This document shows positions 1 to 64,000 of a stretch of 64,000 nt of DNA, piece after piece. The position numbers and the translations under genes are program-made. This DNA is from Suipraeoptans intestinalis (GTDB lineage Bacteria > Bacillota > Clostridia > Lachnospirales > Lachnospiraceae), in contig NZ_VULY01000018.1 in NCBI RefSeq assembly GCF_009696485.1, forward strand, positions 569,001-633,000, given 5' to 3'. The notes under the pieces were generated by a model that saw only the letters and a list, made by a program, of their open reading frames with translations, was not told the origin of the DNA and did not search any database. Numbering within the stretch: position 1 is the stretch's first letter; each line of letters starts with the position of its first letter.

Positions 1-256
1 GCTCCACAAAGGGATCCTTTACCGGAAAATTCCGGGATCCGCACAGCACAGAATGTTCCATGATGTGGGGGACGCCCGTGCTGTCTTTTACCGGCGTCCG
101 AAATCCGATCTGAAACACCTTGTTTTTGTCTTCATTCTCCATCAGAACCACCCTGGCTCCCGTCTTTTTATGCTCCAAAAGGGTAGCCTTGGCAGAAAGC
201 CCCTCCAGCCTCCTCTCTTCTTTGACTCTGTATGCCTCCACTCTTTCTATACTCAT
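1..256 (-). CDS. M16 family (insulinase-like) metallopeptidase, N-terminal part
   Basis: Only the first 85 codons lie in the window; the gene runs off its left edge. It starts with ATG at 254-256, preceded on the minus strand by an AGAGGAG ribosome site. The translation begins MSIERVEAYRV and holds the inverted zinc motif HIMEH (HxxEH) near residue 68, followed by SVLCGS and FPVKDPF, which are hallmarks of the presequence-protease/Cym1 branch of M16 peptidases. These are zinc peptidases of about 970 residues that cut oligopeptides in a closed chamber. Family assignment is firm from the motif and its context; the substrate is unknown. Confidence 0.85.
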   Translation of the reverse strand, partial: MSIERVEAYRVKEERRLEGLSAKATLLEHKKTGARVVLMENEDKNKVFQIGFRTPVKDSTGVPHIMEHSVLCGSRNFPVKDPFVE

Positions 257-355
257 GAACAGATAAATCTCCTCTCTTTTTTCTGTAAAATATCTTCTTA
301 AGTATAGCATTCCCCCCTCAAAGGTGCAATAACGGAGCATTCCCTTTTTCCCGCT

Positions 356-390
356 AAAAAGCGGCAGTTCCGAAGATCTGCCGCTTTTTT
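356..390 (-). terminator. Rho-independent terminator after the NhaC-type carrier
   Basis: Stem GCGGCAG (361-367) pairs with CTGCCGC (378-384) around a 10-nt loop, with A-run on the left and T-run on the right. It can therefore stop transcription in both directions. It sits 22 bases past the stop codon of the minus-strand carrier gene. Confidence 0.85.
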
Positions 391-411
391 GACTGCTGTC
401 TGTTTTATTTT

Positions 412-2025
412 CTAAGCCTCTTTTTCCTTTGAAAATCTCCGGATCACCATCAGGGTGCCCAGCATCAAAAGGATCCCTACAGGAAGCCCGATATAAGGAT
501 TCTGAACGAAGCCCACGATCACATAATTGACAAAGGACACTCCCGCCACCGTCAGCGCATACGGCAACTGCGTGGTTACATGGTTGACATGGTTGCACTG
601 TGCTCCTGCCGACGCCATGATGGTCGTATCGGAAATGGGGGAACAGTGATCCCCACATACAGCTCCTGCCATACATGCTGAAATGGAGATGATCATCATA
701 GTCTCATTGGTTCCTGAGAATACTGCCACTACAATAGGGATCAGGATTCCAAAGGTTCCCCAGGAGGTTCCTGTCGCAAAGGCCAGGAAGCATCCTACCA
801 GGAAGATGATGGCCGGAAGCAGATTGATCAGGCCGCCTGCCGCTGAATCCATGACACCTGCCACATATTCTGCCGCGCCCAGGCTGTCTGTCATAGCTTT
901 CAGGGTCCAGGCAAAGGTCAGGATCAGGATGGCCGGTACCATCGCCTTAAATCCTTCCGGAACACACTCCATGGATTCTTTAAATTTTAAAACTTTACGG
1001 ACCGCATAGAACACAATGGTGATCACCAGTGCAAAAAAGCTTCCCAATACCAGCCCTACAGATGCGTCACTGCCGGAAAAGGCTTCTACAAAACTTGCGC
1101 CGGAGAAAAATCCACCGGTGTAGATCATACCGATCACACAGCACACGATCAGCATCAGGATAGGCAGGATCAGGTCGATCACGCCGCCCTTGCTTTCATC
1201 CACTTCCACCTCTGCATTGGCATAAGGTCTGTCCGGTGTCGTGTAGATATCCCCGTTGATGGCGTTCTTTTCGTGTACCCGCATCGTGCCGTAATCCATC
1301 TTGAGATAAACGATGGCCAGCATCATCACAATGGTAAGAATAGCGTAATAGTTATAGGGGATGGCACGGATAAAGATGGAAAATCCATCCTCTCCCTTTA
1401 CAAACCCCGTAACGGCCGCCGCCCAGGAGGAGATAGGTGCGATAATGCAGACCGGAGCCGCCGTAGCGTCGATCAGATAGGACAGCTTCGCTCTGGAAAC
1501 GTTGTGTTTGTCCGTGACCGGACGCATAACACTTCCCACCGTCAGACAGTTAAAATAATCGTCTATAAAGATCAGCACACCCAAAATGATGGTTGCCAGC
1601 TGTGCTCCTGTTCTGGTCTTGATCCGTTTTCCGGCCCAGCGTCCAAAGGCTGCAGAGCCGCCCGCCCGGTTCATCATGGATACCATGATCCCCAGGATTA
1701 CCAGAAATGTTACGATCCCTACGTTGTAGCTATCGGACAGTACGCCTATGATCCCGTCCTGGAATACATGGGTAACTGTTTTTTCAAAGGTAAATCCCGA
1801 GTAAAACAAACCTCCCATTAAAATTCCCACAAAGAGGGAGCTATAAACCTCCTTTGTGATCAGCGCCAGCGCGATCGCCACCACCGGCGGGATCAACGAC
1901 CAAAAGCTTGCATACATTTTAGGGACGTACTCCGCCTTTTCTGCTGCAAACGTTGTCATACAACTACATACCAGAAGCATTGTCAGCGCAAATGCTCCCC
2001 CTAACCATCTTCTCTTGTTCCTCAT
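412..2025 (-). CDS. NhaC-family carrier, predicted lysine transporter
   Basis: This 537-residue integral membrane protein has an N-terminal signal-like segment (MRNKRRWLGGAFAL...) and about 11-12 hydrophobic segments. Family marks include FIDDYFNCLTVGSVMRP near residue 155, PISSWAAAV, the ATGTSWGTFGI block near 420, and GDHCSPISDTT near 460. The NhaC family is named for Na+/H+ antiporters, but members lying behind lysine riboswitches have been proposed as lysine carriers (LysW/YvsH type). Here a lysine riboswitch lies directly upstream (2148-2307), so lysine uptake or exchange is the better reading (inference). The gene is monocistronic, with its own terminator. Confidence 0.9.
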   Translation of the reverse strand: MRNKRRWLGGAFALTMLLVCSCMTTFAAEKAEYVPKMYASFWSLIPPVVAIALALITKEVYSSLFVGILMGGLFYSGFTFEKTVTHVFQDGIIGVLSDSYNVGIVTFLVILGIMVSMMNRAGGSAAFGRWAGKRIKTRTGAQLATIILGVLIFIDDYFNCLTVGSVMRPVTDKHNVSRAKLSYLIDATAAPVCIIAPISSWAAAVTGFVKGEDGFSIFIRAIPYNYYAILTIVMMLAIVYLKMDYGTMRVHEKNAINGDIYTTPDRPYANAEVEVDESKGGVIDLILPILMLIVCCVIGMIYTGGFFSGASFVEAFSGSDASVGLVLGSFFALVITIVFYAVRKVLKFKESMECVPEGFKAMVPAILILTFAWTLKAMTDSLGAAEYVAGVMDSAAGGLINLLPAIIFLVGCFLAFATGTSWGTFGILIPIVVAVFSGTNETMMIISISACMAGAVCGDHCSPISDTTIMASAGAQCNHVNHVTTQLPYALTVAGVSFVNYVIVGFVQNPYIGLPVGILLMLGTLMVIRRFSKEKEA

Positions 2026-2083
2026 CGTAAAAACTTCCTTTCTGTATCATGATAATTCCGGGAATTTTCCACGAATCGTAAAA

Positions 2084-2117
2084 TGCCATGAACGCACGCG
2101 CAGGCACACTCATGGCA
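2084..2117 (-). promoter_or_regulatory. Hairpin in the lysine riboswitch expression platform
   Basis: TGCCATGA (minus strand) and TCATGGCA form an 8-bp perfect stem at 2084-2091 and 2110-2117, between the aptamer and the carrier start codon, followed by TTTTACG. It may act as a weak terminator or as a structure that controls access to the downstream ribosome site. The short U-run makes the terminator reading uncertain. Confidence 0.5.
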
Positions 2118-2147
2118 TAAACTTCTCTTACTTGAAATCTTATACTC

Positions 2148-2307
2148 TGATAGCGCTCCACGATTAGTGACAGTCCACGATATCTTCTACCGTAAACCAG
2201 AGAAAGGATGCGGGTCATCCCACCTCTTCGGCGATCTCCCCTTTCTCCAAAAAGCAGCTTCCCACGCTGTAGCTTTCCGGTTACTGATGAATCTCGCGCC
2301 TCTACCA
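2148..2307 (-). ncRNA. Lysine riboswitch (L box) aptamer
   Basis: Read on the minus strand, the leader of the NhaC-type gene shows the L-box signature blocks in order. These are TAGAGGCGCGA, then CAGTAA, then AAGGGGAGATCGCCGAAGAG, then CTGG, then ACTGTCAC, then GTGGAGCGCTATC. The closing P1 helix is TGGTAG (2302-2307) with CTATCA (2148-2153). Lysine riboswitches are known to repress lysine synthesis and transport genes when lysine is bound. The match to the conserved core is strong; a covariance-model search would settle it. Confidence 0.92.
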
Positions 2308-2321
2308 AATTCCCTTTTAAT

Positions 2322-2376
2322 ACTTATAGCACAAAGAGGCCATAAAGTCACGCTTTATTTTTCTTTGGCTATAAGT
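2322..2376. terminator. Long dyad between nifJ and the lysine riboswitch
   Basis: ACTTATAGC (2322-2330) pairs with GCTATAAGT (2368-2376), with further paired blocks (AAAGA/TCTTT, TAAAG/CTTTA) inside, giving an interrupted stem of about 25 bp. A T-rich tract follows on the plus side. It lies 43 bases past the nifJ stop codon and just before the lysine aptamer of the next gene, so it probably separates the two transcription units, although the best U-run faces plus. Confidence 0.5.
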
Positions 2377-2418
2377 TTTTTACTTTTTTTACTTTTGTCT
2401 TGGTTCCGTCTTTTTTGC

Positions 2419-5400
2419 TTACTCTGCATCCGGCTTGTAAAGCTCCACCAGTTTCTTCAGATGTGTGTACTGGCTCTTAGCTTCTGCCTCGTTCTTTGCA
2501 AAGAGTCTTGCAGCCTTTTCCGGATTTGCTCTCTTCAGTGCATTGTAACGAACTTCTCCGTCCAGGAATGCCTGATAGTCACCCTTAGGCTCCTTGCTGT
2601 CCAGAGAGAACTTGCCGCCTTCTGCCGCCGGGTTGAACCGGAAGTTGTACCAGTATCCGCACTCTACCGCCAGCTGCTCTTCTGTCTGCGCCTTGCCCAT
2701 ACCGGCCTTGATTCCATGGTTGATACAAGGAGCGTATGCAATGATGATAGATGGTCCCGGATAGGCTTCTGCCTCGGCGATCGCTTTCACCGTCTGGTTA
2801 AAGTCTGCTCCCATCGCGATCTGTGCCACGTATACATAGCCGTAGCTCATTGCGATAGCTGCCAGATCTTTCTTCTTCGTCTCTTTTCCGCCTGCTGCAA
2901 ACTGAGCGGTAGCACCTGTCTTGGTTGCCTTGGAGGACTGTCCTCCGGTATTGGAATACACTTCCGTATCAAATACCATGATATTGATATCTTCTCCGCT
3001 GGCGATCACATGATCCAGACCACCGAATCCGATGTCGTAAGCCCATCCGTCTCCACCGAAGATCCACTGGGATTTCTTTGCCAGGAAGTCTTTGTTCTTT
3101 ACCACTTCCTTGCATACGTCACAGTCAATGCCTTCCAGTGCCGCTACCAGTTTATCTGCTGCATCGCCGTTGGTCACACCACTGGCGAAGGTATCCAGAT
3201 ATTCCTGACAAGCTGCCTTTACTGCTTCCGATGCCTGATCGGATGCCAGGATGGTCTCCACGTTTTCTTTCAGTCTCTTACGGATGGCTTTCTGTGCCAG
3301 CAGCATACCGTAACCGAACTCTGCATTGTCCTCAAACAGAGAGTTGGACCATGCCGGGCCCTTTCCTTCCGGAGTCACTGTGTAAGGAGTGGACGGTGAG
3401 GAATTTCCCCAGATAGAGGAGCATCCGGTTGCGTTTGCAATGTACATCCTGTCTCCAAACAGCTGGGTGATCAGTTTGGCATACGGTGTCTCTCCGCAGC
3501 CTGCACAAGCGCCTGAGAACTCAAGCAGCGGCTGTTTGAACTGGCTTCCCTTTACTGTTTCCGGTTTGAATTTGGCAACGATCTCCGGCTTTACAGAAAT
3601 TTCTCTTCCGAAATCAAAGATCTTCTGTGCCTCGTCTGCATTTGCTTCCATATTTTCAAGCACCAGTGCCTTTTCGCCCTTCTTTCCGGGACAAACGTTT
3701 GCACAGGAGCCACATCCGGTACAGTCATATCCGGAAACGCTGATCACAAACTTCATTCCCGGCATCCCGATCATATCAATAGCCTTTGTGCCTTCCGGCG
3801 CATTTGCAAACTCTTCTTCTGTCAGAGCCACCGGGCGGATTACCGCATGCGGACATACATAAGCGCAGCGGTTACACTGGATACAGTTTTCTTCTTTCCA
3901 GCATGGGATATCTACAGCGATTCCACGTTTCTCATAAGCGGCTGTTCCGGACGGCGTAGATCCGTCTGCGTATTCGGTAAAGGCAGATACCGGAAGATTG
4001 TTTCCTTCCTGTGCATTTACCTTTGCCTGCACATTCTTTACGAAGTTCACAACATCATCTGCCCCGCCCTTGATGCTGGGAGAGTGAAGGCCTTCGTCTT
4101 CACAGTTTTTCCAGGAATCCGGAACGGTGATCTCCACTACCTGCTTTGCTCCCGCATCGATAGCGTCGTAGTTCATCTGAACGATCTTGTCGCCCTTTCT
4201 TCCGTAGGTTGCTTTTGCAGCCTTTTTCATCAGGTCAATGGCTTCTTCTTCCGGAATGATGGACGCCAGCTTGAAGAAGGCAGACTGCAGCACGGTATTG
4301 ATACGTCCTCCCAGTCCGATCTCTTTTCCGATCTTGATTCCGTCGATGGTGTACAGCTTGATGCCGTGGTTGGCGATAAATGCCTTCACCTGTCCCGGAA
4401 GATGCTTCTCCAGTCCTTCCATATCCCATGGACAGTTCAAAAGGAAGGTACCTCCGTCTACCAGCTCCTGTACCATGTTGTATTTGTCTACATAGGACGG
4501 GTTGTGGCAGGCCACAAAGTTTGCCTTGCGGATCAGGTAGGTGGACTTGATGGGCTCTTTTCCAAAACGCAGGTGAGACATGGTCACACCGCCGGATTTT
4601 TTGGAATCGTAGTCAAAGTATGCCTGTGCATACATATCTGTGTTGTCACCAATGATCTTGATGGAGTTTTTATTTGCTCCTACCGTACCGTCGGCACCCA
4701 GTCCCCAGAACTTGCAGTTGATGGTTCCCTTCGGTGTGGTAACCAGATGTCCTGCCGTTTCCAGAGACAGGTTGGTTACGTCATCCACGATACCGATAGT
4801 AAATCTTTCTTTTGCTTCGTTGTTAAATACAGCCACGATCTGAGCCGGAGTCGTATCCTTGGATCCCAGACCATAACGTCCGCAGTTGATCTTTACCTGG
4901 TCAAATTTAGTTCCCTTCAGTGCAGAAACCACATCCAGGTACAGAGGCTCTCCCTGTGCTCCCGGCTCTTTGGTCCTGTCCAGAACGTTGATCACTTTAA
5001 CGGTCTCCGGAATCACATCCAGCAGTGCCGGCGTGTAGAACGGTCTGTACAGACGTACTTTTACAACACCTACTTTTTCTCCTGCTTCCATCAGGTAATC
5101 AATCGTTTCTTCTATCGTATCACAGACAGATCCCATGGCGATGATCACCTTTTCTGCATCCGGCGCTCCGTAGTAGTTAAAGAGCTTGTAGTCTGTTCCG
5201 ATCTTGGCATTTACCTTGTCCATATACTCTGTTACGATCGCCGGCATAGCGTCGTAGTAGGAGTTGCTTGCTTCTCTTGCCTGGAAGAAAATGTCAGGAT
5301 TCTGAGCAGATCCTCTGTGGCACGGATGATTCGGATTCAATGCATGATTTCTGAAGGCATCGATGGCATCCAGATCTACCAGATCCTTCAGATCCTCATA

Positions 5401-5961
5401 ATCCCATGTTTCGATCTTCTGGATCTCGTGAGAAGTACGGAATCCGTCAAAGAAGTTGATAAAAGGAAGCTTTCCCTTCAGAGCTGCACAGTGTGCTACC
5501 GGAGTCAGGTCCATTACTTCCTGTACGCTGGATGCGCAAAGCATGGCAGCACCTGTCTGACGACAAGCGTATACGTCGGAATGGTCCCCAAAAATAGACA
5601 GTGCATGGCTTGCAATCGCTCTTGCAGATACGTTGAACACTCCCGGAAGCTGTTCTCCTGCCACTTTGTAAATGTTAGGAATCATAAGCAGCAGCCCCTG
5701 TGACGCTGTAAAGGTAGTGGTCAAAGCTCCCGCTGCCAGTGAGCCGTGTACCGCTCCTGCCGCGCCTGCCTCTGACTGCATCTCTGTTACCTGGACTGTC
5801 TGTCCGAAAATGTTCTGTCTCCCTTCCGTTGCCCACTCATCGATGTGCTCAGGCATAACTGAGGATGGAGTGATCGGATAGATCGCCGCAACTTCGGTAT
5901 ACGCATAGGATACGTGAGCCGCAGCCTGATTACCGTCCATCGTCTTCATTTTTCTTGCCAT
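2419..5961 (-). CDS. nifJ: Pyruvate:ferredoxin (flavodoxin) oxidoreductase
   Basis: This enzyme oxidises pyruvate with CoA to acetyl-CoA and CO2 and passes electrons to ferredoxin. It is central to clostridial fermentation. The 1180-residue chain is the full fused form. The N-terminal pyruvate domain has YPITPSSVMPE near residue 30. Two [4Fe-4S] ferredoxin motifs follow near 690-760 (CIQCNRCAYVCP and CTGCGSCANVCP). GACAGCGETPYAK supplies the proximal cluster cysteines, and the thiamine diphosphate motif GDGWAYDIGFGGLDH lies near 970, with NTGGQSSKAT following. AGGAGG lies 10 bases before the ATG. A good promoter is seen at 6020-6048, and no partner gene is co-transcribed. Confidence 0.97.
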   Translation of the reverse strand: MARKMKTMDGNQAAAHVSYAYTEVAAIYPITPSSVMPEHIDEWATEGRQNIFGQTVQVTEMQSEAGAAGAVHGSLAAGALTTTFTASQGLLLMIPNIYKVAGEQLPGVFNVSARAIASHALSIFGDHSDVYACRQTGAAMLCASSVQEVMDLTPVAHCAALKGKLPFINFFDGFRTSHEIQKIETWDYEDLKDLVDLDAIDAFRNHALNPNHPCHRGSAQNPDIFFQAREASNSYYDAMPAIVTEYMDKVNAKIGTDYKLFNYYGAPDAEKVIIAMGSVCDTIEETIDYLMEAGEKVGVVKVRLYRPFYTPALLDVIPETVKVINVLDRTKEPGAQGEPLYLDVVSALKGTKFDQVKINCGRYGLGSKDTTPAQIVAVFNNEAKERFTIGIVDDVTNLSLETAGHLVTTPKGTINCKFWGLGADGTVGANKNSIKIIGDNTDMYAQAYFDYDSKKSGGVTMSHLRFGKEPIKSTYLIRKANFVACHNPSYVDKYNMVQELVDGGTFLLNCPWDMEGLEKHLPGQVKAFIANHGIKLYTIDGIKIGKEIGLGGRINTVLQSAFFKLASIIPEEEAIDLMKKAAKATYGRKGDKIVQMNYDAIDAGAKQVVEITVPDSWKNCEDEGLHSPSIKGGADDVVNFVKNVQAKVNAQEGNNLPVSAFTEYADGSTPSGTAAYEKRGIAVDIPCWKEENCIQCNRCAYVCPHAVIRPVALTEEEFANAPEGTKAIDMIGMPGMKFVISVSGYDCTGCGSCANVCPGKKGEKALVLENMEANADEAQKIFDFGREISVKPEIVAKFKPETVKGSQFKQPLLEFSGACAGCGETPYAKLITQLFGDRMYIANATGCSSIWGNSSPSTPYTVTPEGKGPAWSNSLFEDNAEFGYGMLLAQKAIRKRLKENVETILASDQASEAVKAACQEYLDTFASGVTNGDAADKLVAALEGIDCDVCKEVVKNKDFLAKKSQWIFGGDGWAYDIGFGGLDHVIASGEDINIMVFDTEVYSNTGGQSSKATKTGATAQFAAGGKETKKKDLAAIAMSYGYVYVAQIAMGADFNQTVKAIAEAEAYPGPSIIIAYAPCINHGIKAGMGKAQTEEQLAVECGYWYNFRFNPAAEGGKFSLDSKEPKGDYQAFLDGEVRYNALKRANPEKAARLFAKNEAEAKSQYTHLKKLVELYKPDAE

Positions 5962-6019
5962 TTCTATTGTTCCTCCTTATAAAATATGATACTTATAGTA
6001 CAACATACCGTATGGATTC

Positions 6020-6048
6020 ATTATATCCTTAAGATTGACAAAAGTCTA
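6020..6048 (-). promoter_or_regulatory. Promoter of nifJ
   Basis: On the minus strand TAGACT (-35) and a perfect TATAAT (-10) are separated by 17 bases, about 60 bases upstream of the nifJ start codon. Confidence 0.7.
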
Positions 6049-6160
6049 GCTATTATTCCGATTCCTTTTGTTCATTTTCCCATACAAAAAGGTTTCTTTC
6101 CACCTTTTTAACGCCTCTTCCCTGCACCTTCTTCGTCGCCCGCTCTGCCAAGAGTCAGGA

Positions 6161-6321
6161 CCACCGGCTAAGCCGGTGGCCTGCTCAGTCCCTATAAGGG
6201 ACTATTACCTGCTTGCGCCCGGAAGGCGCACTGAAAGGCCTGCCAGCTGCACCACATTTGCAGCTGCCCCTGAAGGGGCTGGTTCTGTGCTTCCTTACTC
6301 CGGCGCAGCCCCAAAGGGGGC
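6161..6321 (-). repeat. Array of six small hairpins between tnpA and the IS right end
   Basis: Six successive stem-loops fill this 160-base stretch: 6161-6179 (the right-end hairpin), 6187-6203 (AGTCCC/GGGACT), 6215-6229 (GCGCC/GGCGC), 6244-6266 (CAGCTGC/GCAGCTG), 6266-6279 (GCCCC/GGGGC) and 6308-6321 (GCCCC/GGGGC). Stems are 5-8 bp with mostly 3-5 nt loops. No open frame fits the stretch. Confidence 0.7.
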
Positions 6322-6362
6322 TTGCTGGTTTGCTTTGATTTCCTACTTCCACTCCAAGTGGT

Positions 6363-6839
6363 CTATTTCTTGTTTTTCTTTACCGGCTTACCCGTAAACG
6401 GGTCGATATATTCTCCTAACGACATTTGATCGTATTCTAAATCCTCTTTTAACTGACCTTGAATATACTTCTTTATCGCTGCAGTATTCTTGCCGACTGT
6501 ATCTACGCAATATCCCCTGCACCAGAAATGCCTATTCCCATATTTATATTTGAGATTCGCATGCTTTTCGAAAATCATCAGGGAGCTTTTTCCTTTTAAA
6601 TATCCCATGATCTCTGATACGGAATATTTCGGTGGTGTCCTTATAAGCATATGGATGTGATCCGGACATGCTTCTGCTTCTATTATTTCGATACCTTTTC
6701 TCCTGCAGAGTGTTCCTAATGTCTGACCTACGTCCGCCCTGATATCCTTATAGATTACCTGCCTTCTATACTTTGGTGCAAAAACTACATGATACTTGCA
6801 TTCCCACTTTGTATGGGCTAAACTATTTTCTGTGCTCAT
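6363..6839 (-). CDS. tnpA: IS200/IS605-family transposase TnpA (Y1 HUH)
   Basis: This 158-residue transposase catalyses single-strand excision and insertion. The metal-binding HUH motif is seen in DHIHML near residue 60, and the catalytic tyrosine is expected in the YCVDTVGKNTAAI helix near 120. The start chosen is the ATG at 6837-6839 (MSTENSLAHTKW) because GGGAGG lies 8 bases before it. The upstream GTG overlaps that ribosome site. No tnpB/iscB accessory gene is present. The gene appears intact, so the element may be active. Confidence 0.93.
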   Translation of the reverse strand: MSTENSLAHTKWECKYHVVFAPKYRRQVIYKDIRADVGQTLGTLCRRKGIEIIEAEACPDHIHMLIRTPPKYSVSEIMGYLKGKSSLMIFEKHANLKYKYGNRHFWCRGYCVDTVGKNTAAIKKYIQGQLKEDLEYDQMSLGEYIDPFTGKPVKKNKK

Positions 6840-6965
6840 ATGGCACACCTCCCGTGTTTTTATCTGTGGTTTGCAGACCTACATTTATTATACACGGGAG
6901 GTTTCTTTTATCTAAAGAGACTCCCTCCACCTGCATAGCAGGTGGTTTATTTTTGTCTGTGACAC

Positions 6966-7003
6966 AATAAAATCAGCAGCCAAGAAAATCTCCCGACTGC
7001 TGA
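6966..7003 (-). terminator. Terminator after the Cna_B surface-protein remnant
   Basis: On the minus strand TCAGCAG (6997-7003) pairs with CTGCTGA (6973-6979), followed by TTTTATTG. It lies 13 bases past the stop codon of the LPXTG-type reading frame. Confidence 0.65.
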
Positions 7004-7015
7004 CACTCCTATAAT

Positions 7016-8515
7016 CTATCTCTGTTTTTTTCTTCTACCGAACAAGAATAACACTGCTCCCAGAGAAACCACGGCTATGCTTCCGTAAAGCAGGAAATTA
7101 CTGCTATCTCCTGTTTTTGGTGTATGTGTTGACTTGTTTGGCTTTTTCGGTACATCTTTGGTATTCGTGATCACAAAACCACTCTTGGCGTCCCCCGCCA
7201 TCGTCATCGTGTATCCGGAGATTCTTTCTTCCTCCACCGTATAGATGATTTCTTTGCCGTCTTTATGCTGATCAAGATTCGTGAATGTTCCTGTCCAATT
7301 ATTCGCTTTAGTCAAAATTAAGGTTTTATCTGTTTCTTTATCATCCGCAAACAGCTTAATCTTTACACTTTCAAGTCGCTTGCCATTCTGATTGTTTGCA
7401 TCTTTCCAAGCCTTTGTTACCTGCACACTTGTCTTTCCTGGCGTGTATGAATTTGTAATATCATACCCATTAATTTCAGTTGAATATCCCTCAACCGCTT
7501 CTTCTGAAAGCGTATATGTTATTTCCTATCCATTTTCGTACTTGTCAAGACCTTCAAACTTCCATTTCCAACCGTCTGACTTCTTAACTACTTTTGAATC
7601 TATCTTTGTCCCGTTCTTTAAAAGATTAATGGTGATTTCTTCCGGCCTCTTTCCGTCCTGATTGTCGGTATCATTCCACGTTTTTTCTCCGGAGATTTTA
7701 ATAACCTCAGGCGTGTGACTGTTGGTGATATTGTATCCACTAATCTGTGAGGTGTATTCCGCAACTGCATTCTCCGTTATGGTATACTTGATTTCCTGTC
7801 CATTCTCATACTTACGAAGATCATTGAAACTGTACTTCCATTCACCTGCTGCACCTAGGGTAATCTCTACAGATTTAACAGAATTTCCGTTTTTAAGAAG
7901 ATTTACTGTAATCTTTCCAGGGCGCTTTCCGTCCTGATTATTCGCATCATCCCATATCTTTGTTCCCGCTATGTTGATCTTTATGGGGTTGTTGCTTATT
8001 GTCTTCAATGCTCCGCCTAGAGGGCTTACTTCCAATATATACTCCTCGCTATTTGGTTCATAACCGATCGGCGGAATCTTTTCTTTCACTTTGTATGTCC
8101 CCTGCACCAAAAATCCAGAAGTAACCGTTCCATCTGTCCCCGTTGTCAGTTCAAATACACTCCCATCCGGTCTGGTTACTTCAAACACAGCACCGGCAAG
8201 CACTATAGAGTAGTCTTCCGCATCTACTTTAAGCAATTTAATCTTATTTGCAAGATCTCCTTGCCCTTGTCCCCCTGAATTTGCAAAAACAGCACTGGAA
8301 GATGAGGTCCAGATTTCTTGTTTATTCGGAAGTGTAACCTTGTTGCATAACTCTACATTGGGTTTATAAGTTGTATCATAACTGAGAAAATATTGCTTGC
8401 CGGAAATATTCCCCAGTCTATAACTAAACTTCGTGTCATTGTCAAAAAATACTATCTGGTCGCTAATATCAATGACGGAGCCATGTGAAATTGTGTTGCC
8501 AAATTCATCTACCTA
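7016..8515 (-). pseudogene. Decayed Cna_B-repeat cell-wall-anchored surface protein
   Basis: One reading frame runs from 8515 to 7016 but is broken by in-frame TAG codons at 7526-7528 and 8513-8515. Its 5' part, including any signal peptide, is missing. The order is a short N-terminal remnant, a SpaA/prealbumin-like domain (LAGAVFEVTRPDG, GYEPNSEEY), then three Cna_B repeats each with W-(D/N)-NQ(D/N)GKR and a KYENG-type end. The C-terminus is TPKTGD (a sortase motif close to LPXTG), a hydrophobic span and RRKKQR. At the repeat position KYENGQEI of one copy, the next copy has KYENG-TAG-EI, so a CAG to TAG change caused the break. Pieces 8236-7526 (TTG start) and 7426-7016 remain open but are unlikely to make an anchored protein. 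Confidence 0.85.
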
Positions 8516-8542
8516 AAATTCCAGTCTTTTTTCATGCACAGA

Positions 8543-8611
8543 AAACTTGGCATTTGATATTGACAAGCAAACTTGGCAGTGATATTATAATGACACCAAG
8601 TAAACTTGGCA
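8543..8611 (+). promoter_or_regulatory. Promoter with three AAACTTGGCA boxes
   Basis: TTGACA (8560-8565) and TATTAT (8583-8588) are 17 bases apart. The 10-base word AAACTTGGCA occurs three times: 8543-8552 (before -35), 8569-8578 (in the spacer) and 8602-8611 (near the start site). The third is half of a near-perfect palindrome CCAAGT-AA-ACTTGG (8596-8609). The layout suggests repression by the small HTH protein encoded at 8973-9179 (inference). Confidence 0.65.
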
Positions 8612-8633
8612 AAGAAAAATGGAGGTGTTTACC

Positions 8634-8957
8634 ATGAAGAAAGAAGAAATTTTGGAAAAGAGCCGTCGGGAAAATGATATTTCTGACGAACGAACAAAGT
8701 ACATTGGATTAAAAGGAGCCAATTTTTCCATTGGTGTTCTGGTGTTTTTGTGGATCGCGCTTTCAAAGCTTGTCGAACTGGATGATTCCACCCGGTATAT
8801 TATGGGATTGTTGGTTCATACTACCTGTTTCTCCAACTTTGCATATCAGCTTACCCAAAACAGAACGAAGACAACCATTTTCTTTACGGTCATGTTTTGT
8901 GCTACTATGCTTTTCTATCTGGTGCTGTTTTTAAGATTTTATTTCAAAATTTTTTAA
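8634..8957 (+). CDS. Small membrane protein, DUF6442-like
   Basis: This 107-residue protein begins MKKEEILEKSRREN, has a charged N-terminus of about 35 residues and three hydrophobic segments (about 38-52, 60-75 and 83-105). The start is set by GGAGG eight bases upstream; an in-frame ATG five codons earlier lacks a site. It resembles the DUF6442 family of small membrane proteins, which usually precede a short Cro/CI-type regulator, as here (15 bases apart). Function is unknown. Such pairs are plausible small signalling or toxin-immunity-like modules, but nothing here proves it. Confidence 0.75.
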   Translation: MKKEEILEKSRRENDISDERTKYIGLKGANFSIGVLVFLWIALSKLVELDDSTRYIMGLLVHTTCFSNFAYQLTQNRTKTTIFFTVMFCATMLFYLVLFLRFYFKIF

Positions 8958-8972
8958 AGGTATGAAAAGATT

Positions 8973-9179
8973 ATGGATGAAAAACTGACATTAAAAAATC
9001 GTTTGAAAGAAGCAAGATCAGAGCGTAAGCTGTCTCAAACACAACTTGCCGAAATGGTAGGTGTATCCCGCAATACCATTAGCTCGATTGAAACGGGACA
9101 GTTTAGCCCTACGGCCAAACTCGCACTCATCTTATGTATTGCTCTTGATAAAAAGTTTGAGGATTTATTTTATTTTTAA
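8973..9179 (+). CDS. Cro/CI-type helix-turn-helix regulator (YozG-like)
   Basis: The 68-residue protein is almost entirely one HTH_3 domain: LSQTQLAEMVGVSRNTISSI forms the two helices (residues 20-39), followed by ETGQFSPTAKLALILCIALD and an FEDLFYF end typical of the YozG/XRE mini-regulators. It is co-transcribed with the upstream membrane protein. It probably binds the AAACTTGGCA boxes at the shared promoter and regulates its own operon (inference). Confidence 0.9.
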   Translation: MDEKLTLKNRLKEARSERKLSQTQLAEMVGVSRNTISSIETGQFSPTAKLALILCIALDKKFEDLFYF

Positions 9180-9189
9180 AGCGAAACCA

Positions 9190-9226
9190 TTTTGGGCTTA
9201 TAGGACAAAACGTGTTGGTCTATAAC
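9190..9226 (+). repeat. Intergenic hairpin repeat, copy 1
   Basis: This copy reads TTTTGGGCTTATAGGAC, then AAAACGTGTTGGTC, then TATAAC. Its arms TTATAGGACAA and TTGGTCTATAA are imperfectly complementary. It matches the copy at 10960-10995 with one single-base gap and one substitution. The two copies sit either side of the purine permease gene in the same orientation. Confidence 0.8.
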
Positions 9227-9267
9227 TCTTGAAATATAACTCGCAAAATGCCATTTTGACTGCAAGC

Positions 9268-9334
9268 AAAAAGCGAAAGCGTTTTTCCTTGAGCAGTTCT
9301 CTTCGTTCTGCCTGGAAAAACGCTTTCGCTTTTT
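9268..9334. terminator. Bidirectional terminator with a 21-bp stem
   Basis: AAAAAGCGAAAGCG and the following TTTTTCC (9268-9288) are perfectly complementary to 9314-9334. A small GCAG/CTGC hairpin lies in the loop. It separates the plus-strand HTH gene from the convergent permease gene. Confidence 0.9.
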
Positions 9335-9418
9335 ATTCTTAAAATCCATCAGCCGTCTTTTCCCTGTCCTTTCCCTCACAGAAAACGACGCCCTGACGGC
9401 ACTTTCTTTCTTCTTTTT

Positions 9419-10801
9419 CTACAGCACAAAATACTTCAGCACAAACAAAACGGCCAGTACATACATCAGAATGCTGATCTTCTTTCCTTTCGCCTTACCT
9501 GTCAACAGGTTCAAAGCCACATAGGAGATCACTCCCATTGCAATTCCTTCAGAAATGCTGTAAAACAGCGGCATCGCCACGATACAGATATAGCATGGGA
9601 TTGCTTCGGAAATATCAGTGAAGTCGATCTCCACAATATTGGTCAGCATATAGAATCCCACGATCACTAGCGCCGGCGCCGTTGCGAATGCAGGGATTGC
9701 CAGGAAAATAGGAGCCAGAAGCAAAGACAGACCAAACAGGATCGCTGTTGTGACTGCCGTAAGTCCGGTCCTTCCGCCTTCTGATACACCTGCCGCGCTT
9801 TCCACGAAAGTCGTAGTCGTAGAAGTTCCAAGAACTGCTCCCGCCGTGGTAGCAATGGCATCCGCCAACAGGGCTCCTTTGATCTTCGGAAGCTTTCCGT
9901 CTTCATCCAGCATCCCCGCTTTGGAAGAAACTCCGATCAAAGTTCCCAGCGTGTCAAACATATCCACAAACAAAAACGCAAAAATAACCACTACAAAACT
10001 TGGGCTCAGCAGATTTTTAAAGCTTAACTTTCCAAAGATAGGCGCTATGCTGGGTACGACCACACCACCTGAAAAATCAGGAAGAAGAGAAAAGAATCCC
10101 AGCTCCGGATTCGGAACATACACACCCGTCACCTGGCAGATGATCCCCAGGATCCACGTCGCCAGAATTCCCCATAAAATATTTCCCTTTACATTTAAGA
10201 TCACCAGGATCGCTGTGATAAAGATCCCCAGGATCGCCAGGATCACTGTGATCCCTACATCGTGAAAGCTTGCTTCCACTCCGTTTACCGCATTGTAATT
10301 TTCAAGAGAGAACAACTGTACCAGTGTCGCTCCTCCGATCACGATCTTCGCATTCTGCAGTCCGATAAATGCAATAAACAGGCCGATCCCTACACTGACT
10401 GCCGCCTTGAGATTTTTGGGGATCGCATTAAAAATAGCTTCGCGGACGTTGGTCAAAGAAAGCAGGATAAAAATGATTCCCTCTACAAATACTGCCGCCA
10501 GCGCCATTTGCCAGGAATATCCCATTCCCAGAACTACCGTATAGGCAAAGTAGGCATTCAGTCCCATCCCCGGCGCCAGTGCAAACGGATAGTTAGCCAG
10601 TACCGCCATCATCAACGTTCCCAGCAAGGAAGCGATCGCCGTCGCTGTAAACACCGCTCCTCTGTCCATACCCGTCGCTGACAACACATTGGGATTGACA
10701 GCCAGAATATAAGCCATCGTCATAAATGTCGTCACCCCTGCTACAAGCTCAGTCCTGACATCCGTGCCATTTTTACTCAGCTTAAACATTTTTTCTAACA
10801 T
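9419..10801 (-). CDS. NCS2 family purine permease (AzgA/PbuG type)
   Basis: The 460-residue membrane protein is a proton-coupled importer, most likely for guanine/hypoxanthine or adenine. AzgA-branch marks are TELVAGVTTFMTMAYILAVN (residues 18-37), NYPFALAPGMGLNAYFAYTV near 75, the VDMFDTLGTLIGV motif near 280 and TTFVESAAGVSEGGRTGL near 330. The start is placed at the ATG of MLEKMFKLS (10799-10801), which has AGGAGG seven bases before it; a longer in-frame start lies inside that ribosome site. It is transcribed alone from the promoter at 10849-10877. No purine riboswitch is visible upstream. Confidence 0.92.
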   Translation of the reverse strand: MLEKMFKLSKNGTDVRTELVAGVTTFMTMAYILAVNPNVLSATGMDRGAVFTATAIASLLGTLMMAVLANYPFALAPGMGLNAYFAYTVVLGMGYSWQMALAAVFVEGIIFILLSLTNVREAIFNAIPKNLKAAVSVGIGLFIAFIGLQNAKIVIGGATLVQLFSLENYNAVNGVEASFHDVGITVILAILGIFITAILVILNVKGNILWGILATWILGIICQVTGVYVPNPELGFFSLLPDFSGGVVVPSIAPIFGKLSFKNLLSPSFVVVIFAFLFVDMFDTLGTLIGVSSKAGMLDEDGKLPKIKGALLADAIATTAGAVLGTSTTTTFVESAAGVSEGGRTGLTAVTTAILFGLSLLLAPIFLAIPAFATAPALVIVGFYMLTNIVEIDFTDISEAIPCYICIVAMPLFYSISEGIAMGVISYVALNLLTGKAKGKKISILMYVLAVLFVLKYFVL

Positions 10802-10848
10802 ACTGTTCCTCCTCTTCCTCTCTTCCTTCACTTCTTCATAACATAGTT

Positions 10849-10877
10849 ATTCTAGCAAACCGGATTCTCAATGTAAA
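10849..10877 (-). promoter_or_regulatory. Promoter of the purine permease
   Basis: TTTACA and TAGAAT on the minus strand are separated by exactly 17 bases and lie 48 bases upstream of the start codon. Confidence 0.75.
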
Positions 10878-10959
10878 CTAATCTACTCTGATGATTTTTT
10901 AATAGAATTTATAACCCCTCCTTATTAATTCAGCTTTTCTCCCTATGTTCCTTCATAAC

Positions 10960-10995
10960 TTTTGGCTTATAGGACAAAACGTGTTGGTCCATAAC
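10960..10995 (+). repeat. Intergenic hairpin repeat, copy 2
   Basis: This is the second copy of the element at 9190-9226, here reading TTTTGGCTTATAGGAC, AAAACGTGTTGGTC, CATAAC. It lies upstream of the permease promoter, about 1.77 kb from copy 1 and in the same orientation. Confidence 0.8.
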
Positions 10996-11047
10996 CTCAA
11001 AAGAAAGTCCCTGTTGACCTAAGGTAGGAAAGTCCGTAGAGGCATAC

Positions 11048-11081
11048 AAAAATAGGGGCAGAAGTCTAAGCTTCCACCCCT
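11048..11081 (-). terminator. Terminator of the ptsI-ptsH-ptsI cluster
   Basis: Arms at 11054-11064 and 11071-11081 (AGGGG...CCCCT with an inner GAAG/CTTC pairing) are followed on the minus strand by ATTTTTG. Confidence 0.8.
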
Positions 11082-11175
11082 GCTGTTTTTCTTTTTATCT
11101 TTCGACAGTCCATCCATCGTCTTTTTGAATCCCCTTGTCCGTTTTTTCGCCGGACATTCCGATTGCTCCTGCCTT

Positions 11176-12798
11176 TTAAAGACTTTCCCTGACTTTTTTT
11201 CTCAGCGGAAGTACCATAGAGGGCGCCACCGAAAGTTCATCGATCTTCATATCCAGGAAAACCTCTGTCAGGCTCAGATCCGCCGCCAGCTCTCCACAGA
11301 TGCCGATCCACTTTCCTTCCGCATGTGCGCTTTCTGCTGCCATCCGGATCATTCCCAGTACTGCCGGATGGTGCGCGTCATAAAAATCGTCCAGCTTCTG
11401 GTTCTGTCTGTCGATAGCCAGGGTATACTGTGTCAGATCATTGGTTCCCACACTGAAAAAATCCACCTCTTTTGCCAGGTCACGACTGACCATCACAGCC
11501 GCCGGCGTCTCGATCATAATACCCAACTCCAGATCCTCCCGGAAAGCAAACCCCTCTTCCCGCAGCTCCTCCTTGACTTCACGGACGATATCCTTTATCC
11601 TTCTTACTTCCTCCACCGAAATGATCATAGGGAACATAATGGCAATCTGCCCATATGCGGAAGCGCGGTACAGCGCCCTCAGCTGCGTCTTAAAGATCTC
11701 CGGCTGCTTCAGGCAGATACGGATCGCCCGATAACCAAGCGCCGGGTTTTCTTCCTGGGCCAGGCCAAAATAGCCCACCTGCTTATCTGCTCCGATATCC
11801 AGGGTACGGATGATCACCCGTTTACCCGCCATATTTTCCGCAACTGTCTTGTACACGGAAAATTGCTGTTCTTCCGTCGGAAACGTTTCACTCTCCAGAT
11901 ATAAAAATTCACTGCGGAACAGACCGATCCCTCCGGCGTCGTTTTTCAGAACAGACCCTACGTCGCCCAGATTACCGATATTGGCATAAATATGAATCTT
12001 CTGTCCGCTTTTCGTCACATTTTCTTTGCCCTTTAATTCTTCCAAAAGTGCTTTTTTTGCCAGCTCTTCCGCCTGTTTGCTCCGCATTTTTGCCAGAGTC
12101 GCATCATCCGGATCAATGTAAACGACGCCTTCCAGTCCGTCTACCACAGCCAGCCTGCCGTCATACTCCGGCTTCAGAGCTTCTCCCAGGCCGATGACTG
12201 CGGGAATATTCATGGTCCTTGCCAGGATAGCTGTATGGGAGTTGGCAGAACCGAACATGGTGATAAAAGACAGAACGTTATCCTTGTCCAACTGCACTGT
12301 TTCACTGGGCACCAGATCGTCTGCCGCAATGATCGCCGGTTCGACCAGCTTCATTCCCTCTCCGCCGTTGTCAGAAAGGATCTGAAGCAGTCTTTCCGAC
12401 ACATCCTTTACGTCTGCTGCCCTTCCCTGCATATAGGCATCGTCCATAGCTGCAAACATGGCTGCAAAGTTGTCCGCCGTCGTCCCGATGGCGTATTCCG
12501 CATTGACCCCCTGGGTGGTGATAATGTTTACCACAGATTCCTGATAGTCCAGATCTTCCAGCATCATCTGATGGATCTCAAAGATCATGGCGTTGGACTC
12601 TCCCACATCCTCCAAAGCTTTTTCATAAAGTGCCTTCAGCTGAGAAACCGCCTGATCTCTGGCGTCCGTAAAGCGCCGGATCTCCTGTTCTGTATCCTCG
12701 ATCCGGTTCCTTTTAATGGTGATCTCATTTCTCTTGTAAAACACAAGAGGCCCGATAGCGATCCCGCCAAACACACTTTTTCCCGTCAATGTAATCAT
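11176..12798 (-). CDS. ptsI: PTS enzyme I (phosphoenolpyruvate-protein phosphotransferase), copy A
   Basis: Enzyme I takes phosphate from PEP and passes it to HPr. The 540-residue chain has the N-terminal HPr-binding region, the active-site histidine in SANSHTAILAR near residue 190, the PEP-binding GGIGLFRSEFLYL block near 290, and FFSVGTNDLTQYTLAIDR and GICGELAAD near 450-500. The start is taken at the ATG at 12796-12798 (MITLTGKSVFGG). The ATG three codons earlier is part of the AGGAAAGG ribosome site. It is the last gene of a cluster with ptsH and a second ptsI, about 60% similar by eye. All catalytic blocks are present, so it looks functional. Confidence 0.93.
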   Translation of the reverse strand: MITLTGKSVFGGIAIGPLVFYKRNEITIKRNRIEDTEQEIRRFTDARDQAVSQLKALYEKALEDVGESNAMIFEIHQMMLEDLDYQESVVNIITTQGVNAEYAIGTTADNFAAMFAAMDDAYMQGRAADVKDVSERLLQILSDNGGEGMKLVEPAIIAADDLVPSETVQLDKDNVLSFITMFGSANSHTAILARTMNIPAVIGLGEALKPEYDGRLAVVDGLEGVVYIDPDDATLAKMRSKQAEELAKKALLEELKGKENVTKSGQKIHIYANIGNLGDVGSVLKNDAGGIGLFRSEFLYLESETFPTEEQQFSVYKTVAENMAGKRVIIRTLDIGADKQVGYFGLAQEENPALGYRAIRICLKQPEIFKTQLRALYRASAYGQIAIMFPMIISVEEVRRIKDIVREVKEELREEGFAFREDLELGIMIETPAAVMVSRDLAKEVDFFSVGTNDLTQYTLAIDRQNQKLDDFYDAHHPAVLGMIRMAAESAHAEGKWIGICGELAADLSLTEVFLDMKIDELSVAPSMVLPLRKKVRESL

Positions 12799-12860
12799 GG
12801 TCTTCATCCTTTCCTAAAAAGGGGCCGTTTTTCCTTTGCGCCCGTCACGAAGCGTCCGTC

Positions 12861-13118
12861 CTACAGATTTTCTTTCAAAAAGGCTTCCAGCACTTCCGCT
12901 GCATTCTCTTCGTCAGCGCCTTCCACTCTTATAAAAATTTCGTCTCCGTTTTTTACTCCCAGACCCATCACGCCGAAAATCCTTTTGGCATCCGCGCTCT
13001 TTTCCCCTTTTCCGATCACAACGGAAGATGCAAACTCACTTGCCTTCTTCACAAACAGTCCTGCCGGTCTTGCATGGATCCCCTGCGGATCTGCAATCAC
13101 ATACGTAAATTCTTTCAT
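12861..13118 (-). CDS. ptsH: Phosphocarrier protein HPr with Arg at position 46
   Basis: HPr carries phosphate from enzyme I to sugar-specific IIA proteins. The 85-residue protein keeps His15 in GIHARPAG, the site phosphorylated by enzyme I. At the regulatory site the sequence is KSADAKRIFGVMGLGV. Ungapped alignment with E. coli and B. subtilis HPr places Arg, not Ser, at position 46. Ser46 is the residue that HPr kinase modifies to trigger CcpA catabolite repression in Firmicutes. The protein can thus act in transport, but classical Ser46 signalling through it should be impossible (inference). It lies between two ptsI genes. Confidence 0.93.
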   Translation of the reverse strand: MKEFTYVIADPQGIHARPAGLFVKKASEFASSVVIGKGEKSADAKRIFGVMGLGVKNGDEIFIRVEGADEENAAEVLEAFLKENL

Positions 13119-13189
13119 CTGTCTTCCTCCTTTGGCTTTTGCCCTTTGCTGGTTTTTGATAATTGCTTCCTTGTCTGTGCGCTCCCTGT

Positions 13190-14815
13190 CTATTGGATCT
13201 CCCGGATCTTCTTTCGCAGCGCCAGTACTTCATTGGGCGCTACGGACAGCTCGTCAATTCCGATCTGCAGGAAATATTCTGTCAGCTCCAGATCGGCTGC
13301 CAGATCTCCGCAGATACTGATATGTTTTCCTTCCAGATGGATATTGTTGGCTATGATCCGGATCATTTTCAAAAGCGCCGGATGGTGCTGATGATAAAAC
13401 TTCTCCATCTTCTCATTCTGACGATCCACTCCCAGCGTCAGCTGTGTCAGATCATTGGTCCCGATGCTGAAAAAATCCGCATTGCGCGCCAGTTCTCCGC
13501 TGATCATAACGGCAGCCGGCGTCTCGATCATCACACCCACCGGTATGTCCTGACGGAAGGGGATCTTACTCTCCTTCAGTTCTTTCTTCGCCTTGTCCAG
13601 AATCAGCTTGGCACGGGTCACCTCTTCCACGGAAGTCACCATCGGGAACATCACCGCCAGATTTCCAAAAGCGGATGCCCGTAGGATCGCCCGCAGCTGG
13701 GTTTTAAACATTTCATCCTTTTCCAGGGAAACCCGGATGCCCCGGTAGCCTAAAGCCGGATTCGCCTCTTCTCCGATCCCGAGATATTCCAGTCTCTTGT
13801 CTCCTCCCAGGTCCGCCGTCCGGATGACCACCCGCTTATCTCCCATCGCTTCCGCCGCCAGCTTGTATACCTGGAACTGCTGCTCTTCTGTCGGCGGTTT
13901 GGTTCCCTGTCCCAAAAACAGAAATTCACTGCGGAACAGTCCGATCCCCCCGGCATCACTTCGGATTACATTTTCTATATCTTCTCTCGTCCCGATATTG
14001 GCACAGATGTCGATCTTCTGTCCACTCTGGGTGATATTTTCCTTTCCTTTCAAACGCTCCAGATTCTTATGCTTTTCCTTCGTGGTATCCTGCTTCTGGC
14101 GCATCTTCGTGATGGTGCCATAGTCCGGTTCAATGTAAACCTTTCCTTCAAATCCATCCACAATGATCATCTTGCCGTCATATTCATTTTTCAGCGCTTC
14201 TCCCAGTCCTATGACAGACGGGATCCCCTTGGTCCGTGCCAGGACCGCCGTATGGGAATTGATGGTTCCGTATCTGGTCACAAACCCCAGCACCTTGGAT
14301 TTGTCCAGTTCGATCGCCTCGCTGGGAAACAGTTCTCCCGCCCCCAAAACAAACGGCTCATCCATCAGCATACGATCCTTCCAGCTCCTGGACAGGATCC
14401 GGAGCACTCTTCCTGAAACATCCTTGATATCTGCCTCATGTCCCTGCACGTAGTTTTTATTGGCCGCAATGGCGCTGGTCAGAAAGCCTCCCGCCACCTC
14501 CTGCACGGCATACTCGGCATTTAACTTGTCCTCTACAATAATAGCCGTGACCTGCCTGATGAAATCATCATCCTCCAAAACGGTCTGCTGCATCTCAAAA
14601 ATAGCCGCATTGGCCTCCCCTACCTCCTGAGATGCCGTATCATAAAGAAGTCTCAGCTCCTGAACTGCCTTTTTTCTGGCTCTTTCAAAACGCTGTACTT
14701 CTTTTTCTACTTCCTTTACATAGATACGTCTGATCTCCTTATTGTCTCTCTTATAGAAGGAAAGCCTCCCAATGGCGATCCCTTCCGATATTTTCTTTCC
14801 GGTCAGTGTAATCAT
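13190..14815 (-). CDS. ptsI: PTS enzyme I, copy B
   Basis: This second full-length enzyme I (541 residues) starts the cluster. The phospho-accepting histidine is in TINSHTAVLAR near residue 190, the PEP site in GGIGLFRSEFLFL near 290, and FFSIGTNDLTQLTLGVDR and SICGDLAADLELTE lie near the C-terminus. The start is the ATG of MITLTGKKISEG; the open frame continues 30 codons upstream, but that extension is basic and unlike the family. GAGGAG lies about 17 bases before the ATG, a rather long spacing. A promoter is seen at 14877-14905. Both EI copies keep the key residues, so neither looks like a pseudogene. Confidence 0.92.
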   Translation of the reverse strand: MITLTGKKISEGIAIGRLSFYKRDNKEIRRIYVKEVEKEVQRFERARKKAVQELRLLYDTASQEVGEANAAIFEMQQTVLEDDDFIRQVTAIIVEDKLNAEYAVQEVAGGFLTSAIAANKNYVQGHEADIKDVSGRVLRILSRSWKDRMLMDEPFVLGAGELFPSEAIELDKSKVLGFVTRYGTINSHTAVLARTKGIPSVIGLGEALKNEYDGKMIIVDGFEGKVYIEPDYGTITKMRQKQDTTKEKHKNLERLKGKENITQSGQKIDICANIGTREDIENVIRSDAGGIGLFRSEFLFLGQGTKPPTEEQQFQVYKLAAEAMGDKRVVIRTADLGGDKRLEYLGIGEEANPALGYRGIRVSLEKDEMFKTQLRAILRASAFGNLAVMFPMVTSVEEVTRAKLILDKAKKELKESKIPFRQDIPVGVMIETPAAVMISGELARNADFFSIGTNDLTQLTLGVDRQNEKMEKFYHQHHPALLKMIRIIANNIHLEGKHISICGDLAADLELTEYFLQIGIDELSVAPNEVLALRKKIREIQ

Positions 14816-14876
14816 AGTCTTTCGTTTCTTTCTCCTCAAGATTTCCGGCGGTACTGGTACCTTCCGTCTTTTTATT

Positions 14877-14905
14877 ACTTTACACGTTTCAAAGTTCTTC
14901 GTCAA
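14877..14905 (-). promoter_or_regulatory. Promoter of the ptsI-ptsH-ptsI cluster
   Basis: TTGACG and TAAAGT are separated by 17 bases on the minus strand, about 60 bases before the first ptsI start codon. Confidence 0.7.
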
Positions 14906-14969
14906 GCAAATGTCTGCCCAAAACCCGAATCCCTTTTGGTTATTTTCTAAAAAATTTTTCTTTTATTCG

Positions 14970-14998
14970 TTGACTTTTTTATAAATATGTGCTAATGT
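14970..14998 (+). promoter_or_regulatory. Promoter of the cold-shock gene
   Basis: TTGACT and TAATGT are 17 bases apart. The implied untranslated leader is about 67 bases, as is usual for csp genes whose leader structure responds to temperature. Confidence 0.65.
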
Positions 14999-15071
14999 GA
15001 CATGGTATTGGTTGATTTTGTACGCCAATGCAGTTTCTAATTTATCTATTTATTTTTACGGAGGTAACACA

Positions 15072-15269
15072 ATGAAAGGTACAGTTAAGTGGTTCAACAA
15101 TCAAAAAGGTTATGGTTTCATCTCTGATGAGTCCGGAAACGACGTATTCGTTCACTATTCAGGACTGAACATGGACGGATTCAAGTCTCTTGAAGAAGGA
15201 CAGGAAGTAGAGTATGACGTAACAGAAGGCTCCAAAGGTCCTCAGGCTGTAAACGTAGTTAAGCTTTAA
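15072..15269 (+). CDS. cspA: Cold-shock protein, CspA family
   Basis: This 65-residue single-domain RNA chaperone binds single-stranded nucleic acid and melts secondary structure. Both RNP motifs are present: KGYGFI (RNP1, residues 13-18) and DVFVHYSGL (RNP2 region, 26-34). GGAGG lies 7 bases before the ATG. It is transcribed alone and ends at a bidirectional terminator shared with nrdB. Confidence 0.96.
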
Positions 15270-15365
15270 TTCTTTTTTTAATCAAAATTTAGATGTACCT
15301 TTTATCTAGATAAACACTTGGCTTTAGATATTTAAAAGTTATACACAAATGAGATTAGGCAGAAG

Positions 15366-15411
15366 AAAACAGCCGTCCTGAATGGTATTCCCGTTCAGGA
15401 CGGCTGTTTTT
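15366..15411. terminator. Bidirectional terminator between csp and nrdB
   Basis: CAGCCGTCCTGAA (15370-15382) pairs perfectly with TTCAGGACGGCTG (15394-15406), with an A-run before and a T-run after, serving the convergent csp and nrdAB transcripts. Confidence 0.92.
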
Positions 15412-15426
15412 GTATCTCATTGAGAT

Positions 15427-16470
15427 TTACAGATCATCCACCAGTGCACTGCTCTTTGCGTAGGCGGTGCTTCTTGCTTCAAAAAAGTCGGTCTTGATCA
15501 TGTTGGCGTTGGAAAACTGGCTGACCCAGGACATGCTGTCCGGCTCTTTGTCGTATCCCTCATAAATAGGATCGAATCCCAGATTTGTACAGCGAAGGTT
15601 TCCCAGATAACGGATATAATCCGTCACCATCTGTCTGTTCAGTCCCTGAATCTCATCGCCGATCACATAATGCCCCCAGCTGATCTCCTGCTCACAGCCT
15701 TCCCGGATCATATCCCGGTACAACTGCACCTTTTCCTCGGTAAACAGCTGCGGCATTTCTTTTTTCAGTTCCAGCAGGATGCTGCGGAACAGCCAAAGAT
15801 GGGTGTTTTCATCCCGGTTGATATAACGGATCTCCTGAACGGATCCCGGCATCCTGTTATTTCTCCCCAGATTGTAAAAAAACATGAACCCACTGTAAAA
15901 ATAGACGCCCTCCAGAATATAATTTGCTACCAGAGTCTTTACCAGCACCTCCGCGCTCTTTTCCTCCTGGAATTCATTGTACAGATTTCCGATAAATTCA
16001 TTTCTTGCCAGAAGGTGCTGATCGTCCTTCCATTGATACAGTACCTCATTTCTTTCCTGCGGCTCGCAGATCGTATCCAGCATGTAGCTGTAGCTCTGAC
16101 TGTGTACCGCCTCCTGGAAGGTCTGGATAGCAAGGCACAGATTGACCTCATTGGCTGTAATATAAGCGCCCACATGAGGAAGATTGGCCGTTTGGATGCT
16201 GTCCAAAAAGATCAGAAAGGACAGGATCTTGTCATAGGCCCTCCGTTCCGGCGCCGGAAGCTTCCGATAGTCCTTGATGTCCACTCCCATATTGATCTCT
16301 TCCGGGATCCAGAAGTTGTTCATCGCCTGCCGGTACCAGTCGCTGACCCACTCATACTTCATGTTGTTGAAATCGTTCAGATTGGTGGTATTTCCTCCCA
16401 TCATCTTTCTTTTTAAGACCTCCGTGTCTCCCGACGGATTAAACAGAGGCTTTCTGGATAATGTCTCCAT
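15427..16470 (-). CDS. nrdB: Ribonucleotide reductase class Ia, beta (radical) subunit
   Basis: The 347-residue protein houses the di-iron tyrosyl-radical cofactor for deoxynucleotide synthesis by NrdA. Ligand residues are visible: Asp in FLIFLDSIQ, Glu and His in FQEAVHSQSYSY (with the radical tyrosine four residues after the His), Glu in YILEGVYFY and the Glu/His pair in NRDENTHLW. The start is the ATG of METLSRKPLFNPSG with GGGAG upstream; an earlier in-frame start would overlap nrdA. It follows nrdA by 22 bases. An oxygen-requiring RNR in an otherwise anaerobic gene set is noteworthy but common in this group. Confidence 0.94.
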   Translation of the reverse strand: METLSRKPLFNPSGDTEVLKRKMMGGNTTNLNDFNNMKYEWVSDWYRQAMNNFWIPEEINMGVDIKDYRKLPAPERRAYDKILSFLIFLDSIQTANLPHVGAYITANEVNLCLAIQTFQEAVHSQSYSYMLDTICEPQERNEVLYQWKDDQHLLARNEFIGNLYNEFQEEKSAEVLVKTLVANYILEGVYFYSGFMFFYNLGRNNRMPGSVQEIRYINRDENTHLWLFRSILLELKKEMPQLFTEEKVQLYRDMIREGCEQEISWGHYVIGDEIQGLNRQMVTDYIRYLGNLRCTNLGFDPIYEGYDKEPDSMSWVSQFSNANMIKTDFFEARSTAYAKSSALVDDL

Positions 16471-16492
16471 TTCTTTTCTCCCTTCCCTTCTT

Positions 16493-19024
16493 CTATGAGG
16501 AACAAACTTCACATTCTTCTACTTCCAGACTCTTGGAACGGATATAGTAAAGGGTCTTCACCCCACATTCCCAGGCCAGGATATACAGCTCCAGCACTCT
16601 GCGGAACGTATAATCATTGGTAATATAAAGATTCATACTCTGGGCCTGATCTATGTGCCTTTGCCGTACCCCGCAGGCACGCACCGACCAGGACTGCTGA
16701 ATATAATGTGCGTTTTTGTAGTACCAGAAGGTGTCCTCTGAAAGCTCCGGCGCCACTCTTGGCATCAGCCCGTTCTTTTTCTCTTCCAGAAAATACCGGT
16801 TCATAATAGGATCCAGCCCTGCCGTCGTCCCGGCGATGATGCTGGTGCTGCTGGTAGGCGCAACAGCAAGGAGATAGCCGTTTCTTAATCCCTGCTCCTT
16901 CACTTCCTTCTGCAGGTTTTCCCAGCGCCCTTCCGTCAGATCCCGCTGTGTGAAATACTCGCCCGTCTGCCAGTCGCTTCCCTCGAAATAGCCGTAGCTT
17001 CCTTTCTCCGCCGCGATCCGGCTGCTTGCCTGTATCGCTGCATAATGAATGTTTTCAAACACTTTTTCTACGTACTGCAGATGCTCTTCGCTTTCCCACA
17101 TGATACCTTTTTTCGCCAGCATATGGTGATATCCGCTGACTCCCAAACCAATGGGACGATACTTTTCATTGTTGACCTTTGCATAAGGTACCGGGAAGAA
17201 ATTCAGATCGATCACATTGTCCAGTGCTCTGACTGCACTTTCTGTGACAAACTCCACCTCTTTTTCATCTTCCATGTCCAGATTGCCCAAAGACAGACTT
17301 GCCAGATTGCACACCACAAATTCTCCCGGTCTGGTGACAGTCACCACCACCGTTTCTCCGTCCACCGTTTCGATCCTTTGCTCCGTCTGCTGTATGGCGC
17401 TCATATTTTGTGCGATCTCCGTGCAGAGGTTGCTGCAGTAGATCATCCCCTTGTGCCGGTTGGGATTGGTCCTGTTTACGATATCCCGGTTAAAGGTAAA
17501 CGGCGTTCCTGTCTCCACGGCGCTTTTAATGATCAGACGGATGATTTCCTTGATGGGGATGACCCTTTTGGAAATCCGGCTGTCCTGAATGCAGTCCCGG
17601 TATTTTTCTTCCCACTCGTTTCCGTAGCAGTCTTCCAGACAATATCCTTTTATCGTCAGCACTTCATGGGGGCACAGCAAATACCAGTCGCCTTCTATAT
17701 TGTCCCTCGCCTGCTGCCAGAAATAATCCGGATAGCAGACCGCAGGAAATACATCGTGCGCCTTCATACGGTCATCTCCGTTGTTGGTACGGAGATTCAG
17801 GAATTCGGGGAGATCCTTGTGCCAGGCATCCAGATACACTGCCACTGCCCCCTGACGCATCCCCAGCTGGTCTACCGCTACTGCCGTATCATTGGCCAGG
17901 CGGATCCAGCGGATCACGCCGCCTGCCGCCCCTTCAAATCCCCGGATGGCGCTGCCGCTGGCACGGACTTTTCCAAAATACATGCCCATGCCTCCCCCGA
18001 ATTTGCTTACTTTGGCAAAATTGTCAATGCTCCTGTAGATCCCGTCCAGACTGTCCGGCACGGTATCTATAAAGCAGGAGGACAACTGGTGATACGGTTT
18101 TCTTGCATTGGAAAGCGTCGGGGTGGCCATCGTCACCTGCAGCAGACTGAGCATATCATAAAACCGTCTGACCCAGCTGCTTCTTTGCTTTTCTTCTTTC
18201 ATGGCAAGATGCATGGCGATTCCCATAAACATTTCCTGCGGAGATTCCATGGGAACTCCCTTTCCGGTACGGATCACATAACGGGAAAGCAAAAGTTCCA
18301 GTCCGGAATAATTCATTTTCTGATTCCGGGAATCCTCCAGCCAGGCTTCAAACTCCTGAATCTCCTCTCTGCTGTAGGCTTTCAGGATATAATCTCCATA
18401 AAGCCCTTCTTCCGTCAGATAGAGGATTTTTTCGTAGAAATTCTGAATATGGTATTTTTTCATCGTCCTTTCCAGCCCATGATGGAACTCTACCAGCCGA
18501 AGCCTTGCCGCTATCATCTCCCATCTGGGAGCCTCCTGGGTCGTCAGCTCCACCGCAGCCTTGATCAGCATGGTCAGCTTTTCCTCTTCGGAGGTGTCCG
18601 GCTTGCTGAAGGTATAAAACTTTCCATGCAAATGTTCCAGATCATACTCTTCTTCCACAAAATCCTTCTGGATCCGGGACAGGGCTTTCACCAGATCCGG
18701 CCGATTCGGAAACTGCACCTCAAACTTCTGCCTTGTCTTCCGTTTCTTTGTCCTTTCCTCCCGGTAAAGGATATAGCTTTTCATCTCCTTGTAGTAATTC
18801 CCCTCCATCAGGGTCTGCTCTACATAATCCTGTATTTCTTCTACAGACACATACTCTCCTGCGCCCGCTTTTTCTCTGATCTTTCTCTCCACTCCCTGAA
18901 GCAGCTGTTCTCCCTCTTCTGCAGACAAAACTCCGCCCACACTGTGAAAAGCCAGGGCCATGGCGCGCTTGATCTTGGCGGCACAATACTCCTCCTGGTT
19001 TCCGTTTCTCTTCCCGATGATCAT
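16493..19024 (-). CDS. nrdA: Ribonucleotide reductase class Ia, alpha (catalytic) subunit
   Basis: The 843-residue protein reduces ribonucleoside diphosphates. An ATP-cone allosteric domain occupies residues 1-95 (MIIGKRNGNQEEY...). The catalytic (alpha/beta)10 barrel follows with SSCFIDTVPDS near 315, the NLCTEIAQN cysteine near 540 and the active-site region. The C-terminal redox pair is CEVC. The ATG at 19022-19024 is preferred because GGAGG stands 6 bases before it; an ATG four codons upstream is part of that site. Two NrdR boxes cover the promoter. Confidence 0.94.
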   Translation of the reverse strand: MIIGKRNGNQEEYCAAKIKRAMALAFHSVGGVLSAEEGEQLLQGVERKIREKAGAGEYVSVEEIQDYVEQTLMEGNYYKEMKSYILYREERTKKRKTRQKFEVQFPNRPDLVKALSRIQKDFVEEEYDLEHLHGKFYTFSKPDTSEEEKLTMLIKAAVELTTQEAPRWEMIAARLRLVEFHHGLERTMKKYHIQNFYEKILYLTEEGLYGDYILKAYSREEIQEFEAWLEDSRNQKMNYSGLELLLSRYVIRTGKGVPMESPQEMFMGIAMHLAMKEEKQRSSWVRRFYDMLSLLQVTMATPTLSNARKPYHQLSSCFIDTVPDSLDGIYRSIDNFAKVSKFGGGMGMYFGKVRASGSAIRGFEGAAGGVIRWIRLANDTAVAVDQLGMRQGAVAVYLDAWHKDLPEFLNLRTNNGDDRMKAHDVFPAVCYPDYFWQQARDNIEGDWYLLCPHEVLTIKGYCLEDCYGNEWEEKYRDCIQDSRISKRVIPIKEIIRLIIKSAVETGTPFTFNRDIVNRTNPNRHKGMIYCSNLCTEIAQNMSAIQQTEQRIETVDGETVVVTVTRPGEFVVCNLASLSLGNLDMEDEKEVEFVTESAVRALDNVIDLNFFPVPYAKVNNEKYRPIGLGVSGYHHMLAKKGIMWESEEHLQYVEKVFENIHYAAIQASSRIAAEKGSYGYFEGSDWQTGEYFTQRDLTEGRWENLQKEVKEQGLRNGYLLAVAPTSSTSIIAGTTAGLDPIMNRYFLEEKKNGLMPRVAPELSEDTFWYYKNAHYIQQSWSVRACGVRQRHIDQAQSMNLYITNDYTFRRVLELYILAWECGVKTLYYIRSKSLEVEECEVCSS

Positions 19025-19042
19025 AATTTCCTCCACCCATAT

Positions 19043-19089
19043 CTACTATTTATTGTTTTGCCTGTACATGATAGCACAATATATGGTTT
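19043..19089 (-). promoter_or_regulatory. Pair of NrdR boxes over the nrdAB promoter
   Basis: Box 1 AAACCATATATTGTGC (19074-19089) and box 2 AAACAATAAATAGTAG (19043-19058) match the NrdR consensus (aCACtATATaTaGTGt) at about 13 and 12 of 16 positions, counting W positions as matched. Their 31-bp phasing, three helical turns, is the known NrdR geometry. Box 1 lies in the -35/-10 spacer. NrdR is the ATP/dATP-sensing repressor of RNR genes; its own gene is not in the window. Confidence 0.8.
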
Positions 19090-19096
19090 GTTTCAA
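19068..19096 (-). promoter_or_regulatory. Promoter of nrdAB
   Basis: TTGAAA (19091-19096) and TATCAT (19068-19073) are separated by 17 bases, with the first NrdR box between them. Confidence 0.75.
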
Positions 19097-19421
19097 CTGA
19101 TTTTCATATTGGTTCCTATTCTTAATATCTTTCTCGTTGAATAGCCGTAAACTTATGGATTTCGCGGGAATCAGCTTGTCCATTTCATCTTTATATAAAT
19201 GCCAATCGATAAAATTTTCTCATCTGCCCCCGACTTTCGTTGCAAAAAAAAGAGAAGCAGGGAATCGCTCCACTTTATTCGTTGTGAAAGGCGCTGTCAA
19301 CGACAAAAGGACCTAAACACGGATGTTTAAGTCCTCTTTGAAGTCTTTTGATTTACCGGTTTCATTTCGGCTTCAGATTTGATGTGTATACAGAAGCCTT
19401 CTCCCGGCCGCCTTGAAACTC
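19097..19421. other. Intergenic stretch with one terminator
   Basis: Apart from the hairpin at 19308-19335, no gene, RNA or repeat was recognised here. The 19140-19300 part has no coding potential I would trust. Confidence 0.5.
19308..19335 (-). terminator. Terminator of the paaK-iorAB operon
   Basis: AGGACCTAAACA (19308-19319) pairs with TGTTTAAGTCCT (19324-19335) around a 4-base loop. On the minus strand it is followed by TTTTGTC. It lies about 87 bases past the last gene of the operon. Confidence 0.7.
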
Positions 19422-19862
19422 CTACTGATTTGCCTTGTAGGCTTCCCCTGCCTGATAGACGGTAAATCCTCCCTCCTGCAGCACAGACACCGCTTTTTGC
19501 GGGTGGTCACTCTTTATCACAGCCGCCGCATCTCCGCCATTTGCGAAAGCATACATGTATTCAATATTGATCTGATTGTCCACCAGTCTGTGAATCGCCT
19601 TTGCCAGAGAGCCTGTCGCATGAGGTACACGAAGTGCCACCACTTCTGTAAGCATGGAGGTGATCCCTGCTTCTTTCAGCGCCTTTTTCCCTGTCTCCGG
19701 ATCTGATACAATCATGCGGAGCATCCCGTAATCCTCCGTATCCGCCAGACTGAGCGCCACAATATTGACCTGGTGCTTTGCCAGGATATCCAGTACCTCT
19801 TCCAGTCTTCCTTCTCTGTTTTCCAGGAACACCGACAACTGCTTTACCAAACTGTTTTCCAT
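19422..19862 (-). CDS. Tandem ACT-domain protein, last gene of the aryl-acid operon
   Basis: This 145-residue protein is two ACT domains in a row. The first starts KQLSVFLENREGRLEEVLDI (residues 6-25) and the second VVALRVPHATGSLAKAIHRL near 75. ACT pairs bind amino acids and act as allosteric sensors. The start MENSLVKQL has AGGAGG 6 bases before it. The protein is a paralogue of that at 21250-21663, and each follows a different gene of the operon. A role in sensing aromatic amino acids or aryl acids is plausible from context but unproven. Confidence 0.88.
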   Translation of the reverse strand: MENSLVKQLSVFLENREGRLEEVLDILAKHQVNIVALSLADTEDYGMLRMIVSDPETGKKALKEAGITSMLTEVVALRVPHATGSLAKAIHRLVDNQINIEYMYAFANGGDAAAVIKSDHPQKAVSVLQEGGFTVYQAGEAYKANQ

Positions 19863-19914
19863 CCTCTGCCTCCTTCCTGTCACTTCTGCATGACATTCCT
19901 TTGGGCACCGCCCC

Positions 19915-21246
19915 TTAAAGATTTCGGTTGTCAATGACTCTTTTCGCTTTTCCCTCGCTTCTCTGGATCGTTCTGGGCTCTACCAGTCTGACACGGACAG
20001 ATACGCCCAGCGCCTGCTTCAGCACGGCTCCCACCTTTTGTTTCAGCGCATCCAGCTTCCGGATCTCATCTGAAAAATAGGCTTCATCCACTTCCACCAT
20101 AACCGTCAGCACATCCAGATTGTTTTCCCGGTCTACGATCATCAGATAGTGGGGCGCCACTCCGCTTCCAATGGACAAAAGCGCCGTTTCCACCTGGGTC
20201 GGGAAGACATTGACTCCCCGGATCACTTTCATATCGTCTGTTCTTCCGGTAAATTTCTGGATCCTGGGAAGGGTTCTTCCGCACTCGCAGGCCTCCCGAT
20301 GAATACTGGTCAGATCCTTTGTCCGATAACGAAGAAGCGGCATTCCCTCCTTCGCCAGCGTTGTAAATACCAGTTCCCCTGTTTCTTTGTCTCTACAGGG
20401 AGTATGATCGACAGGGTTTAGCACCTCCGGATAGAAGTAGTCTTCATAGACATGAAGTCCCTTATGATGGATACAGTCCATTGCCACGCCCGGTCCGGTG
20501 ATCTCGCATAATCCGTAAATATCAAAACAGTTGACTCCCAGCATTTCCTCGATGGTATGGCGCATTTCCTCCGTCCAGGGTTCTGCGCCGTTGATCCCTA
20601 CTTTCAGCTTCAGCCGATCCTGCAGACCTGCCTCCCGGATGGCCTCTGCCAGATACAGCGCGTAAGAAGGCGTACAGGCAAACGCTGTTGCCCCAAAATC
20701 TTCCATGCACATCATCTGCCTCTGGGTGTTCCCCGAAGACATGGGAATCGCCATGGCGCCCAGCGCCCTCGCTCCCATATCCAGACCGATCCCTCCTGTA
20801 AACAATCCGTATCCATAGCAGATATGGATCCGATCCTCCCGGGTCAGCCCTGCCATGGTCAAAGCTCTTGCCACACATTCTCCCCAGACATCCACGTCCT
20901 TTTGTGTATAAGAGGCCAGGGTCAGCTTGCCTGTCGTACCGGAAGTTCCCTGCACCCGGACGATCTCGTTTTGCGGAACCGCCAGAAGTCCGAAGGGATA
21001 CTGATCTCTTAGATCCTCCTTGGTAGTAAACGGCAGCTTGCCGATATCTTCGATTCCCTTGATATCCCCCGGCTCTACTCCCATATCCTGCATCTTTTTG
21101 CGGTAGAACGCCACATTCTTATAGACTCTTTCTACCTGATTGATGAGCCTTTCGCTTTGCAGCTTTCTCATCTGTTCCGGATCCATGCACTCGATCTCAG
21201 GTGTACGGATCCGCTCTGTCCACTGTTCCAAACTTACCTTCGCCAT
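19915..21246 (-). CDS. Phenylacetate-CoA ligase family enzyme (PaaK-like), copy 2
   Basis: PaaK enzymes are AMP-forming ligases joining aryl acids to CoA. The 443-residue chain shows the P-loop VQGTSGTTGKLTLASY (residues 100-115), the adenylate motif YGLCEITGPG near 245, LLRYRTKDL near 310 with CECGRTLPRI, and the C-terminal EGKAKRVID lysine. It sits between two ACT genes and downstream of iorAB. In this setting it probably handles phenyl-, hydroxyphenyl- or indoleacetyl-CoA made by IorAB. The direction (activation, or ATP-yielding release) cannot be told from sequence. Confidence 0.9.
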   Translation of the reverse strand: MAKVSLEQWTERIRTPEIECMDPEQMRKLQSERLINQVERVYKNVAFYRKKMQDMGVEPGDIKGIEDIGKLPFTTKEDLRDQYPFGLLAVPQNEIVRVQGTSGTTGKLTLASYTQKDVDVWGECVARALTMAGLTREDRIHICYGYGLFTGGIGLDMGARALGAMAIPMSSGNTQRQMMCMEDFGATAFACTPSYALYLAEAIREAGLQDRLKLKVGINGAEPWTEEMRHTIEEMLGVNCFDIYGLCEITGPGVAMDCIHHKGLHVYEDYFYPEVLNPVDHTPCRDKETGELVFTTLAKEGMPLLRYRTKDLTSIHREACECGRTLPRIQKFTGRTDDMKVIRGVNVFPTQVETALLSIGSGVAPHYLMIVDRENNLDVLTVMVEVDEAYFSDEIRKLDALKQKVGAVLKQALGVSVRVRLVEPRTIQRSEGKAKRVIDNRNL

Positions 21247-21249
21247 GCC

Positions 21250-21663
21250 TTACTCCTGTTCTATGATGTGAATTCCTTTTTCCTTCAAAATTTTCTCCGC
21301 TCTGTCATACTCATCGGTATGGAACACCATGACCGGCGTCTTTCCATCCCGGATCACAAAGGAATAGATATAATTCAGGTTGATCTCATTCTCTGCCAAA
21401 AAAGACAGCATCTCATTCAGATTGCCCTGCCTGTCCACAAGCTCCACTCCGATCACCCGATGGATCCGCACTACAAATCCCTTCTGGGTCAGATAGGCCT
21501 TCGCCTCCTCCGGATGATCCACCACCAGCCTGAGGATGCCAAACTCCGGCGTGTCAAAGCTTGCAACCGCACGAATGTTCACTCCTGCTTCTTTTAACCG
21601 GGACGTAACATCCTTCAGACTTCCCGGCTTGTTTTCCACAAATACCGACAATTGTTTCATCAT
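21250..21663 (-). CDS. Tandem ACT-domain protein, middle of the aryl-acid operon
   Basis: At 137 residues, the protein has two ACT domains: KQLSVFVENKPGSLKDVTSR (residues 3-22) and VIGVELVDRQGNLNEMLSFL from about 70. The YIYSFV segment near 100 resembles YMYAFA of the downstream paralogue. GGAG lies 9 bases before the ATG, and it is only 3 bases from the following paaK. Proteins of this kind often accompany iorAB and paaK genes in Clostridia and archaea and probably sense an aromatic amino acid. Confidence 0.88.
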   Translation of the reverse strand: MMKQLSVFVENKPGSLKDVTSRLKEAGVNIRAVASFDTPEFGILRLVVDHPEEAKAYLTQKGFVVRIHRVIGVELVDRQGNLNEMLSFLAENEINLNYIYSFVIRDGKTPVMVFHTDEYDRAEKILKEKGIHIIEQE

Positions 21664-21684
21664 ATCGGCGCTCTCCTTTCCCTT

Positions 21685-22251
21685 CTACCTTCCGTATCCG
21701 GCTTCAAATGCCTGTTTATTCAGTTCTACCGTTTTAGGCGGAACCGTCTTTTCAATAATATGATACCACTGCTCTTTGGTAAACTCCATCTGTCTTGCCG
21801 CCATTCCCAGTACGATCAGATTAAACACCTTGGGGTTTCCCAGTTTTTTTGCTTCCTCCGTGGCATTGATCCGATACACCCGGTGCTGCTTTTCCAGTTC
21901 CTCTATGATATTTTCCGGGTAGGTCTCTGCTCCGATCAATACCGGCATGGGATCGATCCGCCAGTCATTTACGATCAGCGCCCCGTCTTTTTTCAGGAAA
22001 TGGGAATACCGGAGAGCCTCCATCCGTTCAAAGGCAATGATCACATCTGCCTGTCCTTCCTCTACGATGGGTTCTGCTACTTCTTCCCCATACCGGACAA
22101 AGGTTACCACGCTCCCGCCTCTTTGTGCCATTCCATGCACTTCCGAAAGCTTTACATCATATCCGGCCTCTATGGCAAGTCCTCCCAGGATCCGGCTGGT
22201 TAAAAGCGTGCCCTGGCCTCCTACTCCCACGATCATAATATTTGCTGCCAT
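21685..22251 (-). CDS. iorB: Indolepyruvate:ferredoxin oxidoreductase, beta subunit
   Basis: The 188-residue gamma-type domain carries the GVGGQGTLLTSRILGG motif (residues 8-23) that contacts CoA/ferredoxin-side chemistry in 2-oxoacid oxidoreductases. The start MAANIMIVGVGG overlaps the iorA stop codon as TAATG, so translation is probably coupled. With IorA it converts arylpyruvates to aryl-acetyl-CoA, CO2 and reduced ferredoxin. Confidence 0.94.
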   Translation of the reverse strand: MAANIMIVGVGGQGTLLTSRILGGLAIEAGYDVKLSEVHGMAQRGGSVVTFVRYGEEVAEPIVEEGQADVIIAFERMEALRYSHFLKKDGALIVNDWRIDPMPVLIGAETYPENIIEELEKQHRVYRINATEEAKKLGNPKVFNLIVLGMAARQMEFTKEQWYHIIEKTVPPKTVELNKQAFEAGYGR

Positions 22252-24005
22252 TATCTTCCCCCCTCTTCCGTCAGACGGATCGCCCCAAATTTGCACAGTT
22301 TTTCACAGAGGCTGCATCCGGTACACAGTGTATCGTCGATCTTTACGATTCCTTCTTCATCCTTCGTCATGGCAGGACAGCCCGGTTTCAGGCACATTCC
22401 GCATTTTTTACATTTTTCCCGCTCCACCTCATACAGTGGCTTTTTCCCTTTGATCAGAAGGACGCAGGGGGTTTTTGTAATGATCACGGACACTTCTTCC
22501 CGTTCCACCTCTTCTTTCAGCACCTGCTCCAATCGGTCAATGTCCAGCGCATTGACTTCCGTCACATGACGGACTCCGACCGCCTTGCAAAGCTGTTTCA
22601 GATCTACCGCTTCCGTTTCCTCTCCCTGCAGGGTCTTTCCTGTAGCCGCATGATCCTGATGGCCTGTCATTCCTGTGGTAGAATTGTCCATGATCAGCAC
22701 CGTTCCGGTCGCTTTATTGTATACCATGTTCATCAGGGAATTGATGCCTGTGTGAAGGAAGGTAGAATCCCCGATGGCAGCAACCCAGTGTTTTACGTAG
22801 TCTTTTCCCCTCGCCTTTTCCATTCCGTGTAGGCTGGAAATGCTGGCTCCCATACAAATAGTAGTATCCACCACGCTTAAGGGCGCCACCGCACCCAGTG
22901 TATAGCATCCAATGTCTCCCGCCACATGCAGCTTTAGTTTTTTCACCACATGATACACACTTCTGTGGGGACATCCCGGACATAGGATAGGCGGACGCAT
23001 GGACACTACAGCCGCCTTCTTTTCCTCCCGGGTTTCCTTCAGAATCGCTTTTCTCAGCAGATTGGCGCTGTATTCGCCCTCCACGGTAAAGATCTCTTTT
23101 CCTACTGCCGTGATTCCCCAGGCTCTTATCTGCGTTTCCATCACCGGATCCAATTCTTCCACGATATAAAGTGTTTCTACCTTGGAAGCAAACTCCCGGA
23201 TCAGTTTTTCCGGAAGAGGATTTACCATTCCCAGCTTCAGGACAGAGGCCTGAGGCAGCGCTTCCCTCACATACTGGTAGGGAATTCCGCTGGTAATGAC
23301 TCCGATCCTCCTGTCCCGAAGCTCCATCCGGTTAATGGGCAGTGTATTCGCCGCTTCTGCCAGTTCTGCCATGCTTTTTTCGATTTCCGTATGGCGAAGT
23401 TTGGCATTGCCCGGCATCATCACCGTTTTTCGGATATTTTTCTCATAGGCCTTCCTGGCGGCTTCTTGGGGTTCTTCCAGCTCTACGATCCCCTGGGAAT
23501 GGGCCAGCCTGGTAGTGATCCGGAAAACAAAGGGTCTGTCAAACTGCTCACTTAAAGCAAAAGCCTCCTTCATAAATTCCTTGGCCTCCCTGCTGTCGGA
23601 GGGCTCCAGCACCGGAAGCTTTGCCGCCCGTGCCACCATACGAGTATCCTGCTCATTCTGGGAGCTGTAAAGTCCCGGATCATCCGCCACCACAAAAACC
23701 AGACCTCCATTGACTCCCATATAGGACACCGTGTAAGCCGGATCTGCCGCCACATTAAATCCCACATGCTTCATACAGGCCATGGCTCTGGCTCCCACTA
23801 CAGACGCCCCGATAGCCACCTCTGCCGCCACCTTCTCGTTGGGCGACCATTCGCAGTACAGGCTGTCTTTATATTGTACCAGGTATTCACTGATCTCCGT
23901 ACTGGGAGTTCCCGGGTACGCCGCCGACACTCCCACTCCCGCTTCATAGGCGCCTCTTGCGATCGCCTCGTTTCCCAACATGATCACCTTCGTATTCTCC
24001 GCCAT
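22251..24005 (-). CDS. iorA: Indolepyruvate:ferredoxin oxidoreductase, alpha subunit
   Basis: The 584-residue subunit binds thiamine diphosphate and two [4Fe-4S] clusters. The pyrimidine-side domain opens with EAIARGAYEAGVGVSAAYPGTPSTEI, in two parts at about 12-37. The TPP-binding region has GCYTLGAVAPLS and MGASISSLHG near 380, followed by GDSTFLHTGINSL. The C-terminus is a bacterial ferredoxin domain, CKKCGMCLKPGCP and CTGCSLCEKLC. MAENTKV is chosen as start because AGGATGG lies just before it. It follows the upstream paaK directly. Substrates in the family are indolepyruvate, phenylpyruvate and hydroxyphenylpyruvate. Confidence 0.95.
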   Translation of the reverse strand: MAENTKVIMLGNEAIARGAYEAGVGVSAAYPGTPSTEISEYLVQYKDSLYCEWSPNEKVAAEVAIGASVVGARAMACMKHVGFNVAADPAYTVSYMGVNGGLVFVVADDPGLYSSQNEQDTRMVARAAKLPVLEPSDSREAKEFMKEAFALSEQFDRPFVFRITTRLAHSQGIVELEEPQEAARKAYEKNIRKTVMMPGNAKLRHTEIEKSMAELAEAANTLPINRMELRDRRIGVITSGIPYQYVREALPQASVLKLGMVNPLPEKLIREFASKVETLYIVEELDPVMETQIRAWGITAVGKEIFTVEGEYSANLLRKAILKETREEKKAAVVSMRPPILCPGCPHRSVYHVVKKLKLHVAGDIGCYTLGAVAPLSVVDTTICMGASISSLHGMEKARGKDYVKHWVAAIGDSTFLHTGINSLMNMVYNKATGTVLIMDNSTTGMTGHQDHAATGKTLQGEETEAVDLKQLCKAVGVRHVTEVNALDIDRLEQVLKEEVEREEVSVIITKTPCVLLIKGKKPLYEVEREKCKKCGMCLKPGCPAMTKDEEGIVKIDDTLCTGCSLCEKLCKFGAIRLTEEGGR

Positions 24006-24006
24006 T

Positions 24007-25317
24007 TTATAACCCATCCTTTCGTAAATCCGTGACTCTCTTCGCCTTGCCCTCAAATCTCTGCAGGGAGTAGGGCGCCACCAGCTTGATCTGTGTTGCC
24101 AGTCCCAACTGGGCCTTCAGTCCTTTTTTGATCCTCTGTTCCAGCTCGCTTAACTTTCCGTAGCTGTCCAAAAGCCTGTCATCCACCAGTTCCACCCGTA
24201 TGCTCATCACATCCAGACGGTTCTTTCTTTCCACCACGATCTCGTAGTGTGGGCCGATCTCCGGAATCTGGAACAGTACCTCTTCTATTTGGGTGGGGAA
24301 AACATTGACTCCCCGGATCACCAGCATATCGTCTGCACGTCCGGACAGATTTTCCATCCTGACGGTTGTTCTTCCACATTTACACGGCTCATAAAACAGC
24401 CGGGTCAGATCTCCTGTGCGGTACCGGATCAGCGGAAGCGCCTCTTTTCCCAGACAGGTCACCACCAGCTCTCCTTCTTCTCCCGGAGGCAGGACCTCTC
24501 CCGTTTTCGGATCGATGATCTCCGGAATAAACCAGTCCTCGTTGATATGCATTCCGCAAAGCTCCTCACATTCTCCGGCCACTCCCGGTCCGCAAAGCTC
24601 GCTCATTCCATAATTCTGTGTGCAAAGAAAGCTCTCTCCCCACACCCTGTGCATCTCGTCCCGCATAGGCTCCGTCATTCCTTCGCCTCCAAAAAGCCCG
24701 ATGCGTACCTTTAAGTCTTTCTCCGGATCCATCCCGTTCGCCCGAATTTCTTCTCCCAGATGCAGCGCATAGGAGGGGGTCGCCACCAGAAGCGTCGTCC
24801 CCATATCCTGCATAAACATAATCTGTTTTTTCGTATTCCCGGAAGACATGGGGATCACCGTCGCCCCAATGGTCTCCAGCCCTCCATGCAGTCCCAGCGC
24901 CCCGGTAAAAGTCCCGTAACCAAAGGCGATCTGTGCCACATCCTCTGAGGTCGCTCCTCCCATGCATGCGATCCTAGCCACGTTGTTCAGCCAAATGTCC
25001 AGATCCTTCTTCGTGTATCCCACCACCGTAGGCTTTCCTGTCGTTCCTGAGCTTGCATGGAATCGCACCATTTCTTTCGGCGTAACGGCAAACAGTCCCA
25101 GGGGGTAGTGTTCTCTGAAATCCGCTTTATAAGTAAAGGGCAGCCGGCTGAGATCCTTCAGACTTTTGATATCTTCCGGGCTGACGCCTGCCTCCTGCAT
25201 TTTTTTCCGGTAAGGCTGTACTTTCTCATAAATATATGCCACCGTTTCCTTCAGTCGCTGTTCCTGGATCGCTTCCAGTTCGTTTCTTGGCATACACTCT
25301 TCTTTCGCCCAAATCAT
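24007..25317 (-). CDS. Phenylacetate-CoA ligase family enzyme (PaaK-like), copy 1
   Basis: First gene of the operon, 436 residues, AMP-forming. Motifs are HASSGTTGKPTVVGYT (residues 87-102), FGGEGMTEPMRDE near 215, NYGMSELCGPG near 240, LIRYRTGDLTRL with CKCGRTTVRM, and FEGKAKRVTDL near the end. GGGAGG lies 9 bases before the ATG. It is a paralogue of the ligase at 19915-21246 in the same operon, so the two probably differ in aryl acid preference or in direction (inference). Confidence 0.92.
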   Translation of the reverse strand: MIWAKEECMPRNELEAIQEQRLKETVAYIYEKVQPYRKKMQEAGVSPEDIKSLKDLSRLPFTYKADFREHYPLGLFAVTPKEMVRFHASSGTTGKPTVVGYTKKDLDIWLNNVARIACMGGATSEDVAQIAFGYGTFTGALGLHGGLETIGATVIPMSSGNTKKQIMFMQDMGTTLLVATPSYALHLGEEIRANGMDPEKDLKVRIGLFGGEGMTEPMRDEMHRVWGESFLCTQNYGMSELCGPGVAGECEELCGMHINEDWFIPEIIDPKTGEVLPPGEEGELVVTCLGKEALPLIRYRTGDLTRLFYEPCKCGRTTVRMENLSGRADDMLVIRGVNVFPTQIEEVLFQIPEIGPHYEIVVERKNRLDVMSIRVELVDDRLLDSYGKLSELEQRIKKGLKAQLGLATQIKLVAPYSLQRFEGKAKRVTDLRKDGL

Positions 25318-25374
25318 AGCCTTTTCCTCCCTTTATCTTTCTTGTTCTTTCAGATGTTTCTGCTGATGCCTACT

Positions 25375-25403
25375 AGTATAGCACAATACTTTTTCGGTTT
25401 AAA
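25375..25403 (-). promoter_or_regulatory. Promoter of the paaK-iorAB operon
   Basis: TTTAAA and TATACT are separated by 17 bases on the minus strand, about 60 bases before the first paaK start. Confidence 0.65.
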
Positions 25404-25483
25404 GCATTAATTTGCGAAATACTGCATGAATTTTTCCCTCAAATTTCCCCCGAAAAAAATAAAATGTTACAAGAAGTAAACAG

Positions 25484-25506
25484 GAGGAAGTGAATCCACT
25501 TCCTCC
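25484..25506 (-). terminator. Hairpin downstream of metY
   Basis: GGAGGAAGTG and CACTTCCTCC form a near-perfect 10-bp stem with a 3-4 base loop. No long U-run follows, so it may be a weak terminator or an RNA-end stabiliser for metY, which ends 160 bases earlier. Confidence 0.45.
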
Positions 25507-25564
25507 CGCCTGACAACCCGGCTGCATCTGCTTTTCTCCCGAAGAAAAAAGCGCTTTCCGGACA

Positions 25565-25636
25565 GCTCTATGTATTGATTTAGTTGTGTGTATTGATTTA
25601 GCTCTATGTATAGATTTAGCTGTATGTATTGACTTT
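25565..25636 (+). repeat. Four tandem 18-bp repeats
   Basis: Four adjacent 18-base units start at 25565, 25583, 25601 and 25619. Each is close to GCTCTATGTATTGATTTA. Units 2-4 differ from it by 1-4 bases. They fill part of the gap between metY and the paaK operon. No reading frame or known site explains them. Confidence 0.9.
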
Positions 25637-25664
25637 TCCGTACTTTTTGATACTTTCTGCCCCT

Positions 25665-26969
25665 CTATCTGACCGCTTCAAAGGCAGCTTCCAGCGCAGC
25701 AAGCAGATCTTCCACCCGTTCGATCCCGATGGAAAGACGGATCGTCGTAGGCTTGATGCCCTGTTCCTCCAACTCCTCTGCCGTACACTGGCTGTGGGTC
25801 GTCGTAGTGGGATGGATCACCAGGGACTTCACATCCGCCACATTCGCCAGCAGGGAAAAGATGGCAAGATTGTCTATAAAATTCTTGGCCGTTTCTTCAT
25901 CCCCCTTGATCTCAAAGGTAAAAATAGAACCGCCGCCGTTTGGCAGATACTTTTTATAAAGCGCATGGCTTGGCTCCCTTTCCAGAGACGGATGATGCAC
26001 CGCCTCTACCTGCGGATGCTGCTCCAGATACTCTACGATCTTCAGTGCGTTGCTGACGTGGCGCTCCACTCTGAGAGATAAAGTTTCCAATCCCTGCAAA
26101 AACAAAAATGCATGGAAGGGAGAAAGGGTAGCGCCTGTGTCTCTCAGGATCACTGCACGAATGTATGTGACAAAAGCCGCCGCTCCCGCTGCATCGGTAA
26201 AGGACACGCCATGATAGCTGGGATTGGGTTCTGTGATCCAGGGATACGCTCCCGCTTCTTTCCAGTTGAACCTGCCGCCGTCCACGATCACGCCGCCAAT
26301 GGCCGTTCCGTGCCCTCCGATAAACTTGGTCGCCGAATGCACCACAATGTCTGCTCCATGTTCGATCGGACGGATCAGATAGGGCGTGGCAAAGGTAGAA
26401 TCCACTACCAGCGGAAGCTGATGCCTGTGGGCGATCTCTGCCAGTTCTTCCAGGTCCACCAGATTGGAGTGCGGGTTTCCCAGGGATTCCACAAAGATCG
26501 CCTTGGTGTTTTCCCGGATGGCCGCCTCAAAAGCGCCTTCCTCTTCCGGATCCACAAATGTAGTGGTAATCCCGTTGTTCAGTGGCAGCGTATGTGCCAG
26601 CAGGTTGTATGTGCCTCCGTAGATCGTCTTGGAAGCCACAATATGTTCTCCCGCCTTTGCCAGCGCCTGAAAGGTGTAGGCGATGGCCGCCGCTCCTGAA
26701 GCAACTGCCAGCGCCGCCACTCCTCCCTCCAGGGAAGCGATCCTCTCCTCAAATACTCCCTGGGTAGGGTTTGTCAGCCTTCCGTAGATATTACCTGCGT
26801 CCTTCAGGGCAAATCGGTCTGCCGCATGCTGTGCGTCATGGAATACGTAAGAGGTGCTCGCATAGATGGGCACTGCCCTTGCATCCGTTGTCGGATCTGC
26901 CTGCTCCTGTCCTATGTGTAACTGTCTCGTCTCAAATCCCCAGTTTTTTGAATCTCTGATATCTGCCAT
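25665..26969 (-). CDS. metY: O-acetylhomoserine sulfhydrylase (MetY type)
   Basis: The PLP enzyme makes homocysteine (or methionine with methanethiol) from O-acetylhomoserine and sulfide. The 434-residue length fits MetY, longer than MetB/MetC. The cofactor lysine is in [13 protein letters not shown] near residue 205. [17 protein letters not shown] and YGRLTNPTQ near 45-75 and the substrate-binding [10 protein letters not shown] at the end are family marks. The start [20 protein letters not shown] has GGAGG upstream; a longer open frame upstream covers the promoter and is rejected. Confidence 0.92.
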
Positions 26970-27009
26970 GTCGTCTTCCTCCATTTTCTTTGTTTGAATG
27001 CTTACAGGC

Positions 27010-27081
27010 ATACTAGCACGATAGGGCTTTATCTGTCCAATACACAAAAAACATATCTGGTTATAAGAAAAACTTATAGCC
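27010..27081 (-). promoter_or_regulatory. metY promoter with an upstream dyad operator
   Basis: TGGACA (27034-27039) and TAGTAT (27010-27015) are 18 bases apart. About 20 bases upstream of the -35, GGTTATAAG-AAAAA-CTTATAGCC (27059-27081) is a dyad of the T-N11-A kind typical of LysR-type activators of sulfur genes. CymR-type binding is an alternative. Confidence 0.55.
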
Positions 27082-27164
27082 AACCTCCTGTCTCTTTCAC
27101 AGCAGCTTACACTTTGGCAGTCGGCAGCCGGTAAAATTTCCGTCAGATCTCGAACAAATCTCTG

Positions 27165-27920
27165 TCAGATCCCGGTCAGATCCCGGACAACTTCTCCCGC
27201 CAGGATCAGCCCTGCCACCGAAGGCACGAAGCCTACGCTTCCCGGAATATCCCTTCTGGCAGTGCACTTGTGAACTGCCCCCGGCGGGCAGATACAGCCT
27301 GTCCGACAGCTGGCAGACAGATCCTCCAGAGGGCGTCTGGGTTTTTCTTCCGAATATACCACCTTCAGCTTCTTTACCCCTCTTTTTTTCAGCTCTCTGC
27401 GCATGACTTTTGCCAGCGGGCACATCCTGGTCTTATACAGATCCGCAACCTGAAATCCGGACGCATCCAGCTTGTTTCCTGCTCCCATGCTGCTGATGAC
27501 CGGAACCTGCTTCTTCTGCGCCTGCAGCACGATTTCGATCTTCGCCGTAACGGTATCTACCGCATCGATCACATAATCGTATTCTTCAAAGGAAAATTCC
27601 TCCGCCGTTTCCGGAAGAAAAAAACAGCGGTGGGTGTTGACCTTCGCATCCGGATTGATCTCCAGGATCCGCTCTTTCATGACTTCTACCTTGTATCTTC
27701 CTACCGTGTTTCTTGTGGCGATAATCTGGCGGTTCAGGTTCGTCAGGCAGACCTTATCGTCATCGATCAGGTCAAAGGTCCCGATTCCGCTGCGTACCAG
27801 GGCTTCACAGGCAAACCCGCCCACTCCTCCTATTCCGAATATTGCGACTCTGGCACGCTTCAGCCGCTCCATGGCCTCTTCTCCCAGTAATAGCCGTGTT
27901 CTTGAAAATTGATCTAACAT
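27165..27920 (-). CDS. tcdA: tRNA threonylcarbamoyladenosine dehydratase
   Basis: This 251-residue member of the E1-like/ThiF superfamily cyclises t6A37 in ANN-decoding tRNAs to ct6A using ATP. The nucleotide-binding VAIFGIGGVGGFACEAL loop is at residues 25-41, with LTNLNRQ, DAVDTVTAKIE and the conserved late CICPPG/GSVGFVPSVAGL blocks following. The start is the ATG at 27918-27920 (MLDQFSRTRLLLG), with GTGGAG upstream. A promoter (27956-27984) lies before it, and the gene is transcribed alone. Confidence 0.92.
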   Translation of the reverse strand: MLDQFSRTRLLLGEEAMERLKRARVAIFGIGGVGGFACEALVRSGIGTFDLIDDDKVCLTNLNRQIIATRNTVGRYKVEVMKERILEINPDAKVNTHRCFFLPETAEEFSFEEYDYVIDAVDTVTAKIEIVLQAQKKQVPVISSMGAGNKLDASGFQVADLYKTRMCPLAKVMRRELKKRGVKKLKVVYSEEKPRRPLEDLSASCRTGCICPPGAVHKCTARRDIPGSVGFVPSVAGLILAGEVVRDLTGI

Positions 27921-27955
27921 TATCTGCTCCACTCTTTCTGTTATTTGTTTTTTCC

Positions 27956-27984
27956 ATCATACTACACTCTTCCTCCCGTGCCAA
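27956..27984 (-). promoter_or_regulatory. Promoter of tcdA
   Basis: TTGGCA and TATGAT are 17 bases apart on the minus strand, about 30 bases before the tcdA ribosome site. Confidence 0.6.
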
Positions 27985-28186
27985 CGGTGGATTTCTCCTG
28001 CCGCAAGGGTAATTTCTTCTTCCCTGCAAGGGTAGCTTTTTCCTGCTGTCATAGCGGACTTTTCCCGGTGCAGCACAGGTTTTTCTTCTGCCGCGGCGTG
28101 AGATGCTGCCTCATCTTTTTCTATGATTCTTTTTGTTTTTCTGTGAATTATATGTCATACTTTATTAATCTGTTTACACGGTTATA

Positions 28187-28239
28187 TTGATTTTTTTAAA
28201 AACTCCCAGTATAATGTAGCCACAGCAACCACATATGTG
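28187..28239 (+). promoter_or_regulatory. Promoter and possible operator of the Rrf2 gene
   Basis: TTGATT (28187-28192) and TATAAT (28210-28215) are 17 bases apart. The 10-bp palindrome CACATATGTG (28230-28239) sits just past the expected start site, where an autorepressor could bind (inference). The preceding 27985-28180 stretch is T/C-rich with loosely repeated CTTTTTCCTGC-like blocks but no clear feature. Confidence 0.65.
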
Positions 28240-28254
28240 ACTGGAGGTGACCCG

Positions 28255-28662
28255 ATGATTTCAACAAAAGCCAGATATGCACTGCGCGTTATGATCGACC
28301 TTGCTTTGCACGAAGGACAGGGGTATATCCCTCTGAAGGACATTGCTCTTCGCCAAAGTATTTCAGAAAAATATCTGGAAAGCATCTTAAAAAAACTGGT
28401 GGCTGCCGATATGCTGAAAGGTCTCCGCGGGCGGGGCGGCGGCTATACCCTGGTCCGTCCGCCAAAGGAATACAAAATAGGAGAGATCATTGAACTGACG
28501 GAGGGATCCTTTGCCCCTGTGGCATGTCTGATGCCCGGCGCGGAAGAATGTCCCCGAAGCGAAAGCTGCATCACTTTGCCCCTGTGGAAAAAATTCAACG
28601 TCATGACTCATGACTTTTTTTATCAGATTTCTCTGGAAGATCTGATCGCCGGAGATTTTTAA
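28255..28662 (+). CDS. Rrf2-family transcriptional regulator
   Basis: The 135-residue regulator has the family winged helix at residues 1-80: MISTKARYALRVMIDLA, then LKDIALRQSISEKYLESIL (recognition region), then LRGRGGGYTLVRPP. Three cysteines follow in CLMPGAEECPRSESC near 100-115, the region where IscR, NsrR and RsrR bind Fe-S clusters. It may therefore sense oxygen, NO or iron-sulfur status, although CymR-like cysteine regulation is also possible. GGAGGTGA precedes the ATG. It lies convergent to the hemerythrin gene. Confidence 0.92.
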   Translation: MISTKARYALRVMIDLALHEGQGYIPLKDIALRQSISEKYLESILKKLVAADMLKGLRGRGGGYTLVRPPKEYKIGEIIELTEGSFAPVACLMPGAEECPRSESCITLPLWKKFNVMTHDFFYQISLEDLIAGDF

Positions 28663-28909
28663 AGGAAGGGTCTATCATATCAAAAGCCGAAAGACTGCGC
28701 TTTGAAGGAGTTCCGCCGCCAAAACGGATTATTTTGGCGACAGATCCTCTTTTCAGAGGCTGGATTCTTTCGGCTTTTCTTCTACTGTTTTTTGTTCCCT
28801 TTTTGGGATGTTTCCCTGTTGCTTTCCCTTTCTCTGCCGGCTTTTACCCGGCTCCTTTTGCCACCTTCCCTGCCTTTTTGTCACTGCCGGTTTCTGCCAT
28901 GTTTCCGTA
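28663..28909. other. Gap between convergent Rrf2 and hemerythrin genes
   Basis: Apart from the three-stem element at 28682-28778, the stretch is T/C-rich and shows no convincing gene. Confidence 0.5.
28682..28778. ncRNA. Candidate three-stem structured element or complex terminator
   Basis: AAAAGCCGAAAG (28682-28693) pairs perfectly with CTTTCGGCTTTT (28767-28778), closing a 73-base interior. Inside are two more perfect hairpins: CGCCAAAA/TTTTGGCG (28717-28724, 28732-28739) and CCTCT/AGAGG with a TTTC loop (28746-28759). This is a three-way-junction layout. Both ends could supply A/T tails, so a branched bidirectional terminator for the convergent genes is the simple alternative. Confidence 0.45.
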
Positions 28910-29506
28910 TCAGATCTTCTCTGTCAGCGGATAAGCTTCCTCCAGTCGCTTCAAAAGCGCCAGGTAGGATTCCCGAACCTCTTTGTTTTTTTCTTCTTTC
29001 TCATAGGCTCTACATGCCTGATCCACTTCTTCCAGCACTTCCCCGGGAAGCTGACGCTGGGCAAATGTAAAAACCACCTGATTTTCTTTGTCGATATGTC
29101 CCGTCAGCAGATTCACATATGCCATCGCTCCCGCCAAAATGTCCAGCTTATGGTCCGCCGTCGGCTCCTTTTCATAATCTGTCAGAGCCGTCTCCAGTGC
29201 CAGCACATGTCCCCGCCCCAGGTCATGCTCCACCAGCATTCCGTGAGTGATCAGCTTCTGTGCCGGTCCTCCCAGATGTACCGTCATCTCAGGAAACAAA
29301 AATTTTTCTTCCTTTCCATGGTGATGGCGATCCGCATAATTACGAATGAAAGAGATCCCCTCCCGAAAATCTTCTGTGACCACTTCTCCCCCTTCCAGGA
29401 TCCTCCTGCACATGGTCCGTAGTACCTGCAGCATACGGGTAATATTTTCATGCTCCTCTATCAAAATCTCAATGCTGTAGCCTTTCGTTGTCTCATTTCC
29501 GCTCAT
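28910..29506 (-). CDS. Hemerythrin-domain protein
   Basis: The 198-residue protein has a hemerythrin-like four-helix di-iron fold. Candidate ligands are His in IEEHENI (residue 18 region), HHH and Glu in DRHHHGKEEKFLFPEM near 60-75, His in HGMLVEHD near 88-95, and His/Glu in HIDKENQVVF near 135. Such proteins bind O2 or NO, or act in iron-centre repair (YtfE/ScdA type). It is downstream of the unknown gene at 29540-30142 with a 33-base gap and faces the Rrf2 regulator, so a nitrosative/oxidative stress role is likely (inference). Confidence 0.9.
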   Translation of the reverse strand: MSGNETTKGYSIEILIEEHENITRMLQVLRTMCRRILEGGEVVTEDFREGISFIRNYADRHHHGKEEKFLFPEMTVHLGGPAQKLITHGMLVEHDLGRGHVLALETALTDYEKEPTADHKLDILAGAMAYVNLLTGHIDKENQVVFTFAQRQLPGEVLEEVDQACRAYEKEEKNKEVRESYLALLKRLEEAYPLTEKI

Positions 29507-29539
29507 GTTTCTTTCTCCTTTTTCAGATGATCCTTTTTT

Positions 29540-30142
29540 CTATTTTCCCTGTTTCCTGATCTCATAGATTTTTCCGTCTCCGGATACCTGATAGCCTGTC
29601 TCCCACAAGATCCCTGCCATGATCTGCTGTCTCAGTCGGCGATAGATCTGAGGATCCGCCTCTTCCCGGATCCAGTATTCTTTGTGCAGATCTTTGGTTT
29701 CTTCCCACACGATACACTCTTCTTCCTTTTTCACCAACCGGTTCACTCTGTCGCAGGGCATCCCGTTCAACAAACAGTTTTCAAACTGCCTGTAAGCCTC
29801 CTCGGCCGTCGCTTCCCTGGAAAGGGCATGTTTTTTCCCAAAAGCAAACGCGATTTCTTCTAATTTCCGGATCCGATCCGGTTCTTCTTTCAACAGCTCT
29901 CCTGCCAGCTTTGCATACCGCGTTTCTGAATCCCGGATCCTTTCTTGCAGCCATCCGTGGATATTGCCCGGATCAATCAGCTCTTCCAGCGGTTTTTCCT
30001 CTTCCGCTCCTAAGACTGTCTCGCCGGAGGCTTCCAGCCATCCCGCCTGCTCTGCTTCTTTTTTTATGGCAGACAGCAGTTCTTCCTGCCATTGAATTTT
30101 TTCGTATAACCAATAATGGATGGGTCCTAATACTGCGCTCAT
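29540..30142 (-). CDS. Protein of unknown function paired with hemerythrin
   Basis: This 200-residue soluble, acidic protein has no membrane segment or recognised cofactor motif. It starts MSAVLGPIHYWLYEKIQWQE. Cysteines are found in FENCLLNGMPCDRV and EEECIVWEE. A His-rich cofactor pattern is absent. AAGGAG precedes the ATG chosen. An alternative TTG start at 30244, with GGGAGG before it, would add a basic 34-residue extension. It is the first gene of an operon with the hemerythrin protein. The promoter carries a Crp/Fnr-like dyad, pointing to an oxygen/NO-related role, but I do not recognise a family function. Confidence 0.8.
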   Translation of the reverse strand: MSAVLGPIHYWLYEKIQWQEELLSAIKKEAEQAGWLEASGETVLGAEEEKPLEELIDPGNIHGWLQERIRDSETRYAKLAGELLKEEPDRIRKLEEIAFAFGKKHALSREATAEEAYRQFENCLLNGMPCDRVNRLVKKEEECIVWEETKDLHKEYWIREEADPQIYRRLRQQIMAGILWETGYQVSGDGKIYEIRKQGK

Positions 30143-30529
30143 TATGTTTTCTCCTTTTTCATCTTCTTTGCCGGGAAAACGTCTCTTTCCCGACCGCACA
30201 ATGCTTTCTCTTTCGATCCGGCAGGGCTTCCTCTTCTCGGACAAATAAATTCCTCCCGGAAGGGATGCCGACCGTTCGAATGCAGCGCTCTGCTGCAGCC
30301 TGCCGCTTTAGCATACCTTACAGGAGGAGTTTATTCCGTTGTTTTTACAACATTTATAGGTTTTCAAGCGAATCTTTGCCAAAACAGCAACCCTGTTGCT
30401 ACTTATCAAGGACTTTCTAATCATTTTTATCACTTTTTTGATGTTTTTCTCTCTCCATTTCTCTAAACGTTAATCAAAACCTTATTATACCAACGATTGT
30501 GGCACCTTTTTGGTGTCAGTTGGTGTTAA
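30143..30529. other. Host/island junction, non-coding
   Basis: It contains the hemerythrin-operon promoter (30310-30351). The DNA turns AT-rich from about 30430 as the island begins. An AGCAAC-CCT-GTTGCT hairpin (30386-30400) lies near the change. No attachment-site core was identified. Confidence 0.5.
30310..30351 (-). promoter_or_regulatory. Activator-type promoter of the hemerythrin operon
   Basis: A TATGCT -10 lies at 30310-30315 with no good -35. The perfect dyad GTTGT-AAAA-ACAAC (30338-30351) is centred about 41.5 bases from the expected start site. That is the classic class II position of Crp/Fnr activators. Confidence 0.55.
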
Positions 30530-31576
30530 TTATAGTGATAAGTCGTTTAAGAGACTTAAAGCATCGGCATCTTGCTGGTGCTTTTTTTCTGGCATCAATT
30601 CTAGATAATACTGTTGTGTTGTTAAGATTGAGTTATGACCTAGACGACGAGAAATATAGTCTAGGCTAATATCTTTTGAAAAGAGAAATGAGGCATGCGT
30701 GTCACGAAGTCCATGAAATGTCGTTTTTGTTAATCCCAACTGTTTTAACAGCTTTTGAAGTTGACCAGCTTGCTTGAATCCATTCCAATCAAAGATATAG
30801 CCTTCTTTTGTTTGTGCAAGTTTTGTCACGGCTTGATAAACATCTTCGTTGATAGAAATATCACGCTTAGAATATTTGGTTTTAAGCTGGGTATCGTCAT
30901 TAGTTGGACTAATTGATCGAAGAATTTTGATACCATATTCAAAAATATCTTCTTTTTTAATTCCTAAAAGTTCTCCACGTCTTGCTCCTGTCTCAAGGGC
31001 GAGAGCAACAAGAACATTAAATTCATCCTCAGTATGACTTAGGCAGTATTGTCTGAGTTTTTTAAATTCTGTGATAGATAGTGGAATATTTCGTTTAGCT
31101 TGTTCTTGCCCTTTTGCTTTTAAAAGATGACCAAAGTCATTGCTAATCAAACCACGAGCATACGCATATTTCAATGAACCACGGATTTTAAGAACAAGTT
31201 CTTTTACTGTTTTTTTAGAGTGGGTTTCAGCATATTGATCGATTTTCTTTTGCATGACGAGATCGTCAAGGTGTTTAAGTTGAATACCATCAAAAAGGTC
31301 ATCAACTACTACGAGAGTTCGTTTATAGTTTATAAAGGTGGCTTCGCGAACATCATTTTTCTTGACCGAATGGACCCAATTTCTATAAAAATCAGGAAAT
31401 AGGGTGGATCGTTCGGCAATGTTCTTGCCACGACCTTTTTCAAGTTCCATTTCTAATGTCCAAAGCTCAGCATCTTTTCTGTTGCTAAAGGTTTTGGTTT
31501 CTCGTTTATATTCTCCTTTCTTATAAAGTGATACAGTTGCACGGTAAGAGTTACCACGTTTTGTTATTGTTGCCAT
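30530..31576 (-). CDS. int: Tyrosine recombinase/integrase of the island
   Basis: The 348-residue integrase has an N-terminal arm-binding (AP2-like) domain starting MATITKRGNSYRATVSLYKK. A SAM-like core-binding domain follows at about 65-160, and then the catalytic domain. Catalytic residues are Arg in ETGARRGELLG near 195, HGLRDTHASF near 285, LGHNSILTTQQYY near 305 with Tyr. The low GC and the sequence style resemble streptococcal/lactococcal phage and ICE integrases, unlike the host genes. It lies at the left edge of the island with an excisionase upstream, as in integrative elements. Confidence 0.93.
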   Translation of the reverse strand: MATITKRGNSYRATVSLYKKGEYKRETKTFSNRKDAELWTLEMELEKGRGKNIAERSTLFPDFYRNWVHSVKKNDVREATFINYKRTLVVVDDLFDGIQLKHLDDLVMQKKIDQYAETHSKKTVKELVLKIRGSLKYAYARGLISNDFGHLLKAKGQEQAKRNIPLSITEFKKLRQYCLSHTEDEFNVLVALALETGARRGELLGIKKEDIFEYGIKILRSISPTNDDTQLKTKYSKRDISINEDVYQAVTKLAQTKEGYIFDWNGFKQAGQLQKLLKQLGLTKTTFHGLRDTHASFLFSKDISLDYISRRLGHNSILTTQQYYLELMPEKKHQQDADALSLLNDLSL

Positions 31577-31666
31577 TTTATCAGCCTTTCTATAAAATAT
31601 GATTGATAAAATAGACTAGTCACATATAGGATATATGAAAAATCTAATTTTATCAATCATTATCCG

Positions 31667-31855
31667 TCAATCGCAGTGGCTTTCAATAAATTTAATCAGT
31701 TTTGACTTCAAATAGCGCTCTTGTTTTCCTACCATAAAGCATTGAAAGTCTGGGTGACTTCTGATGTACTTATCAAATGATTTAGGATCTATTCCAAGTA
31801 GTTCCGCTGCTTGTTGTCGATTTAACAGAAGAGGAGAATTATTTTGAGGTAACAT
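31667..31855 (-). CDS. xis: Excisionase-like DNA-binding protein
   Basis: At 62 residues, it has a winged-helix/MerR-like HTH: LLLNRQQAAELLGIDPKSFD (residues 8-27) followed by VGKQERYLKSKLIKFIES. This is the standard form of excisionases encoded next to tyrosine integrases. AAAGGA precedes the ATG, and the gene is 90 bases upstream of int in the same orientation. It presumably steers Int toward excision. Confidence 0.8.
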   Translation of the reverse strand: MLPQNNSPLLLNRQQAAELLGIDPKSFDKYIRSHPDFQCFMVGKQERYLKSKLIKFIESHCD

Positions 31856-31943
31856 ATAGAATTCCTTTCATTTTCTAGATACAAGTATTATGCCACATGT
31901 GTAATGAATTGAGGCTAGATTTTTGAAAAATGTGCAATGTTAC

Positions 31944-32954
31944 CTAGCGTTTCAATAATATATAAGCATAGGAACGAGGAAATTCCTCTGGTCTATTGTG
32001 TCCCAGAGCCTTTGTCACAATTTTACAAGCTTTTCTGTCGAGTGAGATGCCAACTAACTCTTTACGCAGATGGATAACTTCTTTACGATTTCTAATCTTG
32101 GAAATTTCGCGTGCTACACTGCGATAAACACGCTCTGCATACTCAGCACGATACTTATGTGGCTTTAATGCAGTGGGAACTTTCTTTCCATCAAAATCGT
32201 CGAGAATTAAATCTTTGGGAACATGAAACACTCTCTTTTCTCCTGCTCGTTGGAAAATAGCGACTAACCACTCTTCCTCCTCTTGACTAGTGGCCATGAT
32301 TGGAGACCAGCGATCTCTGCGTCCTTTTGTGTGATGCTTATGGCCGTCTAAATTTAAATACCAACGGCCATCACGGCCACGTTGCATAGCGTCACCAGTG
32401 ACGTGGATCAGTTCACTTTTACGTAAGCCTGTTGAGGCAACTACTTTATGCCAGTAGTCGTTATTTTTGTTAGATAAACGATAGTCTGTATGTAATACAC
32501 GATTGTTCATGCGATTTGCACGTGTACGTGGTTGTGTAGCGATAAAATTAGTTGAGGAAACTCCGAGAACTTTGGCCAATGCTGCTTTGTAGGTTGCTTG
32601 TGTATATGGACTTAAACCAATCTCTATACAATATTGTAAGTATTGATTGATAAGTTCTATCCAACCTTCCGTATCTTTTTCAACATTACCTAATACCATT
32701 AACTGTTCTGGTGAAATGTGAATTGAAACCCATTTTGCAAAACAATGCCATGAACCCGAATAGTTATGGAGTGTACGATGAGTGTGGATTAACTCAATGT
32801 CATCTCCTGTTTCTTTGGCCTCTTTACGCTTAATGCCTTTTCCTTTTTTGAATCGTTTCTTTAAACTTGAAACTCCTTGAGAATTGACAAACTGAAGTCG
32901 GCCTTCTGGTGTTTTTAGCGCTTTGTTTTGTTTTTCTATCGCATGTTTTTTCAT
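31944..32954 (-). CDS. Divergent tyrosine-recombinase-like protein
   Basis: The 336-residue basic protein is unlike the int at 30530. After a lysine-rich tail (residues 1-55) comes a core-binding-like helical region to about 150. The C-terminal half has the tyrosine-recombinase set in order: Arg in STGLRKSELIHVTGD near 175, a KxKxxRR-like beta-hairpin stretch, HxxR in PHKYRAEYAERVYR near 265, LGHNRPEEF near 318, and Tyr in RSYAYILLKR at the end. The spacing suggests a real but distant member. Similar folds serve as resolvases, as second recombinases and, in clostridial plasmids (TcpM), as relaxases. Which applies here is open. Confidence 0.7.
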   Translation of the reverse strand: MKKHAIEKQNKALKTPEGRLQFVNSQGVSSLKKRFKKGKGIKRKEAKETGDDIELIHTHRTLHNYSGSWHCFAKWVSIHISPEQLMVLGNVEKDTEGWIELINQYLQYCIEIGLSPYTQATYKAALAKVLGVSSTNFIATQPRTRANRMNNRVLHTDYRLSNKNNDYWHKVVASTGLRKSELIHVTGDAMQRGRDGRWYLNLDGHKHHTKGRRDRWSPIMATSQEEEEWLVAIFQRAGEKRVFHVPKDLILDDFDGKKVPTALKPHKYRAEYAERVYRSVAREISKIRNRKEVIHLRKELVGISLDRKACKIVTKALGHNRPEEFPRSYAYILLKR

Positions 32955-32998
32955 TTTTCTACGATCTGAACGTGATCGTCTTTTTTATTTTTAGTCAT
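32951..32998 (-). CDS. Possible 15-codon coupled mini-ORF
   Basis: MTKNKKDDHVQIVEK is preceded by AAAGGAG at a normal distance, and its stop overlaps the start of the recombinase-like gene as ATGA. It could be a coupling leader peptide or the frameshifted true N-terminus of the downstream protein. Confidence 0.35.
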   Translation of the reverse strand: MTKNKKDDHVQIVEK

Positions 32999-33254
32999 AA
33001 CTGACTCCTTTCTTTTTTGTACCAATGGTTGAGGTGTTTTCGATTAACGCGATACTTCCGAAAACAGTGTCTTCCTGCTGCGGCAGGTGTTCTTTATGTT
33101 TTTTTGATTGGAGAAGACTACTCCAATGCTCAATTTGGATTCTAGAGCTTGAATAATTGAAACGCTTTATAACGTTTATTTTTTGTATTTTTTCGATTTG
33201 AACGATTTCTTGCTTTGGTTTCGCTATTCGTAAAACTGGATTATAACTATGGAC
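32991..33254 (-). pseudogene. Open frame without a usable start codon
   Basis: An 87-codon frame, basic and lysine-rich, runs into the mini-ORF at 32951. A strong AGGAGG (about 33266) stands before it, but an in-frame TGA (33255-33257) and lack of ATG, GTG or TTG leave no start. It may be a remnant of a lost small gene, or use a rare start. Confidence 0.35.
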
Positions 33255-33373
33255 TCAGTAATATTTCCTCCTTTATGATGCAGAATTTATTTAATAATAT
33301 TTCAATTTGATTGTGACTATATCTTTGTTACTTTATCTGGACCTACGGCCTAAAAACTCCTTTCTATATTTTG

Positions 33374-33435
33374 TTAGTTGAATAACTGAGTCATTATTTT
33401 TGAAATAATTGAACCTTACGAATATGAAATCGCAC
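33374..33435 (-). other. Two overlapping mini-ORFs behind a strong ribosome site
   Basis: A 13-codon ORF (GTG, 33394-33435, MRFHIRKVQLFQK) follows AGGAGG at 5 bases. Its stop overlaps the ATG of a 6-codon ORF (33374-33394, MTQLFN). Their order downstream of a hairpin and promoter resembles a leader-peptide region of the recombinase operon, or the debris of decayed genes. Confidence 0.35.
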
Positions 33436-33448
33436 TATTTCCTCCTGT

Positions 33449-33477
33449 CTATCTGATGTTGAAAAAACACCAGATAG
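33449..33477 (-). promoter_or_regulatory. Leader hairpin just before a ribosome site
   Basis: CTATCTG (33471-33477 on minus) pairs with CAGATAG (33449-33455), extended inside by TGTT/AACA. It ends one base short of ACAGGAGG, so it could control access to that site. Confidence 0.5.
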
Positions 33478-33506
33478 TGTTTAGCTCTAGTCATTCAATT
33501 TTTACG

Positions 33507-33535
33507 ATATTACTATGCCACATTTTCAAAATCAA
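33507..33535 (-). promoter_or_regulatory. Promoter toward the recombinase-like gene
   Basis: TTGATT (33530-33535) and TAATAT (33507-33512) are separated by 17 bases on the minus strand. It lies immediately after the terminator at 33534-33560, giving the recombinase operon its own start. Confidence 0.6.
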
Positions 33536-33560
33536 AAAAACACAGAAATATTTTTCTGTG
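33534..33560 (-). terminator. Terminator closing the left side of the repeat array
   Basis: On the minus strand CACAGAAA-AATA-TTTCTGTG is followed by TTTTTTTG, a strong intrinsic terminator facing out of the array. No gene lies upstream of it on that strand, which implies a non-coding transcript from the array. Confidence 0.75.
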
Positions 33561-33616
33561 AATAGATAAGAAGCTGAAAAGTATTCGACATGCCAATTCT
33601 GTAGAAAGGAAATAGT

Positions 33617-34090
33617 ATAACTTAAAAAGGTAAAAGATGACTTTTCAAAAATCCATTACCTTAACGAATCAATTGATAGTGAAACTAGTCCATTACTAGC
33701 TAAAAGATGGTTAAGTAGAGTTTCCCATTTTATCGCTAAATGTGGAATAGTAAAGAAGTCTAAGTTTTCTTAAAAAGTGGATTTGAATAGAGGTCCATTA
33801 TGATAGAAATAATGGTGTATTAGAGTAGCCCACTTTGATTTGCGATATGGACTTTTAGAATAATCCATATTTTCAGTAATGTTGGAATACTAAAGAAAAC
33901 CATGAAAACTTGACTTGTTGGTTCATAGAGAAATCCATTTTTCTATGAAAGATGAGCCAGTAAAGTAACCGATTCAGTCGTAAAAGATGGCTAACTTAAA
34001 ACTGCCGCTTAGTTTATGTTTATGGACGAATATAACCATCCATTTTTTCTCAAAAAGTGGAATAGTAAAGAAGTCAGTGGAATAAGTAAA
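33617..34090. repeat. 35-bp-phased array of about 13 degenerate dyad repeats
   Basis: Units start at 33617, 33652, 33689, 33724, 33759, 33794, 33829, 33864, 33899, 33934, 33968, 34003, 34039 and 34074 (the last partial). Steps are 35 bp, with only slips of 34, 36 or 37. A typical unit opens TCCATTTTT, has an inverted partner AAAAGATGGA about 8-13 bases on, and ends TAGTAAAG. Sequences differ widely, but the CCA...TGG dyad is kept, sometimes with longer matched arms (CCATTAT/ATAATGG in the unit at 33794, about 10 bp in the one at 34039). It is not a CRISPR: there are no constant repeats and unique spacers. Confidence 0.8.
34062..34090 (-). promoter_or_regulatory. Promoter-like pair reading into the array
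   Basis: TTTACT (34085-34090) and TACTAT (34062-34067) are 17 bases apart on the minus strand. A transcript would cross the whole array and end at the terminator at 33534-33560, about 520 bases. Repeat units carry the same TACTA-like word, so this may be fortuitous. Confidence 0.4.
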
Positions 34091-34127
34091 GGGCAGGAGA
34101 TTTCGATATTTTCTGCCTATTTTTATT
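34091..34127 (+). terminator. Terminator closing the right side of the repeat array
   Basis: GGCAGGAGAT (34092-34101) pairs with ATTTTCTGCC (34108-34117), with two G-U pairs and a TTCGAT loop. It is followed by TATTTTTATTT. It faces outward, opposite to the one at 33534-33560. Confidence 0.75.
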
Positions 34128-34154
34128 TATTCTACTGATGTTATTATTGAGATA

Positions 34155-34306
34155 ATCTCATTTTGATGAGATACGTGTTTAGCGTGAGTAACGATAGTTT
34201 ACTCACGCTAAACACGTAGGCTTGCAGCCCAAAAAGAAAGCTCGATGCTTTCTTTTTTCCTTGCAGTCGGTTCTAACGAACCGATGTTTTGCGAACCGCG
34301 CAAAAC
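34155..34306. repeat. Cluster of five consecutive strong hairpins
   Basis: Hairpins are 34155-34172 (ATCTCAT/ATGAGAT), 34172-34218 (a perfect 20-bp stem around TACGTGTTTAGCGTGAGTAA), 34231-34257 (AAAAAGAAAGC/GCTTTCTTTTT), 34267-34284 (TCGGTTC/GAACCGA) and 34286-34306 (GTTTTGCG/CGCAAAAC). Such stacked dyads are typical of transfer or replication origins (oriT, single- or double-strand origins). The third is also a terminator-like stem. No nick site could be assigned. Confidence 0.65.
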
Positions 34307-34368
34307 CTGCTCGCGAAGATTGCTCGCATAATAAAGTTGCTTGCCGGTATTGTATCTTACTAAAAAAC

Positions 34369-34397
34369 TTGATATTATTCGGCTAACCGTCTATAAT
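34369..34397 (+). promoter_or_regulatory. Promoter of the HTH-ydcF-bceRS operon
   Basis: TTGATA and a perfect TATAAT are separated by 17 bases, with a small CGG-CTAA-CCG dyad in the spacer. AGGAGG and the first ATG follow at 34416-34428. Confidence 0.75.
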
Positions 34398-34425
34398 ATA
34401 AGTAGATGGATTAAGGAGGACGGCA

Positions 34426-34614
34426 ATGTTCGAGTATATGACTGTACAAGACGCAGCAAAACTATGGGGCTTGTCAGAACGACGAGTGCAGAAACTTTGT
34501 AAAGAAAACCGTATCAAAGGTGTAGTGCATTTAAATCGTATTTGGCTAATACCCAAACAAACACAGAAGCCCCTTGATCAGCGATATAAATGTAATTGGC
34601 ATTCGGAGGAATAG
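34426..34614 (+). CDS. Small helix-turn-helix protein (excisionase/MerR-like)
   Basis: This 62-residue protein starts MFEYMTVQDAAKLWGLSERR, an HTH_17-type winged helix like those of excisionases, with a C-terminal WLIPKQTQKP. It opens the operon that continues with ydcF-like, response regulator and kinase genes. It could regulate that operon or be a leftover of a mobile element; its small size and position 3 bases before the next gene favour co-expression. Confidence 0.75.
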   Translation: MFEYMTVQDAAKLWGLSERRVQKLCKENRIKGVVHLNRIWLIPKQTQKPLDQRYKCNWHSEE

Positions 34615-34617
34615 AAA

Positions 34618-35613
34618 ATGATATATTGGATTATATTTGGGGCTTTTACGGCTATATTTATAGGTTCATTTTTGAGGGAAAAACGTGCTTTCAGAAATTC
34701 AATCTTTCTTGCATTGAGCTTAGCATCGCTATTTGTTGCAGTGGCTTATGCTACAAATGGGACAATAGTTAATACTTTACTTAATATAGTTCTGTATACA
34801 GTCATCCCGTTGATTTTACTGTTTATTTCCTTTGTCTTTATCTATGCAGGAGTGATTGCAATAAAAAGAGAACGTTTCAGTTTGGCACACAGTTTATCTA
34901 TTGCGTTTGGAGTTGGAATTTGGGGCGCATTCGTTGCTGTGGCAGTAACGATTTCAGCTAAAAATTTATCGACTATTACGATGTCAATGGTTGTATTGAT
35001 TGCCCTCATCGCGATGTATGTTATTTTTACTTTTTCAGCACTCTTCATTTACTCACAGCTCTACCACCTTTTGCCGAAAAACAAAAACTGTGATTTTATT
35101 ATCGTACATGGTGCTGGGCTGCTTAACGGCGAAAGGGTCTCCCCTCTGCTGGCTGGAAGATTGAATAAGGGAATTGAGGTATTTGAGAGTTCCGGGAGAA
35201 AAGCAAAAATTATAGTTTCAGGCGGCCAGGGCAGTGATGAAAATATATCTGAAGCCGAAGCCATGAAAAATTATCTTCTGGAAAAAGGAATCTCTGAGCA
35301 TAACATTATCATGGAAGATCAGTCCACCACAACTCTTGAGAACATGATGTTCTCAAAAAAAATTATGGATCAGATGATGTCCCAGTACCGTGTGATTTTT
35401 GTAACAAATGATTATCATGTTTTTCGAACTGGGACATATGCAAAACAGGTTGGATTAAAAGCGGATGGTGTTGGGTGCAAAACAGCTTTTTATTATTGGC
35501 CGAATGCGTTTATCAGAGAGTATATCGCAATTATTCTCAAATATAAAGCAGTGCCTATCGTGTTATTTCTGCTTTGGTTGGCAGGTACAGTTGTTTCAAT
35601 GTTAAATTTTTAG
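34618..35613 (+). CDS. YdcF/SanA-family (DUF218) membrane protein
   Basis: The 331-residue protein has about five membrane segments in residues 1-150, then a soluble DUF218 domain: DFIIVHGAGLLNGERVSPLL near 160, RKAKIIVSGGQGSDE near 195, SEAEAMKNYL, EDQSTTTLENMM and FVTNDYHVFRTG near 265. A last hydrophobic segment follows. The family acts at the envelope; E. coli ElyC and SanA are linked to cell-wall precursor metabolism and vancomycin tolerance. Placed before a BceRS-type system, a role in envelope stress or antibiotic tolerance fits (inference). Confidence 0.85.
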   Translation: MIYWIIFGAFTAIFIGSFLREKRAFRNSIFLALSLASLFVAVAYATNGTIVNTLLNIVLYTVIPLILLFISFVFIYAGVIAIKRERFSLAHSLSIAFGVGIWGAFVAVAVTISAKNLSTITMSMVVLIALIAMYVIFTFSALFIYSQLYHLLPKNKNCDFIIVHGAGLLNGERVSPLLAGRLNKGIEVFESSGRKAKIIVSGGQGSDENISEAEAMKNYLLEKGISEHNIIMEDQSTTTLENMMFSKKIMDQMMSQYRVIFVTNDYHVFRTGTYAKQVGLKADGVGCKTAFYYWPNAFIREYIAIILKYKAVPIVLFLLWLAGTVVSMLNF

Positions 35614-35631
35614 ACGAAAAAGGAGATAAAT

Positions 35632-36330
35632 ATGAATTATAAAATTATGATAATAGAAGATGATCCCGATATTGCTGGACTCCTTTCAGACCATTTACAG
35701 CGGTTCGGTTTTTTAGTCTATCGGTGTAAAGATTTGAAAAATGTGATTGAGGAATTCAAGTTGGAAACCCCCCATCTGGTTTTGCTGGACATCAATCTTC
35801 CTGTCTATAACGGTTTCTATTGGTGTAATAAGATCAGAAGTATCAGTCCTTGTCCGATTATATTTCTTTCTGCCAGAAATACAGACTCCGATCAAGTTCA
35901 TGCCATTATGAACGGAGGGGATGATTATATTACAAAGCCATTTTCTTTTGAAGTGGTCACAGCAAAAATTTCCGCCGTCCTCCGCCGCACATATGGAGAG
36001 TATTCAAGTTTCAACGCAGATGAATTACAATGTGAAGATTGTATTTTTTCAAAAAGCAAATTAACATTGTCTTGTCATGGACATATGACGGAACTATCCA
36101 AAACAGAAGCAGGTGTGATCCGGGTGATGTTTCAGAATTATCCGAATATTGTAAGCCGTGAGGAACTGCTGAATGAAATTTGGGATGATGAGAGTTTTGT
36201 AGAAGAAAACACCTTGAATGTGACAATCAGCCGGATTCGCAAACGATTAGAGCGCATTGGCTCCACCCTTGCTGTTAAACCCGTCAGAGGCGTTGGTTAT
36301 CGCATAGGAGATTCACGTCATGAAAAATAA
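35632..36330 (+). CDS. bceR: OmpR-family response regulator (BceR type)
   Basis: The 232-residue regulator has a receiver domain with acidic pocket EDDPD (residues 8-12), phospho-acceptor Asp in VLLDINLPVYNG near 55, Lys in YITKPFSFEV near 104, and a C-terminal winged helix ending RPVRGVGYR-like KPVRGVGYRIGD. It forms a pair with the overlapping kinase gene and should control the downstream ABC transporter genes. Confidence 0.9.
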   Translation: MNYKIMIIEDDPDIAGLLSDHLQRFGFLVYRCKDLKNVIEEFKLETPHLVLLDINLPVYNGFYWCNKIRSISPCPIIFLSARNTDSDQVHAIMNGGDDYITKPFSFEVVTAKISAVLRRTYGEYSSFNADELQCEDCIFSKSKLTLSCHGHMTELSKTEAGVIRVMFQNYPNIVSREELLNEIWDDESFVEENTLNVTISRIRKRLERIGSTLAVKPVRGVGYRIGDSRHEK

Positions 36331-37339
36331 AAAACTTGCAAAACATTTAAAATGTTTTGTTTTGGATCACCTATGGGTAATTCTTCTTTTTTTAGCAGCG
36401 CCGGTTTCCATTATGATTGTTTATTTGACTTTAATTAGTGGAAATCCCGGAGGAACATGGTGGTATTATGTATTTTTATCTCTGTTTATTTTATTGTGCT
36501 TCTTGCTTTACCGGCTATATTCCACATGGGATTTTTATGAAATCCTCTGTAATGAAAACAAGACCTTGGAGGATTTTCTAATCAGCGAACCCAAAGGCCG
36601 CGAGGAACAGCACTATCGGAAGTTAGTTGAGGAACAGCACAGGTTATATTTAAACCGGTTAGCTCGTATGGAGGACAAGCAAAAGCAGAGTAAGATCATG
36701 ATTTATCGCTGGGTGCATCAATTAAAAATGCCTTTATCCGTGATCCGTCTGGTTTCAGAAAACAAAAAAGGCGATTCGGATTTTCGTAAAATAGCACAAT
36801 CAGCGGCGCAAATACAATATGATTTGGATCAGGTTTTGAATATGTATAAACTTGATGCAATAAAAAATGATTTTCATTCCGAAAAAGTGAATTTGCACAG
36901 TATGTGTAAAGATTGTATCAACGAGTTAAAAAGCTCATTTATTACAAAAGGAATTTTTCCAAAACTTGAGATTGCAGATGATTTGGTGGTGTACAGCGAT
37001 TCCAAATGGCTTCGTTTCGTGTTGTACCAACTCTTAACCAATGCTATCAAATATAGTGATGAAGGAAAGAAAATTACCGTCCGTGCTGACAGATCAGAAG
37101 AATGTACTTCATTGAGTATCCAAGATGAAGGATGTGGCATTGATCCTCGTGACTTCAATCGAATTTTTGATTTGTTTTTTACGGGACAGAATGGACGCCT
37201 GCGCGGAGAATCAAGCGGATTGGGCTTGTATATGGTAAAACAAAGCCTGGATTATCTGGGACATACCATAATGGTGCAGTCAGAATTAGGAAAAGGAAGT
37301 ACATTTACTATTTATTTTCATGCAAAAAGTGAAATATAG
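36320..37339 (+). CDS. bceS: Intramembrane-sensing histidine kinase (BceS type)
   Basis: The 339-residue kinase has two N-terminal membrane helices (about 13-35 and 44-63) with only a short loop between. That is the BceS/LiaS-like layout, which senses through the transporter, not directly. The phospho-accepting His is in YRWVHQLKMPLS near residue 135. The N box LLTNAIKYSDEG, DEGCGID and SSGLGLYMVKQSL form the ATP domain. Its ATG overlaps the end of the regulator gene by 11 bases. It ends before a strong terminator. Confidence 0.92.
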   Translation: MKNKKLAKHLKCFVLDHLWVILLFLAAPVSIMIVYLTLISGNPGGTWWYYVFLSLFILLCFLLYRLYSTWDFYEILCNENKTLEDFLISEPKGREEQHYRKLVEEQHRLYLNRLARMEDKQKQSKIMIYRWVHQLKMPLSVIRLVSENKKGDSDFRKIAQSAAQIQYDLDQVLNMYKLDAIKNDFHSEKVNLHSMCKDCINELKSSFITKGIFPKLEIADDLVVYSDSKWLRFVLYQLLTNAIKYSDEGKKITVRADRSEECTSLSIQDEGCGIDPRDFNRIFDLFFTGQNGRLRGESSGLGLYMVKQSLDYLGHTIMVQSELGKGSTFTIYFHAKSEI

Positions 37340-37344
37340 CATTT

Positions 37345-37392
37345 CGAGAAAGATTACAAAACTGTCATGTTCCGTAATCTTTCTCGATTTTT
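37345..37392 (+). terminator. Terminator after bceS with a BceR-like box in its loop
   Basis: CGAGAAAGATTAC (37345-37357) pairs perfectly with GTAATCTTTCTCG (37374-37386), then TTTTTATTTTTT. The loop edge holds TTACA-AAAC-TGTCA (37354-37367), one mismatch from the TNACA-N4-TGTAA motif of BceR-type regulators, upstream of the ABC genes. Confidence 0.8.
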
Positions 37393-37410
37393 ATTTTTTG
37401 AGATATCAGC

Positions 37411-37416
37411 TATACT
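37411..37416 (+). promoter_or_regulatory. Probable -10 of the bceAB-type operon
   Basis: TATACT here has only a T-rich stretch at the -35 distance, consistent with activation by the response regulator bound at 37354-37367. Confidence 0.5.
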
Positions 37417-37446
37417 AAATGCAGAACAATGAAGGAGGTTGTAAAG

Positions 37447-38205
37447 ATGTCAATTTTAACAACAAAACATCTTGGTAAAGTATATGAGGGAAAAGTTCCA
37501 TATACCGCTTTGAATGATATTAACTTTAGTATTGAAAAAGGAGAATTTGTCGCCATTATGGGACCATCCGGTAGTGGTAAAAGCACTCTTTTAAATGTGA
37601 TTTCTACCATCGATCACCCTACCAGCGGCAGTGTCTGCATTGATAGTGAAGATCCCCACGAAATGAATGACGACCAACTGGCACATTTTAGACGGAATAC
37701 CTTGGGCTTTGTATTTCAGGACTTCAATTTGGTGCATACTTTGACAGTGGGCGAAAATATCATGCTGCCGTTGACATTGGAAGGTGTTCCTGTTCCTGAG
37801 ATTAAAAAGCGCACCGCGGAGGTTGCTGCACTTTTAGGAATTGAGCCTCTCCTTTCCAAACGCACTTTTGAAATATCCGGAGGGCAGGCACAGCGTACCG
37901 CGGTTGCCCGTGCCGTTGTAACCAATCCGTCTTTGCTTCTGGCAGACGAACCTACCGGAAATCTCGATTCCAAGGCTACGAAAGATGTTATGGAATTATT
38001 CCGGATGCTCAACGAAACGAAAAATTCCACTATCCTGATGGTAACGCACGATTCTTTTGTGGCGAGCTATTGCAAGCGCGTCCTGATTATCAAAGACGGA
38101 CAGTTATACCAGGAAATTGTCTCCGATGGAAATCGAAGGACTTTTCAACAGGAGATTGTGGATGCTATGAGTCTTTTGGGAGGTGAACCGCATGACCTTA
38201 TTTGA
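37447..38205 (+). CDS. bceA: ABC transporter ATPase of a peptide-antibiotic resistance pump (BceA type)
   Basis: This 252-residue ATPase has Walker A GPSGSGKSTLLN (residues 40-51), Q loop FVFQDFNLVHTL, signature EISGGQAQRTAVARA near 140 (with A in place of the common Q) and Walker B LLLADEPTGNLDS. The start is the ATG at 37447, which has GGAGG before it; an ATG six codons earlier overlaps that site. BceAB pumps remove bacitracin or lantibiotics from their lipid targets and signal to BceS. Confidence 0.92.
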   Translation: MSILTTKHLGKVYEGKVPYTALNDINFSIEKGEFVAIMGPSGSGKSTLLNVISTIDHPTSGSVCIDSEDPHEMNDDQLAHFRRNTLGFVFQDFNLVHTLTVGENIMLPLTLEGVPVPEIKKRTAEVAALLGIEPLLSKRTFEISGGQAQRTAVARAVVTNPSLLLADEPTGNLDSKATKDVMELFRMLNETKNSTILMVTHDSFVASYCKRVLIIKDGQLYQEIVSDGNRRTFQQEIVDAMSLLGGEPHDLI

Positions 38206-40096
38206 CTTTGCCCGCAACAATATCAGCCGTGACAGAAGAAACTATATTTATTACTTCGTGAACTGCGTGTTTTCTGTATTTGTATTTTTCCTGTTCACAG
38301 TGCTGTCGTTTCACCCGGCCATGAGTATCATTGACCGAGACAGCACCATGGGGTTGATCCTTATAGTAGGCGAGCTTATTTCCATTGGATTTTCCGTTTG
38401 CTTTATTTCATACTCTGTGGGATGTTTTCTGAAGGCTCGAAGTCGCCAGTTCGGTTTGATCACTATTTTGGGCGCATCAAAAAAGCAGGTTAACAAACTT
38501 GTGTTTCTGGAAAACATGATTGTTGGATTTGCATCTATCGTAACGGGGATTTTGCTGGGATTTGTGTTTTCAAAATTCTTTTTGGACATTGCAAATAAAG
38601 TTATCGGCGTATCCGACTTTACTTTCTATTTCCCTGTTCAGGCAATCATTACTACTGTTATTGTCTTGGGAATTGTCTTTTTAGCGATTGCTTTTTTTAC
38701 GCCAAGGCTGATTCGCAAGAAAGAGGTGGTACGTTTATTAAAAACCGAAGTAACCGGTGAAAAGCCACAGAAACTGTTACCCCTTCTTATTGTATTTTTA
38801 GTTTTATTTGGTTTTATGGTTTGGCTTTTTACAAGCGGGACACAGATGGCTAAACAGATTCAGGACAATAGTGTGACTGCTTTGGTGTTGGTTTTTACCA
38901 TTATCACTGGAACTTATTTGATGTTTGCCTATGGAATGCGTATGGCCCTTGCCCTTTCAAAAAAAAGTCATGCAAGAGGACGTTTGCTTTATAGCAGCGA
39001 TAAAAAAGCAAAACTGAGAGCAAATGCGCAGACAATGACAATTTCCGCTGTATTGTATGCCATTTCATTCTTTTCCATCATCCTCCTGTTTTCCATATCG
39101 ACAAATGTGAAAACAGAAACGGAGAAGATCATGCCCTATGCTATAAGTTATAATGCCTGGACAGAAAATGCAGATGTTGCCGGCGACGTGGCTGTGATTG
39201 AAAAGGAACTGCAAGACTTGCCCGGTTATCAAAAAGCTGTATTTAACCTTTGGTACAATAAGGCTAACCCAACCCGTTCTGCGATGATGTCTGCAAGTGA
39301 TTACAACATCATAATGAAGTTTCTCGGTAGAGAAACAGTGACAGTTTCAGAAGACGGCGTTTTTCTCGTTGCTGGAAATGCAGGAGAAACCGTCAAAAAG
39401 ATTCCGTCAGATATTCAGTCCTTTATGGATGAAAATCGTTTTGATCTGTCTGTAGAAGGATATACAGAAGCAACCATTATGCTGTCCGGTTTCACAACCA
39501 ATGTTTGCATTGTAAATGATTCAGTTTTTGATGCTTTGAAGCCACAGATGGACAGCAAGACTATCACAGCATTTGTTTATGATAACTGGGAAATGAATAG
39601 TCATAGTCCCGAAGCGGTTGAAAACTCATTGAAAACCAGTATTGAAAACAGAGATGCAAATGTGATAACTGCGTACAGCTACTATCGCACCAGCCAGCTG
39701 CAGAACAATCTGACGTTATATATCGGCAGTATGCTGTGCTTCACGTTTATTCTTGCAGTTGCAAGCTTTATATACTCCAGACTATATTCGGAGTTGGATG
39801 CAGAATGCAAAAAGTACAAAGGAATTGTAAAAATCGGGTTGTCCAAGAAAGAGTTATCTTCTGCATTGCGTAAGGTAACATCCTTGATTTTGTTGGTTCC
39901 TTTCCTTGTTGCTCTGATTTACCTTTGGATTGGAATTTTTATTAGCGAACGATTTGCGATTGTTTCAAATATTCCGGTAGCTTTCTGGTGTACAGTTGTG
40001 CTGCTTGTATTGCAGACGGGAATTTACTTTGGAATCGATGCTTCCTATCGAAAAGCTGTTTTCCGTAAAGTGTATCAGGATTATGAAAGGAGTTAA
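38192..40096 (+). CDS. bceB: ABC transporter permease of the BceB type
   Basis: The permease is 634 residues long with FtsX-type helices: one near residue 20, three at about 50-180, further ones at 200-300, a soluble extracellular region of about 200 residues at about 300-515, and the last three helices near the C-terminus. This matches BceB/VraG. GGGAGG precedes the ATG at 38192, overlapping the ATPase gene by 14 bases. The extracellular domain binds the peptide-target complex and sets specificity, which cannot be read here. Confidence 0.9.
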   Translation: MTLFDFARNNISRDRRNYIYYFVNCVFSVFVFFLFTVLSFHPAMSIIDRDSTMGLILIVGELISIGFSVCFISYSVGCFLKARSRQFGLITILGASKKQVNKLVFLENMIVGFASIVTGILLGFVFSKFFLDIANKVIGVSDFTFYFPVQAIITTVIVLGIVFLAIAFFTPRLIRKKEVVRLLKTEVTGEKPQKLLPLLIVFLVLFGFMVWLFTSGTQMAKQIQDNSVTALVLVFTIITGTYLMFAYGMRMALALSKKSHARGRLLYSSDKKAKLRANAQTMTISAVLYAISFFSIILLFSISTNVKTETEKIMPYAISYNAWTENADVAGDVAVIEKELQDLPGYQKAVFNLWYNKANPTRSAMMSASDYNIIMKFLGRETVTVSEDGVFLVAGNAGETVKKIPSDIQSFMDENRFDLSVEGYTEATIMLSGFTTNVCIVNDSVFDALKPQMDSKTITAFVYDNWEMNSHSPEAVENSLKTSIENRDANVITAYSYYRTSQLQNNLTLYIGSMLCFTFILAVASFIYSRLYSELDAECKKYKGIVKIGLSKKELSSALRKVTSLILLVPFLVALIYLWIGIFISERFAIVSNIPVAFWCTVVLLVLQTGIYFGIDASYRKAVFRKVYQDYERS

Positions 40097-40100
40097 AAGA

Positions 40101-40472
40101 ATGAAGAGAATATTTAGCGTATTGTTTGCCGCAGTTGTGGTCTTATGTATGCTATCAGGATGTTCAATGAAAAATGAAACTTATTCTGACGAGGAAAAAC
40201 AAGTGATTAAAGCAGCAAATCAAATTATTTCCAGCGAGTACGATGTAACGTTTGATGAAGGCGATTTTTCCTATAGTGTAGGTAAACAAATCAAGGAAAA
40301 TGAATTTGTATCACTTGATTCCGAAGAAAAACAGCAGGAAACTTTTGAAAATATTGTAAGTGTTTCTGCACTTAAAACCAGTCTCCATGAAAAAGGCGAA
40401 GTATATGCCTATTCTGTGATTTTCAACTCTCAGACAAAGGAGATTGTGAGTATTAGCGTGAATGTTGAGTAA
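40101..40472 (+). CDS. Small lipoprotein after the BceAB-type transporter
   Basis: The 123-residue protein has a signal peptide MKRIFSVLFAAVVVLCMLSG-C, with lipobox LSGC at about 18-21. The mature part is acidic with no known domain. AAGGAG precedes the ATG, 4 bases past the permease stop, so it belongs to the transporter operon. It may be an accessory or immunity lipoprotein; function not recognised. Confidence 0.8.
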   Translation: MKRIFSVLFAAVVVLCMLSGCSMKNETYSDEEKQVIKAANQIISSEYDVTFDEGDFSYSVGKQIKENEFVSLDSEEKQQETFENIVSVSALKTSLHEKGEVYAYSVIFNSQTKEIVSISVNVE

Positions 40473-40593
40473 CAGTGATAAGATATGGTGATTCATGATG
40501 CCATCCCTTTGGCCACGGAATCAGCAAACAACAACTGCTCGGAACTCAAAAGTGAGTTTAGCTTTTATAAATTGTAACGTATGGATACCGACG

Positions 40594-42086
40594 GTGTGAA
40601 ATTTTTTCTGTAAATTGAGATCTTCTATGATAATTAAGCGGCTTAATGGCAGTTTTCTGCGGTTAAGCCGTTGTCTATTTAATAGCAAAAATGAACGAAC
40701 ATGTCAAGAGCACCCAGAAAAATCTGGGTGTATTTTTCTTGGCATATTATTTAGACTTACATCATCAGTCGGTCGGGGTACATGATTTCCAGTTCACCAC
40801 GTACTTTTCCCCAGTTGCGGATCGACATTGTCCATTTTTTTGCAATTTCAAAAGTACCCAGATATAGTGCCTTCATCAGCGCCTGGGAACTTGGAAATAC
40901 GCTTCTCTGCTTGTTCAATCTACGATAGCATGAATTTAGTGATTCTATGGCATTCGTAGTATAAAAAGCGGTACGAACATCCTTGGAAAACTTGAAAATT
41001 GGAGAAATCGCATCCCAGTTATCATGCCAGCGGTTCATGGCACTCGGATATTGCCCAGACCATTTCTTTGTCACAGTCTCTAACTGCTTTCTAGCAGCTT
41101 CTTCGCTTGCTGCCGTATAGATTGTCTTTAAATCCTTTGCAAAGGATTTCATATCTTTGTTTGCAACATATTTCAGCGTATTTCTCACCATATGTACAAT
41201 ACAACGCTGTTGCTCTGTTTTTGGAAATGCGGTAGAGATTGCATCCTTGATTCCTGTTAATCCATCTGAGCAGAGAATGAGAATATCCTGAACTCCACGA
41301 TTCTTCAAGCTGTTCAATACAGAAAGCCAGTACTTACTGCTTTCATTTTCGCCCACTACGATGCTTAAGACTTCTTTCATGCCATCTTCATTGATGCCAA
41401 GTACCACATATGCTGCCAGCTTTCTGATCACACCATCATCACGTACAGAGAAATGCACAGCATCAATAAAAACGATTGGATACACAGGTGACAAGGGACG
41501 ATTCTGCCATTCCTCGATTTTGGGAAGGAGCTTATCTGTGATATCGGATACCATTCCTTCACTGACTTCAAAACCATAAATATCCTCTATGGTTTCTGAA
41601 ATCTGTCGTGTAGTCATCCCCTTTGCATACATTGCAATAATCTTGTCATCAATGGAAGAAATATCTTTTTGACGTTTTGGAAGTACCTGTGGTTCAAAAG
41701 AACTTTGACGATCCTGAGGTACATCTACTTCGAATTCACCGTATTTACTACGAACAGTTTTAGACTTTGTTCCATTACGGTAATTAGGCTCACTAGATCT
41801 TTCATAACGATCGTATCCAAGATGATTGTCCATTTCTGTTTCAAGCATATCTTGAAGGGTTCCGGAAAGCAGATCTTTAAGTGCCTCCTGAATATCATCT
41901 GCTGACTGGATATCGTATTCCTGGAGCAGTCCCTGAATAAGATTTCTTTTTCCTTCTGTCATCGGTTTTGGTTTGTAAACTTCTTTTTTTCTGTTTGCCA
42001 TAATAAAAGGCCTCCTATGATTTAATATATTTTATCATAGAAGACCTTTATAGTGTTTAATTTACAGAGTTTTTTTCACAGGCTCA
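40594..42086 (-). mobile_element. IS256-family insertion sequence
   Basis: The transposase gene (40757-42001) is bounded by related inverted ends: GTGTGAAATTTTTTCTGTAA (from 40594) at the left, and on the minus strand CTGTGAAAAAAACTCTGTAA at the right. The right terminal 26 bases occur twice in tandem (42061-42086 and 42087-42112), so the precise right border is ambiguous. A target duplication was not found. CACCCAGA/TCTGGGTG hairpins near 40710-40735 precede a T-run. Confidence 0.8.
40757..42001 (-). CDS. IS256-family transposase
   Basis: The 414-residue Mutator-type DDE transposase has candidate acidic residues in VFIDAVHFSVRDDG near residue 178, LILCSDGLTGIKDA near 243, and the C-terminal TTNAIESLNSCYRRLNKQRS near 355 containing the catalytic Glu. 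The QRCIVHMVRNTLKYV block is typical. AGGAGG lies about 10 bases before the ATG. Intact, therefore possibly active. Confidence 0.95.
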   Translation of the reverse strand: MANRKKEVYKPKPMTEGKRNLIQGLLQEYDIQSADDIQEALKDLLSGTLQDMLETEMDNHLGYDRYERSSEPNYRNGTKSKTVRSKYGEFEVDVPQDRQSSFEPQVLPKRQKDISSIDDKIIAMYAKGMTTRQISETIEDIYGFEVSEGMVSDITDKLLPKIEEWQNRPLSPVYPIVFIDAVHFSVRDDGVIRKLAAYVVLGINEDGMKEVLSIVVGENESSKYWLSVLNSLKNRGVQDILILCSDGLTGIKDAISTAFPKTEQQRCIVHMVRNTLKYVANKDMKSFAKDLKTIYTAASEEAARKQLETVTKKWSGQYPSAMNRWHDNWDAISPIFKFSKDVRTAFYTTNAIESLNSCYRRLNKQRSVFPSSQALMKALYLGTFEIAKKWTMSIRNWGKVRGELEIMYPDRLMM

Positions 42087-42112
42087 TTTACAGAGTTTTT
42101 TTCACAGGCTCT
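42061..42112 (+). repeat. Tandem duplication of the 26-bp IS right end
   Basis: Two adjacent 26-base copies of TTTACAGAGTTTTTTTCACA plus GGCTC(A/T) differ only at the last base. The outer copy supplies the stop codon of the truncated tnpW. Confidence 0.9.
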
Positions 42113-42237
42113 TTTAATTTGTCTTGCATTGTCTCAATAGCATTTTCATTAAAGTGGACAACAACCTCATAGGTTACTTTCCCAATCTTCTTTATCGTTT
42201 TTGTTCCTGTATTCTGTTCATTTTTATTTTCGTGCAT
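42088..42237 (-). pseudogene. tnpW: TnpW-like transposon protein, 3' end replaced by IS DNA
   Basis: A 49-codon frame starts MHENKNEQNTGTKTIKKIGK and continues VTYEVVVHFNENAIETMQDK, the pattern of the small TnpW proteins found in clostridial transposons. AGGAGG precedes the ATG. The last seven codons (EPVKKTL, stop) are encoded in the duplicated IS256 right end, so the original C-terminus was removed by the insertion. Confidence 0.7.
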
Positions 42238-42338
42238 ATTATTTTCCTCCTGTTTGTTGCAATTAAAAAGACGATAGATTTTTTACTTCTACCGCCTTAC
42301 TTAAAGCTCATATAACTATCTAATCTGTTATCTGTATA

Positions 42339-43337
42339 TTAAATTTTCAAATTCTTATTGTTTAACATTCCGCCAAACATTATATGATACATATCTTTAG
42401 ATGATTCTTCTATCTTGGTAATGCTTGATATTTTATTTCCAGCATCTTTTGATGAAGCTCCGCAAAGATAAAAGACTTCATTTTCTGTTCCATAGTCTAT
42501 TGCAATATATCTATCGTGATATTTTTTGCCTGCAACCTTCATTTTTAAGTTGATATTTGGATAATCTCTTCTAAAATCATTTAGGATGTTTTTTGTAAGC
42601 ATATCTTTATTTCTGACATTGTCGCTAAATAGGATGACTTCAACATTATCTTTTGCAGTTCTTAAAAGTTCCAATGTTTTTAGTCCTATATAGTTATCTA
42701 TAACATAAATGCTTTTCTTTGCTGACTTATATATTTTTGTATAGGCAACATCCGCCTCAATCTTATCTCCATTCATCAAAAGGAAATGCTTGTAGGTGTC
42801 CGGATCTATAAAATTATCCATTACTTTTTTCAAATCTTCTTTTGTTGCTAAGGTGCTAATTTTATCATTTATTTTTGCTATATCATTTGTATTCCGATTG
42901 GTTTGTATAGCTATTTGTACTAATTCTTTTGAACCGATAAAATCTTGATTTTCAATAATGAAGTCTTTCATCTGCTTAAATGTTCTAATTAAGGCTCTGC
43001 TTTGCCTAATCGCAAGTTCACCTCTTAATACAGTCATAAGCATGTAAATACCTTGTTCTGTAAAGGCATTTGGTAGGTACCTTGAACCGCCCCAACTTGA
43101 GGTGAAATTTTTGCACCTCAAGTTTTCAAACTCATTTTCTGTCAGTTGAAACATAAAATCTTCGCCTTCAAACTTCTCAATATTATTTTTTACCTGTCTA
43201 TTGAAATTTTTAGTTTCATAACCATATATTTCAGCTAAATCTACATCAAGCATTACTTTTTGTCCACGGATAAGATATATTTTATTCTTTATCGTTTTAT
43301 CATCTACAATAACTGTCTCTCTATTTTCTTCTGTCAC
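42339..43337 (-). CDS. ORF6N-domain protein with a phospholipase-D-like C-terminus
   Basis: The N-terminal ORF6N DNA-binding domain covers about residues 10-110: KIYLIRGQKVMLDVDLAEIYG, NRQVKNNIEKF, and RYLPNAFTEQGIYMLMTVL. It is typical of phage and mobile-element proteins. After a helical linker, residues about 190-320 resemble a PLD-superfamily fold, with HDRYIAID (an HxRx4D variant of HxKx4D) followed by CGASSKDAGNKIS. A GTG start is chosen because GGAGG lies 8 bases before it; an ATG seven codons upstream is possible. A nuclease-like or DNA-binding role is plausible; it is not an established defence gene. Confidence 0.75.
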   Translation of the reverse strand: MTEENRETVIVDDKTIKNKIYLIRGQKVMLDVDLAEIYGYETKNFNRQVKNNIEKFEGEDFMFQLTENEFENLRCKNFTSSWGGSRYLPNAFTEQGIYMLMTVLRGELAIRQSRALIRTFKQMKDFIIENQDFIGSKELVQIAIQTNRNTNDIAKINDKISTLATKEDLKKVMDNFIDPDTYKHFLLMNGDKIEADVAYTKIYKSAKKSIYVIDNYIGLKTLELLRTAKDNVEVILFSDNVRNKDMLTKNILNDFRRDYPNINLKMKVAGKKYHDRYIAIDYGTENEVFYLCGASSKDAGNKISSITKIEESSKDMYHIMFGGMLNNKNLKI

Positions 43338-43410
43338 AAAATGCACCTCCAAAATCATCTAACTATCTTTTCCAAGCCGCCACGCACTGCTTGGCTTTTT
43401 GAAATCAATG

Positions 43411-43734
43411 TCATATCCTTTTATATTTTTCTATTCCACCTTCAGCTTTTCCGATGTGTTCCACATTTTTTACAAGTCCACTACTTACATTTTCATAAAA
43501 CCATCTACCAATCAAAGCTGGTGGCGTTGCGATTAACTCTCTTAAAACAAATTCTTTGTCCTTCAGGAAAGAGCTTATTTTGTTTAATAAGGTGTTATAT
43601 AGAGCGGCATAGCTTGTATTTTCTTGTAAACTTTTGTACTTACAGTATTCGCTAATGCTTGGGTAATTACCCTCTTCTGCTTTTTCAGTTAAAAAAGAAT
43701 TAAGAAGTACATATTTCACTAAAACAGTGATCAA
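43411..43734 (-). CDS. Hypothetical protein at the right edge of the island
   Basis: This 107-residue, AT-rich reading frame starts with TTG (MITVLVKYVLLNSF) and has AAGGAG six bases upstream. It is rich in Tyr, Lys and Ser, with no signal peptide and no motif I recognise. It lies between the ORF6N gene and glpK and is probably the remnant of a mobile-element gene. Confidence 0.5.
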   Translation of the reverse strand: MITVLVKYVLLNSFLTEKAEEGNYPSISEYCKYKSLQENTSYAALYNTLLNKISSFLKDKEFVLRELIATPPALIGRWFYENVSSGLVKNVEHIGKAEGGIEKYKRI

Positions 43735-43759
43735 GTGTTCTCCTTAATTCTATTACTCC

Positions 43760-43776
43760 AGCAGCGGTTTGCTGCT
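43760..43776 (-). terminator. Hairpin after glpK
   Basis: AGCAGC and GCTGCT pair around a 5-base loop 18 bases after the glpK stop. There is no U-run, so its terminator role is weak; it also marks the host/island border. Confidence 0.4.
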
Positions 43777-43793
43777 TCGTGAGCTTCCGGATA

Positions 43794-45302
43794 TTACTCG
43801 TCTTCACTTCCGTCCTCTGCCCAGGCCAAAGCACAGGCGACTGCCCGCCTCCAGCCTTTTAGCTTCTCGCTGCGTGTCCCTTCTTCCATGTTGGGAGAAA
43901 ACGTTCTGGAAACGGCAAAATTGGCGCATACCTCTTCCCTGTCCTTCCAGACCCCCACGGCGATCCCTGCCAGATAGGCAGCGCCCAAAGCTGTCGTTTC
44001 CACACACTCCGGTCTTTGCACTTCCACGCCTAAGATATCCGACTGGAACTGGATCAGGAAATTGTTCCTGCTGGCTCCTCCGTCCACCTTCAGACTGCGG
44101 ATGGGAGCCTGGGACTCCTGCTCCATCACTTTTAGGATGTCGTTGGTCTGATAGGCCATAGCCTCCAGCGTTGCACGGATAAAATGCTCTTTTTTGCATC
44201 CCCTGGTAAGGCCTACGACCATCCCTCTTGCCCGCTGGCTCCAGTAAGGCGCCCCCATGCCGGTAAATGCCGGAACCACATAGACGCCGTTGGTATCCTC
44301 CACCGATTCCGCATATTCCTCCGACTGCTGGGCGTTTTTCAGCATCCGCATCTCATCCCGCAGCCACTGGATCCCCGCTCCTGCCACAAACACACTTCCT
44401 TCCAGAGCGTACTGCACCTGTCCATCTGCACTGGCTGCTATCGTCGTCAAAAGTCCGTTTTCCGACGCCACCGCCTTTTCTCCCGTATTCATCAGAAGAA
44501 AACAGCCTGTCCCATAAGTATTCTTCACTTCTCCCGCCGTAAAGCAACACTGGCCAAACAGGGCTGCCTGCTGGTCTCCCGCCGCTCCTGTGATGGGAAC
44601 GCTTCCGCCAAACACACTGGCTTCCGTATATCCATAGAGATGGCTGGAGGGCCGTACTTTGGGAAGCATAGACGCCGGGATCCCAAAATAATCCAACAGC
44701 TTCTGATCCCAGCAAAGGCGATGAATGTCATACATCATGGTTCGGGAAGCATTGGTGTAATCCGTTACATGGACAGTGCCTTTGGTAAGGTTCCAGATCA
44801 GCCAGGTGTCGATGGTCCCAAACATCAGATTGCCTGCTTCTGCCTCTTCTCTGGCTCCCTCCACGTGATCCAGGATCCACGCCACTTTTGACGCGCTGAA
44901 ATACGCATCCGGTATCAGTCCGGTAGTCTTGTGGACATAATCCGCCAGCCCATCTCTCTTTAGCTGTTCGATCCTGTCGGAAGTCCTTCTGCACTGCCAT
45001 ACAATAGCATTGTGCACCGGCACTCCCGTGTGGCGGTTCCAGACGACCGTCGTCTCCCTCTGGTTTGTGATCCCGATGGCGGCGATCTCTTCTGCCCCGG
45101 CTCCGATCTTGCTGATAGCTTCCACCACTACCGCCAGCTGCGAAGCCCAGATCTCCATGGGATCATGTTCTACCCATCCTGCCCTGGGATAAATCTGTTC
45201 AAATTCCTTCTGTGCCATACTGCAGATACTTCCCTGCCTGTCAAATAAAATACATCTGGAACTGGTCGTCCCCTGATCCAACGCCATCACATATTTTTTC
45301 AT
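43794..45302 (-). CDS. glpK: Glycerol kinase
   Basis: The enzyme phosphorylates glycerol with ATP. The 502-residue FGGY kinase shows [15 protein letters not shown] (residues 6-20), [31 protein letters not shown]-like [15 protein letters not shown] near 245 and [18 protein letters not shown] near 400. In enterococcal GlpK a His at position 232 (in a YHFYG motif) is phosphorylated by HPr; here the aligned segment is SVFGG, with no His. PTS activation through that residue is therefore not expected (inference). Last gene of the glp operon. Confidence 0.95.
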
Positions 45303-45327
45303 GAATCCTTTCCCCTTTCACGCCCGT

Positions 45328-45675
45328 TTATCCACACGCCGTCGCCACCACAGGCACTCCCGTTCCTGCCGCGTCTTCCAGCACTGTTTCTCCGATATGC
45401 ACCGGCTCTTTGACTTCCAGCGCTTTCAGCTCTTTTACGATCTCCATCATCTTCCCTTTGGGAATCTCTCCCCTGGTCTTGACCGGAACGACTCCGCCCC
45501 CTTTCAGGCGCACGGTAGTGGTGACAGTCCGCACAGGATTGGTGACTTCTTTCTCTCCATAGACAGCTCCGCGTCTGCAGCGGTTTCCTGCAACTTCCAC
45601 ACCGCCGTCCTTTTGCCGTACCTGCAGACTGCAGCCCATGGGGCAGCAAATACATGTCAGTTGTCTGATTTCCAT
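45328..45675 (-). CDS. DUF1667 protein of the glycerol-3-phosphate dehydrogenase complex
   Basis: The 115-residue protein has CICCPMGCSLQV near residue 8 and NRCRRGAVYGEKE near 32, four conserved cysteines suited to a metal or Fe-S centre. DUF1667 proteins regularly follow the two flavoprotein genes of the clostridial/spirochaetal glp operon and are thought to be an electron-transfer subunit. Its ATG overlaps the upstream stop as TGATG, so translation is coupled. Confidence 0.88.
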   Translation of the reverse strand: MEIRQLTCICCPMGCSLQVRQKDGGVEVAGNRCRRGAVYGEKEVTNPVRTVTTTVRLKGGGVVPVKTRGEIPKGKMMEIVKELKALEVKEPVHIGETVLEDAAGTGVPVVATACG

Positions 45676-46952
45676 CAAAACTCTCCCGTCCCTTCTGCTG
45701 TTTCCAGGGTAATTCTTATTTTACCAACATTTCCCTGTTCTTCCAACTGTTTCTTTCCAATTTGTACCTCTTCCATTTCTCCCGGCGTCATGATCTGTTT
45801 TTTTCTGCGGGAAATACAGGTTCCGTCAAAGTAGATGCCGATATTGCAGTCCCGGTACACTCCGTCCACACGAAACCGTATTTTGACACGTTCTCCCATA
45901 CGCTGTGGATCCAGGGTGGACGGCACGGTATAGCGAACGCCTTTTTCTCCTTCGATTTCAATGGAACCTCCTTCTTCCGCCCGGTTTCCCAACAGGTAGG
46001 CTGCCGCACTTTCTCCTGCCTGCCTTGCCTCCTCTGACACAAAGTCCACCAGATCATGTACATGCAATACATTCCCACAGGCAAACACGCCTTCTACGTT
46101 ACTTTCCAGGCTTTCATCCACCACCGGCCCGTTGGTCACGGGGTTGATCTTCACTCCCATCTGGAGGCTCAGTTCATTTTCCGGGATCAGGCCGCAGGAA
46201 AGAAGGAGCGTATCACAGGCATATTCTTCCTGCGTCCCTTCTATGACGGTTCCTTCTGCGTCTACCTGCGCAATGGTCACGCTCTCCAGCCGTTCCTTCC
46301 CTTTGACGTTGACCACGGTGTGGCTAAGCTTCAAGGGAATGTCGAAGTCGTCCAGACACTGAACAATATTTCTCTTTAGTCCGCCGGAATACGGCATCAG
46401 CTCTGCCACTACCTTTACTTTCGCTCCTTCCAGAGTCATCCGCCTGGCCATGATCAGCCCGATATCTCCGGATCCCAGAATCACCACTTCCCTACCGGGA
46501 AGATATCCGTCTATATTTACCAGCTTCTGGGCTGTCCCCGCCGAGTAGATTCCCTGCGGACGATACCCCGGAATGTTTAGGGCTCCCCTTGGCCGTTCCC
46601 GGCATCCCATAGCCAGTATGACCGCCCTTGCCTGAATCGTCCGGATCCCCTGGCGGTTCAGGAAGGTGATCTGCTTTTCCGGCGTCACCGCAAGAACCAT
46701 GGTTTCTGTCAAAAACGGGATCTTCGCTTCTTTTAGCTGCTGCACAAACCGATGGGCATATTCCGGCCCCGTCAGCTCTTCCTGAAAGGTGTGCAGCCCG
46801 AACCCATTGTGAATACATTGATTCAGGATCCCTCCCAGCTTTTCCTCCCGCTCCAGAAGAAGAATGTCCTGTATCCCTTTTTCTCTGGCTGCGACCGCCG
46901 CCGCCAGCCCCGCCGGTCCGCCGCCTATAATCACCAGATCATATTGCTTCAT
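45675..46952 (-). CDS. FAD-dependent pyridine-nucleotide oxidoreductase of the glp operon
   Basis: The 425-residue flavoprotein has the N-terminal dinucleotide fold DLVIIGGGPAGLAAAVAARE (residues 5-24), a second NAD(P) fold VVILGSGDIGLIMARRM near 157, and the FAD closing motif GVFACGNVLHVHDL near 290. GCRERPRGALNIPG is typical of the group that partners GlpA-like proteins. It presumably takes electrons from the glycerol-3-phosphate dehydrogenase subunit and reduces NAD+ or a quinone-free acceptor. Overlaps the upstream gene by 14 bases. Confidence 0.9.
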   Translation of the reverse strand: MKQYDLVIIGGGPAGLAAAVAAREKGIQDILLLEREEKLGGILNQCIHNGFGLHTFQEELTGPEYAHRFVQQLKEAKIPFLTETMVLAVTPEKQITFLNRQGIRTIQARAVILAMGCRERPRGALNIPGYRPQGIYSAGTAQKLVNIDGYLPGREVVILGSGDIGLIMARRMTLEGAKVKVVAELMPYSGGLKRNIVQCLDDFDIPLKLSHTVVNVKGKERLESVTIAQVDAEGTVIEGTQEEYACDTLLLSCGLIPENELSLQMGVKINPVTNGPVVDESLESNVEGVFACGNVLHVHDLVDFVSEEARQAGESAAAYLLGNRAEEGGSIEIEGEKGVRYTVPSTLDPQRMGERVKIRFRVDGVYRDCNIGIYFDGTCISRRKKQIMTPGEMEEVQIGKKQLEEQGNVGKIRITLETAEGTGEF

Positions 46953-48357
46953 GCCGCTTTCTCCTTCCGCTCTTTCTTACCTCTTTCAGTTCTATCTGTA
47001 ATTCTCTGGCTAACAGCTCCATCAGCTTTGGCGTGCAAAAGCCTGCCTGGCACCGCCCCATCTCCGCCCTGGTCCGCCGCTTGATCCCATCCAGAGTCCT
47101 TGCTCCCAAAGGTCTTCGGATGGCGTCCAGAACCTCTCCTTCCGTCACCTGCTCGCACCGGCATACCATGGTTCCATAAGCCGGCTCCTTCTGCATGACG
47201 GCATGTTTCTCTTCCTCTGACAACTCCATAAAACGCAGGATATCTTTTCTGGTCTCGATAAACTGTTGCTTTGGTTCCGGCAGCAGCTTCTTTACCAGCA
47301 GATCTTTTACGTAAACTCCAATGGCCGGCGCGGAGGAAAGTCCCGGAGATTCGATTCCTGCCACGTCAATAAAGCCTTCTGCATCCGGTGCCTCTCCGAT
47401 CACAAATTCTCCTCCCTCCTCATGCGCCCGCAGCCCTGCAAAGGATGTGATGATCTTTCTTTTTGGCACCGATCTTACCGATCTTCCGCTTTTTTCCAAG
47501 ACTTCCTTCAGCCCCTCGGCTGTCGTAAAGGTTCCTTCTTTTTCCTCTATATCCACCGCAGTGGGACCTACCAGCAGATTCCCGTGCACCGTCGGCGTTA
47601 CCAGAACCCCTTTTCCCTTTTCTGTGGGAAGCTGGAAAATGGTGTGATCTACCAGACCGCCCACCTCTTTGTCCATGAGGCAGTATTCTCCTTTTCTGGG
47701 CGTGATGTGGATCTTCTGTGCGCTGACCATATTGTGGAACACGTCGGCATATACCCCTGCCGCATTGACCACACATCTGGTTTCCAGATCTCCCTGATCT
47801 GTCTGTATGAGATACCCTGTTTCCAGCGGTCGGATGGCCAGCACTTCTGTTTCCAGTAGAAATTCCACCCCGTTTTCCGCCGCGTTTTCCGCGTAGGCAA
47901 TGTTCATTCCAAAGGGGCAGACGATTCCTCCCGTGGGAATATGCAGGGCGGCATAGATCTCGTCCGACAGATTCGGTTCCAGCTTTAACGCCTCTTCCCT
48001 TTCCAGAAGCTGCATTCCTTCCACATGATTGGCTTTGCCCTGCTCCAGCAGGTTTTTCAGCGCGCCTACCTCTTCCTCCCGATGACAGATCACCAGGGAA
48101 CCATTTCTCCGAAAGGGAAAATCCAGTTTTTTGGCCATTTCCTCCATCATCCGGTTGCCTTCCACGTTGAGCTTTGCCTTCAAAGAACCCGGCTTTGCAT
48201 CAAACCCGCCGTGTACGATCCCACTGTTGGCTTTGCTGGTCCCTTCTCCCACGTCGCTTTCTTTTTCTATCACACAGACAGACAGCTCATATCTTGACAG
48301 CTCTCTTGCTATGGCGCAGCCCGATACCCCGGCTCCTATAATAATTACGTCCTTCAT
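46939..48357 (-). CDS. GlpA-like glycerol-3-phosphate dehydrogenase flavoprotein
   Basis: The 472-residue enzyme has a DAO-type FAD domain starting MKDVIIIGAGVSGCAIAREL, with KANSGIVHGGFDA near 45 and GIESPGLSSAPAIGVYV near 340. A C-terminal BFD-like [2Fe-2S] domain carries MVCRCEQVTEGEV and GRCQAGFC. This architecture is the anaerobic GlpA type found with glpK in Clostridia, which oxidises glycerol-3-phosphate to DHAP. Start set by AGAGG seven bases before the ATG. Confidence 0.88.
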   Translation of the reverse strand: MKDVIIIGAGVSGCAIARELSRYELSVCVIEKESDVGEGTSKANSGIVHGGFDAKPGSLKAKLNVEGNRMMEEMAKKLDFPFRRNGSLVICHREEEVGALKNLLEQGKANHVEGMQLLEREEALKLEPNLSDEIYAALHIPTGGIVCPFGMNIAYAENAAENGVEFLLETEVLAIRPLETGYLIQTDQGDLETRCVVNAAGVYADVFHNMVSAQKIHITPRKGEYCLMDKEVGGLVDHTIFQLPTEKGKGVLVTPTVHGNLLVGPTAVDIEEKEGTFTTAEGLKEVLEKSGRSVRSVPKRKIITSFAGLRAHEEGGEFVIGEAPDAEGFIDVAGIESPGLSSAPAIGVYVKDLLVKKLLPEPKQQFIETRKDILRFMELSEEEKHAVMQKEPAYGTMVCRCEQVTEGEVLDAIRRPLGARTLDGIKRRTRAEMGRCQAGFCTPKLMELLARELQIELKEVRKSGRRKRHEAI

Positions 48358-48432
48358 GCCTTTCCTCTTTCTGGGAATTTCTCCCACTTCTGTTTCCTTG
48401 ACTTCCGTCTCTTCCCTGCCTCTGTCTCTTAC

Positions 48433-49002
48433 TCAGAGGGTCCATACTTCCTGATTGGTGGAGGAAATTGCCACCGCCCCCGCCGAAATCGCTCCCATAA
48501 TGTCCTCTTTGTCTGCAATCAGCCCTCCGCAGATCACCGGAATTTCCGTCTCCTCCACGATCCTCTTTGTGATCTTCGGCATGACGCCGGGCAGGATCTC
48601 GATACAGTCCGGCCGGATGTGATCGATCTGCTTTTGAATGTTTGTAAATGCCATCGAATCCAGAATAAACGCCCGCAGCACCGTAAACAGCCCCAGTTCT
48701 TTTGCCCGCTTCAAAAGGGCGGGACGGGTGGAAATGATCCCTTCCGCCTCTGTCTGCTCTTTCATAAAATCTACTGCGATCTCCTTATTTCCGATCCCTC
48801 CCAGAAGATCCAGGTGGACAATGGGGATTTTCCCTGCTGCTTTGACCTCTCCTACGATCTCCGGTATGGTACAGATATCTCCAAACAGGATAAACACCAG
48901 GCCTGATTCTGTTTCCAGACACGTTTTCAACCCTTCCCTGTTTTTCACAGCCGTGATGATCGGATTTGTTCCGATCACTTCCAATATTTGTTCTGGTCTC
49001 AT
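48433..49002 (-). CDS. glpP: Glycerol-3-phosphate-responsive antiterminator GlpP
   Basis: This 189-residue TIM-barrel-like RNA-binding regulator shows VFILFGDICTIPEIV, GKIPIVHLDLLGGIGNKEIAVDF, TRPALLKRAKELG and EILPGVMPKI. GlpP binds leader RNA in the presence of glycerol-3-phosphate and prevents termination before glp genes. ATG at 49000-49002 is preferred for ribosome-site spacing (GGAG at 9 bases); an ATG two codons earlier is possible. It leads the glp operon, so it likely controls its own transcript. Confidence 0.92.
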   Translation of the reverse strand: MRPEQILEVIGTNPIITAVKNREGLKTCLETESGLVFILFGDICTIPEIVGEVKAAGKIPIVHLDLLGGIGNKEIAVDFMKEQTEAEGIISTRPALLKRAKELGLFTVLRAFILDSMAFTNIQKQIDHIRPDCIEILPGVMPKITKRIVEETEIPVICGGLIADKEDIMGAISAGAVAISSTNQEVWTL

Positions 49003-49061
49003 GGACATTCTCTCCTTCTGCTCCCAGCGGTTTCCCACTGACACAAAAAGAGCAAAGGGAC

Positions 49062-49154
49062 ATATAGGATCCGTAGATCCTATATAATCACTTCGCTCCT
49101 GGTCTCCTAGTAATTATCTGAGATAAGTTTAGCACATTTTAAAAAAATTATCAA
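49062..49154 (-). promoter_or_regulatory. glp operon promoter and GlpP leader hairpin
   Basis: TTGATA (49149-49154) and TAAACT (49126-49131) are 17 bases apart and overlap the end of dapL. In the leader, ATATAGGATC and GATCCTATAT (49062-49071, 49076-49085) form a perfect 10-bp stem with a 4-base loop, followed at a distance by CTTTTTG. It is the likely terminator target of GlpP (inference). Confidence 0.65.
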
Positions 49155-50365
49155 GCTTGTCGGATTCTTTTGATAGCTTCCACCGTGTTTTCATAGCTTC
49201 CAAAGGCCGTCAGCCGGAAATACCCTTCTCCGCTGGGCCCAAATCCGGAACCGGGCGTTCCCACCACATTCGCCTTCTCCAACAGGAAGTCAAAAAACTC
49301 CCAGGAAGTCATTCCCTGCGGCGTCTTCAGCCAGATGTAAGGCGCATTCACTCCTCCTGATACCTGATAGCCTGCCTCTCTTAGGCCTGTCTCGATCACA
49401 GATGCATTGTTCATATAGTAGGCCACCTGCTTTTTCAGCTGTTCTTTCCCCTCCGGAGAATACACGGCCTCCCCTGCTCTCTGCACGATATAGGGGGCTC
49501 CGTTGTACTTGGTGCCGTGTCTGCGCGCCCAAAGAGAATGCAGGGTGGTATCTCCACATTTCAGCTCCTTCGGAATGACGGTGGCTCCCAGACGCACTCC
49601 CGTAAATCCCGCATTCTTGGAGAAGCTTCTCAGCTCGATCGCACAGGTTCTGGCTCCCTGGCACTCATAGATGGTATGGGGAACCCCTTCTTCCGAAATA
49701 TACGCCTCGTAGGCCGCGTCATAGATGATGACGGATCCGTTTCGGTTGGCATAGTCCACCCACTCCTGCAGCGCTTCTCTGGAAATAGTCGCCCCTGTCG
49801 GATTATTGGGGAAGCAAAGATAAATGATATCCGGTACCTGATCGGGAAGGGACGGTGCAAATCCGTTTTCCTCCGTGCAGGGCATATAGATCACGTCGCT
49901 CCAGGTCTGGCTGTCCGGGTCATAGATCCCCGTTCTTCCTGCCATCACGTTGGTGTCCACATACACCGGATAAACCGGGTCGCACACGGCAATCCTATTG
50001 TTCTTTGCAAAAATCTCCTGAATATTCCCGGAGTCGCATTTGGCTCCGTCGGAAATAAAGATCTCATCTGCCCGGATCTCACAGCCTCTGGACTGATAGT
50101 CTTCTTTTGCCATGACGCTTCTTAAAAATTCATAGCCAAGATCCGGCGCATACCCGTGAAAGGTCTCGGCATGCCCCATCTCGTCCACCGACCGGTGGAG
50201 GCTTTCGATGATAGCCGGTGCCAGCGGCTGTGTCACATCCCCGATTCCCAGGCGGATGATCTGTTTCTTGGGATTCTGTTCCTGAAAGGCCGCCACTTTT
50301 TTTGCGATATTGGAAAACAGATAGCTGCCCGGAAGCTTTAAATAGTCTTCATTGATTTTAAACAT
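49151..50365 (-). CDS. dapL: LL-diaminopimelate aminotransferase
   Basis: The PLP enzyme converts tetrahydrodipicolinate directly to LL-diaminopimelate, a one-step route to lysine and peptidoglycan found in Clostridia, plants and Chlamydia. The 404-residue chain shows RLGIGDVTQPLAPAII (38-53), CFPNNPTGA near 188, the cofactor lysine in SFSKNAGFTGVRLG near 270, and GFGPSGEGYFRL near 380. It follows the flavodiiron gene by 11 bases and is probably co-transcribed. No lysine riboswitch precedes it, in contrast to the NhaC-type carrier at 412. Confidence 0.94.
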   Translation of the reverse strand: MFKINEDYLKLPGSYLFSNIAKKVAAFQEQNPKKQIIRLGIGDVTQPLAPAIIESLHRSVDEMGHAETFHGYAPDLGYEFLRSVMAKEDYQSRGCEIRADEIFISDGAKCDSGNIQEIFAKNNRIAVCDPVYPVYVDTNVMAGRTGIYDPDSQTWSDVIYMPCTEENGFAPSLPDQVPDIIYLCFPNNPTGATISREALQEWVDYANRNGSVIIYDAAYEAYISEEGVPHTIYECQGARTCAIELRSFSKNAGFTGVRLGATVIPKELKCGDTTLHSLWARRHGTKYNGAPYIVQRAGEAVYSPEGKEQLKKQVAYYMNNASVIETGLREAGYQVSGGVNAPYIWLKTPQGMTSWEFFDFLLEKANVVGTPGSGFGPSGEGYFRLTAFGSYENTVEAIKRIRQA

Positions 50366-50376
50366 ACTGCCACTCC

Positions 50377-51582
50377 TTATTCTGCCAGAGACTTCACGAT
50401 CTGATCTACCACCTGATTAAGTTCCTCTTCCCTTTGTCTGGGAAGCACCGATTTCAGCGAAAGCATTTCACCCAGTACGGTCATCTCTTTCATTTCCTCC
50501 AGTTCTTTCGCCATACCTTTTCCTGCAGACAGCGCCCAGCTTCCGTTCTCGATCAGAACCACCTTCCGGTTCTTGACCGCCAGTGCTTTCATATCCGTCA
50601 GGAGGTTCTCCATTGGCGGGAACATGCCTGCGTTGTAGGTTGCGCTGGCCAATACTACGTGGCTGCAGCGGAAGATCTCTGAGATCAGTTCTGACACATG
50701 TGTGGAGGATACGTCGTATACTGCCAGGTTGGAGACTCCCGCGTCCGCCAGTCTGACTGCCAGAGCGTCCACAGCCCTTTCCGTATTGCCATACACAGAT
50801 CCGTAGATCAGGACCACACCTTTTTCCTCCGGCCGGTAACTGCTCCATGCCTGATATTTCTCTATGAACCAGTCCAGATTGCTCCTCCAGATGGGGCCGT
50901 GCAGAGGACAGATCTTCTCCACTTCCAGCAGCGCCACCTTTTTCAGCACGTTCTGCACCTGTATTCCATATTTCCCCACAATGTTTGCATAATATCTTCT
51001 CGCATCATCCAGCCAGTCCCGTTCAAACCGTATCTCGTCGTTAAAGATGGAGCCGCTGAATGCACCGAACGCGCCAAAAGCATCCGCAGAAAACAGCGTC
51101 TTGTCCGTTACGTCGTAGGTCATCATCACTTCCGGCCAATGTACCATGGGTGCCATGTAAAACCGCAGCGTATGTTTTCCCAGAGACAGCTCTTCTCCTT
51201 CTTTCACCGCAACGGCCCTTTCCGTCATATCCGCTTCATAGAACTGTCCGATGATCTGGATGGCCTTCGCTGTTCCCACCACCTTCATATCCGGAAAACG
51301 GGACAGAAACTCGACGATCCCGGCACAATGATCCGGCTCCACATGATTGACCACCAGATAATCCAGCTGTCTTCCATCCAGCAGGTAATCTACATTTTCG
51401 TAAAGCTGTCTTGCCACCGACTCGTCTACCGTGTCCATCAGCACCGTCTTTTCATCCTCAATAAAATACGCATTGTACGCGATCCCCCGGGGAATCGGAA
51501 ATAAATTTTCAAATCTTTCAAGTCTGCGATCACTGCTTCCTACCCATACAATATCTTCCGTTATCTTTCTGGTACTTTGCAT
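50377..51582 (-). CDS. fprA: Flavodiiron protein (FprA/A-type flavoprotein)
   Basis: At 401 residues, this soluble enzyme reduces O2 to water (or NO to N2O) with electrons from rubredoxin or similar donors. The N-terminal metallo-beta-lactamase-like domain has the di-iron ligands in NHVEPDHCAG near residue 80, MVHWPEVM near 145, and DAFGAFG near 170. The C-terminal flavodoxin domain starts VLIYGSVYGNTERAVDAL near 260. It may take electrons from the rubredoxin encoded at 59463. Confidence 0.94.
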   Translation of the reverse strand: MQSTRKITEDIVWVGSSDRRLERFENLFPIPRGIAYNAYFIEDEKTVLMDTVDESVARQLYENVDYLLDGRQLDYLVVNHVEPDHCAGIVEFLSRFPDMKVVGTAKAIQIIGQFYEADMTERAVAVKEGEELSLGKHTLRFYMAPMVHWPEVMMTYDVTDKTLFSADAFGAFGAFSGSIFNDEIRFERDWLDDARRYYANIVGKYGIQVQNVLKKVALLEVEKICPLHGPIWRSNLDWFIEKYQAWSSYRPEEKGVVLIYGSVYGNTERAVDALAVRLADAGVSNLAVYDVSSTHVSELISEIFRCSHVVLASATYNAGMFPPMENLLTDMKALAVKNRKVVLIENGSWALSAGKGMAKELEEMKEMTVLGEMLSLKSVLPRQREEELNQVVDQIVKSLAE

Positions 51583-51644
51583 TTCTTCACACTCCTATAA
51601 TCACTTTTCTTCCGGTTACATGGGACTTCCCATAAAGCACACTC

Positions 51645-51677
51645 ATTATAGCACAGTTCACAGGAAGTTGCACTTCC
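51645..51677 (-). promoter_or_regulatory. fprA promoter with a palindrome over the -35 region
   Basis: An extended -10 (TGCTATAAT, TATAAT at 51645-51650) has no good -35. At that distance lies the 15-bp palindrome GGAAGT-GCA-ACTTCC (51663-51677), a likely regulator site. Confidence 0.55.
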
Positions 51678-51733
51678 AAAAATTCCCCGAAAAAGCGCCG
51701 TTTCTTCATCCTTTTTCACAAGCTTCGGCCTGA

Positions 51734-53053
51734 TTATTTGTTCTTTGGAAATGTGATCCGGATCCGGGTTCCTGTCCCCTCCCGGCTCTGCAGACAGATC
51801 CTCCCCTCGTGTACCAAAGCTCCGTGCTTCACAATGGACAGACCAAGTCCTGTCCCTCCGCTTTCCTTGGATCTGCTTTTATCCACCCGGTAAAACCGTT
51901 CAAAGACTCTTTCCTGATCTTCTTCCCGTATTCCGATTCCTGTATCCTTTACCTGTAGAAACAGTTCCTCCTCACTGCTGCCTGTCAGGACGGTCACCTT
52001 GCCTCCTTCCCGGTTGTATTTGATGGCATTTTCACAGAGATTAAACAGCATTTCTTCCAGCACCATCCGAATCCCTGTAAAGGCTGCCGTCTCCCCCAGG
52101 ACTTCCAGCGTGATCCCCTTCCTGTCTGCCAGAGGCTTCAGTCTCTCTGCCGTCTCCTTTGCGATCTCCATAAGATCCACCGGTTCTTTTTCCATCTCCG
52201 AGCCGCCTTCATCCAGATGTGACAGCTTCATCATGTCGTGGATCAGAGTGATCAGCCGTCTTGCCTCGTGATAGATCCGGCCCGAAAACCGCTCCACGTC
52301 TTCCTTTTTTACCATCCCTCTCTCCATCAGCTCTGCGTAGCCGGAAATAGAGGTAAGGGGCGTTTTCAGTTCGTGGGACACATTCGCCGAAAATTCTCTG
52401 CGGATCTTCTCTGCTTCTTCCTTTTCTTTGTTCCTTCGATCCAGACTTTCCAGAAGCGGCACCAGTTCCTCATAGATCTGATTTTCCAACGGATGCTCCA
52501 GATCCATGTGATTGATGGGCCGGATCAGTTTTTTCACCTGCCACTGGGACAGAGCTGCCGCCACCAAAAACATCAAGGCCCCTACCGCTCCCATGGCCGG
52601 AAGGATCTTCAAGGAGGTCTGCAGGACCGTGTCCATATTTTTGGAAACCCGCAGGATCTGCCCGTTTTCCAGGAGAACGGCGTAGTACATCATCTCGTTT
52701 CCCAGCGATCTGGACCGTCTTACATCCGTTCCCTCTCCGTGTGCCTTCGCTTCCACCACCTCTTTGCGGCCTGCATGGTTTTCCTTTACCTTGCTTTTCT
52801 GCGAATCATACTGCACCGTTCCGTCTGAATCGATCAATGTCACCCGGGTCCTTCTCTCCACCCGGTCCATCTGCTGCAGATGCTCTGTTCCAAACAGCTC
52901 CACCGTCCGTCTGATATAGGCCGCCTCCTGTGCCATATCTTTTCGTATGACATCCATTGTCTGGCGGTACATGACCCAGGTAGTGCAGCCGCAGGTGATG
53001 ATAAGGGTGACAAACACGATCAGTATCATGCTTTTGCGCAGCCTTTTCTTCAT
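51734..53053 (-). CDS. phoR: Phosphate-sensing histidine kinase (PhoR type)
   Basis: The 439-residue kinase has an N-terminal membrane helix (8-30), a sensor region of about 120 residues, and a second helix near 155-175. The dimerisation domain has the phospho-His in FSANVSHELKTPLTSISGYAE near 235. The N box FNLCENAIKYNREGG, DTGIGI and SGGTGLGLSIVKHG motifs complete it. As last gene of the pst-pho operon it signals phosphate status, with PhoU and the Pst transporter as input. The PAS domain usual in PhoR is not evident. Confidence 0.9.
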   Translation of the reverse strand: MKKRLRKSMILIVFVTLIITCGCTTWVMYRQTMDVIRKDMAQEAAYIRRTVELFGTEHLQQMDRVERRTRVTLIDSDGTVQYDSQKSKVKENHAGRKEVVEAKAHGEGTDVRRSRSLGNEMMYYAVLLENGQILRVSKNMDTVLQTSLKILPAMGAVGALMFLVAAALSQWQVKKLIRPINHMDLEHPLENQIYEELVPLLESLDRRNKEKEEAEKIRREFSANVSHELKTPLTSISGYAELMERGMVKKEDVERFSGRIYHEARRLITLIHDMMKLSHLDEGGSEMEKEPVDLMEIAKETAERLKPLADRKGITLEVLGETAAFTGIRMVLEEMLFNLCENAIKYNREGGKVTVLTGSSEEELFLQVKDTGIGIREEDQERVFERFYRVDKSRSKESGGTGLGLSIVKHGALVHEGRICLQSREGTGTRIRITFPKNK

Positions 53054-53077
53054 GCTTTTGTCCTCTTTTCTTCTTTC

Positions 53078-53767
53078 CTAGCTCTCCATCTGCTTCCGAC
53101 TGTTGATACGATATCCCACTCCCCGTACTGTTTCTATCATACCTCCTGCTCCCAGAAGCTTCTGTCGCAATGTCCGGATATGTACGTCCAGTGTCCTGGT
53201 CTCCCCTGAAAACCCGTAGCCCCAGACGGATTCCAGAAGCTGTTCCCTGGTGTGAACCGTATCCGGCTGTCTCATCAGATGTACCAGAAGCTGATACTCT
53301 TTCAGCGTCAGGGTAATTTCCTCTCCTTCCAGCCTTACTTCATGTTTTTTCCGATCCACTTCCAGATTTCCGATCCGCAGGAGTTCTTCCTTTTCTGCTC
53401 TTCTTGTTAGCCGCCGCAGGACTGCCCTGATCCTAGAGATCAGTTCCATCATCCCGAAGGGCTTCGTGATATAATCGTCCGCCCCTGCATCCAGACCGAC
53501 CACCTTATCGTACTCCTCTCCCTTTGCCGTTACCATGATCACCGGAATATCCCTCCACCTCTCGTCTGTTTTCAGCCATCTCAAAACGGAATATCCGTCC
53601 TCTCCCGGCAGCATCACATCAAGCAAAACAAGCTCTGGCAGTTCCTTTGCCAAAGCTTTTCTGAATGTTTTCGCATTTTCAAATCCTGTTGCCTGAAACC
53701 CCGTGCTTTCCAGGGTATAGACCAAAAGCTCCCGGATGTTCCTGTCATCCTCCACACAAAAAATCAT
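53078..53767 (-). CDS. phoP: Phosphate regulon response regulator (PhoP/PhoB type)
   Basis: The 229-residue OmpR-family regulator starts MIFCVEDDRNIRELLVYTLE. Phospho-acceptor Asp is in VLLDVMLPGEDGYS near 51, Lys in DYITKPFGMMELI near 103. The C-terminal winged helix ends IETVRGVGYRIN. AGGAGG precedes the chosen ATG; an earlier GTG in the same frame overlaps it. It should bind the Pho boxes at 57959-57998. Confidence 0.9.
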   Translation of the reverse strand: MIFCVEDDRNIRELLVYTLESTGFQATGFENAKTFRKALAKELPELVLLDVMLPGEDGYSVLRWLKTDERWRDIPVIMVTAKGEEYDKVVGLDAGADDYITKPFGMMELISRIRAVLRRLTRRAEKEELLRIGNLEVDRKKHEVRLEGEEITLTLKEYQLLVHLMRQPDTVHTREQLLESVWGYGFSGETRTLDVHIRTLRQKLLGAGGMIETVRGVGYRINSRKQMES

Positions 53768-53805
53768 GCCTTCCTCCTTCTGCTTCACAGGCCATGTCCC
53801 CCGCC

Positions 53806-54459
53806 TTATCCGTTAGGGTTCCGGTGTACGCCGGTAATGGAGAACTCCACCCAGGCGGAAATATTGACAGCATGATCCGCGATCCTTTCCAGATACTTTA
53901 TGATCATCAGAAGATCCACGGCAAATTCCCCGTTTTCTCCTCTTTCTTCAGCGATCAGCTCCACCAGCCGCTCCCTGTTCCTGGTAAACAGCTCATCCAC
54001 CTCATCATCGGCCTCCATGACTCTCCGGGACAGCTCCAGGTCCTTCGTCACATAGGCCCGAACGCTGTCATTTACCATTTTGGCGGCCTTCTTTGCCATC
54101 TCCCGGATCCCCTCCACGTCCACTGCCCCTGTAAACTGGCCGGACAAAATGATCTCTCCGATATCCGCCGCCTGATTTCCGATGCGGGACATGTCCGTTA
54201 CCATCTTCAGCGCCGCCGATATCTGCCGCAGATCTCTTGCTACAGGCTGCTGCTGCAGCAAAAGCTTCAGGCAGAGTCTTTCAATGTCTTTTTCCATCTG
54301 CGAGATCTCTTCATCGAGCTCCATCGCCTTCCTGCCCTGCCGATAGTCGCCTTCCCAAAGTGCGCAGACCGCTTTGTCAATGGCAAATCCGCACAGATCT
54401 CCCATGTCGGTCAACTGCTCATTCAAGTATTTTAGCTGCATTCCGAATCTGTCTCTCAT
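53806..54459 (-). CDS. phoU: Phosphate transport regulator PhoU
   Basis: The 217-residue protein is all-helical with two PhoU repeats (MRDRFGMQLKYLNEQLTDM and, in the second half, VRAYVTKDLELSRRVMEADDEVD, split here as two blocks). It keeps the acidic EIS(Q)MEKDIERLCLKLLL and RIADHAVNISAW metal-binding pattern. It inhibits PhoR signalling when phosphate is ample. The ATG follows the pstB stop by one base; a TTG three codons earlier is less likely. Confidence 0.9.
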   Translation of the reverse strand: MRDRFGMQLKYLNEQLTDMGDLCGFAIDKAVCALWEGDYRQGRKAMELDEEISQMEKDIERLCLKLLLQQQPVARDLRQISAALKMVTDMSRIGNQAADIGEIILSGQFTGAVDVEGIREMAKKAAKMVNDSVRAYVTKDLELSRRVMEADDEVDELFTRNRERLVELIAEERGENGEFAVDLLMIIKYLERIADHAVNISAWVEFSITGVHRNPNG

Positions 54460-54460
54460 C

Positions 54461-55210
54461 TTACCCAAACCTCCCTGTGATATAATCCTCTGTTCGTTTG
54501 TCCGAAGGCATCGAAAACAAGGTTTCCGTGTCTTTGTACTCGATCATCTCTCCCAGCAGAAAGAAGGCTGTATGGTCCGAAATGCGAAGCGCCTGCTGCA
54601 TATTATGGGTAACCATGACAATAGTATAGTCCTTCTTCAGTTCCACTGCAAGGTCTTCTATCCTGGCCGTAGAGATGGGATCCAGAGCAGACGTAGGCTC
54701 ATCCATCAGCAGAACCTCCGGCTCCACTGCAAGCGCCCTGGCGATGCAGACTCTTTGCTGCTGTCCTCCCGAAAGCCCCAGTGCACTTTTTTTCAGCCGG
54801 TCCTTGGTTTCCTCCCAGATCGCTGCATTCCGCAGGGATTTTTCCACAATGGCGTCCAGTCTGCTTTTGGATCTGACTCCATGTGTCCGGGGACCATATG
54901 CCACATTGTCGTAGATGCTCATAGGAAACGGATTGGGCTTTTGAAACACCATTCCCACCCGCTTTCGCAGAAGATTTACGTCCGTATCCCGGAAAATGCT
55001 TTTTCCGTCCAGCTGTACCTCCCCCCGGATCCGACATCCCTCCACCAGATCATTCATCCGGTTCAGGGTTTTTAACAGGGTGGATTTGCCACACCCTGAC
55101 GGCCCTATAAAGGCTGTGATCCGATTGACCTCCACATCCAGATTGATCTGTTTCAATGCCTGAAATTCCCCGTAATGCAGGTCCAGATTTTGAATCTTTA
55201 TTTTATTCAT
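54461..55210 (-). CDS. pstB: Phosphate ABC transporter ATPase
   Basis: The 249-residue ATPase powers high-affinity phosphate import. Walker A is [19 protein letters not shown], signature [17 protein letters not shown] near 145, Walker [16 protein letters not shown] near 165, and the PstB-specific [17 protein letters not shown] near 85. It is coupled to pstA (3-base gap) and phoU (1-base gap). Confidence 0.96.
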
Positions 55211-55213
55211 GTG

Positions 55214-56092
55214 CTACCCTCTGTCTTTCATTAATTTTTTTGCCACAAACACGGACAGGCTGTTGATCCCCAGTACAAATACCAGCAGTACCACCGCCGT
55301 TGCATACGCCTGATCCATATACAGTCCCTCGCTGGCCAGACTGTACATATGCACTGCCAGCGTCCTGCCTGAGTGCAGAATGCCTTTTGCGATGTGAGGC
55401 ACCGTCCCCGCCGTATAGATCAAAGCTGCCGTTTCTCCCACGATCCTTCCTGTTGCCAGAATGATGCCCGACAGGATCCCCGGACCTGCGCTGGGAAGGA
55501 TCACCGCAAAGATCGTCCGGATTTTTCCTGCTCCCAGCCCAAAGCTTCCTTCCCGGTAGGCGTCCGGAACGGATTTTAACGCCTCCTCCGTCGTCCGCAA
55601 AATCAAAGGCAGGACCATGATGGACAGGGTGCAGGACCCTGAAAGAAGAGAAAATCCCCAGTCCAGATAGGACACAAAAAACAGCATGCCAAACAGTCCG
55701 TAAATAATGGACGGGATTCCTGTTAAAGTCTCCGTTGTCAGCCGGATCCAGTCCACAAACCTGCTGTCCTTTTTGGCATATTCCACCAGATAGATCGCTG
55801 CTCCCACCCCCAGGGGGATCGCCACCACAAGGGCCAGACCGATCATTTCCAGGGTATTGATCAGCGCCGGAAAAAGAGAGGCATTTTCCGTGGTATAGGT
55901 TATGGCAAACAGGGAAGGCTTCAGATGAAAGATCCCCTTCCAAAACACATATCCCATCAAGCAGAACAGGGCTCCGAATGTGATCAGCGCCGAGCCCCCT
56001 ACCAGAAGCATCAACAGGGCAGATCCCGGCTTTTTTCCGTACATTTCTCCCTGCTCTTTCAAAAAACCGGCTACACTTTTTTTATGTTTCAT
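55214..56092 (-). CDS. pstA: Phosphate ABC transporter permease PstA
   Basis: The 292-residue permease has six predicted membrane helices. The EAA loop is EALKSVPDAYREGSFGLGAG near 165, and GIPSIIYGLFGMLFFV near 115 is typical of PstA/PstC. Its ATG lies 11 bases inside the pstC gene end. With PstC it forms the phosphate channel. Confidence 0.93.
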   Translation of the reverse strand: MKHKKSVAGFLKEQGEMYGKKPGSALLMLLVGGSALITFGALFCLMGYVFWKGIFHLKPSLFAITYTTENASLFPALINTLEMIGLALVVAIPLGVGAAIYLVEYAKKDSRFVDWIRLTTETLTGIPSIIYGLFGMLFFVSYLDWGFSLLSGSCTLSIMVLPLILRTTEEALKSVPDAYREGSFGLGAGKIRTIFAVILPSAGPGILSGIILATGRIVGETAALIYTAGTVPHIAKGILHSGRTLAVHMYSLASEGLYMDQAYATAVVLLVFVLGINSLSVFVAKKLMKDRG

Positions 56093-56960
56093 GGCGACTC
56101 CTTCTCTTTAGCAGGGCTACCTGCCCATTCATGATCAATATAAACACAAAGAGGACGACTCCCGTCCCGATCAGGGCTTCCCTATGCAGGTCTGTGGCAT
56201 ATCCCATTTCTATTACGATATTGGCCGTCAGCGTCCGTATGCCGCGGAAGATCCCGTTTGGCATCCTGGCCTGATTTCCCGCCACCATGATCACCGCCAT
56301 CGTCTCGCCGATGGCCCTTCCGATCCCCAGCACCACTCCTGCGATCACTCCCGACTTTGCTGCCGGCAGCACCGCTGAAAAAACAGCTCTTTCCTTTGTC
56401 GCTCCCAGCGCCACCGCCCCCTCATAATAGAAGGAAGGAACGGCACGGATCGCTGCTTCCGAAACTCCGATCACCGTAGGAAGGATCATCAGTCCCAAAA
56501 GGAAGGATGCCGTCAGGATGCTGTTCCCATTTCCCGGATATCCCATGGCCCGTCCCATCTGCCTGATCCAGGGAACCAGCACCACCAGCCCAAAAAAGCC
56601 ATACACCACCGACGGGATACCTGCCATCAGCTCTGTGGCGGATTTCAGCGGGCGATAGAGCCCCTTCGGACAATAATAGATGAGAAAAACGGCTGTGAAA
56701 ATCCCGATGGGGATTCCCACAAGCGCCGCTCCCGCAGTTACATACAGACTGCCCAGTATCATAGGAAACAAACCATACCTGTCATTTCCCGGTCTCCATA
56801 CCTTCCCCGACAGGAAATTACCCACTCCTATTTTTTCAATGGCCGGAATCCCCTTGGCAAACAGAAAGATACAGATCAGCGCCACCGCCAGGATGGAAGT
56901 TCCGGCAGCTGCCAGAAACAACAGCTTCAGGCCTTTTTCTCTGCCTTTTTTCTTTTGCAT
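56082..56960 (-). CDS. pstC: Phosphate ABC transporter permease PstC
   Basis: This permease is 292 residues long and has six helices. GIPSVVYGFFGLVVLVPW lies near residue 115 and the EAA-loop AIRAVPSFYYEGAVALGATK near 170. The start ATG follows the pstS stop directly, with GAGGTGG inside pstS as ribosome site. Confidence 0.93.
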   Translation of the reverse strand: MQKKKGREKGLKLLFLAAAGTSILAVALICIFLFAKGIPAIEKIGVGNFLSGKVWRPGNDRYGLFPMILGSLYVTAGAALVGIPIGIFTAVFLIYYCPKGLYRPLKSATELMAGIPSVVYGFFGLVVLVPWIRQMGRAMGYPGNGNSILTASFLLGLMILPTVIGVSEAAIRAVPSFYYEGAVALGATKERAVFSAVLPAAKSGVIAGVVLGIGRAIGETMAVIMVAGNQARMPNGIFRGIRTLTANIVIEMGYATDLHREALIGTGVVLFVFILIMNGQVALLKRRSRHET

Positions 56961-57851
56961 CTATTCGTCCACCTCACTCCAGGTATATGCCTTTCCCGTA
57001 AAGATGTCTTTTACCTGCTCCTTCTTCAGTTCTGTGACAGGATTGGACGAATTGACGATCACTGCGATCCCGTCTGTTGCAAGGACTTTTGTCTCCACAC
57101 CTTTAGATGTTTCAGAATCCTTCAGTTCTCTGGAGGCCATTCCGATGTCATAGCTTCCGTCTATGGTCGAAGACACTCCTGTGGTGGAATCTGTGGTCTG
57201 CAGTTCCACATCAACCTTGGTATTTTTCTTCTCATAGGCTTCTGCCAGCTTTTCCATGACCGGAGATACAGAAGAGGATCCTCCCACCACCAGCTTTCCC
57301 TCCACGCTGCCCGGCTCGTAGGGCTTTGCGTCATCCTCCGGTATGTATCCGTTTTCTTCTACGACCTTCTGCCCTTCCTCACTGAGTACAAACTGTATAA
57401 AATCATTCACAAGCGGATTCGTTTCTCCTTCCTTCACCACCAGATTGAAGGGTCTGGAGATCGGATAGTCTCCCGACTTTACCTTGTCCGTCGTAGCTTC
57501 TGCTCCATCGATCTTTACCGCCTTCACTTTATCATTCAAGGCTCCCAATGACACATACCCGATGGCGTATTCGTCTTCCTCTACCGTTGTCAGCATGACC
57601 GATGTACTGTTGGTGATCTGCGCCTCGTCCGTGGTCTTATCTACTTTCTCCCCGTTTTCCTCTTCCTCGATTTCAAACAGTTCCACAAAAGCTCCCCTGG
57701 TTCCGGAGCCTTCCTCCCTGGATACCACAGAAATATCCATTTCCTTATCCCAGTTTCCTGCTTCCTTCTGGTCAGATCCTTTTCCCTTACATCCTGCCAC
57801 GAGCATCGCTGCCAATCCGATCAGAGCCACTAATTTTCCATACTTTTTCAT
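56961..57851 (-). CDS. pstS: Phosphate-binding lipoprotein PstS
   Basis: The 296-residue lipoprotein has signal MKKYGKLVALIGLAAMLVAG-C with lipobox at about 18-21. The phosphate-binding loops are seen as VVSREEGSGTRGAFVELF near 43 and VVGGSSSVSPVMEKLAEAYE near 190, with TDSTTGVSS. In the primary sequence the two lobes appear in swapped order relative to E. coli PstS, as in many Clostridia. AGGAGG precedes the ATG. It is the first gene of the operon. Confidence 0.92.
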   Translation of the reverse strand: MKKYGKLVALIGLAAMLVAGCKGKGSDQKEAGNWDKEMDISVVSREEGSGTRGAFVELFEIEEEENGEKVDKTTDEAQITNSTSVMLTTVEEDEYAIGYVSLGALNDKVKAVKIDGAEATTDKVKSGDYPISRPFNLVVKEGETNPLVNDFIQFVLSEEGQKVVEENGYIPEDDAKPYEPGSVEGKLVVGGSSSVSPVMEKLAEAYEKKNTKVDVELQTTDSTTGVSSTIDGSYDIGMASRELKDSETSKGVETKVLATDGIAVIVNSSNPVTELKKEQVKDIFTGKAYTWSEVDE

Positions 57852-57958
57852 CTTTTTCCTCCTTATGTCCTTCAGGATCCGGCGGTTTTTATCCACCTGC
57901 ACCGCATCCTGTCATCCGACATCTGGTTTTTCGTTACAGTTGTATCTTAAAGGAGCAA

Positions 57959-57998
57959 TGTTAAATCCAAAATCCTGTTCCTGTTAAATCTTTGTAAA
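57959..57998 (-). promoter_or_regulatory. Pho boxes upstream of the pst-pho operon
   Basis: On the minus strand TTTACA (57993-57998) and TTAACA (57982-57987) are spaced 11 bases apart, and TTAACA recurs at 57959-57964. Direct TTAACA-like repeats at 11-bp intervals are the PhoP-binding pattern of Gram-positive bacteria. Confidence 0.75.
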
Positions 57999-58066
57999 AT
58001 CCATCTGTTTTGACAGGTTTTTCCTCTTCTTCCATTTAGCGATAGAATCTGTCCCCCCTTCTGTGC

Positions 58067-58072
58067 TATAAT
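58067..58072 (+). promoter_or_regulatory. Extended -10 promoter of the methyltransferase gene
   Basis: TGTGCTATAAT is an extended -10 with no good -35, 40 bases before the ATG at 58112. Confidence 0.55.
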
Positions 58073-58111
58073 AGGAACAATCGGAAATTCGGAAAGGTGA
58101 GGACAGATAGC

Positions 58112-58972
58112 ATGTGGATTGCAGAAAATTGGAAGGATTATGAGGTATTGGATTGCAGAAAGGGAGAAAAACTGGAAAGATGGGGCGACTTTCTCCTGGT
58201 GCGCCCGGATCCTCAGGTCATCTGGGAAACTCCCAAAGCCTGCCGGGGCTGGGACCGTCCCAACGGCCATTATCGTCGCAGTAAAAAGGGGGGCGGTGAA
58301 TGGGACTTCTTCCAACTGCCCGACCAGTGGCAGATTCGCTATGGTTCTCTTGTTTTCCATCTGAAACCTTTCAGTTTTAAGCACACCGGCCTTTTTCCGG
58401 AACAGGCGGTAAACTGGGATTGGTGCCAGAGTCGGATCCGCCAGGCAGGAAGACCGATAAAAGTCCTGAATCTGTTCGCCTATACAGGAGGTGCCACCCT
58501 GGCCGCAGCTGCAGCCGGCGCCAGCGTCACCCATGTGGACGCTTCGAAAGGCATGGTGGGATGGGCAAAAGAAAATGCCGCTTCCTCCGGACTTTCAGAC
58601 AGACCCATCCGCTGGCTGGTAGATGACTGTATCAAATTTGTGGAGCGGGAGATCCGCCGCGGCAACCATTACGACGCTATCGTCATGGATCCCCCCTCCT
58701 ATGGCAGAGGCCCAAAGGGGGAGATCTGGAAGATCGAGGATGCGATCCACCCTCTGATCCGCCTCTGTGCGCAGCTTCTGTCTCCTGAACCCCTGTTCTT
58801 CCTGATCAATTCCTACACAACAGGTCTTGCTCCTTCTGTACTGACTTACATGTTGTCTGTAGAATTGAAGGACAAAAAAGGGCAGGTAGATGCCCAGGAG
58901 ATCGGACTGCCGGTTTCTTCTTCCGGGCTGATCCTCCCCTGTGGCGCCTCCGCCCGCTGGGAATGTTTATAA
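58112..58972 (+). CDS. Class I SAM-dependent 23S rRNA methyltransferase-like protein
   Basis: The 286-residue protein has an N-terminal beta-rich region and a Rossmann methyltransferase domain. KVLNLFAYTGGATLAAAAAG (near 120) binds SAM, VTHVDASKGMVGWAKENA follows, and DAIVMDPPSYGRGPKGEIW holds the catalytic DPPSY motif. This is the RlmI/RlmK-like family that modifies 23S rRNA cytosine or guanine; the exact target is unclear. No PUA domain is present. The ATG at 58112 is used; the upstream GTG is part of the ribosome site. Confidence 0.85.
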   Translation: MWIAENWKDYEVLDCRKGEKLERWGDFLLVRPDPQVIWETPKACRGWDRPNGHYRRSKKGGGEWDFFQLPDQWQIRYGSLVFHLKPFSFKHTGLFPEQAVNWDWCQSRIRQAGRPIKVLNLFAYTGGATLAAAAAGASVTHVDASKGMVGWAKENAASSGLSDRPIRWLVDDCIKFVEREIRRGNHYDAIVMDPPSYGRGPKGEIWKIEDAIHPLIRLCAQLLSPEPLFFLINSYTTGLAPSVLTYMLSVELKDKKGQVDAQEIGLPVSSSGLILPCGASARWECL

Positions 58973-58984
58973 TTTTTTGTTTTC

Positions 58985-59026
58985 GTAACATTTGTTACAG
59001 AAATAAGCCTTGTTTTCCTGTATCCT
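58985..59026 (+). promoter_or_regulatory. Class II Crp/Fnr-type promoter of the superoxide reductase operon
   Basis: The perfect dyad GTAACA-TT-TGTTAC (58985-58998) is centred about 41.5 bases upstream of the start site implied by TATCCT (59021-59026). The -35 is poor. This is the geometry of Crp/Fnr class II activation, and a Crp/Fnr gene lies nearby (59784-60467). Confidence 0.65.
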
Positions 59027-59063
59027 AAGAGCAACCTTAAGACGACAAAGAAGGAGGGATCGT

Positions 59064-59432
59064 ATGACAAGATTTTTTAAAGATACAAATTCATCAAATA
59101 TTTTTAACCAGCTGACAAATGCTCCTGTAAACGGTGATCTTGCCCTAACGGAACTGACTGCTAATACGACGGACGCGGCGCAGGAAAAGCATGTGCCTGA
59201 AGTTACGGTGGAAGGCAATCGCGTGGAGGTCTGTGTCGGCTCCGTGATCCATCCCATGCTGGAGGAGCACTTTATTACCGGCATCTACATCGAAACAGAA
59301 CAAGGCTCCCAGTACAAAGCCCTGAACCCGGGAGAGGAGCCAAAGGCAGTCTTTTTGCTGACGGAAGGCGATCGGCTGATCGCTGCTTATGAAAACTGTA
59401 ATCTTCATGGATTATGGAAGAAAGAACTATAA
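59064..59432 (+). CDS. Superoxide reductase (desulfoferrodoxin family, centre I lacking)
   Basis: This 122-residue enzyme reduces superoxide to hydrogen peroxide. The catalytic His4-Cys iron site is visible: His in EKHVPEV near 45, VIHPMLEEHFI near 65-75, and Cys/His in YENCNLHGLW near the end. The N-terminal desulforedoxin-like segment (FFKDTNSSNIFNQLTNAP...) has lost all cysteines, so it lacks the structural Fe-Cys4 centre (class III SOR). AGGAGGG precedes the ATG. It is co-transcribed with rubredoxin, its usual electron donor. Confidence 0.9.
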   Translation: MTRFFKDTNSSNIFNQLTNAPVNGDLALTELTANTTDAAQEKHVPEVTVEGNRVEVCVGSVIHPMLEEHFITGIYIETEQGSQYKALNPGEEPKAVFLLTEGDRLIAAYENCNLHGLWKKEL

Positions 59433-59462
59433 ATACACACAAGAGAACTGGAGGAAATGACA

Positions 59463-59621
59463 ATGAAAAAGTATGTATGTGAACCATGTGGCTATGTTTA
59501 TGATCCTGAAGTAGGCGATCCGGATGCAGGAATCGCAGCAGGAACCGCTTTTGAAGATCTGCCGGAAGACTGGGTATGTCCTCTTTGCGGCGTAGACAAA
59601 AGCGCATTTGTTGAGGAATAA
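59463..59621 (+). CDS. Rubredoxin
   Basis: The short 52-residue protein carries two CxxC-type iron motifs: [12 protein letters not shown] (Cys6, Cys9) and [12 protein letters not shown] (Cys39, Cys42). That is the full Fe-Cys4 set. GGAGG is 8 bases before the ATG, 30 bases past the superoxide reductase stop. It donates electrons to superoxide reductase and possibly to the flavodiiron protein at 50377. Confidence 0.97.
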
Positions 59622-59673
59622 AAAGATCTGAAGGATCGTTTGTTCCTGCTTTTACAGAATCGTTGAGATCATT

Positions 59674-59728
59674 AAAAAAGAGTTTCTTGCGGGACCGTTT
59701 TACCACTTCCCGGAGAAACTCTTTTTTT
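59674..59728. terminator. Bidirectional terminator after rubredoxin
   Basis: AAAAAGAGTTTCT (59674-59686 region) pairs with AGAAACTCTTTTT (to about 59725), with an inner CGGG/CCCG. A and T runs flank it on both sides, between convergent genes. Confidence 0.85.
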
Positions 59729-59783
59729 ATCCTTTTCTTTTTTACTCCTTTTATTTTTCTGCCCTTTGCACTCTTCTGCGTTT

Positions 59784-60467
59784 CTATTCCTCCACCTTGT
59801 CTATCTCGTCCTGTAAACGTCCAAAATCTAGGATCGCAATACGCCCTCTTCCCTGGATCTTCAGTACACCACATTCCTGCAGATACGATAATTCTCTGGA
59901 AAGAGAAGGTCTTGTAGTATTCAGATGGGCGGCCAGCTCTTCCCGCTTCATCGTCAGCTCTACCTGGGGATTTCCTCCGCTTTGCTGCATCAGATAATAG
60001 GATACCCTCTGTCTTAAAGTCCCGCAGGTCAAAAGATACAGCTTTTTTGACATTTGATCCGCCTCGTTGGCGAAGATCCTCATCATGTTGTAGATGATCT
60101 TTTTATGATAGGCACAGTTTTTTGCGCAGGTGCTGTAAAAAAAGTGGCTGGAAACCGACAGGATGGTCGTTTTGGTTCTCGCCAAAGCATAATACTCATA
60201 GGCGGAATGCTCCAAAAACAGATCCTTCTCTCCAAAGCTTTGCCCCTCTTTCAGATATTCCGCATAATTCTGTCTGCCCATGGCGTTGACCTGTCCTAAC
60301 AGGACATTTCCCTTCAAGATGAAGTAGAGCTTCCTGGGCACGTCCTCCTGACAAAAAATATACTCATTTTTTTTATATTCCTGTACCACCGATCTGGAAC
60401 ATCCCATGCTCCGTGTGATCTCCTCTTCTGACAAGTCCCGAAACAGACTCAGCTCCTTCATTTTCAT
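59784..60467 (-). CDS. Crp/Fnr-family transcriptional regulator
   Basis: The 227-residue protein has an N-terminal cyclic-nucleotide-binding-like beta roll (residues 20-120: FILKGNVLLGQVNAMGR, GQSFGEKDLFL) and a C-terminal HTH of the Crp type (MKREELAAHLNTTRPSLSRELS near 175-195). Cysteines in CAKNCAYH near 107-112 and elsewhere could bind a cofactor, but the N-terminal Fnr cluster pattern is absent. It likely activates the superoxide reductase-rubredoxin operon it faces (inference). GAGGG precedes the chosen ATG; one six codons earlier is possible. Confidence 0.9.
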   Translation of the reverse strand: MKMKELSLFRDLSEEEITRSMGCSRSVVQEYKKNEYIFCQEDVPRKLYFILKGNVLLGQVNAMGRQNYAEYLKEGQSFGEKDLFLEHSAYEYYALARTKTTILSVSSHFFYSTCAKNCAYHKKIIYNMMRIFANEADQMSKKLYLLTCGTLRQRVSYYLMQQSGGNPQVELTMKREELAAHLNTTRPSLSRELSYLQECGVLKIQGRGRIAILDFGRLQDEIDKVEE

Positions 60468-60500
60468 ACCTTGTCCCTCTTTCATTTCCCGATTTCCTTC

Positions 60501-60529
60501 ATGGTATAGTACCGGCTTTCTTCTGTCAA
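60501..60529 (-). promoter_or_regulatory. Promoter of the Crp/Fnr gene
   Basis: A perfect TTGACA and TACCAT are 17 bases apart on the minus strand, about 35 bases before the start codon. The 60530-60660 stretch upstream is AT-rich with no other feature. Confidence 0.7.
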
Positions 60530-60661
60530 TTCCCTTTTCTACCGCATTCGACTTTCATGTTTCCCTTTTTTATTTATTTATATTTTCTATAACCTATAAT
60601 CGAATTTTTGAATAAATAAATTGTTTTCTTTTATTTTTTTCTATTATTCACAGAATATTGC

Positions 60662-60690
60662 TTGAATTTTCCTGTTATTTTTGCTATCAT
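60662..60690 (+). promoter_or_regulatory. Promoter of the rhodanese lipoprotein gene
   Basis: TTGAAT and TATCAT are separated by 17 bases; the leader to the ATG is about 55 bases. Confidence 0.7.
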
Positions 60691-60753
60691 ACGAATAGAA
60701 AATACGGCGGACAGACATTCTGTCCCAAACGCAAAGGAGCAGGAGGATCTATC

Positions 60754-61362
60754 ATGAAAAAGAGACTGGTAATGCTGTTGGTCGCTGTTTGCTTCAGCGC
60801 CATGCTGTTTAACGGATGCAGCAAGGATTCTGAAAAGAAAGAAGAAACCAAGACAGAAACCACAGAAGAAAGCAAAGACGAAGCCAAGGCGGAGGATTCC
60901 AAAACAGAGGAAAAGCCCAAGGCTATGGGAAGCGCAAAGGACGGAAATGAAGTTTCTGTAGAAACCGTTTCCATGAAGCTTGTGAAAGCAGTAGAAGAAG
61001 GCGGCTACACCATGGTAAACACCGAAGAGTTAAAATCCTGGGTGGATAACAAAGAGGACATGATCCTGATCGATACCATGCCTGCTGACCATTACAAAAG
61101 CAAACGGATTCCTACTGCCGTCAACGCTGAGCTCCCTGTTGCCTATGCCGATGTGACTCCGGAGCAAAGAGAAGCCTTTGTCTCTCTGCTGGGCACTGAC
61201 AAAGATAAAAAAATCGTTATTTACTGCGGATTTGTAGGCTGTGAACGCTCTCATGTGGGCGCTTTGATCGCGAAAGAAGAAGGCTTTACAAATGTAGTAA
61301 GACATCCCGGCGGAATCATCGCCTGGATCGACGCAGGATACGACATTGAATCCGACGACTAA
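60754..61362 (+). CDS. Rhodanese-like domain lipoprotein
   Basis: This 202-residue protein starts MKKRLVMLLVAVCFSAMLFN, with lipobox FNGC. A Lys/Glu-rich linker (KEETKTETTEESK...) of about 40 residues leads to a rhodanese domain at about 75-200. The active-site Cys is in IVIYCGFVGCERSH near 160, with IDTMPADHYKSKRIPTAVN before it. Exported rhodaneses act in sulfur or redox chemistry at the membrane. AGGAGG precedes the ATG. Placed beside oxygen-defence genes, a link to sulfur redox stress is possible. Confidence 0.88.
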   Translation: MKKRLVMLLVAVCFSAMLFNGCSKDSEKKEETKTETTEESKDEAKAEDSKTEEKPKAMGSAKDGNEVSVETVSMKLVKAVEEGGYTMVNTEELKSWVDNKEDMILIDTMPADHYKSKRIPTAVNAELPVAYADVTPEQREAFVSLLGTDKDKKIVIYCGFVGCERSHVGALIAKEEGFTNVVRHPGGIIAWIDAGYDIESDD

Positions 61363-61388
61363 TCACTCACAGTGTGTCCCTATTTTTA

Positions 61389-61416
61389 GGCTCTCCCGAT
61401 CCGGGGGAGCCTTTCT
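61389..61416 (+). terminator. Terminator after the rhodanese gene
   Basis: GGCTCTCCC pairs with GGGGGAGCC around a short loop, followed by TTTCTCTG. Confidence 0.65.
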
Positions 61417-61534
61417 CTGTCCTTGACAGTTCTTTTTCGCCGTCCTTGGCAGCCCTTTCTCTCCCGTTTGACTTTCTCTGTAAAATCCTTTACCATCGAA
61501 AGAAAACACACCATAGAAAGATGAGGATACTGCA

Positions 61535-62065
61535 ATGAAATTAATGATCGCTTCTGATATTCACGGTTCGGCCTATTACTGTCAGCAACTGGTTGCGGCC
61601 TACCACCGGGAGCAGCCGGACAGACTGCTGCTTTTAGGTGATCTTCTGTATCATGGGCCACGAAACGATCTTCCCCGGGACTATTCCCCCAAAAAAGTGA
61701 TCTCCCTGCTCAACCCTTTGCGCAGCTCTGTATTGTGTGTGCGGGGCAACTGCGAAAGTGAAGTAGATCAAATGGTTCTGGATTTTCCTATTCTGGCAGA
61801 CTATGCCTTTCTGGAAATCAATGGACACACCATTTTCGCCACCCATGGCCATCTGTTTTCTCCGGACAATCCGCCTCCGCTTAAGGCAGGCGATACTCTC
61901 CTGTGCGGACACACCCATATCTCCGCCAATCGGGATATGGGGGGATGGTACTACCGCAATCCCGGTTCCGTCTCCCTCCCGAAGGAAGGTTCTTTTCATG
62001 GGTATATGGTATTGGAAAAGGATTTTATCTGGAAGACGCTGGAGGGAACGCCTGTAAAAGTGTAG
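61535..62065 (+). CDS. yfcE: YfcE-family metallophosphodiesterase
   Basis: The 176-residue calcineurin-like phosphoesterase has DIHG (residues 8-11), LLLGDLLYHGPRN near 32, CVRGNCESEVD near 68 and FATHGHLF plus LLCGHTHISAN near 101-127, the full di-metal ligand set. YfcE-type enzymes hydrolyse phosphodiesters and are manganese dependent; the natural substrate is unknown. GATGAGG lies near the ATG. Confidence 0.92.
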   Translation: MKLMIASDIHGSAYYCQQLVAAYHREQPDRLLLLGDLLYHGPRNDLPRDYSPKKVISLLNPLRSSVLCVRGNCESEVDQMVLDFPILADYAFLEINGHTIFATHGHLFSPDNPPPLKAGDTLLCGHTHISANRDMGGWYYRNPGSVSLPKEGSFHGYMVLEKDFIWKTLEGTPVKV

Positions 62066-62083
62066 CAATATTTCATCAGAAAA

Positions 62084-62125
62084 AGAGACCTGCTGTTCTC
62101 TAAATGCCAGCAGATCTCTTTTTTT
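62084..62125. terminator. Bidirectional terminator between yfcE and the glycosylase gene
   Basis: AGAGACCTGCTG (62084-62095) pairs with CAGCAGATCTCT (62108-62119) with a small mismatch, followed by a T-run and preceded by an A-run. Confidence 0.85.
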
Positions 62126-62945
62126 AGTCAGGTAGCTGATGCCCCTGCAGCTCATAATAAAACATATACTGCTGCAGGATCCCCTCTATCCCTTTATACT
62201 TCCGTTTGGGAAATCCCCGCTTATACTGTCGCTTTAACGCCTGTAAAATATGGGTATCTTTTGGAAAGGCCTCCAGGTGATGCAGGGCAAACAGGCAGAT
62301 GCAGTCTGCCACCTTGTCTCCTACCCCGTACAGCTTCAGCAATTCTTTTTTTGCTTCCTGGTAAGAAAGCTGTGAAACAGCGGAAAGATCCACCTCTCCG
62401 CTGTATACGGATTTTGCCGTCTGCCGGATATATTTGCTCCGATATCCCAGCCCGCAGCCTCTCAGCTCCTCCACACTGAGTCCTGCCAGCGCTTCCGGCG
62501 TGGGAAAAGCATAATATGTTTCGCCCTGTGGCCCCTCTTTTGGCTCCCCGCAGGAAGCGCAGAGCGTCTCAATACATTTCCTGATCCGTTTGATGTTATT
62601 CTGTTGTGAAATCAAAAAGGAAATGATCATCTCCCACAAATCCTGTTGCAGGATCCGGATGCCTCCGCCCAGACGGGCCGCTCGGGTAAGGTACAGGTCC
62701 TTCTCATCGATCCGGTCGATACACGCCTGATAATCCCGGTCCAGATCAAAATAAGGCTCCCAGTATGTTTCAAACTCCTGCGACGTGCAGCCAAAGCGAC
62801 AGACCTCCTTTTCCTGTTCCATCTCCAGATATCGATCTCCTGCAACCAGGATGTAACTGCCTTTTCCCCTCTCTTTCATACGAAAGCACTGTCCGGACCG
62901 GCAGATTTGAGACAGGCTGAAATTCTTAACGGTTTTCTCTATCAT
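62124..62945 (-). CDS. ogg: 8-oxoguanine DNA glycosylase/AP lyase (OGG1-like)
   Basis: The 273-residue enzyme removes oxidised guanine. The N-terminal OGG domain starts MIEKTVKNFSLSQICRSGQC. The HhH-GPD core has WEMIISFLISQQNNIKRI near 105 and the hairpin LYGVGDKVADCICLFALHH near 210-228, with the Schiff-base Lys in GVGDKVAD and the catalytic Asp in FPKDTHI. The ATG overlaps the upstream stop as ATGA. It is coupled to a thioredoxin-like lipoprotein gene, and an nth gene lies just upstream of that, forming a redox/DNA-repair cluster. Confidence 0.92.
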   Translation of the reverse strand: MIEKTVKNFSLSQICRSGQCFRMKERGKGSYILVAGDRYLEMEQEKEVCRFGCTSQEFETYWEPYFDLDRDYQACIDRIDEKDLYLTRAARLGGGIRILQQDLWEMIISFLISQQNNIKRIRKCIETLCASCGEPKEGPQGETYYAFPTPEALAGLSVEELRGCGLGYRSKYIRQTAKSVYSGEVDLSAVSQLSYQEAKKELLKLYGVGDKVADCICLFALHHLEAFPKDTHILQALKRQYKRGFPKRKYKGIEGILQQYMFYYELQGHQLPD

Positions 62946-63526
62946 AATGACGTCTTTAATCCTTCTATGATCCGGATCCACTGTTCCTTATTTTTAGCCC
63001 CCAAAATGACGTCTCCCACCTGTTTTCCTTCCTTGTCCACAAAAATTGTTGTAGGCACCACATTGATCTGTGACAGGATGCCGGACGTCAGATCTTCCGA
63101 TGCAATGATCTGCAGATAATCTGCCTGTGTCTTCTCTACGATCTCCTTTGCGGTAGCGTCCTGCACCTCGCTGACGTCGCTGACCAGACCAACGATCTGC
63201 AGCCCCTTCCCCGCATATTCCCGACTGATTTCTCCCAGCTCGGGCATTTCGTTGATGCACGGTCCGCAAAATGTCCCCCAGATATTTACCATGGTCAGAT
63301 CTGCCTGCTGAAACAGCTCCTGTGTCACATCCTCCCCCTCCAGGGTCTTGGTCTGAAAGGTTCCAAATATGACTTTGCCATCCTGTGCCGTACTATCCTT
63401 TGCATCACTTTCCACTTTTGTTTCTTTGTTCGCACTGTTTTCTGTCTGCTTTCTTCCGCAGGCCCCCAGGATCAATCCACCTGTTATGCCGATCAAAAGC
63501 ACGACTGCTGCCCATTTTTTCCTCAA
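62942..63526 (-). CDS. TlpA-like thioredoxin-fold lipoprotein
   Basis: The 194-residue exported protein starts from TTG with GGAGG 7-8 bases before it (first residues MRKKWAAVVLLIGITGG, lipobox LGAC). After a linker, residues about 50-194 are a TlpA/ResA thioredoxin fold with active site WGTFCGPCINEMPEL (CGPC) near 85 and the cis-proline in INVVPTTIFVDKEG near 160. It probably reduces disulfides or haem-protein cysteines outside the membrane. Confidence 0.9.
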   Translation of the reverse strand: MRKKWAAVVLLIGITGGLILGACGRKQTENSANKETKVESDAKDSTAQDGKVIFGTFQTKTLEGEDVTQELFQQADLTMVNIWGTFCGPCINEMPELGEISREYAGKGLQIVGLVSDVSEVQDATAKEIVEKTQADYLQIIASEDLTSGILSQINVVPTTIFVDKEGKQVGDVILGAKNKEQWIRIIEGLKTSL

Positions 63527-63621
63527 TGTTCTTCCTCCTTCTGACTGTTTTGACTGTTGACAAACCTGCCGGAAATACGAGACGCACCGCGCACCCTTCC
63601 CTGCTGCAAAACTACGACAGT

Positions 63622-64000
63622 CTATACTCCCGCTTTCTTACAGATATCGTTCAGGCAGCACCTGTCGCAGTACGGACTGGTTCTTGCCGTACAGACATCC
63701 CGGCCGTGGAACACCAGGCGGTGGCAAAAATCACTGCCCTCTTCCGGCGGTATGATCTTCCACAGTTCCATTTCCACCTTTTTCGGTTCCCGGATCCCTT
63801 TTACCAGACCGATCCGGTTGACCAGCCGGATACAATGGGTGTCTGTTACGATAGCAGGCTTCCCATACACGTCTCCCATCACCAGATTCGCGCTTTTTCT
63901 TCCGACTCCGGGAAGCTTTAAAAGCTCTTCAAAGGTTTCGGGGATCCCTCCGTTGTATTGTTCTTTCAATATCTTCATACAGGCGCTGATGTCCCTCGCC
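63622..64000 (-). CDS. nth: Endonuclease III, C-terminal part
   Basis: The gene enters from the right edge of the window, and 125 codons of its 3' part are visible. The helix-hairpin-helix LLKLPGVGRKSANLVMGDVYG carries the catalytic Lys and is followed by the catalytic Asp in VTDTHC. The C-terminal [4Fe-4S] loop is CTARTSPYCDRCCLNDIC. The first gap between cluster cysteines is seven residues, against six in E. coli. The enzyme excises oxidised pyrimidines. Confidence 0.95.
   Translation of the reverse strand, partial: ARDISACMKILKEQYNGGIPETFEELLKLPGVGRKSANLVMGDVYGKPAIVTDTHCIRLVNRIGLVKGIREPKKVEMELWKIIPPEEGSDFCHRLVFHGRDVCTARTSPYCDRCCLNDICKKAGV

Follow-up and report, generated by a model that had tools for sequence, protein, structure and literature searches.

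Tyrosine-recombinase (TR)-like relaxases with an upstream oriT are established for TcpM of pCW3, MpsA/MpsB of SGI1, and MobK of pIGRK (PMC8152469, PMC6414798, PMC9299015), and the known TR-like relaxases are described as lacking a core-binding domain (PMC8152469). The oriT of pMV158 is compact (43 nt), with three inverted repeats just upstream of mobM (PMC5863519). A survey of streptococcal integrative and mobilizable elements (IMEs) left out elements that had an integrase but no known relaxase, and it named a TcpM-like relaxase as one reason that such elements might still be IMEs (PMC5357655).

We analyzed a stretch of 64,000 nucleotides from Suipraeoptans intestinalis, hereafter the window, in which a mobile element carries an array phased at 35 bp and a tyrosine-recombinase-like gene that we call TR2. 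Like TcpM, MpsA, and MobK, TR2 has the tyrosine-recombinase catalytic set (RK(H/Y)RH plus a tyrosine), is found on a plasmid or integrative element, and has a long noncoding region and inverted repeats upstream. Unlike these proteins, TR2 has a core-binding domain, and no 35-bp array figures in the descriptions consulted for TcpM, MpsA, and MobK (PMC8152469, PMC6414798, PMC9299015). Elements with MOBV relaxases that carry such arrays resemble pMV158 in that a conserved inverted-repeat core precedes a Mob_Pre gene, whereas the pMV158 oriT, by description, has no 35-bp array (PMC5863519). The window element differs from the pMV158 type in having neither a MOBV gene nor the AACGTTAC core. It resembles streptococcal IMEs in its small size, in its integrase and excisionase-like genes, and in that no secretion-system gene was found in it, but it has no recognized relaxase, a part that TR2 would fill. 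The array itself is tandem, fixed-pitch, and AT-rich like plasmid iteron and centromere arrays but differs from them in its 35-bp pitch and its location beside transfer-type genes. A separate 22-bp-periodic stretch lies just upstream of the rep gene in G106:C2 and G113.

Structure of the array and its mobile element

The mobile element (30459-40592) is common to the window and a Streptococcus genome (G175), with 99% identity over 10.1 kb, and its core (30459-34339) is common to S. plurextorum and S. suis at about 96%. Judging by these sequence matches, the ancestry of the element is of the Streptococcus type. Of 40 genomes related to that of the window, a single other one matches TR2 even weakly, and this near absence indicates that the element moved between distant hosts. 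The host bin has an estimated contamination of 5.5%, and the element lies inside a 2.3-Mb contig. Together with TR2, the element encodes a phage-type integrase of 348 aa (30530-31576, minus strand; Pfam PF00589, phrog_1) and an excisionase-like HTH_17 protein of 62 aa (31667-31855, minus strand). We did not find a secretion-system (T4SS-type) gene among the element proteins tested or a Mob_Pre gene in the element, which has TR2 instead, and searches of a phage collection by blastn and tblastn gave no match. The cargo at 34426-40592, also common to G175, comprises HTH_17, DUF218, a response regulator, a histidine-kinase-like ORF, an ABC ATPase-like ORF, an FtsX permease, and a lipoprotein-like ORF and resembles a peptide-antibiotic sensing and export module. 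Elsewhere in the window is an ordinary lysine riboswitch (2143-2312; Rfam RF00168).

The array (33617-34074, plus strand) comprises about 13 units, as judged by periodicity against shuffles, unit register, and profile chain. Eleven well-formed units follow one another at a pitch of exactly 35 bp (33690-34074) and are preceded by two degenerate units from about 33620; a chain detector counted 13 in total. The profile chain score was 173 for the window array and 0 for Markov controls. At lags of 35, 70, 105, 140, and 175, between 44 and 50% of positions matched, against a mean of 29%. The best-of-all-periods score of 0.183 was reached in 0 of 1,000 shuffles (null, 0.024 ± 0.006; maximum, 0.053), and all other 485-bp stretches in the window scored at most 0.060. 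Each unit follows the grammar CCA-N15-TGG-N14, in which the CCA and TGG columns are conserved 15 bases apart and the last 14 bp form a spacer. These observations bear out an earlier note on this DNA, which had described some 13 units at 35 bp around a CCA...TGG frame. The note was also correct that no gene lies between the two terminators flanking the array, where we found no ORF of at least 60 aa, and that the array is not a CRISPR, which we excluded because the units abut at the 35-bp period without repeat/spacer alternation and are not near-identical (at most 89% alike, mostly far less). Rep iterons were likewise rejected, since neither ORFs nor family matches pointed to a rep gene in the 3.9-kb core of the element.

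The two outward-facing terminators themselves were recovered in a consensus scan. A terminator-like hairpin with a T-rich tail marks the right edge of the array (34091-34127, plus strand; 34091-34118 in the scan) and is retained in G100, and a second such hairpin stands between the array and the TR2 promoter (33534-33560, minus strand; 33560-33541 in the scan) and is kept in S. plurextorum, G175, and G100. Four terminator-like sites were found in the region, against 0.7 ± 0.9 expected. The minus-strand promoter that the note had proposed, TTTACT-17-TACTAT, did not hold up: it scored 8 of 12, below the scan threshold, and promoter-like sites in the region overall were at chance level (4, against 5.7 ± 2.3 expected).

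The suggestion that the dyad arms change together, and with it a reading of the array as a structured noncoding RNA, failed as well. Standard pairs at the nine dyad positions numbered 68, against 66.8 ± 3.1 when partners were shuffled between units (p = 0.40), and the inner dyad pairs alone gave p = 0.37 in the same test. The quoted examples of matching arms in single units exist, but they are a chance outcome in AT-rich units. The window array folded more stably than dinucleotide shuffles (z of -4.2 for the plus strand and -3.5 for the minus strand), an excess due to unit composition according to column-preserving controls: fold energy equaled that of within-column shuffles for the window array (z of 0.3 and -1.0) and for the array in G102, and it was worse than theirs for the array of pSH0918 (z of +2.0 and +4.3). 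Rfam gave no credible match to the array. Thus, with co-variation absent and folding no better than in within-column shuffles, the array does not behave as structured RNA.

TR2 and its upstream region

TR2 (31944-32998, minus strand) was recognized from its catalytic residues and predicted fold. The readable ORF in the window spans 31944-32954, and the usual start codon near 32998 is out of frame; relative to S. plurextorum and G175, one A is missing from the A-run beside this start (32977-33011), which may represent a sequencing error, slippage, or real inactivation. The TR2 protein had no family match. Its catalytic R193, K225, H281, R284, H334, and Y344 (numbered as in the G175 protein) are invariant in 17 homologues. 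The predicted structure (mean pLDDT of 86) can be superposed, over residues 36-351, on the two domains of IntI4, lambda Int, XerA, and XerH, and a core-binding domain is present. Because of this domain, TR2 could be an ordinary recombinase, and we have not filed it as a member of the TcpM/MpsA/MobK type. Its position nevertheless makes TR2 a candidate tyrosine-recombinase-like relaxase. Relatives of TR2 occur on plasmids of S. suis, S. infantis, and others and in 31 of 284 Streptococcus genomes.

Read toward the gene, the window has the inverted repeat (34172-34218), array, promoter (33507-33540), leader, and TR2, and at related TR2 loci without an upstream array the inverted repeat adjoins the promoter. 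The inverted repeat, TACGTGTTTAGCGTGAGTAA-N7-TTACTCACGCTAAACACGTA, was located by pattern search and would represent an oriT-like core. In the form GTTTAGCG...CGCTAAAC, it occurred exactly once per genome in 30 of the 284 Streptococcus genomes; TR2 is present in 24 of these 30 (Fisher p = 3e-23, with genomes that are not independent). Its inner sequence is invariant, and the outer pairs and loop length vary. A search of open-access papers gave nothing evidently related to GTTTAGCGTG. Both this repeat and the inverted-repeat cores of MOBV elements are termed oriT-like from conservation and position only. The promoter-like element of TR2, TTTTTTTGATTTTGAAAATGTGGCATAGTAATAT (minus strand), is conserved in alignment and looks like an extended -10 promoter, of a kind also present elsewhere; a similar element precedes the MOBV genes in pFW213 and its relatives. 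An array unit as an operator within the TR2 promoter was considered and set aside, the likeness (TGGCATAGTA/TGGNNTAGTA) being short.

The long noncoding leader of TR2 (33012-33506, minus strand) contains two GGAGGAAA motifs and hairpins at 33107-33127 and 33066-33087. Other TR2 leaders (L006-L010, L090, and L103) are also long and untranslated; GAGGAAA or GGAGGAAA motifs recur in them, and near the gene start come a conserved hairpin and GAAGAYACT. The consensus RNA fold of the leader had an energy near zero. The leader is possibly a leader RNA, for which the sgm-sRNA of SGI1 offers a comparison, or part of the oriT.

Arrays beside MOBV relaxases and TR2

We assembled a three-unit profile (R1) exclusively from the G102 array and arrays linked to TR2 and searched 395 Lactobacillales and 284 Streptococcus genomes with it. 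Arrays with the CCA-N15-TGG grammar and 14-bp spacer were detected in 20 of the 284 Streptococcus genomes (E <= 1e-5; these genomes are not independent) and also on plasmids, so that the phased homologues envisaged in the earlier note do exist. A two-unit pattern was present in 4 of the 284 genomes and in none of the reversed control and gave no match in viral contigs. Arrays of this kind were not described in the open-access papers that we searched, and the statement that the array fits no nameable family was a fair one. By sequence comparison, the arrays constitute a homologous DNA family of fixed 35-bp pitch that is widespread and apparently undescribed.

Five of the 20 array genomes have TR2, and two have remnants of the TR2 module and the inverted repeat. 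In G102, which has about 10 units, an IS30-like transposase ORF (assigned by eye) occupies the expected place of TR2, with the TR2-linked inverted repeat beyond it. In S. suis, pSH0918-type plasmids carry 24 to 29 units of the same grammar directly 3' of a TR2 gene, the product of which is only 35% identical to the window TR2. One array genome has a MOBV remnant, and another has a weak Mob_Pre ORF. G075 contains a clear but degenerate CCAT..ATGG array of the 35-bp type (L150 4550-4950), with no recognized relaxase within about 4.5 kb and no TR2 or relaxase in the 11 kb examined.

In half of the array genomes (10 of 20: G092, G106, G111, G113, G146, G253, G290, G301, G305, and G311), the array lies directly upstream of a MOBV (Mob_Pre) relaxase gene, the G146 protein being MOBV only by tblastn to other MOBV-array relatives. 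The same placement was observed on plasmids pFW213 (typed mobilizable, MOBV) and NZ_CP134148. Since the MOBV proteins beside arrays fall into several divergent groups (about 31 to 60% identity), the linkage is old or repeated and not one recent copy. In MOBV relatives that lack an array, a conserved inverted-repeat core (CAAAAC..AAAACGTTAC..GTAACA) lies at -67 to -138 of the gene. Where an array is present, it occupies a wider gap between core and gene, the core then being at -377 to -954, and this gap is 70 bp longer for two more units. The window array, between the TR2-linked inverted repeat and the TR2 promoter, follows the same order as the MOBV elements, and the orientation of its units relative to the gene differs from that in the MOBV cases. 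The array is absent beside many MOBV genes and the majority of TR2 genes and is therefore not essential for either, and we found no array near a chromosomal TR2 group of 57% identity. Within each lineage, common descent may account for the linkage of the array to its MOBV or TR2 gene. A module swap between pSI01 (TR2) and pFW213 (MOBV) was rejected, as the two have mainly an 811-bp toxin-antitoxin segment in common.

Two further features of MOBV array elements were observed. A protein with RHH and coiled-coil parts and a weak NikA-like match is encoded on two of the plasmids (L127 of G106:C2, 2409-2795; L140, 3991-4368) and is a possible accessory or partition protein. In five of five cases (G305, G092, G301, G311, and G290), the element adjoins the 3' end of an rRNA-methyltransferase-like gene, which suggests an integration site.

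Candidate roles of the array

The earlier note had offered a protein-binding array for replication, segregation, or transfer, and it is the transfer branch that gained ground, by location of the array beside MOBV genes and TR2. We regard it as slightly favored that the array is a cis-acting, phased protein-binding DNA element of the transfer-initiation (oriT) region of mobilizable streptococcal elements. The array would be placed between the oriT core, represented by the inverted repeat, and the gene for the strand-nicking enzyme, and each unit would be bound by a protein, probably in the form of a symmetric complex on CCA...TGG. With about 10.5 bp to the helical turn, one pitch of 35 bp would correspond to 3.33 turns and three units to 10 turns, a pitch that suggests a helical protein lattice. 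The bound proteins would wind regularly round the DNA and could bend or open the origin or dock the element to the secretion machinery of a helper. The window element and the MOBV array elements tested have no protein in common, so the unit-binding protein probably comes from the host or a helper or is identical with the nicking enzyme. Because the array occurs beside two unrelated enzyme types, the HUH relaxases of MOBV and TR2, TR2 becomes a candidate relaxase; by the same logic, it would be a tyrosine-recombinase-like relaxase and the window element an integrative and mobilizable element. The occurrence of the array beside TR2s as divergent as those of the pSH0918 type supports a role in transfer. 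Against it, the pSH0918-type array is not between the inverted repeat and the gene, and the G075 array has no recognized relaxase nearby.

An unlikely alternative is a centromere-like or copy-control array, the units of which would be bound by a protein for positioning or segregating the element in its circular form. StbA acts in this manner on repeats beside the transfer origin of R388. Fixed pitch and phasing are typical features of partition-site arrays, ParA or RHH proteins are encoded by some carriers (ParA in pD20_2 and an RHH protein in G106:C2), and the habit of plasmids to group stability and transfer loci would explain proximity to a relaxase. However, the carriers have no partition protein in common, the window element and pFW213 encode none, an integrated element would have little need of segregation, and the array keeps its place beside relaxase-type genes rather than par genes.

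We consider it more doubtful still that a repressor or nucleoid protein coats the array as an operator and silences the relaxase or TR2 promoter. In the window, G096, and all MOBV cases, the array does end a short distance before the promoter of the gene, but in the pSH0918 type some 1 kb separates it from the gene start and a greater distance from the promoter, a terminator stands between array and promoter in the window, and the number of units is far above that of usual operators. It is very improbable that the array consists of integron-like recombination sites for TR2, with each CCA-N15-TGG acting as a 21-bp core in cassette capture or multimer resolution. The fold and residues of TR2 are those of a complete tyrosine recombinase and 21 bp is a plausible core length, but MOBV relaxases without TR2 have the same arrays beside them, the array is missing beside most TR2 genes, the would-be crossover region varies between units, and the array is uninterrupted by cassettes. 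A structured repetitive noncoding RNA of ~500 nt from the minus strand is scarcely credible, as the terminators on both sides and the folding below dinucleotide shuffles are outweighed by arms without co-variation, energies equal to or worse than those of column-preserving shuffles, promoter-like sites not above chance, and the lack of an Rfam match.

The transfer-initiation reading can be extended, tentatively and with a rather low probability of being right in full, to a portable transfer module in which the array would serve as a docking or relaxosome platform for both HUH MOBV relaxases and TR2 via a host or helper protein, with TR2 founding a relaxase lineage that bears a core-binding domain and would make many relaxase-less streptococcal plasmids and islands mobilizable. 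All 20 plasmids found with TR2 or a TR2 fragment were typed as "non-mobilizable" by standard software, which is weak support for TR2 as a relaxase, since some MOBV plasmids were typed likewise. Plasmids with TR2 carry the resistance genes optrA, tet(O), tet(S), and erm(B), and cfr(D) occurs with a TR2 remnant. If TR2 and its upstream region start transfer, a class of resistance plasmids may be mobile yet unrecognized. An array common to nicking enzymes of two unrelated types would suggest a shared, hitherto unknown protein of the relaxosome or helper.
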